Shown one piece after another: positions 1-64,000 of a stretch of 64,000 nt of DNA. The translations under genes were made by a program, and so were the position numbers. Each line of letters starts with the position of its first letter. Positions within the stretch are counted from its first letter, which is position 1. Below the pieces are notes generated by a model. It saw nothing but the letters and a program-made list of their open reading frames with translations. It made no database searches and was not told where the DNA came from. The stretch is from Talaromyces rugulosus (lineage: Eukaryota > Ascomycota > Eurotiomycetes > Eurotiales > Trichocomaceae), in the NCBI RefSeq assembly GCF_013368755.1, contig NC_049563.1, forward strand, positions 1,798,001 through 1,862,000. The letters are read 5' to 3'.

Positions 1-57
1 GCACAAGTTGGAGCCTCTCTCCGACTGTTCATGAATGTGCCTCGCGTCAAGTCCAAT

Positions 58-1704
58 TCACCGCCTCTTGATGACGACAGCATTGAGCTTTTCCTCAAAG
101 TCATCCACCGGGTAGACTGGAGGGACCAGCATCAAAAAGTTCAAAAGCGTGTCGTTGAACCGAAACTGCAGGTCCGGTGGCAGTTTCTTATGTATGTTAA
201 GCAGCTCGATGGTTTGCCAAGCCCGGTTGGGCTGTCTTAAATCTGCATCATAACTCTCCTCAACAAGGAAGAAAATGAATGACTCACACGCCGGGTTGCG
301 CTCAAGGTCATGCTTGCTGATCAGATAGTGCAGATGCTCAAGGAAACGCGCTGTTTTGTCTTTCGATCTACGGTAATTGTATAGTGCTAGGACGATATAG
401 ATGAGGGCCGCAGTGCGCGACCACTCCATCGTTGGCGTATTCTTGTTGACCACATAGCTTCGGCTTTCTTGTGGAACTTGGCTGGGCCGAGGCCCGCTAG
501 ATAATAGCTGATAGATGGGACTATTGAAGTAAAACGTATTCTCTCGCCGGGGAACATCACGCAGGTATTCCTTGGCTGCATGCTCTGCCATGAACCGGTC
601 TCCCGTACGCAAGAAATCCACCATTTGAAGTTTCTCATCCATACTGATGCTCTGAGATGGTGGTTTCATGATGGAAAGAATAAAGAAAAGCAGCGACCGG
701 CAAGCGTTATCCATCGGCTGCGATTTTCGGTAAAGCTGTACATTTTTAGCTTGTTGGGCGTATTGTTGTGCCTTATGTTTGTCTCCGAATCTTTCCTCTT
801 GCAACATCAGTCCAGTAAATGTCAGTGATAGGCTATCGTCGTCAAAGTCATTGGCACCTAGGCGGCCCACATTACTCAAGCTAAATTGCACTTGAGAATC
901 GTAGTATTGAATCATTGCATCGTTCGGCTGGCCATCTAGATGGGGCTTCCATCGAGCACAGTAGCCTAAAATGAGTGCTTCGAAAGAAGCCCGATGACGC
1001 ATCGCTGCTCGAAAAGCCTTTTCTTTCATTTTTATATTCTGGCCCGACCAATAGCTTAATCGAGTAGTCCATAAGTCATACAGTTGATTCTCGTCCCAAG
1101 TGACTTTGATGTCCATCGGCAAGGTAGCAAAAGGGTCATCCCGTAAGCCATCCAACATTGTCCTAGGGCTCGGGAGCCGGGTAACTCTGCCATGATGATT
1201 CATGCCAGCATAAGCGGCGGGATAGCCACGTGTTGTTAGCTAGTCGCGGTTAGTTGCTTGACCAAATCAGTCAGACATGATATCTTTCGTACCGGCAGCG
1301 ATTCGTCTTCTCCGTTTGTTTCCCCAGCATCTGTAGTAACGGACTCACGCTTCACCCACGGATAACCCCGGGAGTCGCGGCGTGACGGTCGGTCTCCCTG
1401 AGTTGTCGACGTGCTCTGTCTTTTCTTATTTTGAATATGATGACGCATCACATGGGCACGTTTCTCTTTCGTCGAAGAACTGGAGTCAACGAAGAAAAAC
1501 GATTGGTTTTGACCATTTTGACCGGTAGCAGCTGCCGAGCGTTTTCTTGATCTCGAAGGCTTCGATGCTGGAGGCGCATTGCTAGGCCGGCCTATGCAGT
1601 ACGTACAGCGTCAGTGACGGTTGTCTTTTAATGCGGATGAGGACTTATCCATCCATACTTTGCGGTGGTAATGTGGGTGAGAGAGTCCGAGTAGAGCTAT
1701 CCAT
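58..1704 (-). CDS. Fungal tachykinin-family-like protein (transcription-factor-like), 3 exons
   Basis: Spliced model: exons 1659-1704, 1293-1591 and 58-1239 (minus strand), giving about 508 aa. Introns of 67 nt and 53 nt have GTATGG/GTACGA donors, CTGAC/CTAAC branch sites and TAG acceptors. The start at 1704 was chosen because it splices in phase to a basic, Ser-rich N terminus that carries a FFFVDSSSSTKEKRAHVMRH block. That block (a 'VDSS..KEKRAHV' motif followed by basic residues) is typical of the fungal proteins databases label 'tachykinin family'. They look like Zn-cluster regulators without the zinc cluster, and their function is unknown. The C-terminal about 390 aa resemble the all-helical fungal transcription-factor middle region (..DPFATLPM..). 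No membrane segment or signal peptide is seen. The gene diverges from mcm6. The existence and structure of the gene are well supported; the family name rests on motif recognition only. Confidence 0.72.
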
Positions 1705-2698
1705 CTTTCCTCCCTTTAATGGGCCGAACGATGAAATAACAGTTGGACACGCAGTTCCGGCCAAAGAAATGGAGAACAAACGGGTTCAAAGTCGAGTCTT
1801 CGGATCTCCCCGAGGTATGGTCTCCCTACTCCCTCTGATAGTAGAATGTGGCCCGTAGGGCATATGGAGAGCTTGTTCTATCGGGTGGTGTTCACCAAGG
1901 CGCAGTCCTAGTACTGTGACCGCTAGTTACAGCGAAGGGCGCAGCTTCACCCTCTCGTTCGACGAGAAGAGAAAACCGAGGGTTTTCATAGTAGCGCCGC
2001 CGTTGAGCAATAATGCTGGATCAGTAAGGCGCGCGAACGAGGAGCATTGGTCATGTCCCCGGAAGTGACGCCACTAGGCTAGTTAGTGTCTGGCCGGGAG
2101 GTGGAGCAAGAAAATCCCGGTCGAGCCACCAGCACAAATGAGTGGACAACTGCGAGTCTGCGACAGCACTACAGATGCGATGGGAAGACTTCGACGGCGC
2201 TCCCTTGTTGGCTTTGCGGCTTATGGAGTGGAGGTTGGGAGCTAGTCGTGCGCGGCCGTCCGATCGGATGTCGACATTATTACTGCGGGCGGGACCAGAC
2301 CTCTTGCCGTTTTGGGCGCCAGCGTGCCTGGTCGGGTCGGCCGAGCGCCCCGAGAATCCACTGCCCCGATCTGGCCTAGTCCATACCGGCAGCTGTAATT
2401 GCAAGCTGCTGGACGCGAAACCATGTATTTTTCATTACCCGCTGCCGTTTTCTGTTTTTTTGAAAAGTTCTTTCTCACAAAAGAGGAAACCACTTTACGC
2501 GTCGGGCCCGGAGCCACCTTTTCCCGTCAACGCGTCGCGTCTCCCTCGCGTCCCGCGCAAACGAATATTCTGAGCAGCCAAGACACACCTTCACAAAGAC
2601 TCCCTCCATCGTTCATTTGTTGTGCACCCCGAGACACACTTTTTACTGTCTCCGCCCTTCAAGAATTGCTATACCCGCCGTATATCGGTGTGCCCAAC
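1705..2698. promoter_or_regulatory. Divergent intergenic region between the tachykinin-like gene and mcm6
   Basis: This is a GC-rich stretch of about 1 kb between two divergently transcribed genes. I see no convincing gene in it; the open frames on both strands overlap one another without family features. It holds the promoters and 5' leaders of both genes, including the two MluI boxes listed separately. Confidence 0.6.
2497..2535. promoter_or_regulatory. Two perfect MluI cell-cycle boxes (ACGCGT) upstream of mcm6
   Basis: ACGCGT occurs at 2497-2502 and again at 2530-2535, 33 bp apart, about 165-200 bp upstream of the mcm6 ATG. In yeasts this hexamer (MCB) is bound by the Swi6-Mbp1 type MBF complex and drives G1/S transcription of replication genes, including MCM genes. 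Seeing: two exact copies. Inference: MBF control of mcm6 in this fungus. Confidence 0.6.
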
Positions 2699-5600
2699 AT
2701 GTCTTCGCTCTTCGAGGCTGTCCTTCAGTCCGAGGCCGAATCGAATGGAGGCCCCCGCGCACAATGGCCTCAATCAGACCACCCTTCAAGCTCTCGCCCA
2801 CAACTGCCCTCAGAGAGCAATGGGCCGATGAGCGATATGCAAGCCCTGCCAGATGACGAAGTTGTCGGCACAGCAAACGGTGCCGTCAACCGTCTGCGGA
2901 ATCCGTATGCAACTGCGCCGACCCCAGTGCGTGATGTGGCTGGCGAGAAGGTGCAGCAAGCCTTTGAAGAATTGCTAGAGACCTTTATCGAAGACCCAAT
3001 GTCCTCGGCGCCCCCTCCATCCTCGGGCCAGTACTTCAGCGACAAGTACTACATCGCACAAATCCATGGAATGTCGCGATTCGAGCTTTCCACGCTGTAT
3101 GTGGATTACACCCATCTGACCTCAGCCGACAACCAGATTTTGGCAGATGCCATTGCAAACCAATATTACCGCTTTCAGCCATTCCTGATTCGAGCTCTTC
3201 ACAATCTCATTGCCAAGTATGAGCCTGAATATTTTGCGTCCCACCGCCAGCCGAGCAGCAATTCCTCGCAGCCTAGTGCGTCGGTCGCTGCCGCCAATGC
3301 AAGCGCCAGCGATACCCAGAGTGGGGAGCGATCAATGCAACAAAAGACACGCCACCAGCAGACCGACAGAGTGTTCTCATTGGCATTCTATAATCTGCCG
3401 CTTGTTTCCCGGCTGCGCCAATTGCGAACATCACACATTGGAAAACTACTTTCTATCTCCGGAACCGTGACGAGAACATCGGAGATTCGGCCAGAGCTGT
3501 CTTCAGGCACGTTCATCTGCGAGGCATGCAGAACGCCATGCCCTAATATCGAGCAGACATTCAAATATACCGAGCCCTCTCAATGCCCCAACACAACCTG
3601 TGGAAACCGCGTGGGTTGGCGGCTTGACATTGGCAAAAGTACTTTCGTTGACTGGCAAAAAATAAAATTGCAAGAGTCGTCTCATGAGATCCCCACAGGC
3701 AGTATGCCTCGTACAATGGATATCATTGTCCGAGGAGAAATGGTCGATAGAGCAAAGGCCGGTGAAAAGTGTATCTTCACGGGTACGTTGATTGTCGTTC
3801 CTGATGTCAGCCAACTCGGCTTGCCAGGTGTACGGCCAGAGGCAAACCGCGACAACGGCGCGTTCCGAGGTGGTGACGTTGGAGGAGGAGGGGTTTCTGG
3901 TCTCAAGTCTCTGGGTGTGAGAGACTTGACTTATCGTCTTGCTTTCCTCGCTTGCATGATCACACCCGACTTGACAACCCCTGGCCAGCCAACCAACCAG
4001 CAGCTTAGTGGACAGTCTCATAACATTTTGGCTTCACTGAATCAGCACGATCAATCGTTTGACGATGATGAGCATGCGCAAGAGGCTTTGCTGCAGACCA
4101 TGACCCCGGCCGAGGTTCAGGAACTGAAACAGTTGGTCGAGAGTGAGCACGTCTACCAACGGTTAGTGAACTCGCTAGCCCCCATGATATATGGCCATCA
4201 ATCGATCAAGAAGGGTCTGCTTTTGCAATTGATTGGAGGTGTTAGTAAAAGCACGGAGCAAGAAGGCATGCAACTCCGTGGTGATATCAACATCTGTATT
4301 GTTGGCGATCCCTCGACAAGCAAGAGCCAGTTTCTAAAGTATGTCCCGTCCCACGGCGATCATTGGAAGAGAAAACTAATTATTCTTAGGTACATCTGTT
4401 CCCTCCACCCACGAGCTGTGTATACTAGCGGTAAAGCTTCATCGGCTGCTGGTTTGACTGCTTCGGTTGTCAAAGACCCGGAGACTGGAGAATTCACTAT
4501 CGAGGCCGGTGCCTTGATGTTGGCTGTAGGTCTTGACTTTTTAAAGATGGGAATATTGAAGATTTGCTAACGATGCATTTTAGAACGGAGGAGGTATATG
4601 TGCTATCGACGAATTCGACAAAATGGATCTTGTGGACCAGGTCGCCATTCACGAAGCTATGGAGCAGCAGACGATTTCGATTGCCAAAGCCGGAATCCAC
4701 ACAACTCTCAATGCGCGAGCATCCATTCTCGCTGCAGCGAACCCTATCGGTGGTCGGTATAACCCAAAGACTACACTGCGAGCCAATCTGAATTTGAGTG
4801 CTCCTATCATGAGTCGTTTTGACTTGTTCTTCATTGTTCGCGATGAGCCTAATGAGCAAGTTGACCGCAACCTGGCCACCCACATTGTCAATGTCCACAT
4901 GAACAGAGATGAAGCTGTTGAACCCGAGATTAGCACCGAGCTGTTGCAGCGCTATATTCGACTGGCGCGTACCTTCAAGCCTGTCTTTACCGAAGAGGCA
5001 AAGGCGGTTTTGGTCGAAAAGTACAAGGAGCTGAGGGCCAATGATGCTCAAGGAGGAATCGGAAGATCCTCATACCGCATCACTGTGCGTCAGCTGGAAT
5101 CGCTCATCCGTCTTTCCGAGGCTGTAGCCAGAGCAAACTGTGTCGAGGAGATTCTTCCGCGGTTTGTGCGTGAAGCGTTCAACCTTCTTCGCCAGAGTAT
5201 CATCACTGTTGAGAAAGATGATATCGATGTCGAAGACGAGGCCGATGAAGAAGCTGCTGCTGTTGCTGCCGCCGCCGCTCATCAGGATGGCGACGATGAA
5301 ATGGCAGAAACTCGTGACCGCGACGGCGACAGCCCCATGGGCGATGAGGAAGAAGCAGCTACAACGACCACCCGCCAAAAGACAAAGATTACATACGACA
5401 AATACATGAAGATCCTCAACCTCCTCGTCCGTCGTATCAACGAAGACGAAGCGAAAAACGGCGAAGGTGTCGAGCAAGACGAGCTGGTGACGTGGTACTT
5501 GGAACGCATCGAGTCTGAGATGAACTCGCAGGATGATCTGAACAGGGAGCGCGAGCTTGCGCACAAGGTGTTGAAGCGGATGGTCAAGGTTTGTTACTCC

Positions 5601-5776
5601 CTTTTTGATCTCATTTGAATGTTTTTCATTGGCTGACTTATTTTTGTTCTCAGGACAACATCCTCATGCCTATTCGTGGCCAGGGCCTGACGAATGAAGA
5701 CCAACCGGAGGATTCTACGAACAGAGTCATCTACGTGCTTCATCCCAACTGCGCGCTCGAGGAAATAGAACTGTAA
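2699..5776 (+). CDS. mcm6: DNA replication licensing factor Mcm6
   Basis: Exons 2699-4338, 4390-4525, 4584-5588 and 5654-5776 give about 967 aa. Mcm6 is one subunit of the Mcm2-7 ring, the ATPase motor of the replicative helicase in the nucleus. Visible features are: an N-terminal acidic/Ser-rich tail; a zinc-binding C-x2-C...C-x4-C segment from about residue 274; a Walker A loop GDPSTSKSQ at about 539; a Walker B IDEFDKMD just after the third exon begins (about 600); and an arginine-finger SRFD near 667. A long acidic/Ala-rich linker follows, then a C-terminal winged-helix-like domain. The start is the ATG followed by SSLFEAVLQSEA, which matches fungal Mcm6 N termini. Introns are 51, 58 and 65 nt. 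At the second splice the model reads MLA-NGGGICAIDEFD, one residue longer than the usual MLADNGICAIDEFD; cDNA would settle the exact junction. Confidence 0.95.
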
Positions 5777-5945
5777 ATGTTATTATGTCTCTTGTAATGT
5801 AATAATGAATAATGTCGCTTGAAGCTTTCTATTTTATTTGTAGTAGTAGTCTAGTCTACTGCATGTATTTCTGAGACAAACTCCATCTATTCTAATGGGC
5901 CAATGGCGAAGAAACTAGACACCAATCCGGAACTGACGGGGGAAA

Positions 5946-8154
5946 TCAAGACTGTTCAACTGTGAACGCCTTCATCAAAAGATCATGAAACCTCCCATCC
6001 CTAATCGCCAAATAGATCTCACTGGCAAACGTCCCCAAAATCTTTTCTGGCCGCTTCTTACCACCATGGCCGCCATCAACAACACCATTGGTCTTTGCAG
6101 TAGCAGCAGCAAGAAGAGTCGGATGATCAACCAAGCCGCGGTGAAAGGGGATATCCAGGTCCTTTCGAACAAAACTGTAGACCATGGCAGAAGCCTTCCC
6201 AAGGTATTGCGCGGTGGACTGGGTGTTGTAAAAGGCATTGCGAGTCGAGTCGTAGACGGTAGAGAGGGTTTGGGCTGCTTGCGTTTTGTAGAGCTCAACA
6301 ATGTGCAACAAATTCAAGTTTGCAGCGGCCGTGGTTGTTGCTGTATCAGTTGTCTCGTGGATGAGAGAATGGATCAGGTCTCCCAGGGACTCCTTGATAG
6401 TGACTGCAGCGCGGTCCTCGAGGTCGAGATGGGACAGGCTCTGCCATTTTTCAAGGACGCCGTTCCAGGACTTTGCTGAAAACTCGCCAAAACGTTCGTC
6501 TGATACCACCAGCTTCCCGAAATGTTCCCGGAGGAGGTTGTGGAACGCAGGTTTGGCGGCCACGACGAATTCCAAATGGAGGCATCGAAGATCGAGCGCC
6601 TGACACAGCAAATAGATGTAGGTGGCAGACATCAAGGAGACGAGTTCCACAGCCTCAAGAGCGTAACGAGCAGCAATCAGGGCGAGCGAATTGACGGACT
6701 GGTTATGCAGCTCGGCAGACTGCACGTGCGAGCTCACTGGGTGCGCAATGTAGGCCAATTCAGACATGTAAGCAGACATGTTGACATCAAATCCTTTCGC
6801 CGTGAATGAAAGGCTGGGGTCGTCGCTTGACAGATTGGGTGGAAGTCCCTTGTTCTGTTGGTTGTTGACGAGCTCCGAGCTCTGGGCGAACATCAGCTTG
6901 CCGAGCATCTGCATGGCGGTCGTGGTCTTTTCCATGGCAGATGTAATACAGACTGCCTGGAAGTTCCCACCGTGGTGGATGGCTCTACCGGCAACGTCGA
7001 TCAAGGGGTTGTCGGTGGTAGAGTTCACCTCGGTGTCCACCTGGCGATACGCAAGATTGAGGTCTTCGAGCTGAGGCCCGATCCATTGGGGAGCTGTTCT
7101 CAACGCATAGCGATCCTGAGCGAGGCCAATCGTTTCAGCGTTATTGTCCAACGCAAGCTTAGACCCTGATAGGAGGTGAGTGATGTTTTTTGCAGCTTCG
7201 GCCTGCCCCTGATGAGGTCGGATGCTGGAGATGAAAGGATGGTAATTATGGGAAGTCCCTAGGAGGGCTTCGGTCGCCATAGCAGTGAGTAGCTGGGTCA
7301 TCAGGGCAAGCTGCTGAGCCTGGTAGATGGCAACACAGCCCGCAGCACAGCTGGCAGAAGTCCCGTTGGTGACGCCCAGTCCTTCCTTTGCCCGGAGAAG
7401 AATCGGTTCGATGCCAGCTTGTTGGAGAGCCTTGTCTGCTGAAAGATAGGTTGCAGTACGCTTCTCGCTGCCTACGCGAACGTAAATGTCTGGATTACCT
7501 TCGAGCATCCCAGATATGTAGGAGAGAGTCGAAAGGTCACCGGACGCGGAGATGCTACCACGCAGAGGCACAACTGGGGTCATGTCTTTCTCCAGCATAG
7601 ATAGGATATTCTGGGGGATAGCAAGACGCACACCAGAGTGACTGCGGATCAGTGAGTTGCACCGAATGAGCATCATTGCCCTGACAATTGAGACTGGTAG
7701 TGAATGTTCACGAAGATTTTCAGGCTCTACAGCGTGCAGACCCTTGTCAGAGGGAAGAAGAATGCCGACATTTAGGTGCTGCTGCAGGGCAATTTGGAGA
7801 CGCTCTACCTTGTCAGTGCGAGTGTCTGCACTGCCTCCAAAGCCTGTGGTCACACCGTAGACTGTGCGACCATTTTTCAGTTCATCCTCGAGGAAATCGA
7901 CGCTCTGTTGGACCTTGCTGATGGTAGCATTGTCAGTGGTCACAGACGCACTTTTTCCATACCTAGGGGGGGCCAAATCAGTATTTTGTTAAGATTCATA
8001 AATATTCACAAGAGGAGGGGACATACATGGCCACCGCCACAACACCAGCGATAGTCAGGCTGTATCCATCAATCACCACAGGCTGGTCAGACTTGAGCAC
8101 AGCTTGAAGGTCTGCCCATCCCTTGTGGGCCTGGGTGAACTGTGGACAGTCCAT
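5946..8154 (-). CDS. pal: Phenylalanine ammonia-lyase
   Basis: Exons 8027-8154 and 5946-7962 with a 64-nt intron give about 714 aa, the usual size of fungal PAL. The enzyme removes ammonia from L-phenylalanine to give trans-cinnamate. The Ala-Ser-Gly triad that cyclises to the MIO electrophile is present (GSISASGDLS, residues about 182-184). So are the catalytic tyrosine loop YGVTTGFGG (Tyr about 78) and the AETIGLAQDRYALRTAPQW segment typical of the PAL/HAL superfamily. The start ATG at 8154 splices in phase into MYGKSAS. The sequence fits PAL better than histidase because of its length and C-terminal extension; some tyrosine activity cannot be excluded. The gene converges on mcm6 with only 169 bp between stop codons. 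It lies about 45 kb from the aromatic cluster at the right end, so a direct link is not assumed. Confidence 0.93.
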
Positions 8155-8994
8155 GGTTGCGTGAGACTTTGCAGGTATGGAGGGGTAAGCGGAGGAAGAA
8201 GAGAATTCACACTGAAGAAGTCAACACAGAAGAAGCCAACACGGTCTGCCAAAATAGGCAAGACTGGGCGGTGAGGGCTAGAAAGGGGGTTGCACGCTTT
8301 GCACGCTGGTAGATATGTGTTATGACGTTGTACTAAGGAAGAACAAGCCTTCAAATAATTGTTATTATAGCCATTCAAACCATCAATTGCTAGAGGTGAA
8401 CACCTAGGTAAATATATGAAACCTTGACAACATCTGAAGAAAAGACAACAGAGGGTTGATTTTGTTTTCAGGTGTCAAACAGAGATTGACACGAGGAAAA
8501 ACAAGGTTCAGCAGGAGTCGTCGGATTTCTCCACCCCGGCTATTATCGTTGCATGCAGTTGTGCAGATCAGATTAACAATTCCTGGAATCTGGCTTCTAT
8601 TCGGCCGGAGAATTATTTTTGTTATTCTTAGAAGTCTGTGGTAGCATTGTCCCTTGGTCCTCTGTTCACCTGACATTGACGACTGCAACATTGTTTCCAA
8701 CGTCTGTGTCAGGGTTTCAACCGAATGTCTCAGGAATTACTAGTTTTGGCCCTTTAAGATCTGCACTGTTCAGACTCCAGAATAATGGTACGTGGAGTTA
8801 CTAGTACTAGTATCAATTGACGTTTCACCGAGACCCGCCACCGAGATCCGATATGTGCACTCAAAATATTTGCAGTTGTAGTAGTAATATACAGGCAATG
8901 GTACAAGTACATGTATCCATGAGCACGCGCTATATAGTCTCGCGTAATTTACATGCAGATGGACAAAATCTACTGTTATCATTGAGTGTCCAGC
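8155..8994. other. Intergenic: pal promoter and mdm33 3' flank
   Basis: This is 840 bp with no convincing gene. It should contain the pal promoter and 5' leader and the mdm33 terminator. No clear repeat or RNA gene was seen. Confidence 0.5.
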
Positions 8995-10426
8995 CTAACA
9001 CAGGCGTAGAATGGCAACCATCGCGCTCACAAAAAAAGCGCCAATTGCAGCGCTCTGCATTGACACCGTGGTCAACTCGCGCTGGGTGAGAACGACATTG
9101 CGATCGCTCAGACGGGAATCGGCGAGATGGCGCCAATACTCGGACGACAGCAATGGGGCCAATCGTTCCGAGAAAGATGGCTTTTGTGAGATGGGCTCGG
9201 CATGTATCGTTGTAGGGCTTTGATCATTGGGATCAGCGACAAGACCCAGGTTAGACGCCTCTTCACGGGCCAGAGAGACTCCGCTGCTAGCCGAGTCAGA
9301 CTCAGAATCTGGCTGAGCCGCGGGCGTTGGCGATGCTTCAACTATTACACTATCCGCAGCTGGAGCAAGCCCTGTAGCGATGGCCCTGTTTGCGGCGGAC
9401 TCTGCCTCGATAGCCTCCTTGACCTTCTCCTCAAACCCCTTGACCAATCTTCGTCGACGCCATGGTTCGACCAGGATTTGAAAAACGAGGAACAAGAGTA
9501 CATTCACCCCCATCAACCCCCATGTGCCCCATGTACTCATCCGGCGAATCTTGTCGGACCATATCTGTTCTTCGTGGTAGCGGGAGAGAATGCTGCGGTT
9601 GAGGTTGGCCGATACCTCTTCCGACTCGTGCTCTGCCTTTGCGAGGGCTTCTTGTGCTTCGGCTTCGGCGACTTCGTTGGCATGATCAGAGCGATAGAGC
9701 GATGTAAAGCGTTCCAGGTCTGTGGGAGACCATGCGTGTTTTCGTTGAAGCAGTTCGTTGACTTCGCGTTGAGAGGTGGAGCGTCGATTAATGGCGGCAG
9801 TGTATGCCTCTTTAGCTTGTCGGATAAGGGACCGGGCCTCTATGACCTGCTTTTCTGTACCAAGTGGTTAGTCAGATTTATCATGGCATATATGCAGGTA
9901 GGATCGTACCCTGTAGTGCAATGTCTTGTTTCAGCTGCTCTATAGCCGAGTACCCGGTCAAGTCATTCAAGCGCTGCCCAGCAGTGAAAACATTGGACTG
10001 TATATTGTCCATCATATCTGTAAACTTCTTTGACAGCTGTGACCGTCGTCCCTCCTCCTCTGAAGGCAGTCCATCTTCTCCAGCCTGGTCGACTTCCGCC
10101 GAAGGTTTCTGCGGTACAGCTTGTGGACGCTGTTCGGTCTCGTTTGCAGCCAGGTCAGCCAAGACTGGGCTAGCAGCGTCGGAGCGTTTGTCGCCGTTCA
10201 ATTCGGGCTTGCCATCGTCCTTTGTACTGAACAGCCTCGACTGGCTTCGAAACTGACACCGCAGGCAGATCGAGAAGCTGCGCGCGGGGTTCTGGGGAGA
10301 ATAATGTGAAGACTGCTTCGGTGACGAGGAGACGAGCGCAGGACGTAGACGCCGGCAGTTGGGTCGCAGGAAGCCAGAACTGCTCGACCGCAGCGATTGC
10401 CTAAGCAGCAACGGCATTGACTGCAT
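8995..10426 (-). CDS. mdm33: Mitochondrial inner-membrane protein Mdm33/She9
   Basis: Exons 9910-10426 and 8995-9854 (55-nt intron) give about 458 aa. Mdm33 (She9) is an integral inner-membrane protein whose level controls mitochondrial inner-membrane fission and shape. The N terminus is Arg/Ser-rich and lacks acidic residues, as in a mitochondrial presequence. A long coiled-coil region follows (SKKFTDMMDNIQSNVF... through EAEAQEALAKAEHESEEV). There are then two membrane segments: one around WGLMGVNVLLFLVF and one at the extreme C terminus (SAAIGAFFVSAMVAIL), separated by an acidic/Ser-rich loop. The junction LQ-EKQVIEARSLIRQ is in phase. An alternative in-frame ATG lies 9 nt downstream of the chosen start. 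Family assignment is by overall architecture and conserved stretches. Confidence 0.88.
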
Positions 10427-10849
10427 TGCGAGGTGCCAGCAGAGACAGATTTGAAGATGTTGTCTCGGGCTGCGTCGACCGGAACAGCAATGGGTTCCCT
10501 TCTGGCCCGAGCGCCGACATCCGGACACGGTGATTGGACTGCCGCCCGAGCTCTTTTTTATGTTCCAACATCTTTTGCCTTGTATTTTATTTTTAATAAT
10601 AGTAATAATGGTTATAAGAATAATTCTGATTGAACTGGCGGACTGTGCATTGCACGACTTGGGAATGTCTGTCTGGATTCTTTTTTGTATTGAGAGCCTC
10701 AAGATTTGACCACTTTTTATATATAGATTAGATGTAATGAACCCAATTGATCAATGGTTCGGCGACTGGGAACTTTCTTCTTCTTCCAGAATGTAGAGAT
10801 TCTGAAGAGTTTCTAGTTTCTGGAAAGTTGCCTTTATCTAAGACACTGA

Positions 10850-11059
10850 CTAGAATTTTATCTTCGAACTGCCGTTCGTATGACCCATATCGATCATCCA
10901 TCTTCCGGAATTATCCGTAATCCATATCCTTTCCTTCTCAAACGGGAAAATATGGGCTCCCTCAAAGGGACAACAGTCACCAGCATCCGCGTTCAGGGCT
11001 GGGATACCCGATAGGACACCCTCAAGAATGAGAAACGAGCTGGCCAAGGGCGCTCCATG
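10850..11059 (-). pseudogene. Possible fragment of an HNH-endonuclease-domain protein
   Basis: A 70-codon open stretch on the minus strand reads FLILEGVLSGIPALNADAGD followed by CCPFEGAHIFPFEKERIW and an NSGRWMIDMGHTNGSSKI tail, then stops. The 'C..EGAHIFPF' motif followed by a W-rich segment and '..SSKI' resembles the HNH nuclease module of a large fungal family, where SSKIN is normally followed by a conserved histidine region. Here the frame is closed immediately after SSKI, and no upstream exon was found. I therefore read it as a truncated relic. It lies in the 1.18-kb gap (10427-11604) between mdm33 and the Pmp3-like gene, in which I see nothing else. It could also be a chance open frame. 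Confidence 0.35.
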
Positions 11060-11604
11060 TCAGTTTCTGGGTTTTGATAGATACGGCGTTATTCAATACT
11101 TCAAGTTTCAACTGGGCGTCTGGAGAAATTCGGTTGTTGGCTTGGTATATATGTACTCCTTGTACATGTCTCGAATATAAATCATACGGTTGGTTGGTTC
11201 TGCATCAAGGTAAAGATGGAAGGAGCTCCGGCGAGATTAAATATACATGTATAAGAGAATGTGGGCCCACAAGGCTTTAAATACTGAATGTGACAATACC
11301 ATAAAAATGAAATGTGCACGTGATGATATCGTTTGTTTTGCAAAATACGGATAAAAACAGGCATGAACCTGCCCGGATCTCAGAAAGTAATCACTACAGC
11401 GACGAAGAATTAGGACCAACAGTCATAAAATCATTATACAAGATAACTTCTCCCATACATAAATACACACAGAGACAATAGACGATATACAAAACAGAGT
11501 CGTGATTATAGGACTTCCTAGACCAGTTGCGATCTTCTCTGGCCACTGGCCACTGTCCGGCCACTGTCCGGCCACTCTTCGACCCCTTTCCGGCCAGGCC
11601 AGCC

Positions 11605-12118
11605 TTAGTCCTGGGTTTGCACCTTGTTATCACCCTTGACAGCTTCGGCATAGGTGGGGGGATGGCCGTTGCCCGCCTCATTGCTGCTGCTTCCCTCGGA
11701 AGGTCTGGTGCCGGTTGGGACATGGGGCGGAGTAGTGTTTGTCGCGCCGTAGCTTCTCTCGGGCTGAGGAGGTGCGCTGGGCTGGCGAGAAACGTAGTAA
11801 TAGGTCACTCGACGACCGCCCTCGACATCGTCGCCCTCGAGCGGTTCGTATCGGGGTTCTTCTGAGTCCGGGTATTTCAGTATAATGTACCAGGCGTGCA
11901 GCAGGCCGGGAAGATAGCCCAGGATGCATAGGGCGATGTTGATGATGGAGTCGGCAGTGCACACGCCAACCTTGATCCACACTGCAACAGTTCATCATGG
12001 GTTAGCACAAAAGGTCACAGATAACTTGGTGCTCATTCTGGAGAGGCGGAGGGGACCTACCGGCAATGGGCGGGAAGAAGACGGCCAGGACGGCGAGGAA
12101 AACGTCGGCGCCGCACAT
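11605..12118 (-). CDS. Pmp3/Sna3-type small membrane protein with C-terminal PY motif
   Basis: Exons 12061-12118 and 11605-11981 (79-nt intron) give about 144 aa. The first about 55 residues are the UPF0057/Pmp3 proteolipid fold: two hydrophobic helices (DVFLAVLAVFFPPIAV and SIINIALCILGYLPGLLHAW) with the family's PP and G-x-LPG-x-x-HA-x-Y signature. Unlike plain Pmp3 (about 55 aa) it has a long polar cytosolic tail ending in PPTYAEAV (PPTY about 127-130). In yeast, Sna3 carries such a PY motif, binds the Rsp5 ubiquitin ligase and is sorted to the vacuole through multivesicular bodies. By analogy this is a Sna3-like cargo or adaptor; that role is inference. The first exon supplies the start MCGADVFLAV, which the second exon alone lacks. 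Confidence 0.88.
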
Positions 12119-13336
12119 TATGAAGCAGGGAGGTGAAATGCGCGCGAGATATGTGCAATAACGAGGAGAAGTGAGGCAGGAATGAAGTTTGAGGAAGTTT
12201 GAGTAAGAGTTGATTGCAGCCTGGAGATGACGTCGGGATAGCAGTGGGGGCCACCCGGCCAATGAGAGCCCTCCATTTAAGTTGTGGCCAAGGATCAATA
12301 ATATTATTATAGCATTTTATTTGTATTTATATTTATAGTTTATATTTTATAGCTACGATGGTGGCCAGCCTATCTTGCTAGAATTATAGCACCATCAAAG
12401 CGTATCTGATTGATATTCTGGGCAGTGGATAAAGGCCGAGGTACTTAGCCGGCGCATCGTCGCAGCTTCAATGTGGCATGCTACGCTGTGCTCCATCGTC
12501 TGACACAAGAGTTTTGCTGTCGAGAATTGGACTGGTAATACCAGGAACAAGACTGCCACCCAACCACCGCAATGCACATTGCGCGTCTGCGCGACGTGTA
12601 TCTCCATCTCCGTACGTGTATCCGTATCTTGCAGAAGATTAAACCACGTCCTCACAGCACAAGCACCCCCTGACAGCACCACAGACGGTCTGGCTCGAAG
12701 ACGGCCGAACCTAGCGTCGCTGTGCTGATGCTGATTGCTCCTCGCAGGTTAGTGCCTGAGGCACTAGTGCTTTAGCCTCAAGCGCTTGGCCCGACCCCGT
12801 TAGAGCTCATTAAACCGTCGGGAAGAGGGAGACGATCGAGTGCTTAGCGCTGGGATGGCTCATAACAATAGTAAAACTAATAATCATGGCTGGCGGTGCC
12901 TGTGTCTGTGCCTGTGCCTATGCCGTGGGGCCCGCCTGCCTGCAGCTGCACCTTCCTCTCTCTCTCTCTCTCTTTTCCTTCTCTTCTTCTCTCCGCCCCG
13001 ACCTCTTGTCTCCTCCGTCCTGGCCATCCGCTCTTTCGCCCTTCTCACCACCAGTCACTCGTTTTTTTTCTCGCTCTTCGCCTGTTTGTGAGCGGTGCCG
13101 ACTCGCCAGCCAAGCCCCCTGTTGGTTTTCGTCTCCCCCGGTGAGAGAGAGGGTGAGAGTCCGATTCGATATTCGACATTCGACCCGCACGACTCCGAAG
13201 ACCATCGACATGTCGAAGCCTTGAACTGCTCCAGAATATCCAAATAGTTCTCGGACCGTGTGAACCAGGCAATTCCATTTGCGCCTCGGAGTTTTTTTTT
13301 TTAAAAAAAAGGAGCAAACTGCGACTATCGCCCACC
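12119..13336. promoter_or_regulatory. Divergent intergenic region with long CT-rich tract
   Basis: This is a 1.2-kb gap between the Pmp3-like gene (-) and the SH3 gene (+). From about 12950 to 13080 the plus strand is strongly pyrimidine-rich, with a (CT)n run near 12957-12972. Such tracts are common just upstream of transcription starts in filamentous fungi, so this is probably the core promoter/5' leader of the SH3 gene. No gene seen. Confidence 0.5.
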
Positions 13337-15088
13337 ATGGCGAAATGCATTTCGCTTGAAAAGTCAACCTCCTGCTCCGCCTTCAATGTCTCTTCTATCT
13401 CGACCGACAGCTCTCTTGTCGATAACTAGTATGATTTTTTCTCTTCGGCTCGAGCAGGGCACAGTAACTAATCACTTCACAGCCCGTTTCTTCAATACGT
13501 TTCCAATGTCGACGACTTTGACAAGCAATTGACCGACTACGTCCAAGGCGACTATGTCAAGTCCAAGTACTTGCACCTGCCAGAAAACTCGCTCCCGTTC
13601 TGCTGCTAATTTCTTGTTAGATACGAGACCCTCTTAGGCTGTTCCAAAGTCAATCTAACTAACACAAGCGACTACTATGCTCGGTACACGACCAGCGTCA
13701 TCTGTAATGGCATTGTGCAGAACTCAAAAACCCTTTGTGGGCTGAATGATGAGCAGTCGACCCCTCTCTGCGCCGATACATGTGTGAGTATTCTATCCAG
13801 ACGTATGCTTGGAAGACCTCAATCGCTGATATCTTTGCAGGCCCTGTACGCTACTAGCGAGGAGGAAATCACTGTCAACAACCAAACCTGTGACTCCACA
13901 ATTTCCACTTATATGAACCAGGTCCGCGCCGACTTTACAAACTGTGCCTTGCCCGCTGATTCCCTGTCTGGCTCGTGCATTGTCGGTGAACAAAACGAAC
14001 CTAATGAGTGCGGATTCAGCTCCAACCTCGTGGGATTATGCAGCTACTGCGGAACTAGCTCTCCCAACGCAACCGACTCCTGCTGCATCAATTCCAACGC
14101 GACCACTCGCTGTTCCAACGTCCATCTCCCCACAACCTCTTCTATGCCCGCCCTCTTCACAGTCACCGCAACGGCAACAGCCGCCGCGTCGAAATCGGAC
14201 AACTCAGGTCTTTCCGGTGGCCAAATAGCTGGTATAGTGATAGGATCAGTTGCCGGACTCGCTCTCCTCGCCGGTCTAGCGTTTCTTATCTTCATTTGTT
14301 TGCGAAGGCGCCGTGAATCGACGAATGATAGTGTCTTCAATCAGCCAAACCCAAGTAGGAGAGGAAATCAACCAATGCAAATGGCTGCTTCTATTCCTCC
14401 TAAGCCGAGCTTCGAACCTGTGCCCGGTGGCCGTGTCGCAAGGATGTCAGCTCTCCAAGACGAACCCGACGACATGGATCGTCGCAGCTCTACTACCAGA
14501 GGGGCATTCCCCGTAGGTGGCGCCAAGTACAGCGACACTTCCGACTCAGAGGGTCTGCTGTCTAGCCCAGAGGCTCGCTCTCGGAGGCATCCACCAAAGG
14601 CAGGCAGACGTCATGGCTCTCTTTCCAGCACGTCTGTCCTCGGTGACAGTTCTCCTCAATCCGGTACAGTCGGCCAGTTATCATCTCCCGAAGGTGTCGG
14701 CAGCGGCCAATCCGAACAGCTACCCTACTTCCGAGACTACTACTCGCAAGACGACATCCATCCAAATGAGAAGGTTTCGGTGCTATGGGCCTACCAACCT
14801 CGTGCAGCAGACGAATTTGATCTGGACCGCGGCGACATGCTCAAGATTGTCGGCATTTGGGATGATGGCTGGGCAACTGGTGTTAGAATCAACGAGCGAG
14901 CCGAAGAATTTGACGAAACACACAACGCCCAGCGCGACAGTGGCGTTTCCAATGGGTCAAGAGGAGATTCAAACTCACCGCCTTCGGCTCGAGGAGAGAT
15001 CAAAGCATTTCCCCTTGTTTGCGTCTGCCTTCCACAGCATTGGAGGAAGATTATTGACGGCGACCTGCATGAGGCTGTCTCTCCATAG
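13337..15088 (+). CDS. Fus1-like single-pass membrane protein with cytosolic SH3 domain
   Basis: Exons 13337-13428, 13483-13566, 13621-13783 and 13841-15088 give about 528 aa; introns are 54, 54 and 57 nt. The N-terminal about 160 aa are Cys-rich with many N-x-S/T sites (extracellular). One membrane segment follows (QIAGIVIGSVAGLALLAGLA...), then basic FICLRRRR, a long Ser/Pro-rich cytosolic region, and a C-terminal SH3 domain. In the SH3, the ALYDY equivalent is VLWAYQPRAADEFDLDRGD, then WDDGWATGV. The last strands (GEIKAFPLVCV) are separated by an insertion of roughly 35 polar residues. The topology matches fungal proteins related to yeast Fus1, which acts in cell fusion at the plasma membrane; the role here is inferred. 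No strong N-terminal signal peptide is visible. Confidence 0.85.
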
Positions 15089-16044
15089 ACAAGACCCGCT
15101 CTTGACCCCGATCTCAAAAATATTATGTCTTCGACGATAGCTTTGTCTACTTTCTTGGCGTTCAAAGGCGATACTCTTTTTTCATCCTAGCAAGCCCAAA
15201 GATCCGCAAGTTTGACAGTCTCACCTGCTCTTCAGTTCCGCCCTCATGCGTGACCCCCTCCTGGGCAGGCTTTGACCCGACCCGACGGACATTCGTCCAC
15301 CAATTTCGCTTTTGCTTTTTCTCTTCCAGTGCTGCCAATATACCGCCGTTTGATAGGCTTTTTCCGTTGCATTCGGTATCAATTTTCGCCTATCATTTCT
15401 TGTCCGTATTTTATACCCATTTGGTGACGGCCTGTCTGGTCTGCAAAACATCTTTTCTTCTTTTTTCTTCTCTTCTTCGCACGCAAGCGCGCTATTTCCA
15501 TTCTTGTTTGAATGGCTGGATTTTAATCCTCTAATTCCAATTCTCTTCGGATGCATCAAGAGGGTCTCCAGGCTAATGCTATACCGCCTGACTCGTGTTA
15601 CGCTGTAGGATGCAGCACAGCGTCATGTTGTACAACGCTGAGCAGGTGAACATGGCCTGAGAAAAAGTCCCCTTGCCTATCTTCTGTATCTATCTTGGTA
15701 TGTAGGAATTGTAGATACATAATGTTCGTCAATCATCCTTAAGAGCGGTCCTTTTTTAAACGGTAGTGGAGTTAATCAGATCAGGCCTAGTCCTGATAAG
15801 CCTGTAGGCAGCAATGAATGCTTCAACTACCAATATCATTTTATCATTTAATGGGTAAGTTTATTCACATGGGCGAAGAATGCTCTTCAGGTGAGAACAC
15901 ACAACAGAAGCTTTTGAGACGCTTAAAATGCATCAATAATAACACTTGCTAAGTATATATACCAAGAAACGTTTGCCTTAATTACGCCAAAAACCACCAA
16001 TCAACCAGTAAATAAGTGTCCTCTCTACGTGAGAGAAGGTTCGA
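15089..16044. other. Intergenic between convergent SH3 gene and tel1
   Basis: About 960 bp between two convergent stop codons. It holds the two 3' untranslated regions and terminators. I see no gene, repeat or RNA here. Confidence 0.5.
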
Positions 16045-19000
16045 TCAAGCGTACGCAGCCCAACCTATCCAATAATTAGAATTCTCTTTTCACATCGTAT
16101 CAAAGATATTAATTTAAGATACATACCACAATACAAAACGGCCAGATTCCGTTCATCCGTAGCCTGCTGTATAAGCTCATTCACCGTTGCCGTGACACTA
16201 AGAGTCTTGCTCAGCTTCTTCGCAACGACGGTCAGCGCCCGATCTGCCTCGCTGGGCTCATTGCTGTTGTTATTTCTCTTCCCAGACGCACCGCCTCCAC
16301 TATTATTCAACAATGGATTATCGTCGGCGGCCGCTTCTTGGTCATCTTGCATGCGCCGTATGCGCAATGGGGAGACGGTCCACATGTACAACGGATCGTA
16401 CCGCAGCACGTCGAGAATGGTCATGATACTGTACGATTCCTGGCGTAAAGTCTCGAGCGTGAATTCGCAGCAGCGCCGGAAGACGCCTTCGGTTTTGGTG
16501 ATGCCCATGCCATCGACCAGATCGCGCGTGAGCCGGAAAGGGACAACTTCGGGCACGGGTAGCACGCGTCCTTGTTCAAATGCCACGCCGAGATCGATGT
16601 GTACGACTTCACCGGTTTTTTCGTCGAGGAGGATGTTGTGGCCATGTCGGTCGCCGAGGCCTAGCACGTGGCCTAGGATTGAGATTGCGGCTGTGCTGCG
16701 AGTGTATGCGAGTCGTTGGCTGAACCAGTCGTCTGGATTGTCAAACTTCTCCATGAAGAAGAATCGCATCACCGGATGGAAATGCTCGGTGACTTGTCGG
16801 TAAGTCCGGACTCGATGTTCAAGGGATCTAGTTTGTACGTCGCTGATATGCTTGCGGCAGGCATTGGGCTTCATGTCCTTTGGGAAGTATCTTTGATGTG
16901 CCGGCATCAAGTAATCGTGGAGTGGGATTGTGTTCTGGACGAATTCGATGATGCCTGTGTTTGAAGTGAGTGCCAACACCTTGTATGTGCGAATACCCAG
17001 ATTGCGTCGACGAGTGGACCGATGGTCTCGCAAGACGTTGCTGACTTGTTCAAAGACCTGTTCCATAATAGCATCCTGGCGAAGGTCGTCGTTGCCTCCT
17101 TTCACCTACAATAAGAATTAGCGGCCATATTGTTTTACTCAAGGTTTTTTTATGTCTTACCAGTTGCTTGTAGCGCAAGCCGTTTGTGGCCAGCACAGTC
17201 ACAATCTTCGGTGCACTGATGCCAGAAGCAACAGAAAATTCAGGCTGGAACTTGACGACTTTAGGAACGTCGTTATAATTGCGGTCGGCTCGAAGCTCAA
17301 TCTTCATGCTCGGCGGCGGTAGTCTCTGGTTGGTCACGTCCTGTTCCAGCTTCAGACCAGTAGCAAGTTTCCTCAATGGCACCTTGGCACCGCTCTTGAT
17401 CTTGTCGTCTAGTCTGTCTGTGGCAAACTTCACATAGCAGATATTGTTGTTGTGGAGTGACATCCACGTTGTACCGACAGTCTTGTCGTTCTTCAGCTTT
17501 TCGACTACTTTGGTCGCAGATTGGAAACGAGATAGCGCCGCCTTATCCCTGTTCCCGCGTGTTTTGCTGTGAGCAAATATTTGGTACATACCATGATACG
17601 GGTGGTCAACGCATATCCGGAATATCAGTGCAGAGAGGAGGCTCTGGAATAGATTGGGTTCGTCTAGAAGGCGAGAAGACAACTGATTCATCAGCGGTGC
17701 GAATTTCCGACTGGAGACTTGGCTCAAGTATTTAGAAACAGCCTCGTTCGCTTTCAGATCAGTCGATTTATCCAACCACAACGCACAAAACCGGAGTGCA
17801 TCGTTTCTAAAGCTATCGCACGCCATGAGCGATAGCAGATAGTTTTCAAGACACTGCTGCAGAAAAGCCTCGCGGCTGCGTTGGAGTCTTTGGTACTCGC
17901 GATTGTCCAAATCGAACCAGCCTTTGGCCTTGGTGTAGTGCATTTTCAATTGATTCCTCTCTTTGCCATCGGCCGCGTTCATCATTCTCTCAAGAGCAAG
18001 GACCTCTTGTTCCTTGCGGTCACGAAGCTGTTCGATACGCGTGAAATCCTCTAGGTTATCTTGGTTCAAGAGCTGCTGATCACAGAACAGAGCAAACCGG
18101 TGAAATACGCCTCCAGCTTCTTCGCCTTCTGTGTTGCCTCGCAGTTCCTTGACAGCGGGGACCAAATATTCCTGGACAATTGCATCCGGATTTTCCAGCC
18201 GAGCTTCTGCAATGTGATGACCCTAAAACTACCAGTTAATCCATTTAGGTCTCAAAAAGCATATGGCAATAGCCAAAAAATAGCGAAGTAACTATGAATA
18301 AGACAATACTCACCAAACTAGCCAGAACCTCGGCACGACTGACAGCCAATGTCTGTTTGTGCAAGTCGCCTTGTTCATTCAACTGCTGAAGCATACGAAT
18401 AGAAGTAGCCATTTCCCCTTGGTCCCAGAGAACATTGGCAACGTCAAACTTTGCTGCGCCTTCAATATTGAGACCAAGCGCGGCAGAGGGCTCTACTTGT
18501 TTCGAAAGAGACATGGCAGCCTTGAGAGACTCTTGGGAACCCTCAAAGTCTCTGCTGATCTTGAAGGATTCTCTTAGCGCTTTGACTTCATACAATTGCG
18601 AGTTTCGTGAGGTTAAATTCATTGCTGTCCGCAGGTACGGTCTCTTGTTCACTGAAGAGAAAAGAGTTTCGCGGCAAAAGAGAATGTGGGCAATATCTTG
18701 GAAGCTGTATAACTCGTTAGTGCTCATCGCTGTCAACCGTAGCAAATAAGACTTACTTCTCTGATTGAAACCACGATTTTCGGGACGTTATTCTCTCCCA
18801 AAACGCTTCCACTTGCGCGGGAGTAGTAGACCGCAGAACATCATCGACTTCCGTCAAAAGACCGAGCGCTCGCATAGAATCACGGAGTGCTGTTACAGAG
18901 CGATGTGTGTCACTGAAGTGATCAAGAATCTCAAGAAAGCAATTACTATTAAACTGAAGGACATCCTGCATGGCACCAGCAGTATTCAAGTTCTGGAACG

Positions 19001-22000
19001 CTTTGAAGAGAACACTTGTGGCTGAGGCATTTGAGGAAGGTGGAGTAGGAATGTCCCATTGCTGGAGACTAATCGCAGTTGACAGTAGATAATCCGGGTC
19101 TGTTGTCTTTCCTTCGCTGCCTGTTGGAGCCGAAAGTAGTGCACTCGCAACGCCGTGAAGGTTTGTCGCATTGAGGGCTTTAAAAACACCATATGTGCTG
19201 CCGCTGCCTTTCAATCTCAGGTCGCTATCGTAGTCTGCGCTCTGGAAGATCAAGTTCTTAAATCCTGCACTCTCGTAATCCAGTTTCTCCATGACAGACT
19301 CCAACGAAGCATTCTGTTGTACACCGTAAAAAAGGTCCGGGTCGTCTATTTTTCTGAAGATATGGTGGAACAGCTCCGTGGGTGGTTCATACTTGACGAC
19401 AGAAGACCTCCGTCCAGTACTAGCCATGCGTGATGACTGTATTTCGATGAACATCAATGCTGTTTTATACATCCTGCATTTCACAGCCGCAGACGCCGCT
19501 AGACCGTAATCCACATCAAGCCAGTTATCTCGCTCAACAATTGTCGATTCATGCGGTTTTGGTTGTTGGCGGAGATATAAAATCACATTGAGGACTAATT
19601 GTGCATGAGGAATAGTCTCATCTTCGATACCTTCCAGAACCTGCTTGAAAATATCAGAGACCTTCTCCCGACAAACAAGACCATTTTCAGTTTCCAGTAA
19701 TAGCACGTCGTGGAGAACGAATTGGAGTAGCCTCGTGGCCAAATCTGGAACGCTGTGTAAGGCTTCTCCAAGAGTACCGATGACAGGGTCTTCTTCGGCT
19801 ATTGTTACCAAGGACAACGCTAAGCCCTTTGCCCATTGAGTTGCAGTCAACCGATGATCCCAGGCTGGCCATACAACGTTGTGGTTGATATGAGGAATAG
19901 ATGAAGGTATATCAGGACACTGATACGGAGCCCAAACGAGAGCCTTCATCAGTGATGGTGGGATCGCATTCTCGCACTGTTCAAGGTCTGGGAAATTGCA
20001 AATCTTGCTTATTATCAGCTGCAAAGTTCGTTCAACAAGCCCCAAATGGGCATTGTTAGTGTCGGCAAGAACTTCACAAAGAACATTCAAAATAGTAACC
20101 TTCGACGTGAGGGATGCATCTGTGTGCGGTAGTTGGGACAATGCTGGGTCTGTATTTTGTTCGCGAAGCAATTCATCACTGATTTGCCCTGTTGCTGAAA
20201 AGGCACGCCCAAGCACTCGAGCAGCCCAAAGCCGATACCCTTTGTCAGTGATACGATTCTGAACGGTTTCCCAAACAGCAACATTATGAGTCACGGCAGC
20301 ATCATCTTCTCCAAGTATGTCGTTGTGTAATTCAGGCGACATCTTAAAGTCAACGCAAAGAAGCGAGAGGACGAGATCCGATAACGATGTACGCAGAAGG
20401 CTGCTACTGGATGACCTATCCCGAAGCAGTTCTAACAATAGCTCACTTTCGTAGCTCCCTTCTTCCGAATTTCCGGTGCCCACAATCTTCTGTGACGATG
20501 TCACCATACGACGGAATGACTTTTCTGCGCTTTTGTCTAGATTTTCGGGTTTATATTCTTTCAAAAAGTCACCAAACCATTGTCGGAATTCTTCAAACCT
20601 GGAGATAACTTTTCTGAATTGGCTTTCTTGCGTAGTGCTCTCAGGTGAAGAATTGAGGAAGTTTCTTAGCGATACGAGGGTTGATACTGCAATACCCGCA
20701 AGGAACCCTGGATGTTGGGCGAGGTAAAGCTTTCCAGCTTCAAGAAGATACCAAAACAGGCCCAATGCATCCTCTGAGCAGTGGAAGTCCGTCAATAGTG
20801 GCCGAAGAGCATGTAACAGCTGCTCCAAGGGATAGTCTTGGGTGATAATTGACCCAGAAATGCAAACCAAAATTCGAATTTTCCGAAGCACTGAGCAAGC
20901 ATGGAATGACCCCAGTGCCGGATGCATCGAGTCCAGTAGATTTCGGCAAACAAACGAAACCAATGCCGGTGTCCACATAGATTCTACTTCATATCCTGCC
21001 CTTTTGCAAAGATAGTCAAGCTCATCCAGGAGATAGCGAGCTCTGAAAGACGGCTGTTGGTTAGCCGGGAGATTCGCCATGGAGACACTTCTATCCGTAA
21101 TACGTTTCAAAGTGCTGGCTGCAAACCCAAACTTGGGATGTTTTGCAAAGGCTCGTTCGATTTGCTCCTCTTGACCAATTGACTTGAATAGGCTGGCAAC
21201 AATCTCTGGAAATCTGGCCTCTATGGAATACACGAATTTTTCATTGCCCAGTAGCTTCTTGACCCGGCTCTCAACTCCTTTGGGCTGGCTGTCTTGCGAA
21301 GGGGGTATACTAATATCCCGAGCTATTGTGTATGCCTCGGCCTTGTGGAATGATGCCACTAGCAAATCTTTAAACGGTTTGTCAACACATCTCGATAGTT
21401 CTCCGGCATCTTGTTCTGTGGCTCTCATCATGATCTGCCCGACAAGCTCATCTTGTGCGTCTTGTAGCATTTCCTTTAAATCCGTATAACCAAATATACT
21501 GAATGGCATTGACGAAATACCCTGGCTTTCAGTCCATGTATATAGTATTTGAGGCATGAATAGCCGAAAAATCTCCTTTGCTTCGTCAAGTCTTAGCGCA
21601 TTAGATACATCTAACAAGCATTTCTTCGCATGGCGTGTGGATTCGGGAACCTGACCAGGTGTCTCAAATATATGATAAATTCCTCTGCGAAGAAGAGTAT
21701 GCCAGCGAGATGCTAGCTTACTAAGAACATATAACCGCAATGCTATCCCTTCGCTCCAATCGGGATCTGTTGGAAGGCTTTCTAGGACGTCGTCGAAAAT
21801 CGCTTCGTGGTCTTTGAGCAGGAATCGATTGAATATATTGGAGATCAAGCCAGCGGTCGTGTATTTAACCAGTATATCTCCTTCTTGAAGGATATTGAAC
21901 AAGCTTGTTCGTGGCGAAGGCCCAACAGTGGGCACGTGGAAAGCAGGGTTAGAGTGGATGATTTTTTCCAAGAGTTGAGCAAGTGAGTTGAGAACAAGAG

Positions 22001-25000
22001 ATGATGCCTTTATCTTTTCTAAGAGGACCTGAATAAACCAGCCATATAGATCAGAAGCAGAGTCCTTGAGGTCATCATTCTCATCGCTGGTCCATGAGTC
22101 CACAAAACACTCCATCATATGAATGCAAAAGCATAGTGCACTTTCACACCGTTCTAGCTGGTAGTTTTGTAAACAGGTCTCCCCGAAGTGCTCCATTATA
22201 TCCAAAATATCAGTACGGGTCAGATAGTCTGATTCTTGAAATAGCCGAAGAAGGAAATTTCGGGCCGAAAGAACATCAGCCTCATTTAGAGATTTTAGAA
22301 AATCGATGGGTGTCGAATAAACATGTTTTTTATCTCCGATAGATGGTTTGAAACCACGGCAGAACAATATCAACCGGATCGAAAGAGAGCGCTGGAATGT
22401 GTTCGGTTCTGCATAAACGTCCACATCATCTCGATTAAAATAGAAAATGACATCTTCCACGAGACTATCCTGCCTAGGCGAGAGCGGTTCATCCATGTCC
22501 ATTACATCGGCTTCATCAAGGGAAGTGTTTGTCTGAGAAGACCAACGGTGCTCCAAAATCCCAACGAGAGGGTCTGCAAGATCACGAAGAGCGCTTGAAA
22601 TGGGATCTTCCCGGATTTTTCCAACAGGCACAGACGCAATCATAGGCGCCAAGATGCTAAGACAAGCTTGCACGAACGTGTCTTCCTTGGTTGAAATATA
22701 TTTACAGACCTCTGCCCATAACTTGTTTCCGGATTTTCGTAACTCCTGAGCACGGTTTCCTTGAGGCTGGGGCAGACATGCTGCGAAAGTTATAATGACA
22801 ACGCTGGCAGAAACCAAGTTCTGGATCAAATCAGTTGTGATATGGTGTGACTTTTCTTCTGAGATTTTCCACAATTGAAAAAAGGCGTCTAAATTTGTTT
22901 GGAGTAATTCCAAAATGATTCCATCCGCCGCATCGTTTCTAAAGGATGTTTCGATGGTTATAAACGGATCCTCAGCAAGCCATATTTCTTTAGAGACGGT
23001 CTGATCGTCGAATGAAAAAAGATAATCTTTTAACGGTTTCTTTTGATGATGACGAAACCAAGAAGCAGAGATTGAAGTAGCAATGCCCTGATATTTAACA
23101 TTCTGTAAGGGAGTTGTTCTGTTGGTGAGTGCGAGAAGTAAACTCAGAATGTTTGCCGGACGGGCAAAGAGAGCAATCTGCCCTGTTTGCACTCTATCGC
23201 CTCCAATTCCTATCTTGAATTAGCCCTCATATCTCACGAACGATTGTAAAACCATAGGGGGGTTACCAGTTGTCCACAAGCCACGCAGCCAATTACAGAT
23301 TCCCTTTACTGCGTCAGGGCCGAGACCGGCTGCTGTATGAAGGCGCATGTTGAATATCCTAGTTAAGAACATCAGGGCCGTATCACAGAATACTGAAGGC
23401 CCGTTGAGATCCATGGCGGACAGCATTAGCCGTAGAGTGTCGACTACTTCTGAATGATTTAGAAACCCAAAGCGAATGAGGTGGTCCATCAGAGCACAAG
23501 CAGCCCTTGAGTTGGCTTGAGAGACACATGATCGAGATGCGAGGTCCCATATTTGCTTCCAGTATGGTTTTAACAATGGAGACTTTTCAACATCCGTTTT
23601 GGCTATACTATTAAAGATGTCAGTCATCAAGATACACCACTGTCGGATCAACGCCAAAAATAAGATTTACCTATGAATCGCCAACAGGGTCCAGGTTGCT
23701 GTAGCAGGATTGTCGTCAACTATGCTTGCTGCCAAACGACCTAAGAAAGAGGCTTTGGTCTCGATAGACATCCAATTTTCTAGAAAAGAAAGTAGCTGTA
23801 AACAGTAAACCTTGCGTGCTCCTGTAGCTGAAATACAGTCACGGGCCACCTCGTCTAAACGGGATGCCAGGCGAGGCCTTTTCGAGGGAGCGGCTTCATG
23901 ACTATCAGCTCTAGAGGCATGGCTTGAAACATGGTCTAGAATAGTAATCAAAGATGCGATAGTCCAAAGAAGCGTCCAGCTCTGCTCTGACTTGGAATTA
24001 CCGAGCCGAGGTCCAAAAGCATGTTTGTCTCGAGCCTGAGACTCGCATTGGTAAAATATCAAGTCATCGATCTGCAAAAGCTCTTTCTCTGGTCGCTTTA
24101 AGTAGTCGGACTCGAAAGTCTCTACTAGACTGTCGAGGGTTTCAAGTATCACTTGGGATGGGCAAGATTGTGCATTGCTACGAAAGAGATCCATACAGGA
24201 TATCATAGTAATAAGAACTTCCTCCTTCACTCCTGCAGATTTGATCGGCCAGAGACGACGAATGACAGGTATGATATCCAGAGCAGATCTTTGAGCCATG
24301 GAAGATTGGTCGCAAACTACCCGCTCCATAATGTTATTGATAGCTTTGAACGCTTGGTGCGCATTAGCTGATGCTGTGGAAGAGAGATATTCCAGGAGTC
24401 CACTCAGGAGGCGGCCGGAAACATCCTGCAAAGGTGCCGCAGGGGTAGCGCAGAGTAGTTGTATACACACTACGGCTTCGTCGACGATACTCCTATTTAC
24501 TTGGGAACCGGAGGATGCAACATCGCGACCAATGGTTATTCGGCTGGGAGTAGACCGACCACCTCCAAAATCATCTAGAGCCTCAGATGTAGGACGATGA
24601 CCTGTGCGGATGCTAAGAGGGCTCCCTTCACCTCCGATCGAAGCCAAACTCTGAAGGCAGAAAGTCGCCGCATCATTCCAGTCACTCTCCGCTAGATGCT
24701 CGACGTGAGCTGGATATTCCAGGAGTGATCTGAGACCTTTTATGTAATCGTTTGCGAGAATATCCCACAACCCATCTCCAGGCTCAGTTATAGTCTGAAG
24801 AATATGGTCGATGACCGCATGTACCGTTTTCGTTCGAAGAAGCGGAACAGATACTTCGATGGCAGCTCGAAAAACAGAGGCGCATAGCGGTAGGCGAGGT
24901 GCTGATATGTTTCTAGTACTCGACTTACTGGAGCGGTGGTATAGGGATTTCTCGACCGTCATGCAACGGAATAAGGCTTCGAAGAGTGTGTGATACGATT

Positions 25001-25245
25001 TATCGTTTAATTCGTCTCTAAATAGTATGATGATCAGATTTTCTTCATTGGCTGTCAAAATATTGTCAAGTCTCACAAGCTATGGTCTTTTCTGTTCAGA
25101 ATACGTTTCAAGTCTGGTCTGGTTAGGTCATCCTAAATCGATGGGTTTGGAGGCGTGTATTAGTACCTGCTAGAGCATCTGCGCGATCCTTCTGTCTCTC
25201 CGAGGACACACGCCGTACGGCCTCGCTCAAATTCGACTCGGTCAT
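16045..25245 (-). CDS. tel1: Tel1/ATM-type PI3K-like protein kinase
   Basis: Nine exons on the minus strand: 25167-25245, 25077-25113, 23671-25017, 23267-23607, 18757-23209, 18314-18704, 17161-18222, 16127-17105 and 16045-16064; about 2902 aa, normal for ATM/Tel1. Tel1 is a nuclear Ser/Thr kinase recruited to double-strand breaks and short telomeres by the Mre11 complex. The N terminus carries a TAN-like motif ([18 protein letters not shown], split over exons 1-2). Helical-repeat sequence then fills the middle. Near the C terminus lie the FAT region, the PI3K-like kinase domain with GDRHGHN (about 2721) and HIDLGVAF (about 2741), and a FATC tail ending CGWAAYA, whose last residues come from a 20-nt final exon. 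Introns of 52-91 nt have canonical borders and all phases agree. The acceptor of the fourth intron has an alternative 27 nt downstream (23183 instead of 23210); I chose the one that keeps an [10 protein letters not shown] segment. Confidence 0.94.
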
Positions 25246-25439
25246 GTTTCCTTCTCAAATCTGGAAACATCTCGAGCAGTATGGAGTGTCAACACTACTG
25301 GCAAGCTGCTCAGCGTCCATCTCTCATGTTGACTTGGTGAAGAACGGATGTTGATGAGAGATGAAGCGCACCGATGCGGAAGGACCCAAACAGCTTGTGG
25401 ACTAGTCTGGAACGGGACTAGCGCCAGGGCTCTCTGAGA

Positions 25440-25885
25440 TCATCTTTAACTATCTTTCTTACTTTATTCTTACTCACTTTAAGTCTTATATTTTGTAAAT
25501 AAGCTGGTGTAAGTTTTATAGTGCCAGGACTATCTCTTGGCCATCTTACTTTACTCTACTCTTATTTTATCTTTATCATTCTTACTTTATTCTTACTTGC
25601 TTTGCGCCTTGTGTTTCATAAATAGGCTGGCTGGTGACAAGTTTTATAGCGCTATGGGCTTTCTCTCTAGTATCTCACTTTATTCTACTCTTACTTCATA
25701 TTTTTCTTACTTACTTTATTCCCACTCACTCTGAATTTTGTGTTTTGTAAATAGGCTGGTGATAAGTTCTATAGCGCTAGCGCTCTTTTTCTATTATCTT
25801 ACTTTACTCTCACTACATTTTCTTCTTACTAACTTTATTCTCACTCGCTTTGAGTCTTTTATTTTGTAAATAGACTGGTGATAAG
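25440..25885. repeat. Imperfect tandem repeat, about 4 units of 119-129 bp
   Basis: A unit containing TTTTGTAAATAGGCTGGTG followed by a GATAAGTTYTATAGCGCT-like stretch and TTACTTTATTCTTACT runs recurs with anchors at 25495, 25618, 25747 and 25866. The copies have diverged by substitutions and small indels. It lies in the divergent 1.28-kb space between tel1 and the SNF2-RING gene and has no coding potential. A degenerate minisatellite or relic of tandem promoter duplication is likely. Confidence 0.7.
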
Positions 25886-26242
25886 TTTAATTCAATGGGC
25901 TTTTATTTTTTTTTATTTGTTCAAGTTAAAAACATTTGCGAAAAGATATAGACCTTATCCAATGTATATAATTGGTAGTCACAACGAACTTTTGCCATAC
26001 AACTTGAAATCATCCACTTCATCTTACCTCTACATGTACCAACTGCTGTATTTTAGGCCAATTGGTCAATATCAATTGATATTTTGACTAGTTACACAAC
26101 ATTGAAATCATCAAGAGACCTCCAGAGAAGCGAATATCACCTAGCCTAATCCTGATCAAAGCGGCAATAACATCTCACTTCTCCATGTATCCGCCTTGAT
26201 TTTTCTTAGCTCTAAAAACATCATCAGTTACCAGTTGACAGT

Positions 26243-26450
26243 TTCTGCTCTCTCCTCCTCATCTTCTCCACTACTCTCCCCGCTGCATACTTCTTCCTCG
26301 CTCTCTTTCTTCTTTTATTTTTTTAACTTCTTCACTACTCTCCCTGCCGACTACTTCTTCAAATGTTACTTTCTCTTTATTGCGCTCTCTTCTCTTTTAT
26401 TCTTCAACTTCTCCACTACTCTCCCCGCTGCCTACTTCTTCCCTTCCCTT
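26243..26450 (+). repeat. Pyrimidine-rich tandem repeat upstream of the SNF2-RING start
   Basis: A CTTCTCCACTACTCTCCCCG element followed by CTGCMTACTTCTTC recurs about three times (CTACTC anchors at 26271, 26335 and 26416), 64-81 bp apart, in a T/C-rich context. It is open in the same frame as the downstream gene. The predicted peptide is Ser/Phe/Leu-rich low complexity, so I treat it as 5' leader rather than protein. Confidence 0.6.
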
Positions 26451-26525
26451 TCTCTCTCTCCATCTCTTTTTTATGCCTTGACTTCTCCTACCCTTTCCAC
26501 CTTACAGGAAAGCTTCTCCACCAGT

Positions 26526-29500
26526 ATGGAGAGTGAGGAAAAAAATACCGCTGAGGAGCGGCGCAAGCAGGCCCGTGAAAACAGCCGAGTATCTGAAATC
26601 GTCAATACTAGCGTCCAGCCAGAGGCCGAAGCAGATAACCAGGACGACAATGAGCTGTTCGTCGCCCAAGTGCCTGCTCCAAAGCGTGCCCGACGTGTTC
26701 CCATTCTAACGAACAAGGAAATACGCCAGAGTATATACGTTGGCCTACACGAGACTGGTTTGAGCACTGCAGCCCCGAAATCCAATAGCTTGACTGGCTT
26801 TGTGACATCCAAGCAACCATCATCTCGACCAAAGGGAAAGCCCAAATCAAAGGCGAATGAAGTTGATCTTGACACCATTTTCAGTTCTGACATAATTAGA
26901 GATGGCCGGGCGAATGCACAGTCTGCCCCGATTCCCACGTTTACACAGGGAAACAAGAACAAGGCTCTCTCTGAACTTGTCGCTAGTGTTCCGGTAGCAA
27001 GCCAAGATGAGGCAAAGCCGGATAAACGGGCCGTGCTGGATGCCACGAAAAAGTTCTATCCGTTAATCAGAAACGACAAAAAAGGAGGTTGGAAGCACCG
27101 TGATTTGAAAACCAGTCTCTACCATCATCAAGTGAGTGCGTAACATGATATGCTGTGCTGTGTGGCTAATCTTTTATTAGATATTGGGAGCAGCGTTCAT
27201 GGTGAGTAGCGGGTCCAGTGCTATAATATCCTCCAACTGAGTTCTCTTTCTAATATCTCAATCTAGCGTGAGCGGGAGAGCTCAGCAGGGAGGCCTCATG
27301 GCGGTATGCTTTGCGATGTCATGGGACTCGGGAAGACAATTCAAACGCTAGGTGGGACATTTGCCTTGTGAAGAGAGTATAGCTAACTATGGTATCTTGT
27401 GAAACAGCAAACATTGTCCATGGAGAATCAGTCGAGCTAGATGACGGGGCCAAAACAACTCTGATTGTGGTTCCTAGAAGCGTTATGGACCACTGGTAAA
27501 TTAAAATCACTTCCCACTTTCGTCTTGTTCTCGGGAAACTGTGACTGATGAGCATAACAGGAAAGGCCAGATCATAAAGCATGTCGAACCGGGTGTGCTG
27601 AACGTTTTATACTACTATCCTGGGCATCGGCCCGACTCTAGTGATGTCATATCTACCATCCTGAGTTACAACGTAGTGTAGGTCTTTTGGTTTATTTATA
27701 TTCATTCCTGCTTGGAGGTTAGCTAACTGATGTAGAATTACGACCTACGAAGAAATTCGCCGCTCATACCCAAAATCCCCCATCTCTGCCGAGGGGAATG
27801 AAACCCAGCCATTGACTGAGCAGGAGTACAAAGATAGCGCTGGACCTCTGCATCAGATTCGATTCCGCCGCATCATAATTGACGAAGGGCATCTAATTCG
27901 CAACCCCGAATCACAGAGCTCGGTCTCCGTTCGTGCTCTTCATGCACATTTCAAATGGGTATTGACTGGAACACCAGTACTGAAGTAAGCAATTCCTGCT
28001 TTTATTTTGCTCTTCAAAATGGATGAGTGTGACACAGATTAGCTGACTGTACGCTATAGCCACAACGGCGAATTCTGGGCCTACTTTAACTTCTTGGATG
28101 TTCCTCATATTGGACGATACGCAAATTTTATTTCTAACTACTGCAATGTAAGTTGTGAAAATACTACTAATTGCCACCCGCTAACTGTATTAACAACAGG
28201 GTAAAGAGGTCTCAACAAAACGTCTAGTCAATGTTCTACGTGCAGTGATCTTCCGGCGTACACATGCTTCACGGCTTTTCTCATATCCAATTATCGTTCT
28301 ACCGGAGCTCGGAGAAAGAACTGTGTCTATAAAGGCTCTGGCAGTGGAAAAGATGATATACGAAATGATACAAGAAATGTACATCAACAACATCAACTCC
28401 ATGGTGCCAAACGGCAATCAACAGCAGCAATTCAGGTGCTTCTTGGTCATGCTTCTTAAGCTGCGCATGTGCAACAGCCACCCGCTGATTGTCCAGGACA
28501 TTCTTAAAGTCCTGTTGGATGACGATGAGAATGTCACGAAGCTTATCAGTCTTGTACCCGAGAATGCTGACCTAACTGATCCAAACCGCAAAATCGTTGA
28601 GTTACTTCAAGGACTACTGGACACAGGCGAAATCCCAAATTCTGGCCAGAGATCCCCTATTGGAACTTTTAACACTGAGTTTCGGGAATTCCTTCAGAGA
28701 CTTCAAAACACGGATAACGAAGAGGAGTTCCATGCGAGAATGAAATGCGTATCCTGTAATGATGCTCTTACTCATCCGGAGATCACCCCATGCATGCATC
28801 TTATTTGCAACGAATGCCTTGTAACTTATAGGGAAGAAATTCAAGCTGAAGGTGGTTCTTCAGTGATGTGCCCAGGGAATTGCAATGTCGAAATACGCAA
28901 TGGGGAGCCACTCAAGTTGGATCTCAGAATGCTTACTTACATGCACGGTTTTACGACAATATCTGGAGCAAAAAAAAAAAGGGCCGGTAAACGTGGAGGA
29001 TGGGGGTCCCTCCTAAACCCAGGTAGCAGCATGGATGAGATCAACCCTAAGGATATTGACTGGGTAAAAGTTGCAGGGATGAAGATGCCCAGCTCCAAAG
29101 TCACAGCAACACGAGACACGATTCAGAAATGGTTGAAAGATGACTCCAAAAACAAAATTGTCATATTCACGCAGTTTTGCGACATGGCCTTCATCTTTGG
29201 GGAGATGTGCAAGCAGGAGAATTGGGACTTTGTCAAGGTATATCTCTCTGTTTTTGCTTCAGACACTGAATTCCCTTACTTACAATGCACCTAGTTGACT
29301 GGCGACATGAGTTTTCCTAGTCGCCAGGGTAGTATCTCTAAATTCGAAAAAAGTGCGGAGATCAAGGTCATGATTGCTTCGCTAAAAGCAGGCGGCATCG
29401 GTATTGACTTGACCATGGCAAACAAGTGCATTCTAGTCGAACCATGGTGGAACGATGCTGTTCAGCAGCAGGCATTCTGTCGCTTGTTTCGCATAGGACA

Positions 29501-29714
29501 AGAACGCAACGTCGAGATCGTCAAAATAACCGTCGAGGATACTATTGACGTCTACATGATGCAGCTCCAAGAGAAAAAAAACAAGAATATCGAGGAGGCT
29601 ATCGGCGATCGGGCCCTGACTGGCCGCGACACAACACTCGAACTAATGGCGATGTTTGGCGAAGTCGAGGAGCACGATGGAGGTGGGATTGTCATCCATC
29701 GTCGCAGTGAGTGA
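26526..29714 (+). CDS. SNF2-family helicase with inserted RING finger (Rad5/Rad16/Uls1-like)
   Basis: Nine exons (26526-27131, 27181-27201, 27267-27351, 27408-27495, 27561-27677, 27736-27984, 28060-28147, 28200-29237, 29295-29714) give about 903 aa. It is a DNA-stimulated translocase of the RAD5/RAD16/HLTF group, in which a RING E3 module sits between the two helicase lobes. Motif I is CDVMGLGKTIQT (about 225-236), motif II IIIDEGH (about 352-358) and motif III VLTGTP. The RING is CVSCNDAL...CMHLICNECL...CPGNC (about 601-645). Lobe 2 has FTQF, SLKAGGIGIDL and FCRLFRIGQER. A basic, low-complexity N terminus of about 200 aa (nuclear-signal-like KRARR) precedes the helicase. No HIRAN domain is visible, so it is closer to Rad16/Uls1-type proteins than to Rad5. 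The start at 26526 was preferred over an upstream in-frame extension because that extension is repeat-derived. The gene shares a divergent intergenic region with tel1. Confidence 0.88.
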
Positions 29715-30150
29715 GAGATACTAATGGTATCTGGATTGAAAGGGGTTGACATGGATGCAACGCAAATCGCAAATTGATTGGGCTCTGGGGGGATTCCGAG
29801 GTTTTTGAAGGGATGATGCAATGGTTTAATGATTTTTGATATGCAATGGTGTCTGTAATGAAAGCAATAGTCTTATTTCTTCCTTTGTTTTCTTTTTGAA
29901 GTACAAAGCAATATACTCCAAAGATATCATGGCGTTTCTACATAAACCGAGATGATAGATGTTACAAAGTGGGTCCCAGTGGCCAATCAGCAGCGGAGCT
30001 CCGCAACAGCTCGAGTGGATTTGATTGTTGCTTCTCCGCCGCTGTTTTTCTGCCCGCGTCGTCCCCCGAGTTCCCAAGCAGCTCACCACCAGCAGGCGCT
30101 CTGTTTCTCCTCAGCTTTCCACATTTTCGGCTGTTGATAGGCGCCGTAAG
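29715..30150. other. Short intergenic: SNF2-RING 3' end and nup192 promoter
   Basis: About 435 bp between two genes on the same strand. It contains the SNF2-RING terminator and the nup192 promoter; nothing else recognisable. Confidence 0.5.
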
Positions 30151-33100
30151 ATGGATGACATCGACTCCCTGGGAGGCCTGCGCGGCCTGTACCAGGATCT
30201 TTCGGCCATCCCCGACTCGCCCATGGTCAACGTCGAACGCCTCTGCCTTGAATTGGAGACACACATTGAGGATTTCCGGAAGCTCCTCACCAAGCCTTCG
30301 AAGAATGACACAAGTCGCAAATCAGTACTCTCTGGTGAGTGCTATGGCGGCTTGCCCAAACAGCCGGTTTAATCCACGGCCGCGGTGCGCCTGGAGTGCT
30401 AACATCTGTGTGTTCTGCAGGGAAATTGACGATAGGAGACGTTGAATACGCGATCAACTCCGACTTTCAACAGGGCGCTCTGCAGCTCGCCGATGCCCTG
30501 AATATCGATGAACTCGAAGCCGCATCGCTTTTCATGGCAGCTCAAGAAGCCGCGCAGCAGCTGGATAGGACACCGCTCATCGCTGCCATAATGCAATTCC
30601 ACGAGCATAGACACTTTCTGCTCGAATGCTTGCGTCTTATCTTCCAAGAATCCTTCAACGTGGAGAGGGAAGACCTCCAAGGAACAATGCAGACTACAAT
30701 CGGCCTTATCCTTCAGACGAGTAAAGGTCTCAACCACGCGTTCGACTTCACTAAAAAATGCTTGAGCGCCATGGAGGAAATAGAAAGGTGGTTGAGCCTC
30801 ATCGGGGATCAGGTACAGAAAGTGTCCGTTGTTGGCCAGGCTGATGATGCAGACATCATGGAAGCTATCGAATACCAACGTTCTAGTCTAAGCCAACAAC
30901 ACGAGTCTCTGGGTGTGATCGTTTGTTATCTTTTCAAGGGAACCTATCCATCATCCGAAGACTTTCGACAACTATTAAACCGTGTTCGAAAACTGGAACG
31001 ATTCGACATGCTCCTCGTGCATTATGTGCCAGCACTTATCGCCGCGATTGTTCAATACGGGTCTCCTAGTGGGATTGGCACCCAGCGAGAGGCTCGAAGC
31101 CTCCATACAACCATAACATCGTCGCAGAATAATAATGTTTGGAATATAGCGCCATTTCACGCGGCTGTAACAGCCTGGTGGCTATCGGTCTACAGCGGAT
31201 GGTACTATGATTCTGGGCCAGCTTCCCCCTTGCAAGGAGTCGATCTAGAAAAGGAAGCAGAAGAGCGAACAAAGCTCTTCAAGATTTCTTTGGATGATGG
31301 AGCCCTTGAGTTTATGCTTGCGATATGTGCCAGTGTCAACAAAGACGAATGGAGCCACCCTGCAAGGAACGAGTTGGTAAATCTTTTACTGAAAGAAAGT
31401 CCAGCGTCTGTGCTAGAACCCGACTCAGTTGCGGGTTTTCTCAAAACTCTCATTATGGAGCACTTTGATACGTTTACGGAATCATGTATTGCCAACATGC
31501 CAAATGCCGTTCGGATGCTGAAATCAGACGAAGATACCCAACGACTGAACCAAATCACTGCACTTAGGGATGGGCTTAATTCAAGTTTGCATCGTGGTCT
31601 ACTGGAGGCACGCACGTACTTGGAAAGCTTCCTGGTCTTGATGGCCTTTGCTTTCGAAGGTCGACATGAACACGCGCAGGAGTTTTGGGCTGATACCGAC
31701 GGAAATTTGTACGGTTTTCTGCAGTGGGCGTCGAAACGCCAAACTGTGCCACGAGTCAGTGCCTTCTGTGAAATGCTGTGCTCCATATCAGAAGGGGAGG
31801 ATAATGCCACATCGGCGCATAGGTTTCTTTTGGAAGAAGACAAGCAACTATCCGTCAAATTCAGGCGCTCGCCATCAATGAATTGGAACCAGATGTTTGC
31901 AGAGCTTCAACTTTACGCAACGAAGGTCACTGAGAAGCCATCCACATCGCGCACTGTACTGCATACTCGGAAATCGGAGCCTGTAGATATGAATGAACCG
32001 GAAAGCCCCGTGATGCTGACGTGCTACCTTCGATTGATGGGTCATTTGTCGAAGCAAAGCAATGTTATCAGAAATTGGATGTTGCAACACTCTACTTTCA
32101 ACGTTGTTAACACCCTCTTAACCCTCTGCAGTGGCTCTATTCCTACACACCTCAGAGCAAGTGCATTTAGCACTCTTAAGTGCCTGATGACAGATCGAAC
32201 TTCGAATCATGGGAATGAAATGTGGTTGGCGATTGATCAATGGATATCTGGTGCTTCTGTGAATGCGACTGGCCTTGCCAAGGCACCGGTACTCTCAAAC
32301 CAGCCTGCTTGGCATGAACGCCATGCGTTTCAAAAAATTGGCGAGGGCTTCGACCAAACAAACTCTTTCATCGAGTTAGTCCATAGATTGGCTACGCCCA
32401 CATCTGATCTGCCTGATAAACAGCTTGTTCTGCCGTTCCCGGAAGCTCTTGGCGCGTCCTATCGAATGCCCGGCATTGAACCCTACATCGACTTCATTCT
32501 CGGCCACGCGTTCTCCAGAAAAGTTCCCGATGTCACAGAAGCGCAGGGGCGACTGCTAACCTTGAATTGCCTGGACTTCGTTGCAACCTGCTTGGCCACA
32601 TTCAATGAGAACTTGGTGGTCTTGGCCCATCAATCTACCAGCAATTCAGATGCAAGCATCAACTCATCAGATCTGAATACTTATATACGCCTCCACCCAT
32701 TCGCACGGGTCTTTGAGTGGCTATTCAACGAGGACGCTCTTAAGACTCTCTTTGTGGCAGCCAAACAAGATGTATCCGAGGTTGCGAGAGCATCATCAGA
32801 GTCTGTGCTTTTACAGTCTCTAGTTCGAAGTGTTGAAGTGATGAACTTGATCTTGGATCTTCAATCAACTTATCTAAATATCGTCCGTCCATCACTCAGG
32901 AACTCTCCCGCCATGACCAAGACGAATGTGGCCAACTCAGCTCTTGCCTCCTTTGAGGACAGTATCCTGAACAACCTTAATTTGGTATTGGATTTATGTC
33001 TTTATTGCGGAACTGGGCACCAACAATTGACAGTTGTTTCTTTGGCCTTACTGGAAAAACTCTCTAGTTCTAGGAAGCTGAATAAGTCAACTGCCACTAC

Positions 33101-35416
33101 TTTATTGACTTGGCAATCGCCAAACAGAATCGTGGAAGTTCTCAGCGCAGAGTTCGACGCTGATAGCATATCACGTCCACTGGTAAACCAGACCCAATTC
33201 GACCCAAGAGAACTGGAATATGGTGCTTCTTCATCGGGATACCTCATCCGAGAAGGGCTTTTGGGCTTACTCAATAGCTGTCTGGAAACGATTACAGATA
33301 GACCAAATATTGCACACTTGCTCCTCGGTTTTTCGTGTGTGGGCAATTCACTCGACGTACAAGCCGACGGCCTGTTGGCCAACGGCATGTCTCTACTCCA
33401 TGCCATCATCAATTTCACGCAGACATATCCTACCGAGATTGACGAAAGTATTATGTCTTGGACAGTTCATTCGAAACGGGTAGCCTTTGAGGTCTTGAGA
33501 CATCTGTGGTCATCGAAGCTTTCATCTGCTTTCGTCCTTTCTGAGCTTCGCATGAGCCGCTTTCTGATGACATCTCTCATCAGCCAACCTATCGTCAATG
33601 GCAATACCTTGTGGAGCAATTTTCCACCAGCGGCACCGGAATTCTGGCTCACGGACTCGGCGACAGCATTGTCTGAATTTTTAGCCTACCGAAGCCATTT
33701 ATACGACTACGCCGTAACCGAAATTAGAGCCGCATCAAAACTTGGATCGCAAACATTACAGCTTGATATCTTGTCAACTCTCCTGGGAATGTCTTTGGTT
33801 GAAGATGGGGAAACTATTCCGCATGCCACGGTCTTTGACCTCTTTGATTTTGCAGACCTAGAGATAACCCACGGGGTGGCACCTCCAGCGCTACATTACC
33901 TCCAAGGGGTTGATTTCGAGCTTTGTGCAAAGCCTCAAGCTGACGCGTCGGTTGTCTTGTATGACCTTGATGCAACTCAGGAGCTAATTCAAACGAGGCG
34001 GAAAGATTTTGTGGGAAACAACCAAGTTCGGCCGCAAGAAGAAGAGCAAATTCAATTAGAAGCAGATTTAGTGATAGGCTTCTTGCGCATGACCAACATG
34101 GAGAGACAGATCCGGTTCAATCGATACCTCGCAGTCCGATCATGGGCTGAGCTTGTCACGACGATAATCGTCTCATGTGAGATGGAGGCCGGGCGGCGAA
34201 CGACGTTTATCCTTCAAGCGATCAATCTCATCTTGCCTAAACTCGAAATGACCGTGACTGATAATGCATCGGAAAGTATTGAATTGGCTCGACTGGCGGA
34301 GGCCTTGGTTAGTAAACTTGATGCATCATCCTCGGCCAGTCGCCCAAGTCGCGGAGGAGATGTGATCGATGAGAAACTTTATCAGCTCTTCCAAGTGAGC
34401 TTACGGGGTATCTTGTTAGCTGTTGGCAATGTGTCTCTTCGTGAATCGTTTTACAACATTTGTGCTCACTACCTTGCACGAATTACCCTATCTCAGTCTA
34501 CCCACCACAACCTCAGACACCAAACCCAGCAGGCTGTTAGAACCTCTGGTGTCTCCTTGGTGGAAGCGATCTGTGATGATGGCTACGCCGGCCAAGAAAG
34601 CTGTAGAGTCTCCGCCCTTCTACTTCTCAACTTGCTTGCGGAGTTGGATGCACAAGAAAAATCATTCTTGCTAGCGGATGCTATATCGCAGTCTAATTAT
34701 CTCAATATGTTCTTAGATTCTATCAAGACCTTGCCTTCGGAGTTCCGGGAAACGCAAGCTCAAGGTATGTGCATATTTCATCCTCGAGCTTGCGAAATTG
34801 GCTAACGTGTTTTTCAGATGTTCCCCTGCTACTCTCTTATTATCGCGCACTTTTGTCACTGCTCCAAAAGCTCTGTCAGACCAAGCCTGGGGCGACTCAG
34901 GTACTCAATGCCGGGCTGTTTTCAGCTATTCGAGAGTCTCGCTTGTTTGCTGCCGATCCTGATATCGGAATAGGTTAGTATTCGGAGTTCCCCCTTGGGC
35001 AAGAATTAATGGTACTGACTGGATCAGACATGGACAATCCCAACGCGTTGCGAAATTACTACGAACTGCTCGTTGGACTACTGCGAGTGATTGTTTTGGC
35101 TGTGTTTTCTCGTGGACTTCACAACGAACAGATGATGGATCAAACCCGAGCGTTCCTCGCTGAGAACCGGCCTAGCATGGTTGGTGTGTTCAAACGCTAT
35201 GCAAAAATTGGCGGAGAATCAGCGTCCAACCACCTCGAAGCGGTGCACGACTTGGTCAAAGCATATGTTGCACTTGTCAGTGCCACTGGATTCGTCGAGG
35301 TAAACCATCCATTTATTAATCAGTCTAACCCTTCAATTTATCGTTGCTAATCGTCTGAGATACAGTTCGAGGATGCCGAGTTCCGACGGAGCAGCGGCCC
35401 GAAAGTATTTTCATAA
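30151..35416 (+). CDS. nup192: Nucleoporin Nup192 (Nup205 family)
   Basis: Exons 30151-30334, 30421-34764, 34818-34973, 35028-35299 and 35366-35416 give about 1668 aa, matching fungal Nup192. Nup192 is a large alpha-helical solenoid of the inner ring of the nuclear pore complex and binds Nic96 and Nup53-type linkers. No catalytic motifs are expected. Recognition rests on length, leucine-rich helical repeats, and family-like stretches such as the N-terminal LLTKPSKNDTSRKSVLSG and the KLFKISLDDGALEFMLAICA region. The start MDDIDSLGGLRGLYQDL is followed by an 86-nt intron in phase. The last exon encodes only 16 residues. Confidence 0.9.
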
Positions 35417-36020
35417 CATACTGGCCTTGGATTATCATATCTTTTATTTCTGGTGTTGAGGTATATGGACGGCGGCATTAAAAAGTCATTGGATGGAGTT
35501 CAATTTTGTTTTTCTTTTTGTTATTTACTGTCTTGTTGTTTTGTATAGCAGCTATTTAGCTTGGTCCTCCTTGTTTACGATTGTCGGGCGATAATAAGTC
35601 GCCCTTGGCCAAAATTTCCGGCCGCTCGGTTCAGTAGCTAGACTATGGCTTGAAAATGTAGTACAATAATACCCAGACACGTATAATAATGGTCTCTTCT
35701 CCACGTATATCAATTTAATCCGATGATAATAGTGGGGTCCGGTACTCAGCAGCGACAACTGGCCGGGCCTATCTTATCTCCGCATCGCCCACTGGCACCC
35801 AGCTCGGCGTCAACTGCTCTGCCGACAAACCATCTCAAGTCCCCCCTCCATCAACTGCCCTTCACGAAAACCAAGGCAATTTATACCTACAGTCCCGATC
35901 AGTGAAACACAGACAAAAGGCTCTACCATGACATGATCCTCTGCTGTCTTCATGGTCACAAACTCGCTGCCTGGCTCCCTTAACACTTTGTCAGCAGCTG
36001 GCGATTTCAAGCTAGGTTAG
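35417..36020. other. Intergenic: nup192 3' end and cul4 promoter
   Basis: About 600 bp, same-strand gap. No gene seen. The stretch just before the cul4 ATG ends in a TTAG that could be an acceptor of a leader intron, but this is not supported further. Confidence 0.45.
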
Positions 36021-38889
36021 ATGCATCAACATCCAAGAACGACCGATCAGCGAGGCGGCAAGCGAAGGACCGTCGAAAAGCGAAAGCTCCCTGACCAAGG
36101 ACGCAACGAGCAGCAACACCAGCCACAACAACAGAGAAAGATTTCCGACCTTTTATCCAGCAGCCCTCCCCATCACAGGGACCATCAGTTTCCCTCATCG
36201 CCGAAACGTTTTCGAGCATCGTCTCCATCCGCGAACAAGAACACAGACGAACCTATTTCACCAACAAAGATGTATAGCTTCTCGAACTCGGAGTCGAAAG
36301 CCGGCAGCGGGCTAGCAAGGAATGTCCCGGGCCCTGCGACTGCGCAAAGACCAACCAACTTCACGCCACATACGGGTGCGAAGAGACTTGTCGTTAAGAA
36401 TCTTCGTTCGGGCCCCCGACTAAACCAGGATACATATTTTAATAAGATTTGGGACCAGTTGAGTGTGGCATTGGACGCTGTGTTTGAAGGTGGAAAACCT
36501 GCTGCATCTCTCGAAGAACTATATAAAGGCGCAGAAAATGTCTGTCGTCAAGGGCGAGCTGAAATGCTAGCTAAAAAACTACAAGAGAGATGCAAAACAT
36601 ACGTGTGCAATGAACTACGTCAGAGTCTTGTGGCCAAGGCACAGTCGAGCTCGGAAATAAACACCTTGCGGGCCGTTGTCAATGCGTGGGGGGCATGGAA
36701 CTCTAAGCTGGTGAGTGAGAAAATAAGTCTCGGGTGATATTTAACGATTGCTGACATGGCATTTTTTTTAAAAAAAAAGGTCACAATCAGGTGGATATTT
36801 TACTATTTAGACCAGTCGTTTCTCTTGCATTCCAAGGAACTTCCCGTCATCCATGAAATGGGGTTGCTTCAATTCCAAACGTTTATCTTTCTCGATGCTG
36901 AACTGAAAGAGAAAGCACTTCAGGGAGCCTGCAAGCTCGTCGAGGCTGAACGCAAGGAAATATTTAATGACCAAGCAGACTCTGACCTGCTCCGAAAGTC
37001 AATTGCATTGTTCCATGATCTCGGAGTATATGCACTCCATTTTGAGCCTCTCTTTCTCCAGGAATCCGAATCTTTTCTCGTATCATGGTCCGAAAAGGAA
37101 GCCGACAGCGAGTATTTTGCGACATATGCCGAAAACAGTCACCGCATCATAGAGCAGGAGCTGACTCGGTGTGATCTATATGCACTGACTCAGAATACCA
37201 AGCACAACCTAACCGTTCTCTTGGATGATCATTTGATACGGGATAAACAAGACGTGCTTTTGTCGGAGAAAGACCTACTAGGATTGATGGCGACGGAGAA
37301 TAAACATGCCCTGGAACGGGTATATTCCCTTTTGGAACGTCTCAAACTTGGTTCCCAGTTGAAAACGCCATTCGGAAAGTATATTGAAGAACATGGATTG
37401 ACGATTGTTTTTGATGCCGAGAGGGAGGCCGAAATGGTGTCTCGCTTACTTGACTTTAAAGCGCAACTTGACAAGACCTGGGCCGAGTCTTTCCATAAGA
37501 ATGAGGCTCTGGGTCATATTCTTCGAGAAGCCTTTGAAAGCTTCATGAATAAGAGCAAGAAGACAGAGGCTAGCTGGGGAACGGACAACTCAAAGACAGG
37601 TGAAATGATCGCCAAATATGTGGACGTGCTTCTCAAGGGCGGTCTCAGGGTTATTGGACGGAAAGCAGATGATGCTGCTGTAGGCGATGAAGATGACGAG
37701 ATAAATAAACAGCTAGACAAGGTCTTGGATCTGTTTCGGTTCGTCCATGGAAAAGCAGTATTCGAGGCTTTTTACAAGAACGATCTGGCTCGACGATTGC
37801 TCATGGGTCGAAGCGCCAGTGATGATGCCGAGAAGAGCATGCTGGCTCGACTAAAAACAGGTAAGCCTCTTCTCTATATTTGTATAACTGCATAGCTGAC
37901 GTTGGAATATCTAGAATGCGGTTCTAGCTTTACTCATAACCTAGAAGCTATGTTTAGAGACATTGCTTTGGCCCGTGATGAAATGGCGTCGTATAGTGCC
38001 TATCAAACACAGCGTCGCGACCGACTCGGCCTGGACCTCAATGTTAATGTGCTGTCTTCGGCATCCTGGCCAACTTATGCGGATGTCCCGGTGCGCATTC
38101 CTCCGGATATAGCCCAGGCGACGGCAGATTTTGAGCAGTACTATCATACCAAACACAAGGGCCGAAAATTGCACTGGAAGCATCAACTGGCACACTGTCA
38201 GCTCCGGTCACGATTCGCCAAGGGAAATAAGGAGATTGTTGTGAGCTCTTTCCAAGCCATTGTGCTTTTGCTGTTCAACGACGTGGCGGACGGAGAGACA
38301 CTCAGCTATGGACAGGTTAAGGAGGCTACTGGGCTTTGTATGTTTCCCCGTTCCTGAAGAAGACTTGAAAGAAACAGCGGCGCTAACACAGGTATAGCTG
38401 ATCGCGAATTAAAGAGAACTTTGCAATCTCTAGCTTGCGCCAAATATCAAGTACTTCGGAAAAAGCCCAGAGGCAAAGATATCAACGATTCAGACGTCTT
38501 CTCGTTCAATACGGGCTTCCAGGATCCCAAGATGCGGATCAAGATCAACCAGATCCAGCTTAAGGAGACCAAGGAAGAAAACAAAACAACGCACGAACGG
38601 GTCGCGGCCGATCGGCATTATGAAACACAGGCTGCAATTGTTCGCATCATGAAGAGCCGCAAGGTCATCACTCATGCAGAGCTGGTGGCAGAGGTGATCA
38701 AGGCGACGCGCAGCCGTGGCGTGTTGGAGCCGGCGGAGATTAAGAAGAACATTGAGAAGTATGTTGTTGTTGTTTTCCCTCGGCGCGTATACGTATAGCT
38801 AGGCTTATTTGCTAACTCTTTTCTTTAGATTGATTGAGAAGGATTATATGGAGCGAGAGGAGGGAAACAAATACAGTTATCTAGCGTGA
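36021..38889 (+). CDS. cul4: Cullin-4 ubiquitin ligase scaffold
   Basis: Exons 36021-36710, 36780-37860, 37915-38337, 38398-38758 and 38829-38889 give about 871 aa. Cul4 joins Rbx1 with DDB1-type adaptors to form CRL4 ligases acting in replication, DNA repair and chromatin; in Aspergillus nidulans the orthologue is CulD. A polar N-terminal extension of about 110 aa precedes the cullin repeats (WIFYYLDQSFLLHS is the classical cullin-4 start-of-repeat signature). The cullin homology domain has LARRLLMGRSASDDAE and QAIVLLLFND. The C-terminal winged helix carries the neddylation site IVRIMKSRK (acceptor Lys about 816) and ends EGNKYSYLA. The first intron ends in a run of A's before GTCACAATC; joining there restores VTIRWIFYYLDQ. 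Confidence 0.93.
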
Positions 38890-39063
38890 ATAGACTTAAT
38901 TGGGTATTTAGTTCTGTTTACATATCACTTCAGCGCAGCTATGACTAGAATATTCATATATAGTTGTCTCGAATTACCTTTACAAATGGATATGCCCTCA
39001 GATCAATCAAATCACTTTTTTTTAATAACTCTTTAGAAATTACGTTCTCATTGTTCAGACCGC

Positions 39064-39487
39064 CTACTGATATCTTGGCACGGATGCACCATTGGAGGCC
39101 TCCTCAGAACCGGACTTGATGTCTTTGAAGCGAGCGAGCTTATCCACATGCTTCGTCGAGTGAGTTTTGGAGTGTCGTCTGCATATTGCTTTTCCTTCCT
39201 TGATCAATTCTGATGCACGCATCTGAGTCGGAGAAGCACCGGTGATTTTCCGGCCATGCTGTTCACGTACGGGCCGAGTCCGATTGAGCCGCCGCCACGT
39301 TGTGTTTCAGTCTGTCAAGCGGTCGAAAAAGCTGTCGATAATACAATGCTGGTAGTAATACCTCACTAAAATGAGTATCACGCTGTATGTCTCGGCCGAA
39401 TAAATCAACGGCGGGTCCAGGGGTGCACCAATAGAAGCCCGCCCAGGCTGCCGGATCGGGGTGGGACCGATGCTTCGATCTAGAACT
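39064..39487 (-). CDS. Candidate short unannotated gene (start exon not found), unknown function
   Basis: Two open segments on the minus strand join in phase across a canonical intron: 39362-39487, then intron 39259-39361 (donor GAG/GTATTA, acceptor GAACAG), then 39064-39258 ending in TAG. The product would be at least 106 aa. It begins SSRSKHRSHPDPAAWAGFYW, continues CTPGPAVDLFGRDIQRDTHF, and after the splice reads HGRKITGASPTQMRASELIK... and a basic/polar tail ending SVPRYQ. The composition is protein-like, the upstream segment begins right after a plausible acceptor (TTTAACCATGGCAG), and the frame holds over the splice. I could not find a starting ATG exon with a good donor. It may be a gene with an unrecognised first exon, or a decayed one. 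No known domain is recognised. Confidence 0.38.
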
Positions 39488-40844
39488 CTGCCATGGTTAA
39501 ATCATTATTCAGAATGGATAAAACTGCGTTGTGTTAATGGCAGGGTTGCAATTGGTCTGTCTGATGAGCGCTCGCTGCGGTGAGCATCAACCGGTCAATC
39601 GGCCGATAGACAGCTGGTGGAGGAAGACAGCCCGGAACTCCCGAATCAAGCAATCCGCGCGACCCGGTCCAGGCCTATCCCGAGAGGTATTTTTGTCTAG
39701 CGCGGGGAAGAAATATGGAGGCGATCGCTGCTATCAGCAATCATCACCGTTCATGTGAGCTGCAAGAAAAAATAAAATATAAAGAGAATTATGGGGAAGC
39801 CCACACCGTACACACGGTTGGAGCTCTTGCCTCGTCTGGGATGCCGGGATGGCGGCTTCCCTCTTTGCTCTTGCCTCATGACCCAATACTTAAAGTGTCA
39901 CTTCTTCTCCATCCCTGTTTCTCTTCTGAACACCATCCAATCCAATCCTCATCATATCGCATTTATTAATATTGGCGCTGTTTGCTGCTTCTGTCCGTTC
40001 ATCCATTGAACGTTAATAAAGGTACGTACGTCTTTTTCCGCTTATTCTCCCGTTTCCCGTCCTGTCCTGTCGGATCACTTGCCTACTACACTCTACGGCA
40101 TCGTCGAGTCGCATTCCGGTCGTGCTGCGAATGGCATCAGGAGCTCACCCCCAATTCGATCCTCTCGACTCGAGCGCCAGCAATCTTTCCCCCCCACGGG
40201 CCAATGGCATCTTTCACCCCCACGCCGCAGTCAAGCATCGCTCGCGGTGCTGTGACAGCTCTCCAGGCTACAAACAAACCCCACGCTTTTCTGCATCCTC
40301 AATGAATACTGGGCGGTTGGACAACCCCCACGCCGGTTGATTAGCATCATGACATTGCGGTGTCATGTGGTTTCTGTTTGTTGCGCTGTGCAGGGCAGGG
40401 TTTTGTGAAACCGTGGTTTTCGGGGCAGAGAGTTGCTAACTGGCCGGGTCGCCTGAGGGAGAACGTCATTATGGACAAATACTAGATGTTCCAGGCAAGG
40501 AGCATCGCAGCGACACAGCCTCTCAGATCTCGTTTTCAGTTCTACATGTGGCCCCGCTGACTAACAGCCTCGACAGCTTCCCCCCACTGTCCCCGCCTTT
40601 CCGCTCTTCCGCGGACGGTTCGCCGAGCCCAGCCCTGGTTCTATGTGCTGTTAGCAACTATATTATTATTGCTTCATCCCCGGCCATTTTTGCGATATCT
40701 GTCGTCCTTGTATCTGTCAGCCATCGATTTCACCCCTTGTTTTTGAGCGACATACGAGAAACGTCATTGTTGCATAATATCGGAGCCCCGAGCTGCTCGT
40801 ATCAAATATTTCCCGATTAGGCTATTAATCTATACCTCTTCACT
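39488..40844. other. Intergenic upstream of dihydroxyacetone kinase
   Basis: About 1.36 kb, C-rich on the plus strand toward 40000-40650. It presumably contains the long dak promoter/5' leader. A 70-codon open frame near 40130 has no supporting feature and was not called. Confidence 0.45.
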
Positions 40845-42849
40845 ATGTCGAGTAAGTCCTGTTCCTCCTGCCAATTTCTTGTTCTTGCGTGAAACCCGAA
40901 CCTCTGGATGAAGTGAAAACTATTTGAAACAAAAAAGAGTATAAGAATCCTCTCTAACCATGAAAACAATAGCCAAGCACTTCTTTTCCGACCCCACCCA
41001 CCTCGTCATCACTGCCCTTCGCGCCCAGACTCTCATAAATCCATCCCTCGCTTTCGATGAGGAAAGCAAGATCGTCTTCCGTCGTCCTGAAACGACCTCG
41101 AAATCAAAGGTGGCCGTCGTCAGCGGTGGAGGCTCTGGCCACGAGCCCGCCTTTGCCGGCTATGTTGGCAAGGGCTTCCTGACTGCTTCCGCTGCTGGAA
41201 CTATCTTTGCTTCTCCTTCAGCCGACCAGGTTCTTCGAGCAACTGTTCAGCGTGTGGAGTCAGACAACGTTCTGGTCATCCCAAACAACTATACCGGCGA
41301 CGTGCTCCACTTTGGTATGGCTGTTGAAAAGGCCAAGGCAGCAGGCAAAAATGTCGAGTTCTTCGCCATCGGCGACGACGTTGGCGTTGGCCGTACCAAG
41401 GGTGGCAAGGTTGGGCGTCGAGGTCTTGCCGGTGGTGTCTTGGTTCTGAAAATCGCAAGCGCCCTGGCTGAGCTTGGGTGAGTTATCTTGTCTCTTGATA
41501 TTTAGTTCTCTGTGCTAATGTTTCTTAGTGCCTCACTAAGCGATGTACACCGCATTGCACAGCTCACCAATGACAACTTGGTCACCCTGGGCTCTTCCCT
41601 CGAGCACGTGCATGTCCCGGGCCGTCAAGTCTCGTCTGACCTTTTGCCAGCGGACGAGATTGAGGTCGGAATGGGCATTCACAATGAACCTGGCTCTCAC
41701 CGTGTGAAGGCGGGCGACTTCCCCGCCCTAATCAAGACTATGCTTGTCCAACTCCTAGATCACAATGACCCGGATCGCGGCTGGATGAAAGTTAACTCGG
41801 GTGACAAATTCGTTCTATTGATAAATAACCTGGGCAGCGTTAGCAACCTGGAGTTGTCAGGTATCACCGCCGAGGTGTCTCTACAACTGGAGAAGGACTA
41901 CAAGATCAAGCCTGTACGGATCCTTCAGGGAATGTACTCATCTAGTCTTAACGGTCTTGGTTTCAGCATTTCATTGTTGAAATTGGCCGACACGGGCTTG
42001 GGACCCGGCAAGTCTCTGTTGGAGCTATTGGATGCCCCAACCGAAGCCGCCGGCTGGGCAGCTCCCATTCACTCGTCCACATGGGAAAAACATGCTTCCG
42101 ATGGCCCTGTGGAACTCAAGAAGATTGTTACAACTCAGGACACACCAAGTAACTTGAAGGGTGAGTTCATAACCGTTTGAAAATACTCATAATATTCCCG
42201 CGCTAACAAATACCCGATAGTCCCCCGCGACCAGTTTAAGAAGGCTCTATTCGCCGGGCTCCAACGCGTGATCGATGCCGAGCCCCTTGTGACTAAATAC
42301 GACACCATCGTTGGCGATGGCGACTGCGGTGTCGGCCTGAAGCGCGGAGCTGAAGCCGTGCTCAAAGCCATCAAAGATGACCCCAGCCCCACGGACGACG
42401 CTATCCTCACTGTTGACAAGATTGTTGAGGCAGTCGAAGCCAATATGGATGGAACCTCGGGTGCCATCTACGCCATCTTCCTGAATTCGCTTGTCCATGG
42501 GCTTCGTGCGCAGGACAAGAGCGGATCTGCTACCCCAGCTAATACAAAGATTTGGGCTGAAGCATTGAAATCCTCGGTCACCGCCCTGGCCAAATATACT
42601 CCTGCACAGGTTGGGGACCGCACCTTGGTTGATGCCCTGGTGCCCTTCTCCAACAAGCTGAGCGAGACGGGCGACGTGCATGCTGCTGCCAAAGCCGCTC
42701 AGGACGGCACCGAAGCCACCAAGCATCTCAAGGCTAGTCTCGGTCGCGCCGTGTATGTTGGTAGTGAAGGAGACTGGTTGGGCAAGGTCCCCGACCCAGG
42801 CGCCTATGGCTTGTCCGAGTTCCTCAGTGGTTTGGCCAGCAGTCTGTAA
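40845..42849 (+). CDS. dak1: Dihydroxyacetone kinase (DhaK-DhaL fusion)
   Basis: Exons 40845-40851 (only 7 nt), 40973-41477, 41529-42160 and 42221-42849 give about 590 aa, the usual size. The enzyme phosphorylates dihydroxyacetone with ATP in the cytosol, feeding glycerol and methanol-type carbon into glycolysis and removing toxic dihydroxyacetone. The N-terminal DhaK domain shows GGGSGHEP (54-61) and GMGIHNEPG, whose His (about 222) forms the covalent hemiaminal with substrate. The C-terminal DhaL domain has the Mg-ATP loop VGDGDCG (about 412-418) with the conserved aspartates. The true start is ATG TCG A/gtaagt; after a 121-nt intron it continues CC AAG CAC, giving MSTKHFFSDPTHLV as in related fungal enzymes. 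The ATG at 40960 lies inside that intron next to the branch site and is a decoy. Confidence 0.93.
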
Positions 42850-43551
42850 ATATTGTAAATATTGCCTTTTTTTTTGGTTCTGGTTTTTACTTTTGTCTCG
42901 GCTAGAGTCATGATATGATGATTTATTTTTTTGTCTTTTTGGGTTTAAAAGCGCTATTCCATGAACATGCTATGAATTTCATACCTACCATGTCTTTTCC
43001 CTGTACATGCACTCGTGACGTTTAATATTCTAATTCAAATAGTGCGCGTATAGAAAATATCAACAAAAGATATTGTCGTCTTTCTAATTTTTTTGGTCTC
43101 GGTTGTATTTCTGTATAAAAATCTCGGTACCTGATTATCTGTCTTTCAACAGCTTGTACATGCACAAAACGAATAACCCCCAAAAGAACGCCGACTTTTT
43201 TTTCTTTCTCCGTCTTGATGAGTATCCATCCGCCCATTGCAAACAACATATAAAAAGGTAGGTATCAGTTGGGGTGAACAGAAATATTACTGTTCGGCCT
43301 GGTCGGAAGGTGAAAAAAAAAAGAACAAAGGGCGTGCCCATGTCAAACCCAATTTTGTGTGTGAAAAAAAGTCCGACTGAATGCTTCGTATCCGGTAAAC
43401 TGCTGTGTTGTGTACATGGAACCAAAAAAAAAGTCATGTGACAAGACTTGGTTTTACCGGAGAGTTAACCAAGAAGGCTCAAGGTACCAGTGGTGATGGT
43501 GGTAAGCAGGGTCGTCGGAAAGGGTAGGCTGAACGTGGGGAATGGCGACAT
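42850..43551. other. Intergenic between convergent dak1 and smd2
   Basis: About 700 bp between two convergent genes, with several poly-T/poly-A runs. No gene seen. Confidence 0.5.
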
Positions 43552-44308
43552 CTAGCTGAGCAAGACAAGGATGACCGAGTCACCGCGCAAGAACCTTGGA
43601 TAATGCGTTAGCACGTGCTTTGAACGACATGACATGATTGTGTCGAGATGCGATGCGATGCGATGCGATGCGATGGGAGGTTTAGGGGACATAGTTACAT
43701 CTTGCTGATAAAGCGATCCTTGTTTACCCCGCGGCCCTTGCCACCCTTGGGTTTTTCCGTCCACATCTCCTTGACATTCTCCAGTACCATGTTGCAGTGG
43801 CGATCAAAGGCTTTGACTCGGGCGAGGAGCTTGCGGTTGTTGCGGCAAGAAATCAGTACTTGTGTGTGGGTGCGCGTGGCAGTTTGAAGCAGAGAGAGAG
43901 GTCCGGCAGTGAGCTCATGCTCTTCGACAAGCGCGATTTCATATTCACTGTATAAAAGAAAATTTGTTAATGCCTGTGGTTGGTTGTGATAGATGTGGTG
44001 GTGTATATAAAAAGATATCGGGTCGGTATATAAGCATCGGATGGGAAAGCGCGGCTCAAAAGCACAAATGCGGAATGGATGGTACATACGTGAGATCGTT
44101 GCGAGGCTTGTTCAAAAGATCCCTGTTTCAGGCGCAATAAAAGGTTAGCGCAAGAACTTGTTACCTCAAAAAAGCATCAAATGAGACGGGTGGGAAGGGC
44201 TCCCAAGGCATCCGGGTGCCTATGACTCATCCACCCCCGCAGCTGGACAAGCATGGGAGATGAAAAAGAAGCACGTGGGGTAACGTACTGGATCTTTGCG
44301 TCGGCCAT
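43552..44308 (-). CDS. smd2: Spliceosomal Sm protein D2
   Basis: Four exons (44289-44308, 44090-44122, 43699-43947, 43552-43594) give 114 aa. SmD2 is one of seven Sm proteins that ring the U1, U2, U4 and U5 snRNAs. The Sm1 motif is clear ([20 protein letters not shown] then [13 protein letters not shown]), as is Sm2 ([19 protein letters not shown]). The N terminus [17 protein letters not shown] is assembled from a 20-nt and a 33-nt exon. The three introns (166, 142 and 104 nt) are long for this genome and together exceed the coding length (345 nt). The last intron contains a (CGATG)5 microsatellite. The gene diverges from the Ams2-like GATA gene. Confidence 0.93.
43651..43675. repeat. (CGATG)5 microsatellite in an smd2 intron
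   Basis: Five perfect tandem copies of CGATG lie inside the third intron of smd2 (43595-43698). Confidence 0.9.
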
Positions 44309-45054
44309 GTTGGGCGGCGGGTATATAAAGAGGGCGTCGGGGTGCTGGTCGAGAGTCGAGGTTTTGGCTTGTAAAATAACCCAACGCAAGTCAAGGCTGG
44401 GCCGTCCAGGACCAGAACTCTCCGCCCGGCAGAATAATTTCGGCGCGGGTAGGTCACGTGCATAAAGGTCTTGACGTGTTTGCTGCTGATCGCCGAATCA
44501 GGAAGGCGTCAAGCTTCCCGCACGCGATTTGGCGCCGTCGACACGTCGCGTTGCAAGCTTCATGCACCACGCTTCCTGCTCTTCCCCAGCCTCTTTAACT
44601 TCCTCCGTTCCTCGACCTTTATAATCCCATACTGCTTCTCTTTGCATTTATTGTTCGATTTTCATTCACTTCTTCCTTTTCCTGCCAATTGTCACGGGCT
44701 CTCTGCATATCCAATCAGCGCCTTGCATAACCTGCATACCTGGGGATTGGCTGCCCGCTGAGATCTCCATATCGTGCATGCCACCCATTCTCCTAGTCGA
44801 CCGACCCGAGTCCTTGCATACCGAGTTTGCATTGGGCAAAAGTTAATATTCGACCACTCTCTCACCGCAATTGTCTTTTTTTCCACCTCTTACGAAGTAC
44901 CGGAGCTTTTGGAGCTCTGAAAAGGACGCGCCTTGTACCGACAAACGCTCGATCACCCGCCCTTGAAGAAGATTGCAGCCTTGTCCTCATGCCTTGAAAC
45001 TGGCCCCCCCAGAAAGAAATCCGCGTATGATCAGGGTCAGGTATATTGGTTACA
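44309..45054. promoter_or_regulatory. Divergent promoter of smd2 and the Ams2-like gene, with ACGCG cores
   Basis: This is 746 bp between divergent start codons. ACGCG cores (on either strand) occur at 44522-44527, 44546-44551 and 44936-44940. They are imperfect MluI-box matches; in fission yeast ams2 is cell-cycle regulated. The functional assignment here is inference. Confidence 0.4.
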
Positions 45055-48000
45055 ATGGACGATCAGGACGGTATATCCGTCCGACCCATGAGGTGTACGT
45101 ACAAGCTGAGATTTTATTTGGTGTTGAACCAAGAAATTGCTAACCTTGTTTGTTTTTGCAACTGGTGCAGTGAAAGTTTTATACACATTCGATGACGAAA
45201 ACAAAACGAACTGTTTGGCTCGTTGGCCGCATTTGCTCGATATCCAAACCGCATACCTAGACGAGCACACACAAATTGGTGTCATAGAGTTGAAGACATG
45301 TATACAGGCTATTGTCTCCGCCAGGTGCGTCTAAGACCTTCACAAGTATGCCGACGTATAATCACTAACCTGGTCACAGTCCGGAGTTGGTAGCGAAACT
45401 TGGCCACGATTACACCGTCTATGCGTATGACTATTCTGAATATGAGACACCTCTGGTCGGTCAAGGGATGTTGTCGTGGGTTTTGGCTTCGGCGTCGCCC
45501 ACACCAAATGCCCCCGCACATCAATCCAAGACAATTGTCACTGGGCGTGTGAACAAGAATGTCTTTGGACTCTTCTCCAAGGGCGCACAGGAAACACTTG
45601 AAGTCAAACTCCGACTTGTGCCCGTACCTACGGTTATGCAAAGCGAATATCTCGAAAGTATGCAACGCTACCGGGAACTGAGCAACATTATCCCTCAAGA
45701 ATTCGACGCTCAAGCATGGTCATCATTCGTTCAACAAAATCCCAACGTTTTCAACCAGCGCCCTCAATTAACTGAGCGGATTAATACGTCATTGGATCAT
45801 GCTGGGATTGAGAAGTTCCATCAGCTTCTCAGCGCGGGTTCTACTCCTCGGGAGTTCCCATCGACACATCCAGAGTCAGCAGCAGGATCACCGATAGACC
45901 CCCAAAGTCGGTGCGACACCCCGAATAATATCCAGCAAAGTGGCCAGCCACACCGGCAAATGTCTGCTATGGGGCACCAAAGAAGAGACAGTGACGTGTC
46001 CATTCGTCCTCTATCTCGTGCGTCTATGCATGAGCCCGAGATCCAAAGACCGTCAACAGGAACCCGACGGGGCTCGATGTACTCTGGGTATGGAAGTGGC
46101 GATGAGGGGATGGAAAATCCTCCTCGAAAGCGCGCGCGTCTTTTCAGAGCAAATACGACCGGGAAGGAGGACTTGAACATTGAAAAACTTCCAGGATCTC
46201 TACGTGTAGCTGCAAGTACAGCAGCATCGGTGCGAATCCATCGCCCAACACCTGTGAATCCCAGCCATGCCTCTCTTGCTAGGGGCGCGTTAGAAGAACC
46301 CATTCGCCCTCCCACGCCAATTTCGCGCGCATCCAATGAGACTGCTCGACGCAGTCGTCCTGCCCAAAGCCTTCTCCGCGAATCATCAAATAACAGCATC
46401 ATGACTTCGTACAAGTCACCTTATGCCGTATATGATGACTCACCTTCAACGGACCTTCCCGACACTTCGCCTGATGACCATCATTACCAAGGCATTTTCG
46501 AATCTCAAATTACTATGCCCTCATCTCCGCCAATCATGGAGGGTGGGTTCCCTAGTCGCTCGAGCCCGGTGCTCCCACCACTGCCAATGCCTGATTCTGG
46601 TTTTATGAGTGCTACCCTTGAAGATCTCATGGACGAAGATGGATGTATACGGCCAAATATTGAAGAAAGAAACTTGGTATCAATGGCCCATGGTGAACAA
46701 ACAGGAGAGAATCGTCAAACTCCGGCGGCTCATGACTCTGTCGAGCGCTGTTCTTCAGTGCCTCGGCCACCAAATGATAATTTTTTAGAAAGCGACGGGC
46801 CATATGAATCGATTCCCAAGGATGCGCCAGCTCTCCCGCCCCAGCGTGCATCTACTGCATCTCGACCTTCTTCCAGAGCAAGCACCAGAGCACCACAAAG
46901 GCTCGCACCGGCACCGATATCCCAAAGCGAAATTGAGCAACTCATGAATTCAATTCCCGCCAGTGACCCTGTCATACCAGCCCAGGGATATCAGCAGCAC
47001 ACTCATCAGTGGTCTGGTCCAATGAGTGACATGCCTACAGCCGAAACTCCAGCACCTCAGCTGTTTGATGAGAACGGAAAAGTGCGAAGTGGAGCAGGTG
47101 CAAGAAGAGTGCGACAGGTCCAGGCCCGCCTAGAAAATTGTATTCGGGAAGGTCAGGTCCCACCTTACTGTAACAATTGTGGTGCAATTGAAACACCCAC
47201 CTGGAGAAGAGCTTGGTCAATGGATCTTGAAGGAGGCGAGCAAGATGCGAATGATGCTCTCAAGGACCCGCTCATACTCTTTTGGACATCCCTCAAAAAG
47301 AACAGTGACGAGAAAGTTATTAAATTCCGACTCTACAAGAAAACTCTCGTGGATGCAGACAAAGGGTGGGATCAGATTCTCCTCTGCAATCGTAAGTTGC
47401 CGGTCGAATACATAATATAACCACTCACGTAGTAACTAACAATGGTACAGCATGCGGTCTCTGGCTTCAAAAGTTCAAAAGTATGCGCCCGGAAAACAAG
47501 TGGAACAAGCAACCCGCGAAAGATAAACGCAAACGGTCTGCTCGAAGCCGTAAGGGCCCTTTGTCTGGAGGAGCAGTCGTCGCCACACGAAGTCGAAGCA
47601 AGGCGCAGGTCGGGCTTCCTGCTGGATCCTCCCCAGCACATACAGATGCATCTTCTCCCGCCGGGGAAAACGGTTCGCCGCCCGGTGAAGATGGGGTTAC
47701 TCCTGTCATCGACAACGAGAACCAAGGCGATAATGAAAACGAAGGGGACGAACACCCGCCGGCGAAACGTGCCCGAGCCAGCAGCGCAGAACCAACGCGC
47801 ACAACGGATGCTACCCAAAGCCGATGGGGTGATAATGCTGCCATGGAAGCGTTGAAGCGGGCGATTCAGTCGAGCCCAGCTCGCAATCTTGATTCTCGGG
47901 TCTTGAAGCTGAACGGAGAGAGTCTCACGCCAAAGCCTGTTCGAAGAGCTCTTTTCCCGAACGCGCAGGATACCCCGTTGAAGACTTTGGGTGAGTCCTT

Positions 48001-48634
48001 GATGAATAGCCCACGTCGCAGCCCTCGCGTTGCCTCACGAGGTTCTGAGAAAACAGTGGCAGACAAAGAAAATACTTCATCTGCAGCTGATCGTAACCTG
48101 GACGACTTGTTCAACAGTCCATCCTTTGACTTCACAATTCCAACAACACCCACGCCCAAACGACGAACACCTCGTTCTGATCGGAGATTATCACTTCCTT
48201 ATTGCTCTCCGACGGCCAACCGAAACAAGAACGTGGCAATAGTTCTGTCTCCGAATACACAAGACAAAAATCGAACGCCCCGCGCCGGTTCTGAGAAAGA
48301 TGCATTCTCGGGTGTAGGAGACATCGCACTCGAAGACCTATTTGACTCATGGCAGACGCTTCCATCGGATACCTACAATCCATTTTCTGACTGGTCTCCG
48401 TCGCATGAAAATAGCAATACCGGGCTGCAGTTAGGCGGTCATTATAATGACGACGCGGCCATCATTCATGCCATACTCTCAGATGCTGAGATGCAAAAAT
48501 CAACAAATATAGACGACTCCTTTCCAGCGAACACGAGTGTTCCAGACGCAGCGTTACCGGCAGTCACCAACAAATTGGACGACAATGTCAATAATACAGC
48601 AGGTGAAAATGCACAGTCTGCTACCTCCACTTAA
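45055..48634 (+). CDS. Ams2/Spt21-like GATA-type zinc finger protein
   Basis: Exons 45055-45094, 45171-45324, 45380-47391 and 47451-48634 give about 1129 aa. The N-terminal domain (RLKVLYTFDDENKTNCLARW... with GQGMLSWVLAS and TIVTGRV) is the one shared by yeast Spt21 and fission-yeast Ams2. These factors control histone-gene transcription and, for Ams2, CENP-A loading at centromeres. A single GATA finger follows, but its halves are far apart: CNNCGAIETPTWRRAW (Cys about 662/665) and LLCNPCGLWLQ (Cys about 734/737), so the loop is 68 residues instead of the usual 17-20. Ser/Pro-rich disordered regions fill the rest, with FNSPSFDFT-type short motifs near the C terminus. The first donor GTACGT was chosen because it gives the in-phase MRLKVLYTFD. 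Role by family: nuclear regulator of histone supply. Confidence 0.85.
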
Positions 48635-49227
48635 ATGCAACGGGCGGCCGTTCGTTTGACACGAATTTTCACGACCACACTTTTTTTTTTTTAATTTTAT
48701 ACATGTAGCGATGGTGTTTGATATCACTTATGTTTTCCTTATCGGTGTCTATTTTATTTTTCAAGTCTTATTTACTTCCTGATAGAAAATTTATATCGAA
48801 TTTTCTAGTCTAATAGTGTCGCTGGGCCGCAGAAAGAGTTCTAGTGAATTGTGAGAAATCGTCTTGCTACGAATAGAATGAACCCATGTGTATTCTCCAC
48901 GGATTCGTCATTGTGCGTATAATAAGTTCTTTTTATGAATGCCATTGTCTTGATTGACATAGATCTGTCTCATGCGAGTGCGAATAACCAACTAGAAAGC
49001 ACCAACGGAGCCGCCTACTCATTGCGAGCCCAATCTTCCTCAACAAGGAGAAAATATTGACCCTCGCCTCTACATGATAAATAGACCGACATATTTATGT
49101 ATGTAATAATTAGGGTATCATTCCAAATACGTGTAATCGAAAGATTTAATCATTTCCCCCCAGCAAGGCTGTCCCAGGATATTGCCACTCGTGGCTGCTT
49201 TGGTATAACATGTTCGGCAATTCAGTA
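48635..49227. other. Intergenic between convergent ams2-like and RPA3 genes
   Basis: About 590 bp holding both 3' untranslated regions. No gene or repeat was recognised. Confidence 0.5.
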
Positions 49228-49716
49228 TCACTCGTTCGATCCGTAAAAGATTTCCTTGTATCGGTGCGTAACATCGACGACGTTTTCATAAATTTTGTAG
49301 TCTAGCACACGAGGGGGAAAAGTAGTTAGCATATCAGCCTCATCGATACAATGGCTTTTTTGTAGAGCGTACCACAGCTCGATGGACTTCCCCAGTCCGT
49401 CGTTCCCAAGACTCTGATTCCAAGTCCCTACAAAATTTTCTAGTTAACGTCATCATTCTAGGAAAGAATGAACGAAGAGAGTGATCATTACCTGTCCCCC
49501 ATCCAAGGTAGTCACTTTGCCCACAATCTCAACCAACTTGCCCATCTGCAGATGCGAATCCGGTTTCAAGAGGAGCGTGACATCGCCATGGCTACCGCAT
49601 GTAATCACCGCCGTTTCGCCATGCAGTGCGCTGACTGTGCCGAGGATGCGAACCGTTTTGTTTCCGCTGAATGCGTGGAGATGAGTGGGCAGCACGCGGG
49701 GAGTTTGGAGAGACAT
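49228..49716 (-). CDS. rfa3: Replication protein A small subunit (RPA3/Rpa14/Ssb3)
   Basis: Exons 49492-49716, 49373-49427 and 49228-49301 (introns 64 and 71 nt) give 117 aa. It is the 14-kDa OB-fold subunit that completes the RPA trimer binding single-stranded DNA in replication and repair. The OB fold reads MSLQTPRVLPTHLHAFSGNK, then VRILGTVSALHGETAVI, DGD-like DVTLLLKPDSHLQMGKLVE and VGKV, with GLGIRVLGTTDWG after the first splice. The C-terminal helix (VVDVTHRYKEIFYG) matches the trimerisation helix of fungal homologues. The first ATG in a good context is at 49716. ACGCG motifs cluster about 110-140 bp upstream. Confidence 0.88.
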
Positions 49717-49827
49717 TTTGTTTTTGTTTGCAAGTTTGGAGGGCAACTGAGATTGATAGTTGATGAAGTCGGCTGCAAAAGAATTATCAGTGTGAAATTG
49801 ATACCAGACAGTCGCCCGCCACGTCGA

Positions 49828-49852
49828 ACGCGGGGATCGCGTTGCGACGCGG
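49828..49852. promoter_or_regulatory. Three ACGCG cores upstream of the RPA3 gene
   Basis: ACGCGG at 49828-49833, TCGCGT (ACGCGA on the other strand) at 49837-49842 and ACGCGG at 49847-49852: three MluI-box cores in 25 bp, 112-137 bp upstream of the RPA3 ATG. MBF-type G1/S control is inferred. Confidence 0.45.
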
Positions 49853-50946
49853 TATCACGTGCGTACTTTATGACTAATGCAAATGACGTAAGAGTGCTAT
49901 AAAAACAACAATTGATGTTAAACAGATTTTAACGCTTCTATGTAAAGTGTTTGATAATTTGTAAATATATATGGAAGAGATATTGAGTGCAGTTGCTGTG
50001 TGCCGATGTCGACTTGCGAACGTGAGATAAAGGTACAAGTTAGGGCTTAGACTATACAAGATTATATAATCTTAGGATAATACTTGATTAGTTTTGTAGA
50101 ACATTGTAATAAACCATACATTTATGTTCATGTTTTAATATTTACTTAATTTTACCCGCTCTTTTGTCTTAGCTTTTGCGATTCATGGGCCTCTTCTACT
50201 TTAGCAAGGCCCCCCTGATCATATACTCGGGCTTCAGAAACTGCTTTATTGCTGGCCTGTCTAATCACACGGGTTTTCTTTAGTCACTTGTAGTTTGAGA
50301 TATTCAGGACTATGATAGATCTTATAGCCAGGACTTCTTTAGGACGTCTTAGTGGGTGATAACCCGTTATGGTTGGTGATGATATTCCATGACAGTGCCG
50401 GGACGAAGAAAAGGTACCGTATTGGTGCTTGATTAATGTATACGAAATTTGCTGCTATGCGTTCGTAACTGTGATGCCTTGGATATCCCGTACGCGGCAG
50501 TGGATAAGGGATTGAGTCGTTCTAAGGGAACAAAGGCCGGAATCTCCCAACGGCGCTGTTGCTAGTTGAGTTAGGATCCAATGACCTAACCTTCTTCTAT
50601 CTCGGTTTGTGGTATTGAATGTGTCGTAAATGACTGCCAACGGGAATTTACGTCCCATGGCACCATTTTAATAATAATGTTTCGTATACTTATGTTCTAA
50701 GTAGCGTTGATTGTCATTTGACGACTTAGATTACCAGCATCTAGACCCTACACATGCCAACTGGTATCTTCTCACATATGTAAAACATCTATCAATTGAT
50801 ATCTCCATTTATAAGACTATTTATAGGATACAAAACTAATACTAGAAGACATTTGGAGCATATTCTATATTATCACAATCTTTCAATATTTATACATGGC
50901 TGAGAAATTCTCGGCTTTGACAGGATTCAAACACCGTGTACACGTA

Positions 50947-51269
50947 TCATACATTCTGGGGCGGGTTAATTTTCGTAATATTACTAGGCTTCTCCCCAAC
51001 GGTCATGTAGAATCCCTACATGTTGAAATTTTCCATGTTAGATTTCACATACTTGGCTCAAATAAGGGGTTAAATAAACTCACCATGGATACATGCTAGG
51101 CAATGTGGCAATGCAGCGACCACGTTCCTGGGTTGTCGGTAGGATACTGGATTACAAGGTGACCGTTTTCTCGCAACATCTGTACGTTGCCAGTCCACAC
51201 AAACCACCCGTCGATGGTGATTATTTTTAGTCCGTTTTGACCGTTGGAAGGGAAACTTGAAAAAGCCAT
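50947..51269 (-). pseudogene. Broken multicopper oxidase (laccase-like) C-terminal fragment
   Basis: Read on the minus strand, the segment gives NVQMLRENGHLVIQYPTDN, then PGTWSLHCHIA, a TAG stop, then HVSM. Across an intact 68-nt intron (51016-51083, GTGAGT donor, CTAAC branch, TAG acceptor) it continues GFYMTVGEKPSNITKINPP before a TGA. This is the third-cupredoxin end of a laccase. The His-Cys-His cluster is present, and the stop replaces the Trp of the invariant HCHxxWH motif, a TGG-to-TAG change. The upstream cupredoxin domains were not found, so the copy is truncated as well as interrupted. The intact laccase at 59953-62058 has the corresponding [21 protein letters not shown] second lost oxidase of the same neighbourhood, or a duplicate fragment, would fit. 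Confidence 0.65.
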
Positions 51270-51442
51270 GGTAATTAATAGGCTTTGAAATTCATTCTAT
51301 AAAAAGACAAATAATATTATGTAGCAAATAAGAATATTAAATATAAAAAAAAACCAAGGTATATATCTAACAGGCTAACTAGGTAGACTATCTGATCAGA
51401 GTATTCTGCCATGGCTGGGCTGCTGCCCATTCTGTATAATTA

Positions 51443-51455
51443 ACCCTAACCCTTG

Positions 51456-51493
<38 letters not shown>

Positions 51494-51940
51494 CCCTCTC
51501 CCCCAAAACCTCACCAACCAGCTTACAGGCTTCCTAATTTGGTCAAATCAGTGCATACAGACCTACAGGCCATTAGAAGCCGCTTGTATTTTTGGTATTC
51601 TAATTATCAATGATAAATGGAGAAGCTGTAGTGAGGCCTGCACTAAGCTCTGCACAACCAATATAATAGTGTGCTTAGGAGGCTTGCAGGGTGGCCTGCA
51701 GGCTTGTATGCACTGATTTGACGCTCTGAGAAGTCTGTAAGCTGGTTATTAAGGTCTTATAAAGAGGATTATAACGTATTAAAAAAGCTACAGTGAGACT
51801 TATAGGCCTATGCGCACAATTTGACCAAATTAGGAAGCCTATAAGCTGGTTAAGTGAGGTTTTAGGGGAGAGGGGGGGTAAATATATATATATATGTATC
51901 TGAGGGTGGTGTTGATATATATATTTACAAGGGTTAGGGT
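51443..51940. mobile_element. 498-bp inverted-repeat (MITE-like) element with telomere-like ends
   Basis: The ends are ACCCTAACCCTTGTAAATAT (51443 on) and its inverted partner, a run of ATATTTACAAGGGTTAGGGT ending at 51940. Inverted similarity continues inward for over 100 bp: (AT)n, a C-rich/G-rich stretch (CCCCCCTCTCCCCCAAAACC versus the G-rich complement), then AACCAGCTTACAGGCTTCC. This last arm occurs three times: 51517-51572, inverted at about 51690-51748, and inverted at about 51800-51852. There is no coding capacity. A clean target-site duplication was not found (flanks ATTA/TTAA on the left, TAAA on the right). It fits a non-autonomous DNA element or hairpin-forming repeat. Confidence 0.65.
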
Positions 51941-53560
51941 AAACGCGTCGACGCGTCTGATTGGTTTTGTGGGTCTATCAATTCAAAAAATCGGTTTTTA
52001 TTGGTTCTATATATGAATTATATGGTTGCAGGATGGTTGCAAGGTTCAAAATGTATTAAGATTTTGATACGTAAAAATTCGGTAATGTTGCAAAAATTGG
52101 TTAATGTATCGAAATTAGATATGTTGTGGTTTTATGATATATAGAAAAACGCTGATACGGTCAATAAATTGGCAACGTATTAATACCATTTTTTGGTTGT
52201 ATGACTGTTACCAAACCTGTCAATGTTGCCGCGACGTTGCTGAACGGTATCCCCATTCCCCCAAAAACCGGTATTGGTACTGATCATGGTGGTCATTTTG
52301 CAACCCTCTGCATGAATATTATACTTACATATCTCTTCTATGGCATAATCTTATATAATCTGTATCTAATTGAAGAGGAAATCACTCTTTTGGATTATTG
52401 GGTTTTATTTGTTGGAGGATTAATTTTATATTTTGAGTGGTTCTCTTTCTATCTCTAAGATGTAAAGAAACATTGATTTTTGGGTGTTTCTGAGGAGCTT
52501 GAGTAACTGGTATATGAGAATAGCTATTTTATATTTGTTAAATGTCTGTCCTGGTGTAAGCGTTGTCGTTTTTAGCTACAGCTTGCCGTCTTCGAAATCG
52601 TATCCAGCTATTCCCGAAGCTGCTTGCACTAGTCGGCCGACTGGCTTTGGTCTGGAGCTCTTTAATCATGTCGTTCTAACTCTGTATTATTTTCTCCTAT
52701 TTGTTGAGAATACAATACCGGTTTTTAAGACCACAATATGATCTTTCAACTTGAGTTATCCTTGACGTGGAAGTTGCACCATAACATCTATAAAAACCCA
52801 CTCTTTGGCAAATCCCAGGCCTTATTTGGGTGACTTTCCCTCGTCACAGAAATTGCCAAGAATAACCTTACGCAAGATCCTAACAGTATGTAACTGTTCC
52901 TTAAGTAGTCGAAAACCTTCCAAAGAGTATACCTCATAATTTTGGACTCAGCCTTAATCTCCTCTTATACGTATTAGATCTTTGAATACTGTCCTTGAAC
53001 CTTAATGGTCAAAGAAGAATGTCGATACAAGTGTTCAGTCATTTTAGAAGTCGAGGATTAAAAATCCTAGTTGAGCCACCATAACTCTGAATGTTCAATT
53101 TCAAGACCAGCGAGAAGACACGTATAAATGTTACTCAACTGAAATTATGATATTACTGGCAAACTTGAAGGCGATGCCGATAGAAATTTCGGAATTGAGT
53201 GAATAGTCATCAATTACTCTCTGTGAATACGATCTAAGAATAATTTAACATATGTTCCTTCAATGTTATTTTCTCTTTTAATTTATGTCTTGCTTTCGTT
53301 TTCTTTTTATGGAAACAGGATCCTTTTCCATGCTTTCAGTTCTTTGCCGTCAAATTTTGCCAGACAAAACCGTCCGGATCTTCGGCATCTTTTTTTATTG
53401 CTCACTTTCGGGATTATTGTAATGCTCAGAGTCCAATGTATATACGAAAGTGGCAGTCAAGGGTACAGATAGTTGAAGGATAAATTGTCCATATTCGACA
53501 GATCTATATGCGTGCTGCAGTGCGCGCTAACGCCAGTTAGATAGTGCACTTTTGATTCAA

Positions 53561-55372
53561 TCAATTATCACAAATTAGAGTTATCGAAGAAATCTCACCT
53601 TCTCGCTTTGATCGGAGGTATTGTTGCCATATAATCGCAATATCGTTTTTATAGATCCAACTCAACTCATCACCTACGGGAAATGCTTCGAGACGCGATG
53701 CAAGGACGCTCTCAAAAATATATGTCGGGTCGCTACTTTGGCTTTTAGCCTCGGTTTGTGCTCGACTAACTTTCGCTTTTTGACTGTCTAGGTGTTCATA
53801 CATTCGTCGATAGTATGGGGAGCGAATATCATTAAAAATTTCCAGAGCGTCGGCGATATTTCGTGCCTTAATGACCTGTCTGTCATGATCACTATCTGAA
53901 AAGGTTGATGAAGCTCTGCTGGTAACAAGTTCTATTGCTCGAGCAAGAATCCAGCCATCTTCCAAAGCGAAAGCCGCGCCGGAACCAAATGCACCTATGG
54001 GAAATAACAATCAATAAATGAGCATACTTTGTACACGGCAGTGCGATAGACGGATGTGTGGATTGATTCACCAGATAGTGGGTGGCTGGCGTCTCCCAAT
54101 AATACCACTTTGCCCCATCCCACAAGCCTTTCGAGTCTCGGCCCTGAAAAGGCAGAAAATTCTTTCCAACCTCCTTCTGGGACGCGAGAAAGTGCATCGC
54201 GTACTCGGCGGTCGTATTGCTGTGAGTCGGAATAACCAGTTCAGCTCTCTGCTTTAGATCCTATATCGAATCTGAAAAATTGCAAAGTGGAAAGTTATTA
54301 CCGTAAAGTGAACATTGACTCGCTCATTTGTTGCGGGGACCCCCCAACTAAACCTCTTCTCAGTATCAAGGGCTGGATCTATGAGATAACGACACGAAAC
54401 CTCGATCATTTGCTCAGATGATGATGAGGTGCTGGAATCTAGAAATTCAGAAGGATCATCAACCAGCGAGAAATAACAGTGCCCTGAAGGGCCATGCCAC
54501 CATGATGTATCCGGAAATAAGTCGTGGATGTGAGATAGAGATTTAGCTGGAATCAGGGTCCGCCAAATAGTTGTACCTAGTTGCTGTTAACGGTCATGAT
54601 AAGTGAAATGATCTATTTATCTATTCATACCCGTGAATTTTGTAATATGTTCTGGGAATAGTGATGTTCTGATTACCTTCCCGGACTTTAGCAATTGCAA
54701 AGTTTCAAGCCTTAGAATGCGGAAGTAGAGAATAGAAAAACTTACAGAGCGAATCCCATCTCCACCGACTACTAGATCCGCTGTCGTCTTAGCCCCATCT
54801 TCAAAGGTGAGATGGACACCTTGCGTCCCAGCATCGTGAATTGATACCAATTTTTTATTGAGCTGTATAATTCCTGGTGGAACTTTCGATATTAAAGCAG
54901 CTTGCAGTCTTGTTCTCTTCACCCGTCTAGACCGGTACTTGAGGGGAACTGAAGACGGAGCAGGTTTCACGCGTTTAATTTCACCAGACAGTCCATTTCT
55001 TTTCGGGTGAATACACGTGTAAGCAAATAGACATCAGAAATACGTGCGTCGAACTCTTGAAAAGTTGGAACCAGTACAATTTCTTGCATGCAACAGTTGA
55101 CAAAAGAGAATATCATTCGCCTACCGATAAAGCACATTCTGCTGCAAGTGTCCCCGCACATCTTCAGCAGCCCCAAGAAGTTCAAGAACCTTCCAACAGT
55201 TGTATCCAATACTGATTCCGGCACCGACTTCTCTCAGCTCGCGAGCCTTTTCGTACAGCGTTATTCTGACATTCGGCAAGGCTGATAACGCAATTGCAGC
55301 ACCGAGTCCAGCCGGACCGCCCCCGATAATAGCAATCCTGAGGACATTTGCATGGTTTGGTTCAGTCGACAT
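53561..55372 (-). CDS. FAD-dependent monooxygenase, salicylate-hydroxylase-like
   Basis: Exons 55125-55372, 54746-54998, 54631-54676, 54302-54576, 54072-54219 and 53561-53994 give about 467 aa. It is a class A flavoprotein hydroxylase using NAD(P)H and O2 on an aromatic substrate. It has the Rossmann GxGxxG (IIGGGPAGLGAAIAL, about 15-29), the DG motif VVGGDGIRS (about 159-167) and the GD motif LLGDASHPLSGAFGSGAAFA (about 314-334), which contacts FAD ribitol. In salicylate hydroxylases this fold decarboxylates and hydroxylates salicylate to catechol; in gene clusters relatives hydroxylate polyketide or shikimate-derived phenols, so the substrate is open. The first intron (126 nt) is the least certain, but phases agree and the spliced NGLSGEIKRV...KRTRLQAAL follows the family. 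It diverges from the chorismate synthase gene. Confidence 0.86.
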
Positions 55373-56445
55373 TGATAAGAACCTAATCTTGGTACAACGG
55401 CTTTGTTATTCTAGAATCTTCATTCATCTCAAAATTAATGAATCGTCTGGAGGGAAAAATGTCAGTGTGTCGGCTTTATCGAAGGATTCGGATTTTGGGA
55501 TTTCTCATATTGTTGAAATATTGTGCAATATTCATGGTTATTACTAATTATCGTTTGATAGGGTGTTCTAACGGTTTTTAAAAACTAGCCCGCACGCCAA
55601 GGGATTTGCAGTGTTAGTTTAGATATCAGACAAACGTCCGAGCTGGTACGTTAGAGATATTTTTTAGTAGTATTTGACACCTGATAGAATAGTGTGTGTC
55701 AAGTATGGCACGCACCATGGCTCCACTGGGACAAGCCACGGGCTTATTGACGATAAGTCATAATGCTGCGTATCAAGCTTGACAGATATTTCTTGTCAGT
55801 GTCATTATCGATAAGACTTCACTATCCCGGATATGGAGATGGCAGCGAGTAAATACGATATAAGGGTTGACCAGAAACCCCTTACTAAATTAGCGCGCGC
55901 CACTTTGCACCATATTATTACATATCTTTATCCTCGATACGGATCTGACCCGCCCGCTCGTATGCACGGCTTACCGATAACAACTTGCGAATGTATACAG
56001 GGACCGATTGGCTATAGCGGAGTCTCCGGGGCCGGGCCGCTGTTGCCCATTTTAGCGCCGAATGTCGCCATGTTTTGGTATTACATATATTTTACATACA
56101 TGCTGTATTTGATGGTATCGAAAAGTTGGTTCGGTATTGGGCTCGATAAGCACGTGGCGAGCCCCATCACGGGTGAAGATTAACGTAACTTTGGATGCGT
56201 ATTGGAAGTGGCGGTTCGGCAATGAATTACGCTATCAATTGATTCGTATTCGTGTCGCGCTGACTTGATTAGATATATATTTAGAAATAGATGACACGTA
56301 CAGTTTCAACAATAGTAGTAGGACTGAAGTCACAAAAAACATCCTAATCGAGGTAGCATCTGCCTTACTGCCGGTAAATTTTGGTCGAGTGCTCCAGGAG
56401 AGAGCTTTGATATCTACTATTCTTCGAAAAAACATCTTGCTAACC
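55373..56445. promoter_or_regulatory. Divergent promoter region of the monooxygenase and chorismate synthase genes
   Basis: About 1.07 kb between divergent start codons. It contains palindromes such as TTATCGATAA near 55807 and TCAAGCTTGA near 55771. A 116-codon open frame at 55833-56183 has no recognisable domain and was not called as a gene. Shared regulation of the flanking genes is inferred from layout. Confidence 0.45.
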
Positions 56446-57786
56446 ATGTCGACATTTGGTGACTACTTCCGGGTCACGACGTAAGTTTGTAAATCCATTG
56501 TAGTTATCGATCTATGACTAATGTTCTTAAAACAAGGTATGGCGAGTCGCACTGCCGTTCAGTCGGGTGCATCGTGGATGGCTGCCCTCCTGGCATGGCT
56601 TTGAGTGAAGATGATATTCAACCCCAGATGACTCGACGGAGGCCTGGCCAAAGCGCCCTCACTACCCCTCGCGATGAGAAGGATAAGGTTGAGATACAGT
56701 CCGGAACAGAATACGGATTTACTCTCGGTACGCCAATCACTTTGATTGTTCGCAATGAGGACCAAAGGCCCAAGGACTATGGCGGTAGCACGATGGATAT
56801 GTTCCCTCGTCCGAGCCATGCCGATTTCACTTATCTTGAGAAGTATGGAATTAAAGCTAGTAGTGGAGGAGGTCGCAGCAGTGCTCGCGAGACAATTGGT
56901 ACGGTTTTTCTATTATTTATATTTGATCTAAAACCAGTGAGTTAATCTGAGAGGAGAATGAAAAGGACGTGCTGCCGCTGGAGCTATTGCAGAGAAATAT
57001 CTGAAGCTTGCCCATAATATCGAAATTGTCGCCTTCGTTTCATCTGTTGGCAAGGAAGACCTTTTCCCCCCTTCTCCTGAATACCCTTCCTACTCAACAA
57101 ATCCCAATTTTTTGAGACTGATTGAAACAATTACTCGGGAGAAAGTGGATGAGTTTGCCCCTGTTCGATGCCCTGATACAGAAGCTTCTCGCCGTATGGC
57201 TAAAGTCATTGAGGCCTTCCGTGATAAGAAAGATAGTATTGGAGGTACCGTCATGTGTGTCATTCGAAACGTTCCAGCCGGTCTAGGCGAGCCCTGCTTT
57301 GATAAATTGGAAGCAAAGCTTGGCCACGCAATGATGAGTATCCCTGCCACGAAAGGATTTGAAATTGGTTCTGGCTTTGGTGGCTGCGAGATCCCCGGCT
57401 CAGTTCACAATGATCCATTCGTGGCAGCACCAGAAGTTGCTGGACTCAATGATAAGAAACGATTGATCGCAAAAACAAACAATTCTGGGGGTATTCAGGG
57501 TGGTATCTCGAATGGAGCCGATATCTACTTCCGCATCGCTTTCAAAGCCCCTGCGACCATTGGCCAGGCACAAATTACAACCAAGTATGACTTCGAGGAA
57601 GGAATTCTAGAAGCTAAGGGTCGTCATGATCCCTGTGTTGTACCCAGGGCTGTGCCAATTGTTGAGGCCATGTCCGCGCTTGTCATCATGGATGCTCTTC
57701 TTGCGCAAAAATCCCGGGAGGCTTCGAGAAGTGTACTTCCACCGTTGCCTAAATCTTTACCTATAAGACCTGAAATCACAAACTAA
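56446..57786 (+). CDS. aro2: Chorismate synthase
   Basis: Exons 56446-56480, 56537-56898 and 56966-57786 (introns 56 and 67 nt) give about 405 aa. The enzyme makes chorismate from EPSP using reduced FMN; fungal forms carry their own NADPH-flavin reductase activity. All family signatures are present: [45 protein letters not shown], the [10 protein letters not shown] loop, [23 protein letters not shown] and [18 protein letters not shown]. It therefore looks catalytically intact. The segment before NNSGGIQ (residues [16 protein letters not shown]) is shorter than I recall for housekeeping fungal Aro2, hinting at a cluster paralogue, but whether another copy exists cannot be seen from this window. 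It sits between an FAD monooxygenase and a reductase, with DAHP synthase 6 kb away. Confidence 0.93.
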
Positions 57787-58340
57787 GTCAATCTCGCTCA
57801 TGGCCACAACTTGGCTCTATTTCTTCAATATCTCTGTTTATGAGTCGTTGGTTACTTTTAGTGCTTATTGATCCTATTATAGACATAGATGTATTAGTTG
57901 CAGCGAGTTCACTCGTGAACAAAATTACGACAGATAAAATGATATATAATGTTAGGATTATTTCAAAAGCCTAGCTTTAGATCGAGTGTGACATAGGAGA
58001 CCCTATAATATTAACAAGTTGACATGTAATAATTTCCACCAAGTTTCTAGGGAATGGCAGAAATCAGTGATTTAGATAGTTTGGGACGGTGAGCTGCTTG
58101 TCTTCGTTTGACACATTTCAAGGGCGACCAAGCTTGCGTGACCATTTACGAACAGAGCAAAAATTTGCGTGTTTATGATTTGTTTCTGCAGATATTGCAT
58201 TTTTTTTACAACGATTACTTCGTATACACGCAATGAAATGTTGTGAAAAAGAACACAGGGCAACAACTGTTGATATTGATGACACCACGTTTACCTATCT
58301 AATAAGCCATCCTTTTTCGGCGGCTTGTCTGCCGTGATCA
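57787..58340. other. Intergenic between convergent chorismate synthase and reductase genes
   Basis: About 550 AT-rich bases containing two 3' flanks. No gene seen. Confidence 0.5.
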
Positions 58341-59525
58341 TTAAGCACTGGCAGCCAGGAGACTCTTGATATTGTCAATAGTGCTTTTCTCGAGATCAAT
58401 CCAGTTGATGCCCAAAATCTCGGTTGCCCTGGAATTATCATAGCCAGGAACCACGGGAGGGTAATCACCACCTTTCGTCTCCTCCGAGGGAAGTTTATCC
58501 TTCAGTTCAGGAAAGTTTCTTCGCGCTGCCGCCGCGATCTCTCTGTTACTAAACTTGCCCGTCACGGTGAAGAATCGCTTTCCACCCGCCTCTGGTTTCT
58601 CGAGTGCCGCAATGTGCGCGAATGCCACATCGCGAACATCGACCCATAGATTGACACCAATAGAAGGAAGGATTTCGTCCTTCCACTTTCCTTGAATGAG
58701 CTCGACAAACCGCTCATTGGAGGTGTTTATGGCTGAGAGTGAGCTCAGGCGATCCACACGTGGCCCAAAGACAAGTGGAGGGCAGATGGTGACAAGGTCG
58801 AAGGCGGGCTTCTCCTCCTCGACAAACTTCCAGGCAGACCGCTCTGCAACGGTCTTGGAGGCTCTGTACGCGCTTACCTTGTTACCGTTCAGGCCATCTT
58901 CATAGGTGATAGGATTCCAGTCCGATTCATTGTAGACTTTGTTAGGATCCTGAAGCCCCTCGACGGAAACCATTGAGACGAAAGAGCTAGTCACGACGAC
59001 CCGTTTAACGCTAGGGGCATACTTCTTGATGGCCTTGAGAATAGATGTGGTTCCGGTGATTGCTGGATCTAAGAGTTCCGACTTCGCATCTGACCAATTG
59101 AAATGGAAAGGAGAGGCGGCTGTTCATGTATCAGAGTCAAACTCATGGCACGGTTGGTACTAGGGACGTATATTTACTGTGCAGTACAAAATCGAGACCT
59201 GGAATCTTTACTACCTCATCAAACGCATCGGGCTGCGCGATATCTGGTACGATAGCAATAGATAGTTTAGCATTAGGATACGCATCGCGGATCTTGGAGG
59301 CCTTGTCCTCGGATCTAACAGTGGTAACTATCTCGTATCCTCGATGGACCAAAATTTCTAAGATGTGAGCTAGAAAAAAAAATCTTAGCAAGGACTACAA
59401 GGTCAAATTTTCAAAGATGTATACCGGCAAGGAAGCCTGATCCACCTATTTTCATCAATTTAGCAAGTGAATTGAGTAAAGCGTTGTAAAGAAGAGCACA
59501 TACCTGTGACGAGTACTTTGGTCAT
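58341..59525 (-). CDS. NAD(P)-dependent extended-SDR reductase (dihydroflavonol/cinnamoyl-CoA reductase-like)
   Basis: Exons 59504-59525, 59425-59445 (a 21-nt microexon), 59178-59369 and 58341-59119 give about 337 aa. The spliced N terminus MTKVLVTGGSGFLAAHILE is the glycine-rich nucleotide-binding motif of extended SDRs. It is only complete if the microexon is used, since that exon carries the GSGFLA core. VLHTASPFHFN follows at about 76-86, then VVTSSF (Ser about 123-124) and the catalytic pair AYRASKT (Tyr about 163, Lys about 167). The family contains yeast Gre2, dihydroflavonol reductases and cinnamoyl-CoA reductases, which reduce ketones or aldehydes. A tailoring reduction of an aromatic intermediate is a reasonable guess in this neighbourhood. 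It lies on the same strand as the laccase gene, 427 bp downstream of it. Confidence 0.9.
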
Positions 59526-59952
59526 CGTGGGATAATTTTGAATGTATTTTTGCTCTAAAACTTTAGATACGCGATTTGTGTTTGGAATGCCGTTGATGTT
59601 GAACTCGGGGTGGGGGAAACAAATCAATTAAATATACCACCATCGCCCCGCTAACTGTCAGACAAGACTCGTTCCTTCGCTCGTAATAATAAAACAACCC
59701 TGTCAGCATTGAACGAATTTTAGTGTTAATATCATCTGAGCTAGCGGTAAACGGCCCACACATTGCGAGTCAATTACTAATAACGTATTTTATAACTAGT
59801 TAGTTATCTAGCTTATGATCAAGAACCGAGACGGCAGGAAATTTGCGGGAGCAATACGAGTAGAAGAGAAGTCTATTATGATATGAAAATATGAAACTGG
59901 CTCACGAAACGAAACAGGAAATTTCGGTCTAGGGGTTGCCCAATAAGTCACT
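59526..59952. other. Short gap between laccase and reductase genes
   Basis: About 430 bp between two minus-strand genes: laccase terminator and reductase promoter. Nothing else seen. Confidence 0.45.
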
Positions 59953-62058
59953 CTATAACCCACTATCTATTTGATCGACGATGTTCCTCTTACTCCAGGC
60001 GTCCCAAGCTGTGCAGGTTTGGTCGATGGTCTTCTGTATACGTTGTTGCCCCTTGATATCATCTGGGCGCTCCAAGATATTTATGAGGAAGCCTGTGCTG
60101 ACATGCCAGGCCACATGGCAGTGGAATGGCCAGACTCCTGGGTTATCTGTGGCGAATTGCACGACCAAGTGTCCGTTGGCGGGCAAGAGAGTCGTGTCTC
60201 TCCGGATGGGATTGTGACCGTTGATAACAGTTCCGTCCCACTCCCCTGTACCATAAGAAAGAACCTGGTAGTCATGGCCGTGCAAATGCATTGGATGCGT
60301 GAAAGTAAGATTGTAGAAATCCGGGTTCGAAGGGTCAACTTTCCGGTTTTCCCAGACTATACGCACGACGCTGCTATTTCCAGTATTATAAACGTTCCAC
60401 TCTGGGTCCGCCGGGTAGTTGAAAATACCCTCCTCAGCCAGATCCAAGATTGGTTTATTGTAGTTGACACGGAAGGTCTGGTTATTGATCAGGTATACTG
60501 GGTGGCCGGTCTCATTTTTGACATCGAGAATCTGGATATTGATGGTTTGGTCTGCAGGAGCGGCAGGAATGCGAGCCACGGGACTGGTGAGATTTAAAGG
60601 TGGATTTGCGCACGGCATATCAGCATTGTACAAAGGCTGGGGAGCGCTGGTGGGCGTTTTTTCATCTACCAAGTCCTGTTCGTCGTAGTAGATTGCTGCG
60701 AGACCGTAGGGCTGCTCTGGGAGGGTGCAGAGGACCGAAAGATTGGCGCGCATCCAGTAGTTCCGCTCTGCATCAGCTCCTGTCTTTCCATGAACAATGA
60801 CATCCGCTCTTTGGCCAACCTGGAATTCATGTCAGGAAGAGTAATTTTTGGTTTCACATTCATAAGGTGTACTCACGCCAAGGGTGACGGAATTCGTCTG
60901 GTATGGCTTGATTGGAACGTAATCGTTTGCAATGACCGTAAGATCATGCTCATCGATTGTGAAAAATTGAAGGCCAGATGATCCAGTATTCACTAGGCGC
61001 AGCAAATGACTTTTTCCTGGCTGGAACTGGAATTTAGAAACACCAGCGTTGCTCACACAAGGTGTTCCATTTGTCGCTCTACTGCAGTCCCAGACCATCT
61101 TGCCATTTATAACACTGTTGTCCGAGAAAGCAAAATGAACTCCAGAAGAATTACTGTTCACTGTTTCAACCAGCTTTTCGTAGTAGGGATGATACACTTA
61201 GTTTTGTCCGTTAGTATTTACTTGTCTTTGAGAGACCAATGCCGACTTACTGTCGCTAAGCAACACGGGACCTAGGTCGATGTCATATGGTGCCGGTTTT
61301 GGACCATAAAAGACCATGGGACCTACCAACCCAGAAGTGAGCTGGGCTGAATAGTGCGAATGGTACCAGCTGCTTCCAACATGATCAGCGCGGAATCTGT
61401 AAGTGAAATTCGACCCCGGAGCGATGGGACATTGTGTCACTTGTCGCAGTTAGCCGTGTTTCAACTTTAAATTATCAAGTGTACACTCACATCCTGGTAC
61501 ACCATCCGCATACTGAGTCTGATATTGACGTATCCCATGCCAATGGATTGATGTTCCTTCGTCTAGGTCTTGGAGAGAGTTGGTGACCGTAATCTCGATC
61601 CAGTCACCCCAGTTGGCTTCTATCAATGGCCCAGGATACTGTCCATTGATAAGAAGCATTTGCTTTTGATATCCATCGGGAGCAAGAGTACCCGGTGCAA
61701 CATTAAAATGATACTTTCGTGTGACGTTGGTTTCGGGAAGTGGCTCGTTTACGGTATCAGGCTCATACTTAAGAGAGCCCCATGGATATCCATGTTGTAG
61801 AATCTGAAGTTCGTTAATACGTGTATCAAAATGTTGAAATCGAGGGACTCACGCTGCCAGGCAAGAATTCTGGAAGATTCTGCCAGGAAGTAGCATTCAG
61901 GTTTCTAATACAAAGACGACCATCAATGTCTCTTCTCGAATTGATGCTTGCTCATTTACTCACCCATTCGTCTGCTCATTGGTGAGGCCACCAAATAATG
62001 GCAAAGCCCCGGCGAGCAAGTTAATAATGAATGTTGATGGAGGAAATGGTGACAACAT
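59953..62058 (-). CDS. Secreted laccase / multicopper oxidase
   Basis: Six exons (61964-62058, 61853-61904, 61491-61803, 61251-61439, 60877-61196, 59953-60819) give about 611 aa. It oxidises phenols to radicals while reducing O2 to water. All four copper-binding blocks are intact: HWHG (136-139), WYHSHYSAQ (His about 180/182), HPMHLHGH (about 498-505) and HCHVAWH (about 556-562). The residue ten after the ligand Cys is Phe, so the type 1 copper lacks an axial Met. The N terminus [20 protein letters not shown] is hydrophobic and could be a secretion signal; many N-x-S/T sites fit a secreted glycoprotein. Introns are 49-59 nt. In fungal clusters such enzymes couple or oxidise phenolic products, or make pigment. 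It diverges from the DAHP synthase gene. Confidence 0.92.
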
Positions 62059-63473
62059 GATTTGGGAACGAATGGTTTAAGCCCTTCACGAAAATACTCA
62101 AGGTCACGTCAGTTGAGGACGTGGAATTGTGTGAATAGAGGTTCAACTCTGGACTGCTTCTTCCTTTCTCTCAAATATATACCAACATATTTTATGAGCT
62201 ACAGCTATCCTGTGGCCCCCAAAGCTAAACAAACGTTACTAAAAATCCAAAACATTATTAAATTTCGTATTCCGAAAAGTATATCCATAGCTCCAATATA
62301 GACTTTACAATCTCGTATCCATCAGAGAATCCATTTGGGGGTCTACGCTGACTGTAAAGGATTTTAAGTCTTAATTTCGTAAATACTAGCATATTATTCA
62401 TTTGTTTTTTGAAGCCATCGTCTTACACAAATCTGCGATTGGCTGAGATACTGTGTCTAGATGGATCTTTCGCCTCGTATTTTCGCCCGAGCCTCTCCAA
62501 AGGCTGACGGTAGAATCCTTCCTTGGATCCGTATTCGTCTAATATTTCTTAATTTAGCATCTTCGCGAAAAATGGAAGAATTGTTCTAGAGAAATAGCAG
62601 CATCCTGGTATGGCTAGTTGGTTGGTTGGTTTATTGGCTGATTGATCTATCAATTATAGTTTGTTGTGGCTGTGCCACTACGAAGACTTGCCAGATCCAC
62701 TGCTTACTTAGTATGTTAGTTCAATACGAAACCACGCGTATTTAGAATGTTGCATTAAATCATAGCCTTGGGTGGATTAACATGTCGTGATACGTAAATC
62801 TCCGAGGTGCAGTAGTGGGTGCATGGATCCCCGTCATCAATAAGACGGCGGTGGAGCCATGCTATCAAATTCCACGTTGCCTTTCTTTAGTGATGTATAA
62901 GGTTTAGGGCTGATTCGTTGTAACTTGTCTGCCTGTGATAAGTGCTGATGGTTTGTAAGTAATACTAGCCGTAATGCACTTGTAAGTAAGTATTTGCGTG
63001 TATCATTACTGTCACACCGTAATACGGTATAATTCTTGGCTCATTTTTTTCCCGTATTCGTGATGTACTAGCGTCAGTTGTATCCCGGTGAGCAGGATGC
63101 ATACTAATGATAGCATTGCATCAGCAATTGTGAGATTTCCCAGTTCTTGTGTACCCTGGTATCCTCGGATTCATCGATGATTTGTTGAACCATGGAGCCC
63201 CCCTGCTCGTGCTAGGATTTAGACATGTGCGAGAGCCGGAGAGACATATCGTGCAGATAAGCAAATGGAAGGCCTGCATTCTGTATTAATCGTCATCGAG
63301 CAGCGTTTGTAACAGATATATACCGTATAGTATATATATCTCTGTGTTCATTGACCGACTCATCATTGATACTTCTATTCCTCTCATACCTAGAAATCAT
63401 TCAAAGACTTGTTCATTTATAAGCCCTTTGTCTGTGATAATAGACATCAAAGCTTCTTATAACAGTCTCCAAC
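62059..63473. promoter_or_regulatory. Divergent promoter region of laccase and DAHP synthase genes
   Basis: About 1.4 kb with no gene. A 13-bp palindrome ACCGTAATACGGT lies at 63016-63028 and contains CCG-N5-CGG, an arrangement that fungal Zn2Cys6 regulators can bind. Whether it is functional is unknown. Confidence 0.45.
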
Positions 63474-64000
63474 ATGCCATCGACAATCTATGAGCCTGTG
63501 AAGAGCTTCAATGTGCCTCTTCCTAAACCAAGCAGGGTGAAGTCTACGTTAGCTCTGGTTAGTACTTTTCTTTTCAAGGCCACGTTCTTATCCGTACTTA
63601 TTATATATAGGATGAATCAACAAAAAGACATGTAGAAAGCAGTCGCAATGCTATTCGAAACCTTCTGTCACATCAAGTTTCTGATGACCGCCTGATGGTA
63701 GTTGTCGGACCGTGTAGCATTCATGACACGAACGCTGCCCTCGAGTATGCTTCTCTGCTTGCCGAGGCGGCCGATAAACATCAGCGCGAGCTTGTCATAA
63801 TCATGCGTGTTTATATCGAGAAACCAAGATCGACTGTTGGATGGAAAGGGTTGATCCATGACCCAGACTATGCGCAAGACCTCGAAAATCTGAACCAAAG
63901 CTCTATCCCAGACCTATCTAAGGGGGTGTATACAGCACGCAATGTTATGCTCGAAGTCGCAAAGAAGGGTCTCCCAGTCGCCACAGAGCTCCTGAACCCA
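63474..64000 (+). CDS. DAHP synthase (type I), truncated by window end
   Basis: Exon 1 is 63474-63557, the intron 63558-63610 (53 nt), and exon 2 runs from 63611 past the end; 158 residues are visible of an expected roughly 370. The enzyme condenses phosphoenolpyruvate with erythrose 4-phosphate, the first and usually feedback-controlled step of the shikimate pathway. Visible signatures are VVVGPCSIHD and IIMRVYIEKPRSTVGWKGLI. After GLIHDPD the usual short link is replaced by a longer one (ENLNQSSIPDLSKG), and the usual '(A/S)GE(F/M)LD' stretch reads ATELLNP. It therefore looks like a divergent paralogue rather than the standard Aro3/Aro4 type. Feedback-site residues lie outside the window. 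It shares a 1.4-kb divergent promoter with the laccase gene. Confidence 0.9.

Follow-up and report, generated by a model that had tools for sequence, protein, structure and literature searches.

DAHP synthase genes beside genes for NRPS-like enzymes have already been described. In the ascocorynin (acy) cluster of Ascocoryne sarcoides, an NRPS-like core gene is accompanied by genes for a zinc-type regulator and a DAHP synthase, and the latter was measured to be co-expressed and was read as supplying precursor (PMC9047271). The acy core is an A-T-TE enzyme that fuses two arylpyruvates, and the neighbours described for it include neither a chorismate synthase nor a laccase nor a 2OG oxygenase (PMC9047271). 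Similarly, the allantofuranone (alf) cluster of Allantophomopsis lycopodina has an NRPS-like core of the A-T-TE type, a DAHP synthase (alfS) and a C6 transcription factor, along with a ring-cleavage dioxygenase and an O-methyltransferase, and its gene table has neither a chorismate synthase nor a laccase (PMC12105029). Fungal carboxylic acid reductases (A-T-R) have AMP-binding, AMP-binding_C_3 and NAD_binding_4 domains. In addition, database records of DAHP synthases carry the name AMT16, from the Alternaria AM-toxin cluster; we take AMT16 to be a DAHP synthase serving the Phe-derived residue of AM-toxin.

In Talaromyces rugulosus, a DAHP synthase is paired with a reducing (A-T-R) core and with a chorismate synthase, a combination of which no description was found in the literature searched. 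A preliminary description of the window, which is the whole stretch of 64,000 nucleotides analysed, had placed five genes with intact family motifs and two divergent promoters at its right end. Gene models and profile searches recovered all five genes at these positions, apparently intact (Table 1); Pfam families matched four of them, and the chorismate synthase was matched in a whole-genome search with the PF01264 profile. Both promoters were confirmed, and a third was found. The core enzyme and transcription-factor gene that the same description had sought to the right of position 64000 are there as well, the former as an A-T-R NRPS-like gene and the latter as Zn2Cys6/Fungal_trans pieces. 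Since the 2OG oxygenase gene, the third promoter and the A-T-R gene all lie to the right of the window, the cluster extends past 64000, and it spans about 17–23 kb around the A-T-R core. The preliminary description knew of no cluster with exactly this set; this needs correcting in that DAHP synthase in NRPS-like clusters is known from acy and alf, both of which, as described, lack the chorismate synthase and laccase present here.

Table 1. Features of the cluster region; numbering is that of the window and is continued to its right.
Feature	Position	Strand	Remarks
FAD-dependent monooxygenase (FAD-MO)	53561-55372	-	6 exons, 457 aa; exon 1 from the unaided gene finder hand-joined to the remainder from an anchored run (intron 54999-55124)
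Divergent promoter, FAD-MO/aro2	55373-56445		ACGAATACGR at 56244
Chorismate synthase (aro2), cluster copy	56446-57786	+	3 exons, 405 aa
GRE2/ketoreductase-like SDR	58341-59525	-	4 exons, 333 aa
Ascomycete laccase	59953-62058	-	6 exons, 611 aa
Divergent promoter, laccase/DAHP synthase	62059-63473		ACGAATACGR at 62529 and 63052
DAHP synthase	63474-64797	+	3 exons, 401 aa; window stops inside gene at 64000
2OG-Fe(II) oxygenase	65469-66654	-	Right of window
Third divergent promoter, 2OG oxygenase/A-T-R gene	66655-67503		Just beyond window
A-T-R NRPS-like core gene	67504-70815	+	Right of window
MFS gene	about 73035-74688	+	Incomplete model, two pieces; N-terminal piece 24.9 bits, under the Pfam cut-off of 33.4 bits
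Zn2Cys6/Fungal_trans factor gene	75357-76933	-	Incomplete model, two pieces
NmrA-like gene	77389-78399	+	Cluster membership uncertain

The core gene encodes a carboxylic-acid-reductase-like enzyme with adenylation and thioester-reductase domains in a single chain (AMP-binding, E 5.6e-28; AMP-binding_C_3, 4.2e-39; NAD_binding_4, 1.1e-26), and is therefore A-T-R rather than the A-T-TE type of acy and alf; condensation and thioesterase families were absent from its Pfam matches. The carrier domain fell below the Pfam PP-binding threshold; an FFTAGMDSLQ motif with the putative phosphopantetheine serine was read by eye, and PF00550 is precomputed in the relatives P0008 and P0010. For the R domain, 8aep gave the best match in the PDB. 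The FUB8-like and other A-T-R sequences included in the tree fall outside the clade of this enzyme. Motifs read by eye suggest an aryl acid as the substrate class.

Neither shikimate-pathway gene is the sole copy in the genome, a possibility that the preliminary description had raised against its own reading: family profile searches found three other DAHP synthase loci and one other chorismate synthase locus, the latter on contig C2 (the present contig is C3); DAHP synthases also lie on C1, C2 and C5. The cluster DAHP synthase is a class I enzyme (PF00793, 260 bits with an earlier 387-aa model) and falls in a specialised clade of 43 rows (support 100/100), within a sub-clade of 30 rows (100/100). 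It retains the residues at Aro4 C76, R107, K112, R180, H282, E316 and D342, which we take to be catalytic. The pocket residues of the feedback-regulated Aro3/Aro4 type are not retained: Aro4 P165, Q166, G193, S195, F224, T228, K229 and I235 are replaced by V, Y, D, P, V, D, E and Y respectively. The position of K229 is K or R in 28 of 28 housekeeping-side rows and in 1 of 43 rows of the specialised clade. Apart from K229/K222 and Q159, the positions compared are presumably inhibitor-pocket residues. The roles of K229/K222 and Q159 in the pocket are taken from the literature, in which K229L is known to relieve the feedback inhibition of yeast Aro4 (PMC10349828, PMC7659061) and K222L of Aro3 relieves feedback only incompletely (PMC10349828). 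The specialised clade is a deep one, in which the catalytic residues are kept and the Phe/Tyr inhibitor pocket is rewritten; because of this rewriting the cluster enzyme is predicted to ignore feedback, and it looks built for deregulated flux.

The cluster chorismate synthase is full length, aligns with Aro2 (1r52) over residues 1-390 and matches PF01264 in two exons (248.4 and 167.5 bits). It is about 86% alike to the C2 copy, with a rough dN/dS of about 0.05 (dS 1.86, near saturation), and appears to be a Talaromyces duplicate under purifying selection. A decayed copy was rejected, as the gene is intact and dN/dS is low (dS again near saturation); a retrocopy was also rejected, as both introns lie at identical places in the two copies (by eye). 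Paths from the Talaromyces fork are 0.23-0.31 in the cluster-type clade versus 0.13-0.16 for the C2 and T. atroroseus types, and the cluster type was named from Talaromyces only among the best 120 matches. At 277 conserved columns the cluster copy departs 11 times, T. atroroseus 9 and Oidiodendron 12 times. Of the 274 columns at which 95% or more of 119 other rows agree, the three copies of the cluster type have replacements in common at T35S, F71 to Y/C/C and T169S only, and the C2 copy has T169S too. The histidines that we take to be catalytic are unchanged. We know of no report of chorismate synthase as a feedback-regulated or controlled step, and it is no obvious bottleneck; supply therefore explains this extra copy less well than it explains the DAHP synthase. 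The earlier proposal that the duplicated enzymes raise precursor supply is thus well supported for DAHP synthase, with its pocket lost and catalysis kept, and fairly supported for chorismate synthase.

Among the tailoring genes, FAD-MO (FAD_binding_3, E 5.9e-11; GxGxxG, DG and GD motifs read by eye) falls in the salicylate hydroxylase/TropB/SorC group, its PDB relatives being 6-hydroxynicotinate 3-monooxygenase, TropB, SorC and salicylate hydroxylase. The SDR has an NADP motif and YxxxK, read by eye, and matches ketoreductase and GRE2 structures in the PDB (best E 1.9e-66). The laccase has three Cu-oxidase domains and four Cu-ligand motifs, the latter read by eye.

The gene set is probably co-regulated. 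A 10-base element, ACGAATACGR, found post hoc and derived from the same promoters, is in all three divergent promoters and is absent from the upstream region of the SDR gene. Five sites occur in 15.4 kb here, against at most two per such stretch among the other 95 of 100 places listed; this density comparison covers 100 of the 176 sites in the genome, 76 being unlisted. The best-hexamer excess was equalled in 1 of 300 simulated promoter sets, the element itself being post hoc. CGG-type dyads expected of Zn2Cys6 factors were considered as well: CGG..CGG is in four of four core promoters, but no single fixed spacing is common to all.

Co-location in relatives was judged from equal contig sizes of protein-search matches. 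A-T-R relatives and specialised DAHP synthases lie on contigs of identical size in three of the seven fungi named in both match lists (Xylaria arbuscula, X. venustula and Claviceps maximensis), while the other four (C. purpurea, Coleophoma cylindrospora, Seiridium unicorne and Hypoxylon texense) gave no such contigs. Chance matches do occur: in A. sclerotioniger, a housekeeping-side DAHP synthase and an A-T-R relative (39%) share a 1.54-Mb contig. A-T-R relatives are also found in T. stipitatus and Dactylellina cionopaga. The linkage of specialised DAHP synthase to an A-T-R core thus appears to recur in some other fungi. Matches named T. marneffei placed aro2 and the A-T-R gene on contigs of identical size, apparently the same contig; this is less certain because those matches are six-member clusters. 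No second T. marneffei aro2 was named among the matches listed.

To the left, A+T-rich, gene-poor DNA (GC 0.38-0.39 at 50-54 kb) follows the end, at 48634, of a gene named by eye as GATA-type. A possible source of cinnamate, the gene at 5946-8154 (PAL-like by eye), was left out of the cluster: it is about 45 kb away, the genes in between resemble housekeeping genes (by eye), and relatives of it occur at several further loci. Farther right in the same island are genes for a FAA hydrolase, a phenol-hydroxylase-like FAD-MO and a P450.

It is rather likely that the cluster around the A-T-R core carries its own supply arm of DAHP synthase and chorismate synthase and yields an aromatic product, probably a phenolic compound. 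The extra chorismate synthase may instead confer self-resistance, the product inhibiting this enzyme and the cluster copy being a tolerant stand-in for housekeeping Aro2. A near copy of a conserved primary-metabolism gene within the cluster, its longer tree paths and the lack of an obvious bottleneck agree with this. Such duplicates inside clusters are the pattern exploited in resistance-gene-guided mining (PMC12616698); that source makes no mention of chorismate synthase. The few shared replacements, the unchanged histidines and a number of departures close to those in T. atroroseus and Oidiodendron speak against a tolerant enzyme, and no Xylaria or Claviceps aro2 is among the named rows of the best 120 matches, though DAHP synthase and core share contigs there; self-resistance is considered unlikely. 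A combined version, in which a chorismate-like or aryl-aldehyde product inhibits chorismate synthase, aro2 confers resistance and the feedback-blind DAHP synthase has the double role of supplying the product and sustaining the pathway, is decidedly unlikely.

It is quite unlikely that only the A-T-R, 2OG oxygenase, laccase and DAHP synthase genes form the cluster, with aro2 and FAD-MO as unrelated neighbours at its edge. These two are indeed the outermost pair, and this aro2 type is restricted to Talaromyces among the matches listed; but their common promoter contains the element, aro2 is duplicated and its other copy lies on C2, and the T. marneffei genes share contig size, while none of seven other species named in both the aro2 and A-T-R lists (A-T-R relatives 38-40%) has equal-size contigs. 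An island for catabolism or detoxification, in which laccase, FAD-MO, SDR and A-T-R process plant phenolics and nothing is synthesized, would suit the genes farther right, but would not need a pocket-less DAHP synthase plus an extra chorismate synthase, and is very improbable.

In the favoured supply reading, the feedback-free DAHP synthase would drive carbon into the shikimate pathway and the extra chorismate synthase would keep the last step in pace, while housekeeping enzymes would cover the middle steps, which are those of ARO1, and would turn chorismate into an aryl acid. The A-T-R enzyme would load this acid and release an aldehyde, the SDR would reduce the carbonyl, the FAD and 2OG oxygenases would hydroxylate, and the putatively secreted laccase would oxidise or couple the phenol. 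The MFS protein may export the product, and the Zn2Cys6 factor may turn the gene set on, perhaps via the common promoter element.

The known DAHP synthase/NRPS-like pairing is now extended to reducing cores and to the last shikimate step, and the predicted loss of the amino-acid sensor, with catalysis kept, offers a residue-level reason for it. If so, the specialised clade would help to locate gene clusters for aromatics in genomes and would be a natural source of enzymes free of feedback for aromatics production. Resistance-guided discovery gains a concrete candidate in the extra chorismate synthase; were the self-resistance reading true, the product would serve as a natural lead for antifungals or herbicides, with a target absent from animals.

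A second cluster in the same genome (C2, 29-47 kb) shares an NRPS-like core, a long-branched DAHP synthase of the specialised clade and a laccase, and also has a Zn2Cys6-type regulator and an MFS gene (by eye). It differs in its A-T-TE core and in having no chorismate synthase; no 2OG oxygenase was recognised by eye among the genes predicted at 8-68 kb. The DAHP synthase/laccase neighbourhoods of C3 and C2 were considered as a single recently duplicated module, which was not supported: the laccases are 49-57% alike by exon, a laccase on C6 scores similarly (451 bits versus 363 plus 111), and the gene pair is divergent here and convergent on C2.

The region is a real cluster. All five genes named in the preliminary description (FAD monooxygenase, chorismate synthase [aro2], SDR, laccase and DAHP synthase) were found in the window, apparently intact, by gene models, Pfam matches and a PF01264 family search. 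Gene models came from a purpose-written small splice-aware gene finder and an anchored version of it. Neither recovered the whole FAD monooxygenase; its exon 1 was joined by hand, which makes this the least secure of the five models. A core scaffold enzyme had been suggested to lie to the right of position 64000, and when 49 kb past the window end was fetched, an NRPS-like gene of the carboxylic-acid-reductase-like A-T-R type was indeed located there (Table). It carries AMP-binding, AMP-binding_C_3 and NAD_binding_4 domains (Pfam), together with a carrier serine motif, a reductase YxxxK and a His-containing A4-like motif, MPFSHALG, identified by eye. The last is read here as pointing to an aryl or alkyl acid rather than an amino acid.

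Table. Features on the right-hand extension (window numbering continued) and at a second locus of the genome
Feature	Position	Strand or location
DAHP synthase gene end	64797	right of window
2OG-Fe(II) oxygenase	65469-66654	-
A-T-R NRPS-like gene	67504-70815	+
MFS transporter, model in two pieces	about 73035-74688	+
Zn2Cys6/Fungal_trans factor, model in two pieces	75357-76933	-
NmrA-type protein	77389-78399	+
Second shikimate-linked cluster	C2:29247-47477	near contig start

The MFS and Zn2Cys6/Fungal_trans genes are candidate models, and intactness is not claimed for them because each is split in two. Beyond the NmrA gene lie another MFS, a P450, an FAA hydrolase, two more FAD_binding_3 proteins and others, followed by a long single-exon gene at 106678. 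The stretch 85604-92812 holds a row of P450, FAA hydrolase, phenol-hydroxylase-like FAD monooxygenase and a small glyoxalase-like protein (named by eye, without a Pfam match), possibly an aromatic-degradation set adjoining the biosynthetic genes.

The genome comprises 35.76 Mb in six contigs (C1, 7,273,914 bases), with the window at C3:1798001-1862000. A whole-genome search for second copies, as called for in the preliminary description, showed that aro2 and DAHP synthase are both extra copies here. DAHP synthase has three other loci, on C5, C1 and C2 (38 kb). A 71-row tree (4 own and 67 of 120 matches) places the cluster and C2:38-kb proteins in a specialised 43-row clade (100/100, two kinds of branch support), far from the 28 housekeeping-side rows. 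Within this clade, a sub-clade of 30 rows (100/100) unites the cluster protein with those of Claviceps, Xylaria and Coleophoma and with further proteins. Several very long branches occur both inside and outside the clade; the program flagged long branches, that of the C2:38-kb copy included.

Residues were counted in both groups by yeast Aro4 numbering; the positions from P165 to I235 other than those named in papers are pocket or feedback-resistance sites. On the housekeeping side, P165, G193, S195, F224 and I235 are kept in 28/28 rows, Q166 and T228 in 27/28, and position 229 is K/R in 28/28. The corresponding clade counts are 0/43, 2/43, 2/43, 1/43 and 0/43 (1 gap), then 10/43 and 0/43 (1 gap), and 1/43 (1 gap). 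Aro4 C76 (2 gaps), R107, K112, R180, H282 and E316 are present in all clade rows having a letter, and the D342 position is D in 27, a gap in 13 and another residue in 3. From these residues, the specialised clade is predicted to be unresponsive to Phe or Tyr. Aro4 K229 and Aro3 K222 and Q159 are described as inhibitor-contact or feedback-relief positions in the accessible text of two studies (PMC10349828; PMC7659061). Loss of K229 alone is no proof of feedback loss, because Aro3 K222L relieves feedback incompletely, as the same accessible text states (PMC10349828).

For chorismate synthase, a single further locus is present, at C2:2488807-2490003. In the aro2 tree (36 rows, 2 own and 34 of 120 matches), the cluster copy, a match named T. 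marneffei and one further protein form a clade (100/99), nested in a seven-row Talaromyces-type group (95/90) with the C2 copy and T. atroroseus. This grouping suggests that aro2 was duplicated inside the Talaromyces lineage, and duplication would have been at the DNA level, since both introns lie at identical places in the two copies. Path lengths from the Talaromyces-type fork are 0.23-0.31 for cluster-type rows and 0.13-0.16 for the others; dN/dS between the two copies is about 0.05 (dS 1.86, close to saturation). A second T. marneffei aro2 does not appear by name in the 120 best matches; it may sit in a match cluster without a species name, or be missing. The Oidiodendron maius chorismate synthase also clusters with Talaromyces-type sequences (97/95).

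Linkage in other fungi was measured by exact equality of longest-contig size per match, among the best 120 matches of each search. The A-T-R gene and specialised DAHP synthase, as one-member clusters, share contig sizes in Xylaria arbuscula (1,123,588), X. venustula (963,189) and Claviceps maximensis (302,142). Sizes are unequal in four of the seven species named in both lists (C. purpurea, Coleophoma cylindrospora, Seiridium unicorne and Hypoxylon texense); some of these mismatches are perhaps due to broken assemblies or to the listed A-T-R being a paralog. The aro2 and A-T-R matches named T. marneffei have equal contig size (1,980,432), a less certain link because each is a six-member cluster. 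As a control, seven other species that appear by name in both the aro2 and the A-T-R lists (best 120 each) were compared, namely A. sclerotioniger, A. candidus, A. steynii, A. affinis, A. melleus, Paecilomyces variotii and Thermoascus crustaceus; in none of them do the two contig sizes agree. Chance matches do occur on long contigs: in A. sclerotioniger, a DAHP synthase from the housekeeping side and a 39% A-T-R relative have the same contig size (1,541,067).

In the A-T-R tree (36 rows, 1 own and 35 of 120 matches; a single kind of support), Talaromyces groups with Dactylellina, Coleophoma, Xylariales, Xylaria and Claviceps (12 rows, support 99). This company is much like that of the DAHP synthase, though Dactylellina is not named on the latter side. 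Among the best 120 matches, the Dactylellina cionopaga protein is 76% identical, nearer than those of Xylaria or Claviceps, and such patchy spread hints at horizontal transfer.

Scanning of four core upstream regions yielded the hexamer AATACG, with 14 occurrences against 2.5 expected. Its density there is 3.7 per kb; the A+T-rich left flank has 1.25 per kb, and window positions 1-48600 have 0.35. Of 300 simulated sets, one had a best hexamer that equalled the real best. The extended form, ACGAATACGR, occurs at 176 places genome-wide (reversed-reading control, 102). Five sites (56244, 62529, 63052, 66983 and 71615) cover all three divergent promoters (FAD monooxygenase/aro2, laccase/DAHP synthase and 2OG oxygenase/A-T-R) and a point about 1.4 kb upstream of the MFS gene. 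In the 100 of these 176 places that were listed, other 15-kb stretches have at most two sites each. A sixth site, at 94912, falls within this island. Upstream of the SDR, AATACG is present without its extension. That ACGAATACGR is a shared co-regulation element is put forward as a hypothesis, and its presence here is no test because it was derived from these same promoters. The C2 chorismate synthase also has a site upstream (C2:2485416), at a distance of about 3.4 kb.

Precursor supply is well supported as the role of the cluster DAHP synthase and has fair support for the chorismate synthase, for which self-resistance is a less likely alternative. Since none of the cluster genes was recognised as encoding a chorismate-using enzyme, the acid supplied to the A-T-R enzyme would come through housekeeping steps. 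The A-T-R enzyme would reduce an aryl acid to the aldehyde, which would then undergo carbonyl reduction and hydroxylation as well as oxidation or coupling. PDB relatives are ketoreductases and GRE2 for the SDR, ascomycete laccases for the laccase, and 6-hydroxynicotinate and salicylate hydroxylases, TropB and SorC for the FAD monooxygenase; the 2OG oxygenase matches a broad group weakly.

The general idea of a DAHP synthase in such clusters is already known from acy and alf. In the accessible text on acy, a DAHP synthase is co-expressed with acyN and interpreted as precursor supply (PMC9047271); this core is A-T-TE (thioesterase-type), whereas that of Talaromyces is A-T-R. The alf cluster likewise has a DAHP synthase gene, alfS, in its gene list as accessible (PMC12105029). 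The accessible text of a Hypoxylaceae cluster survey mentions A-T-R genes and not DAHP, shikimate or chorismate (PMC8403587). In the titles and abstract openings of the top-listed papers (for example 15 of 185), mostly from non-subscription literature, no fungal cluster combining an A-T-R core, DAHP synthase and chorismate synthase was found, nor any description of this cluster, in keeping with the earlier view that it is undescribed.

The same genome carries a second cluster of A-T-TE type (C2:29-47 kb), which includes an A-T-TE NRPS-like gene, a specialised-clade DAHP synthase and a laccase; a Zn2Cys6-type regulator, an MFS, a dienelactone-hydrolase-like and an FAA-hydrolase-like gene were recognised there by eye. 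In the window, a phenylalanine/histidine-ammonia-lyase-like gene (by eye) lies at 5946-8154 (-), with relatives at several further genome loci. A short laccase-like fragment in the A+T-rich, gene-poor flank (51048-51185, -), 52% to cluster laccase residues 532-577 with one internal stop, may be what remains of a lost gene.
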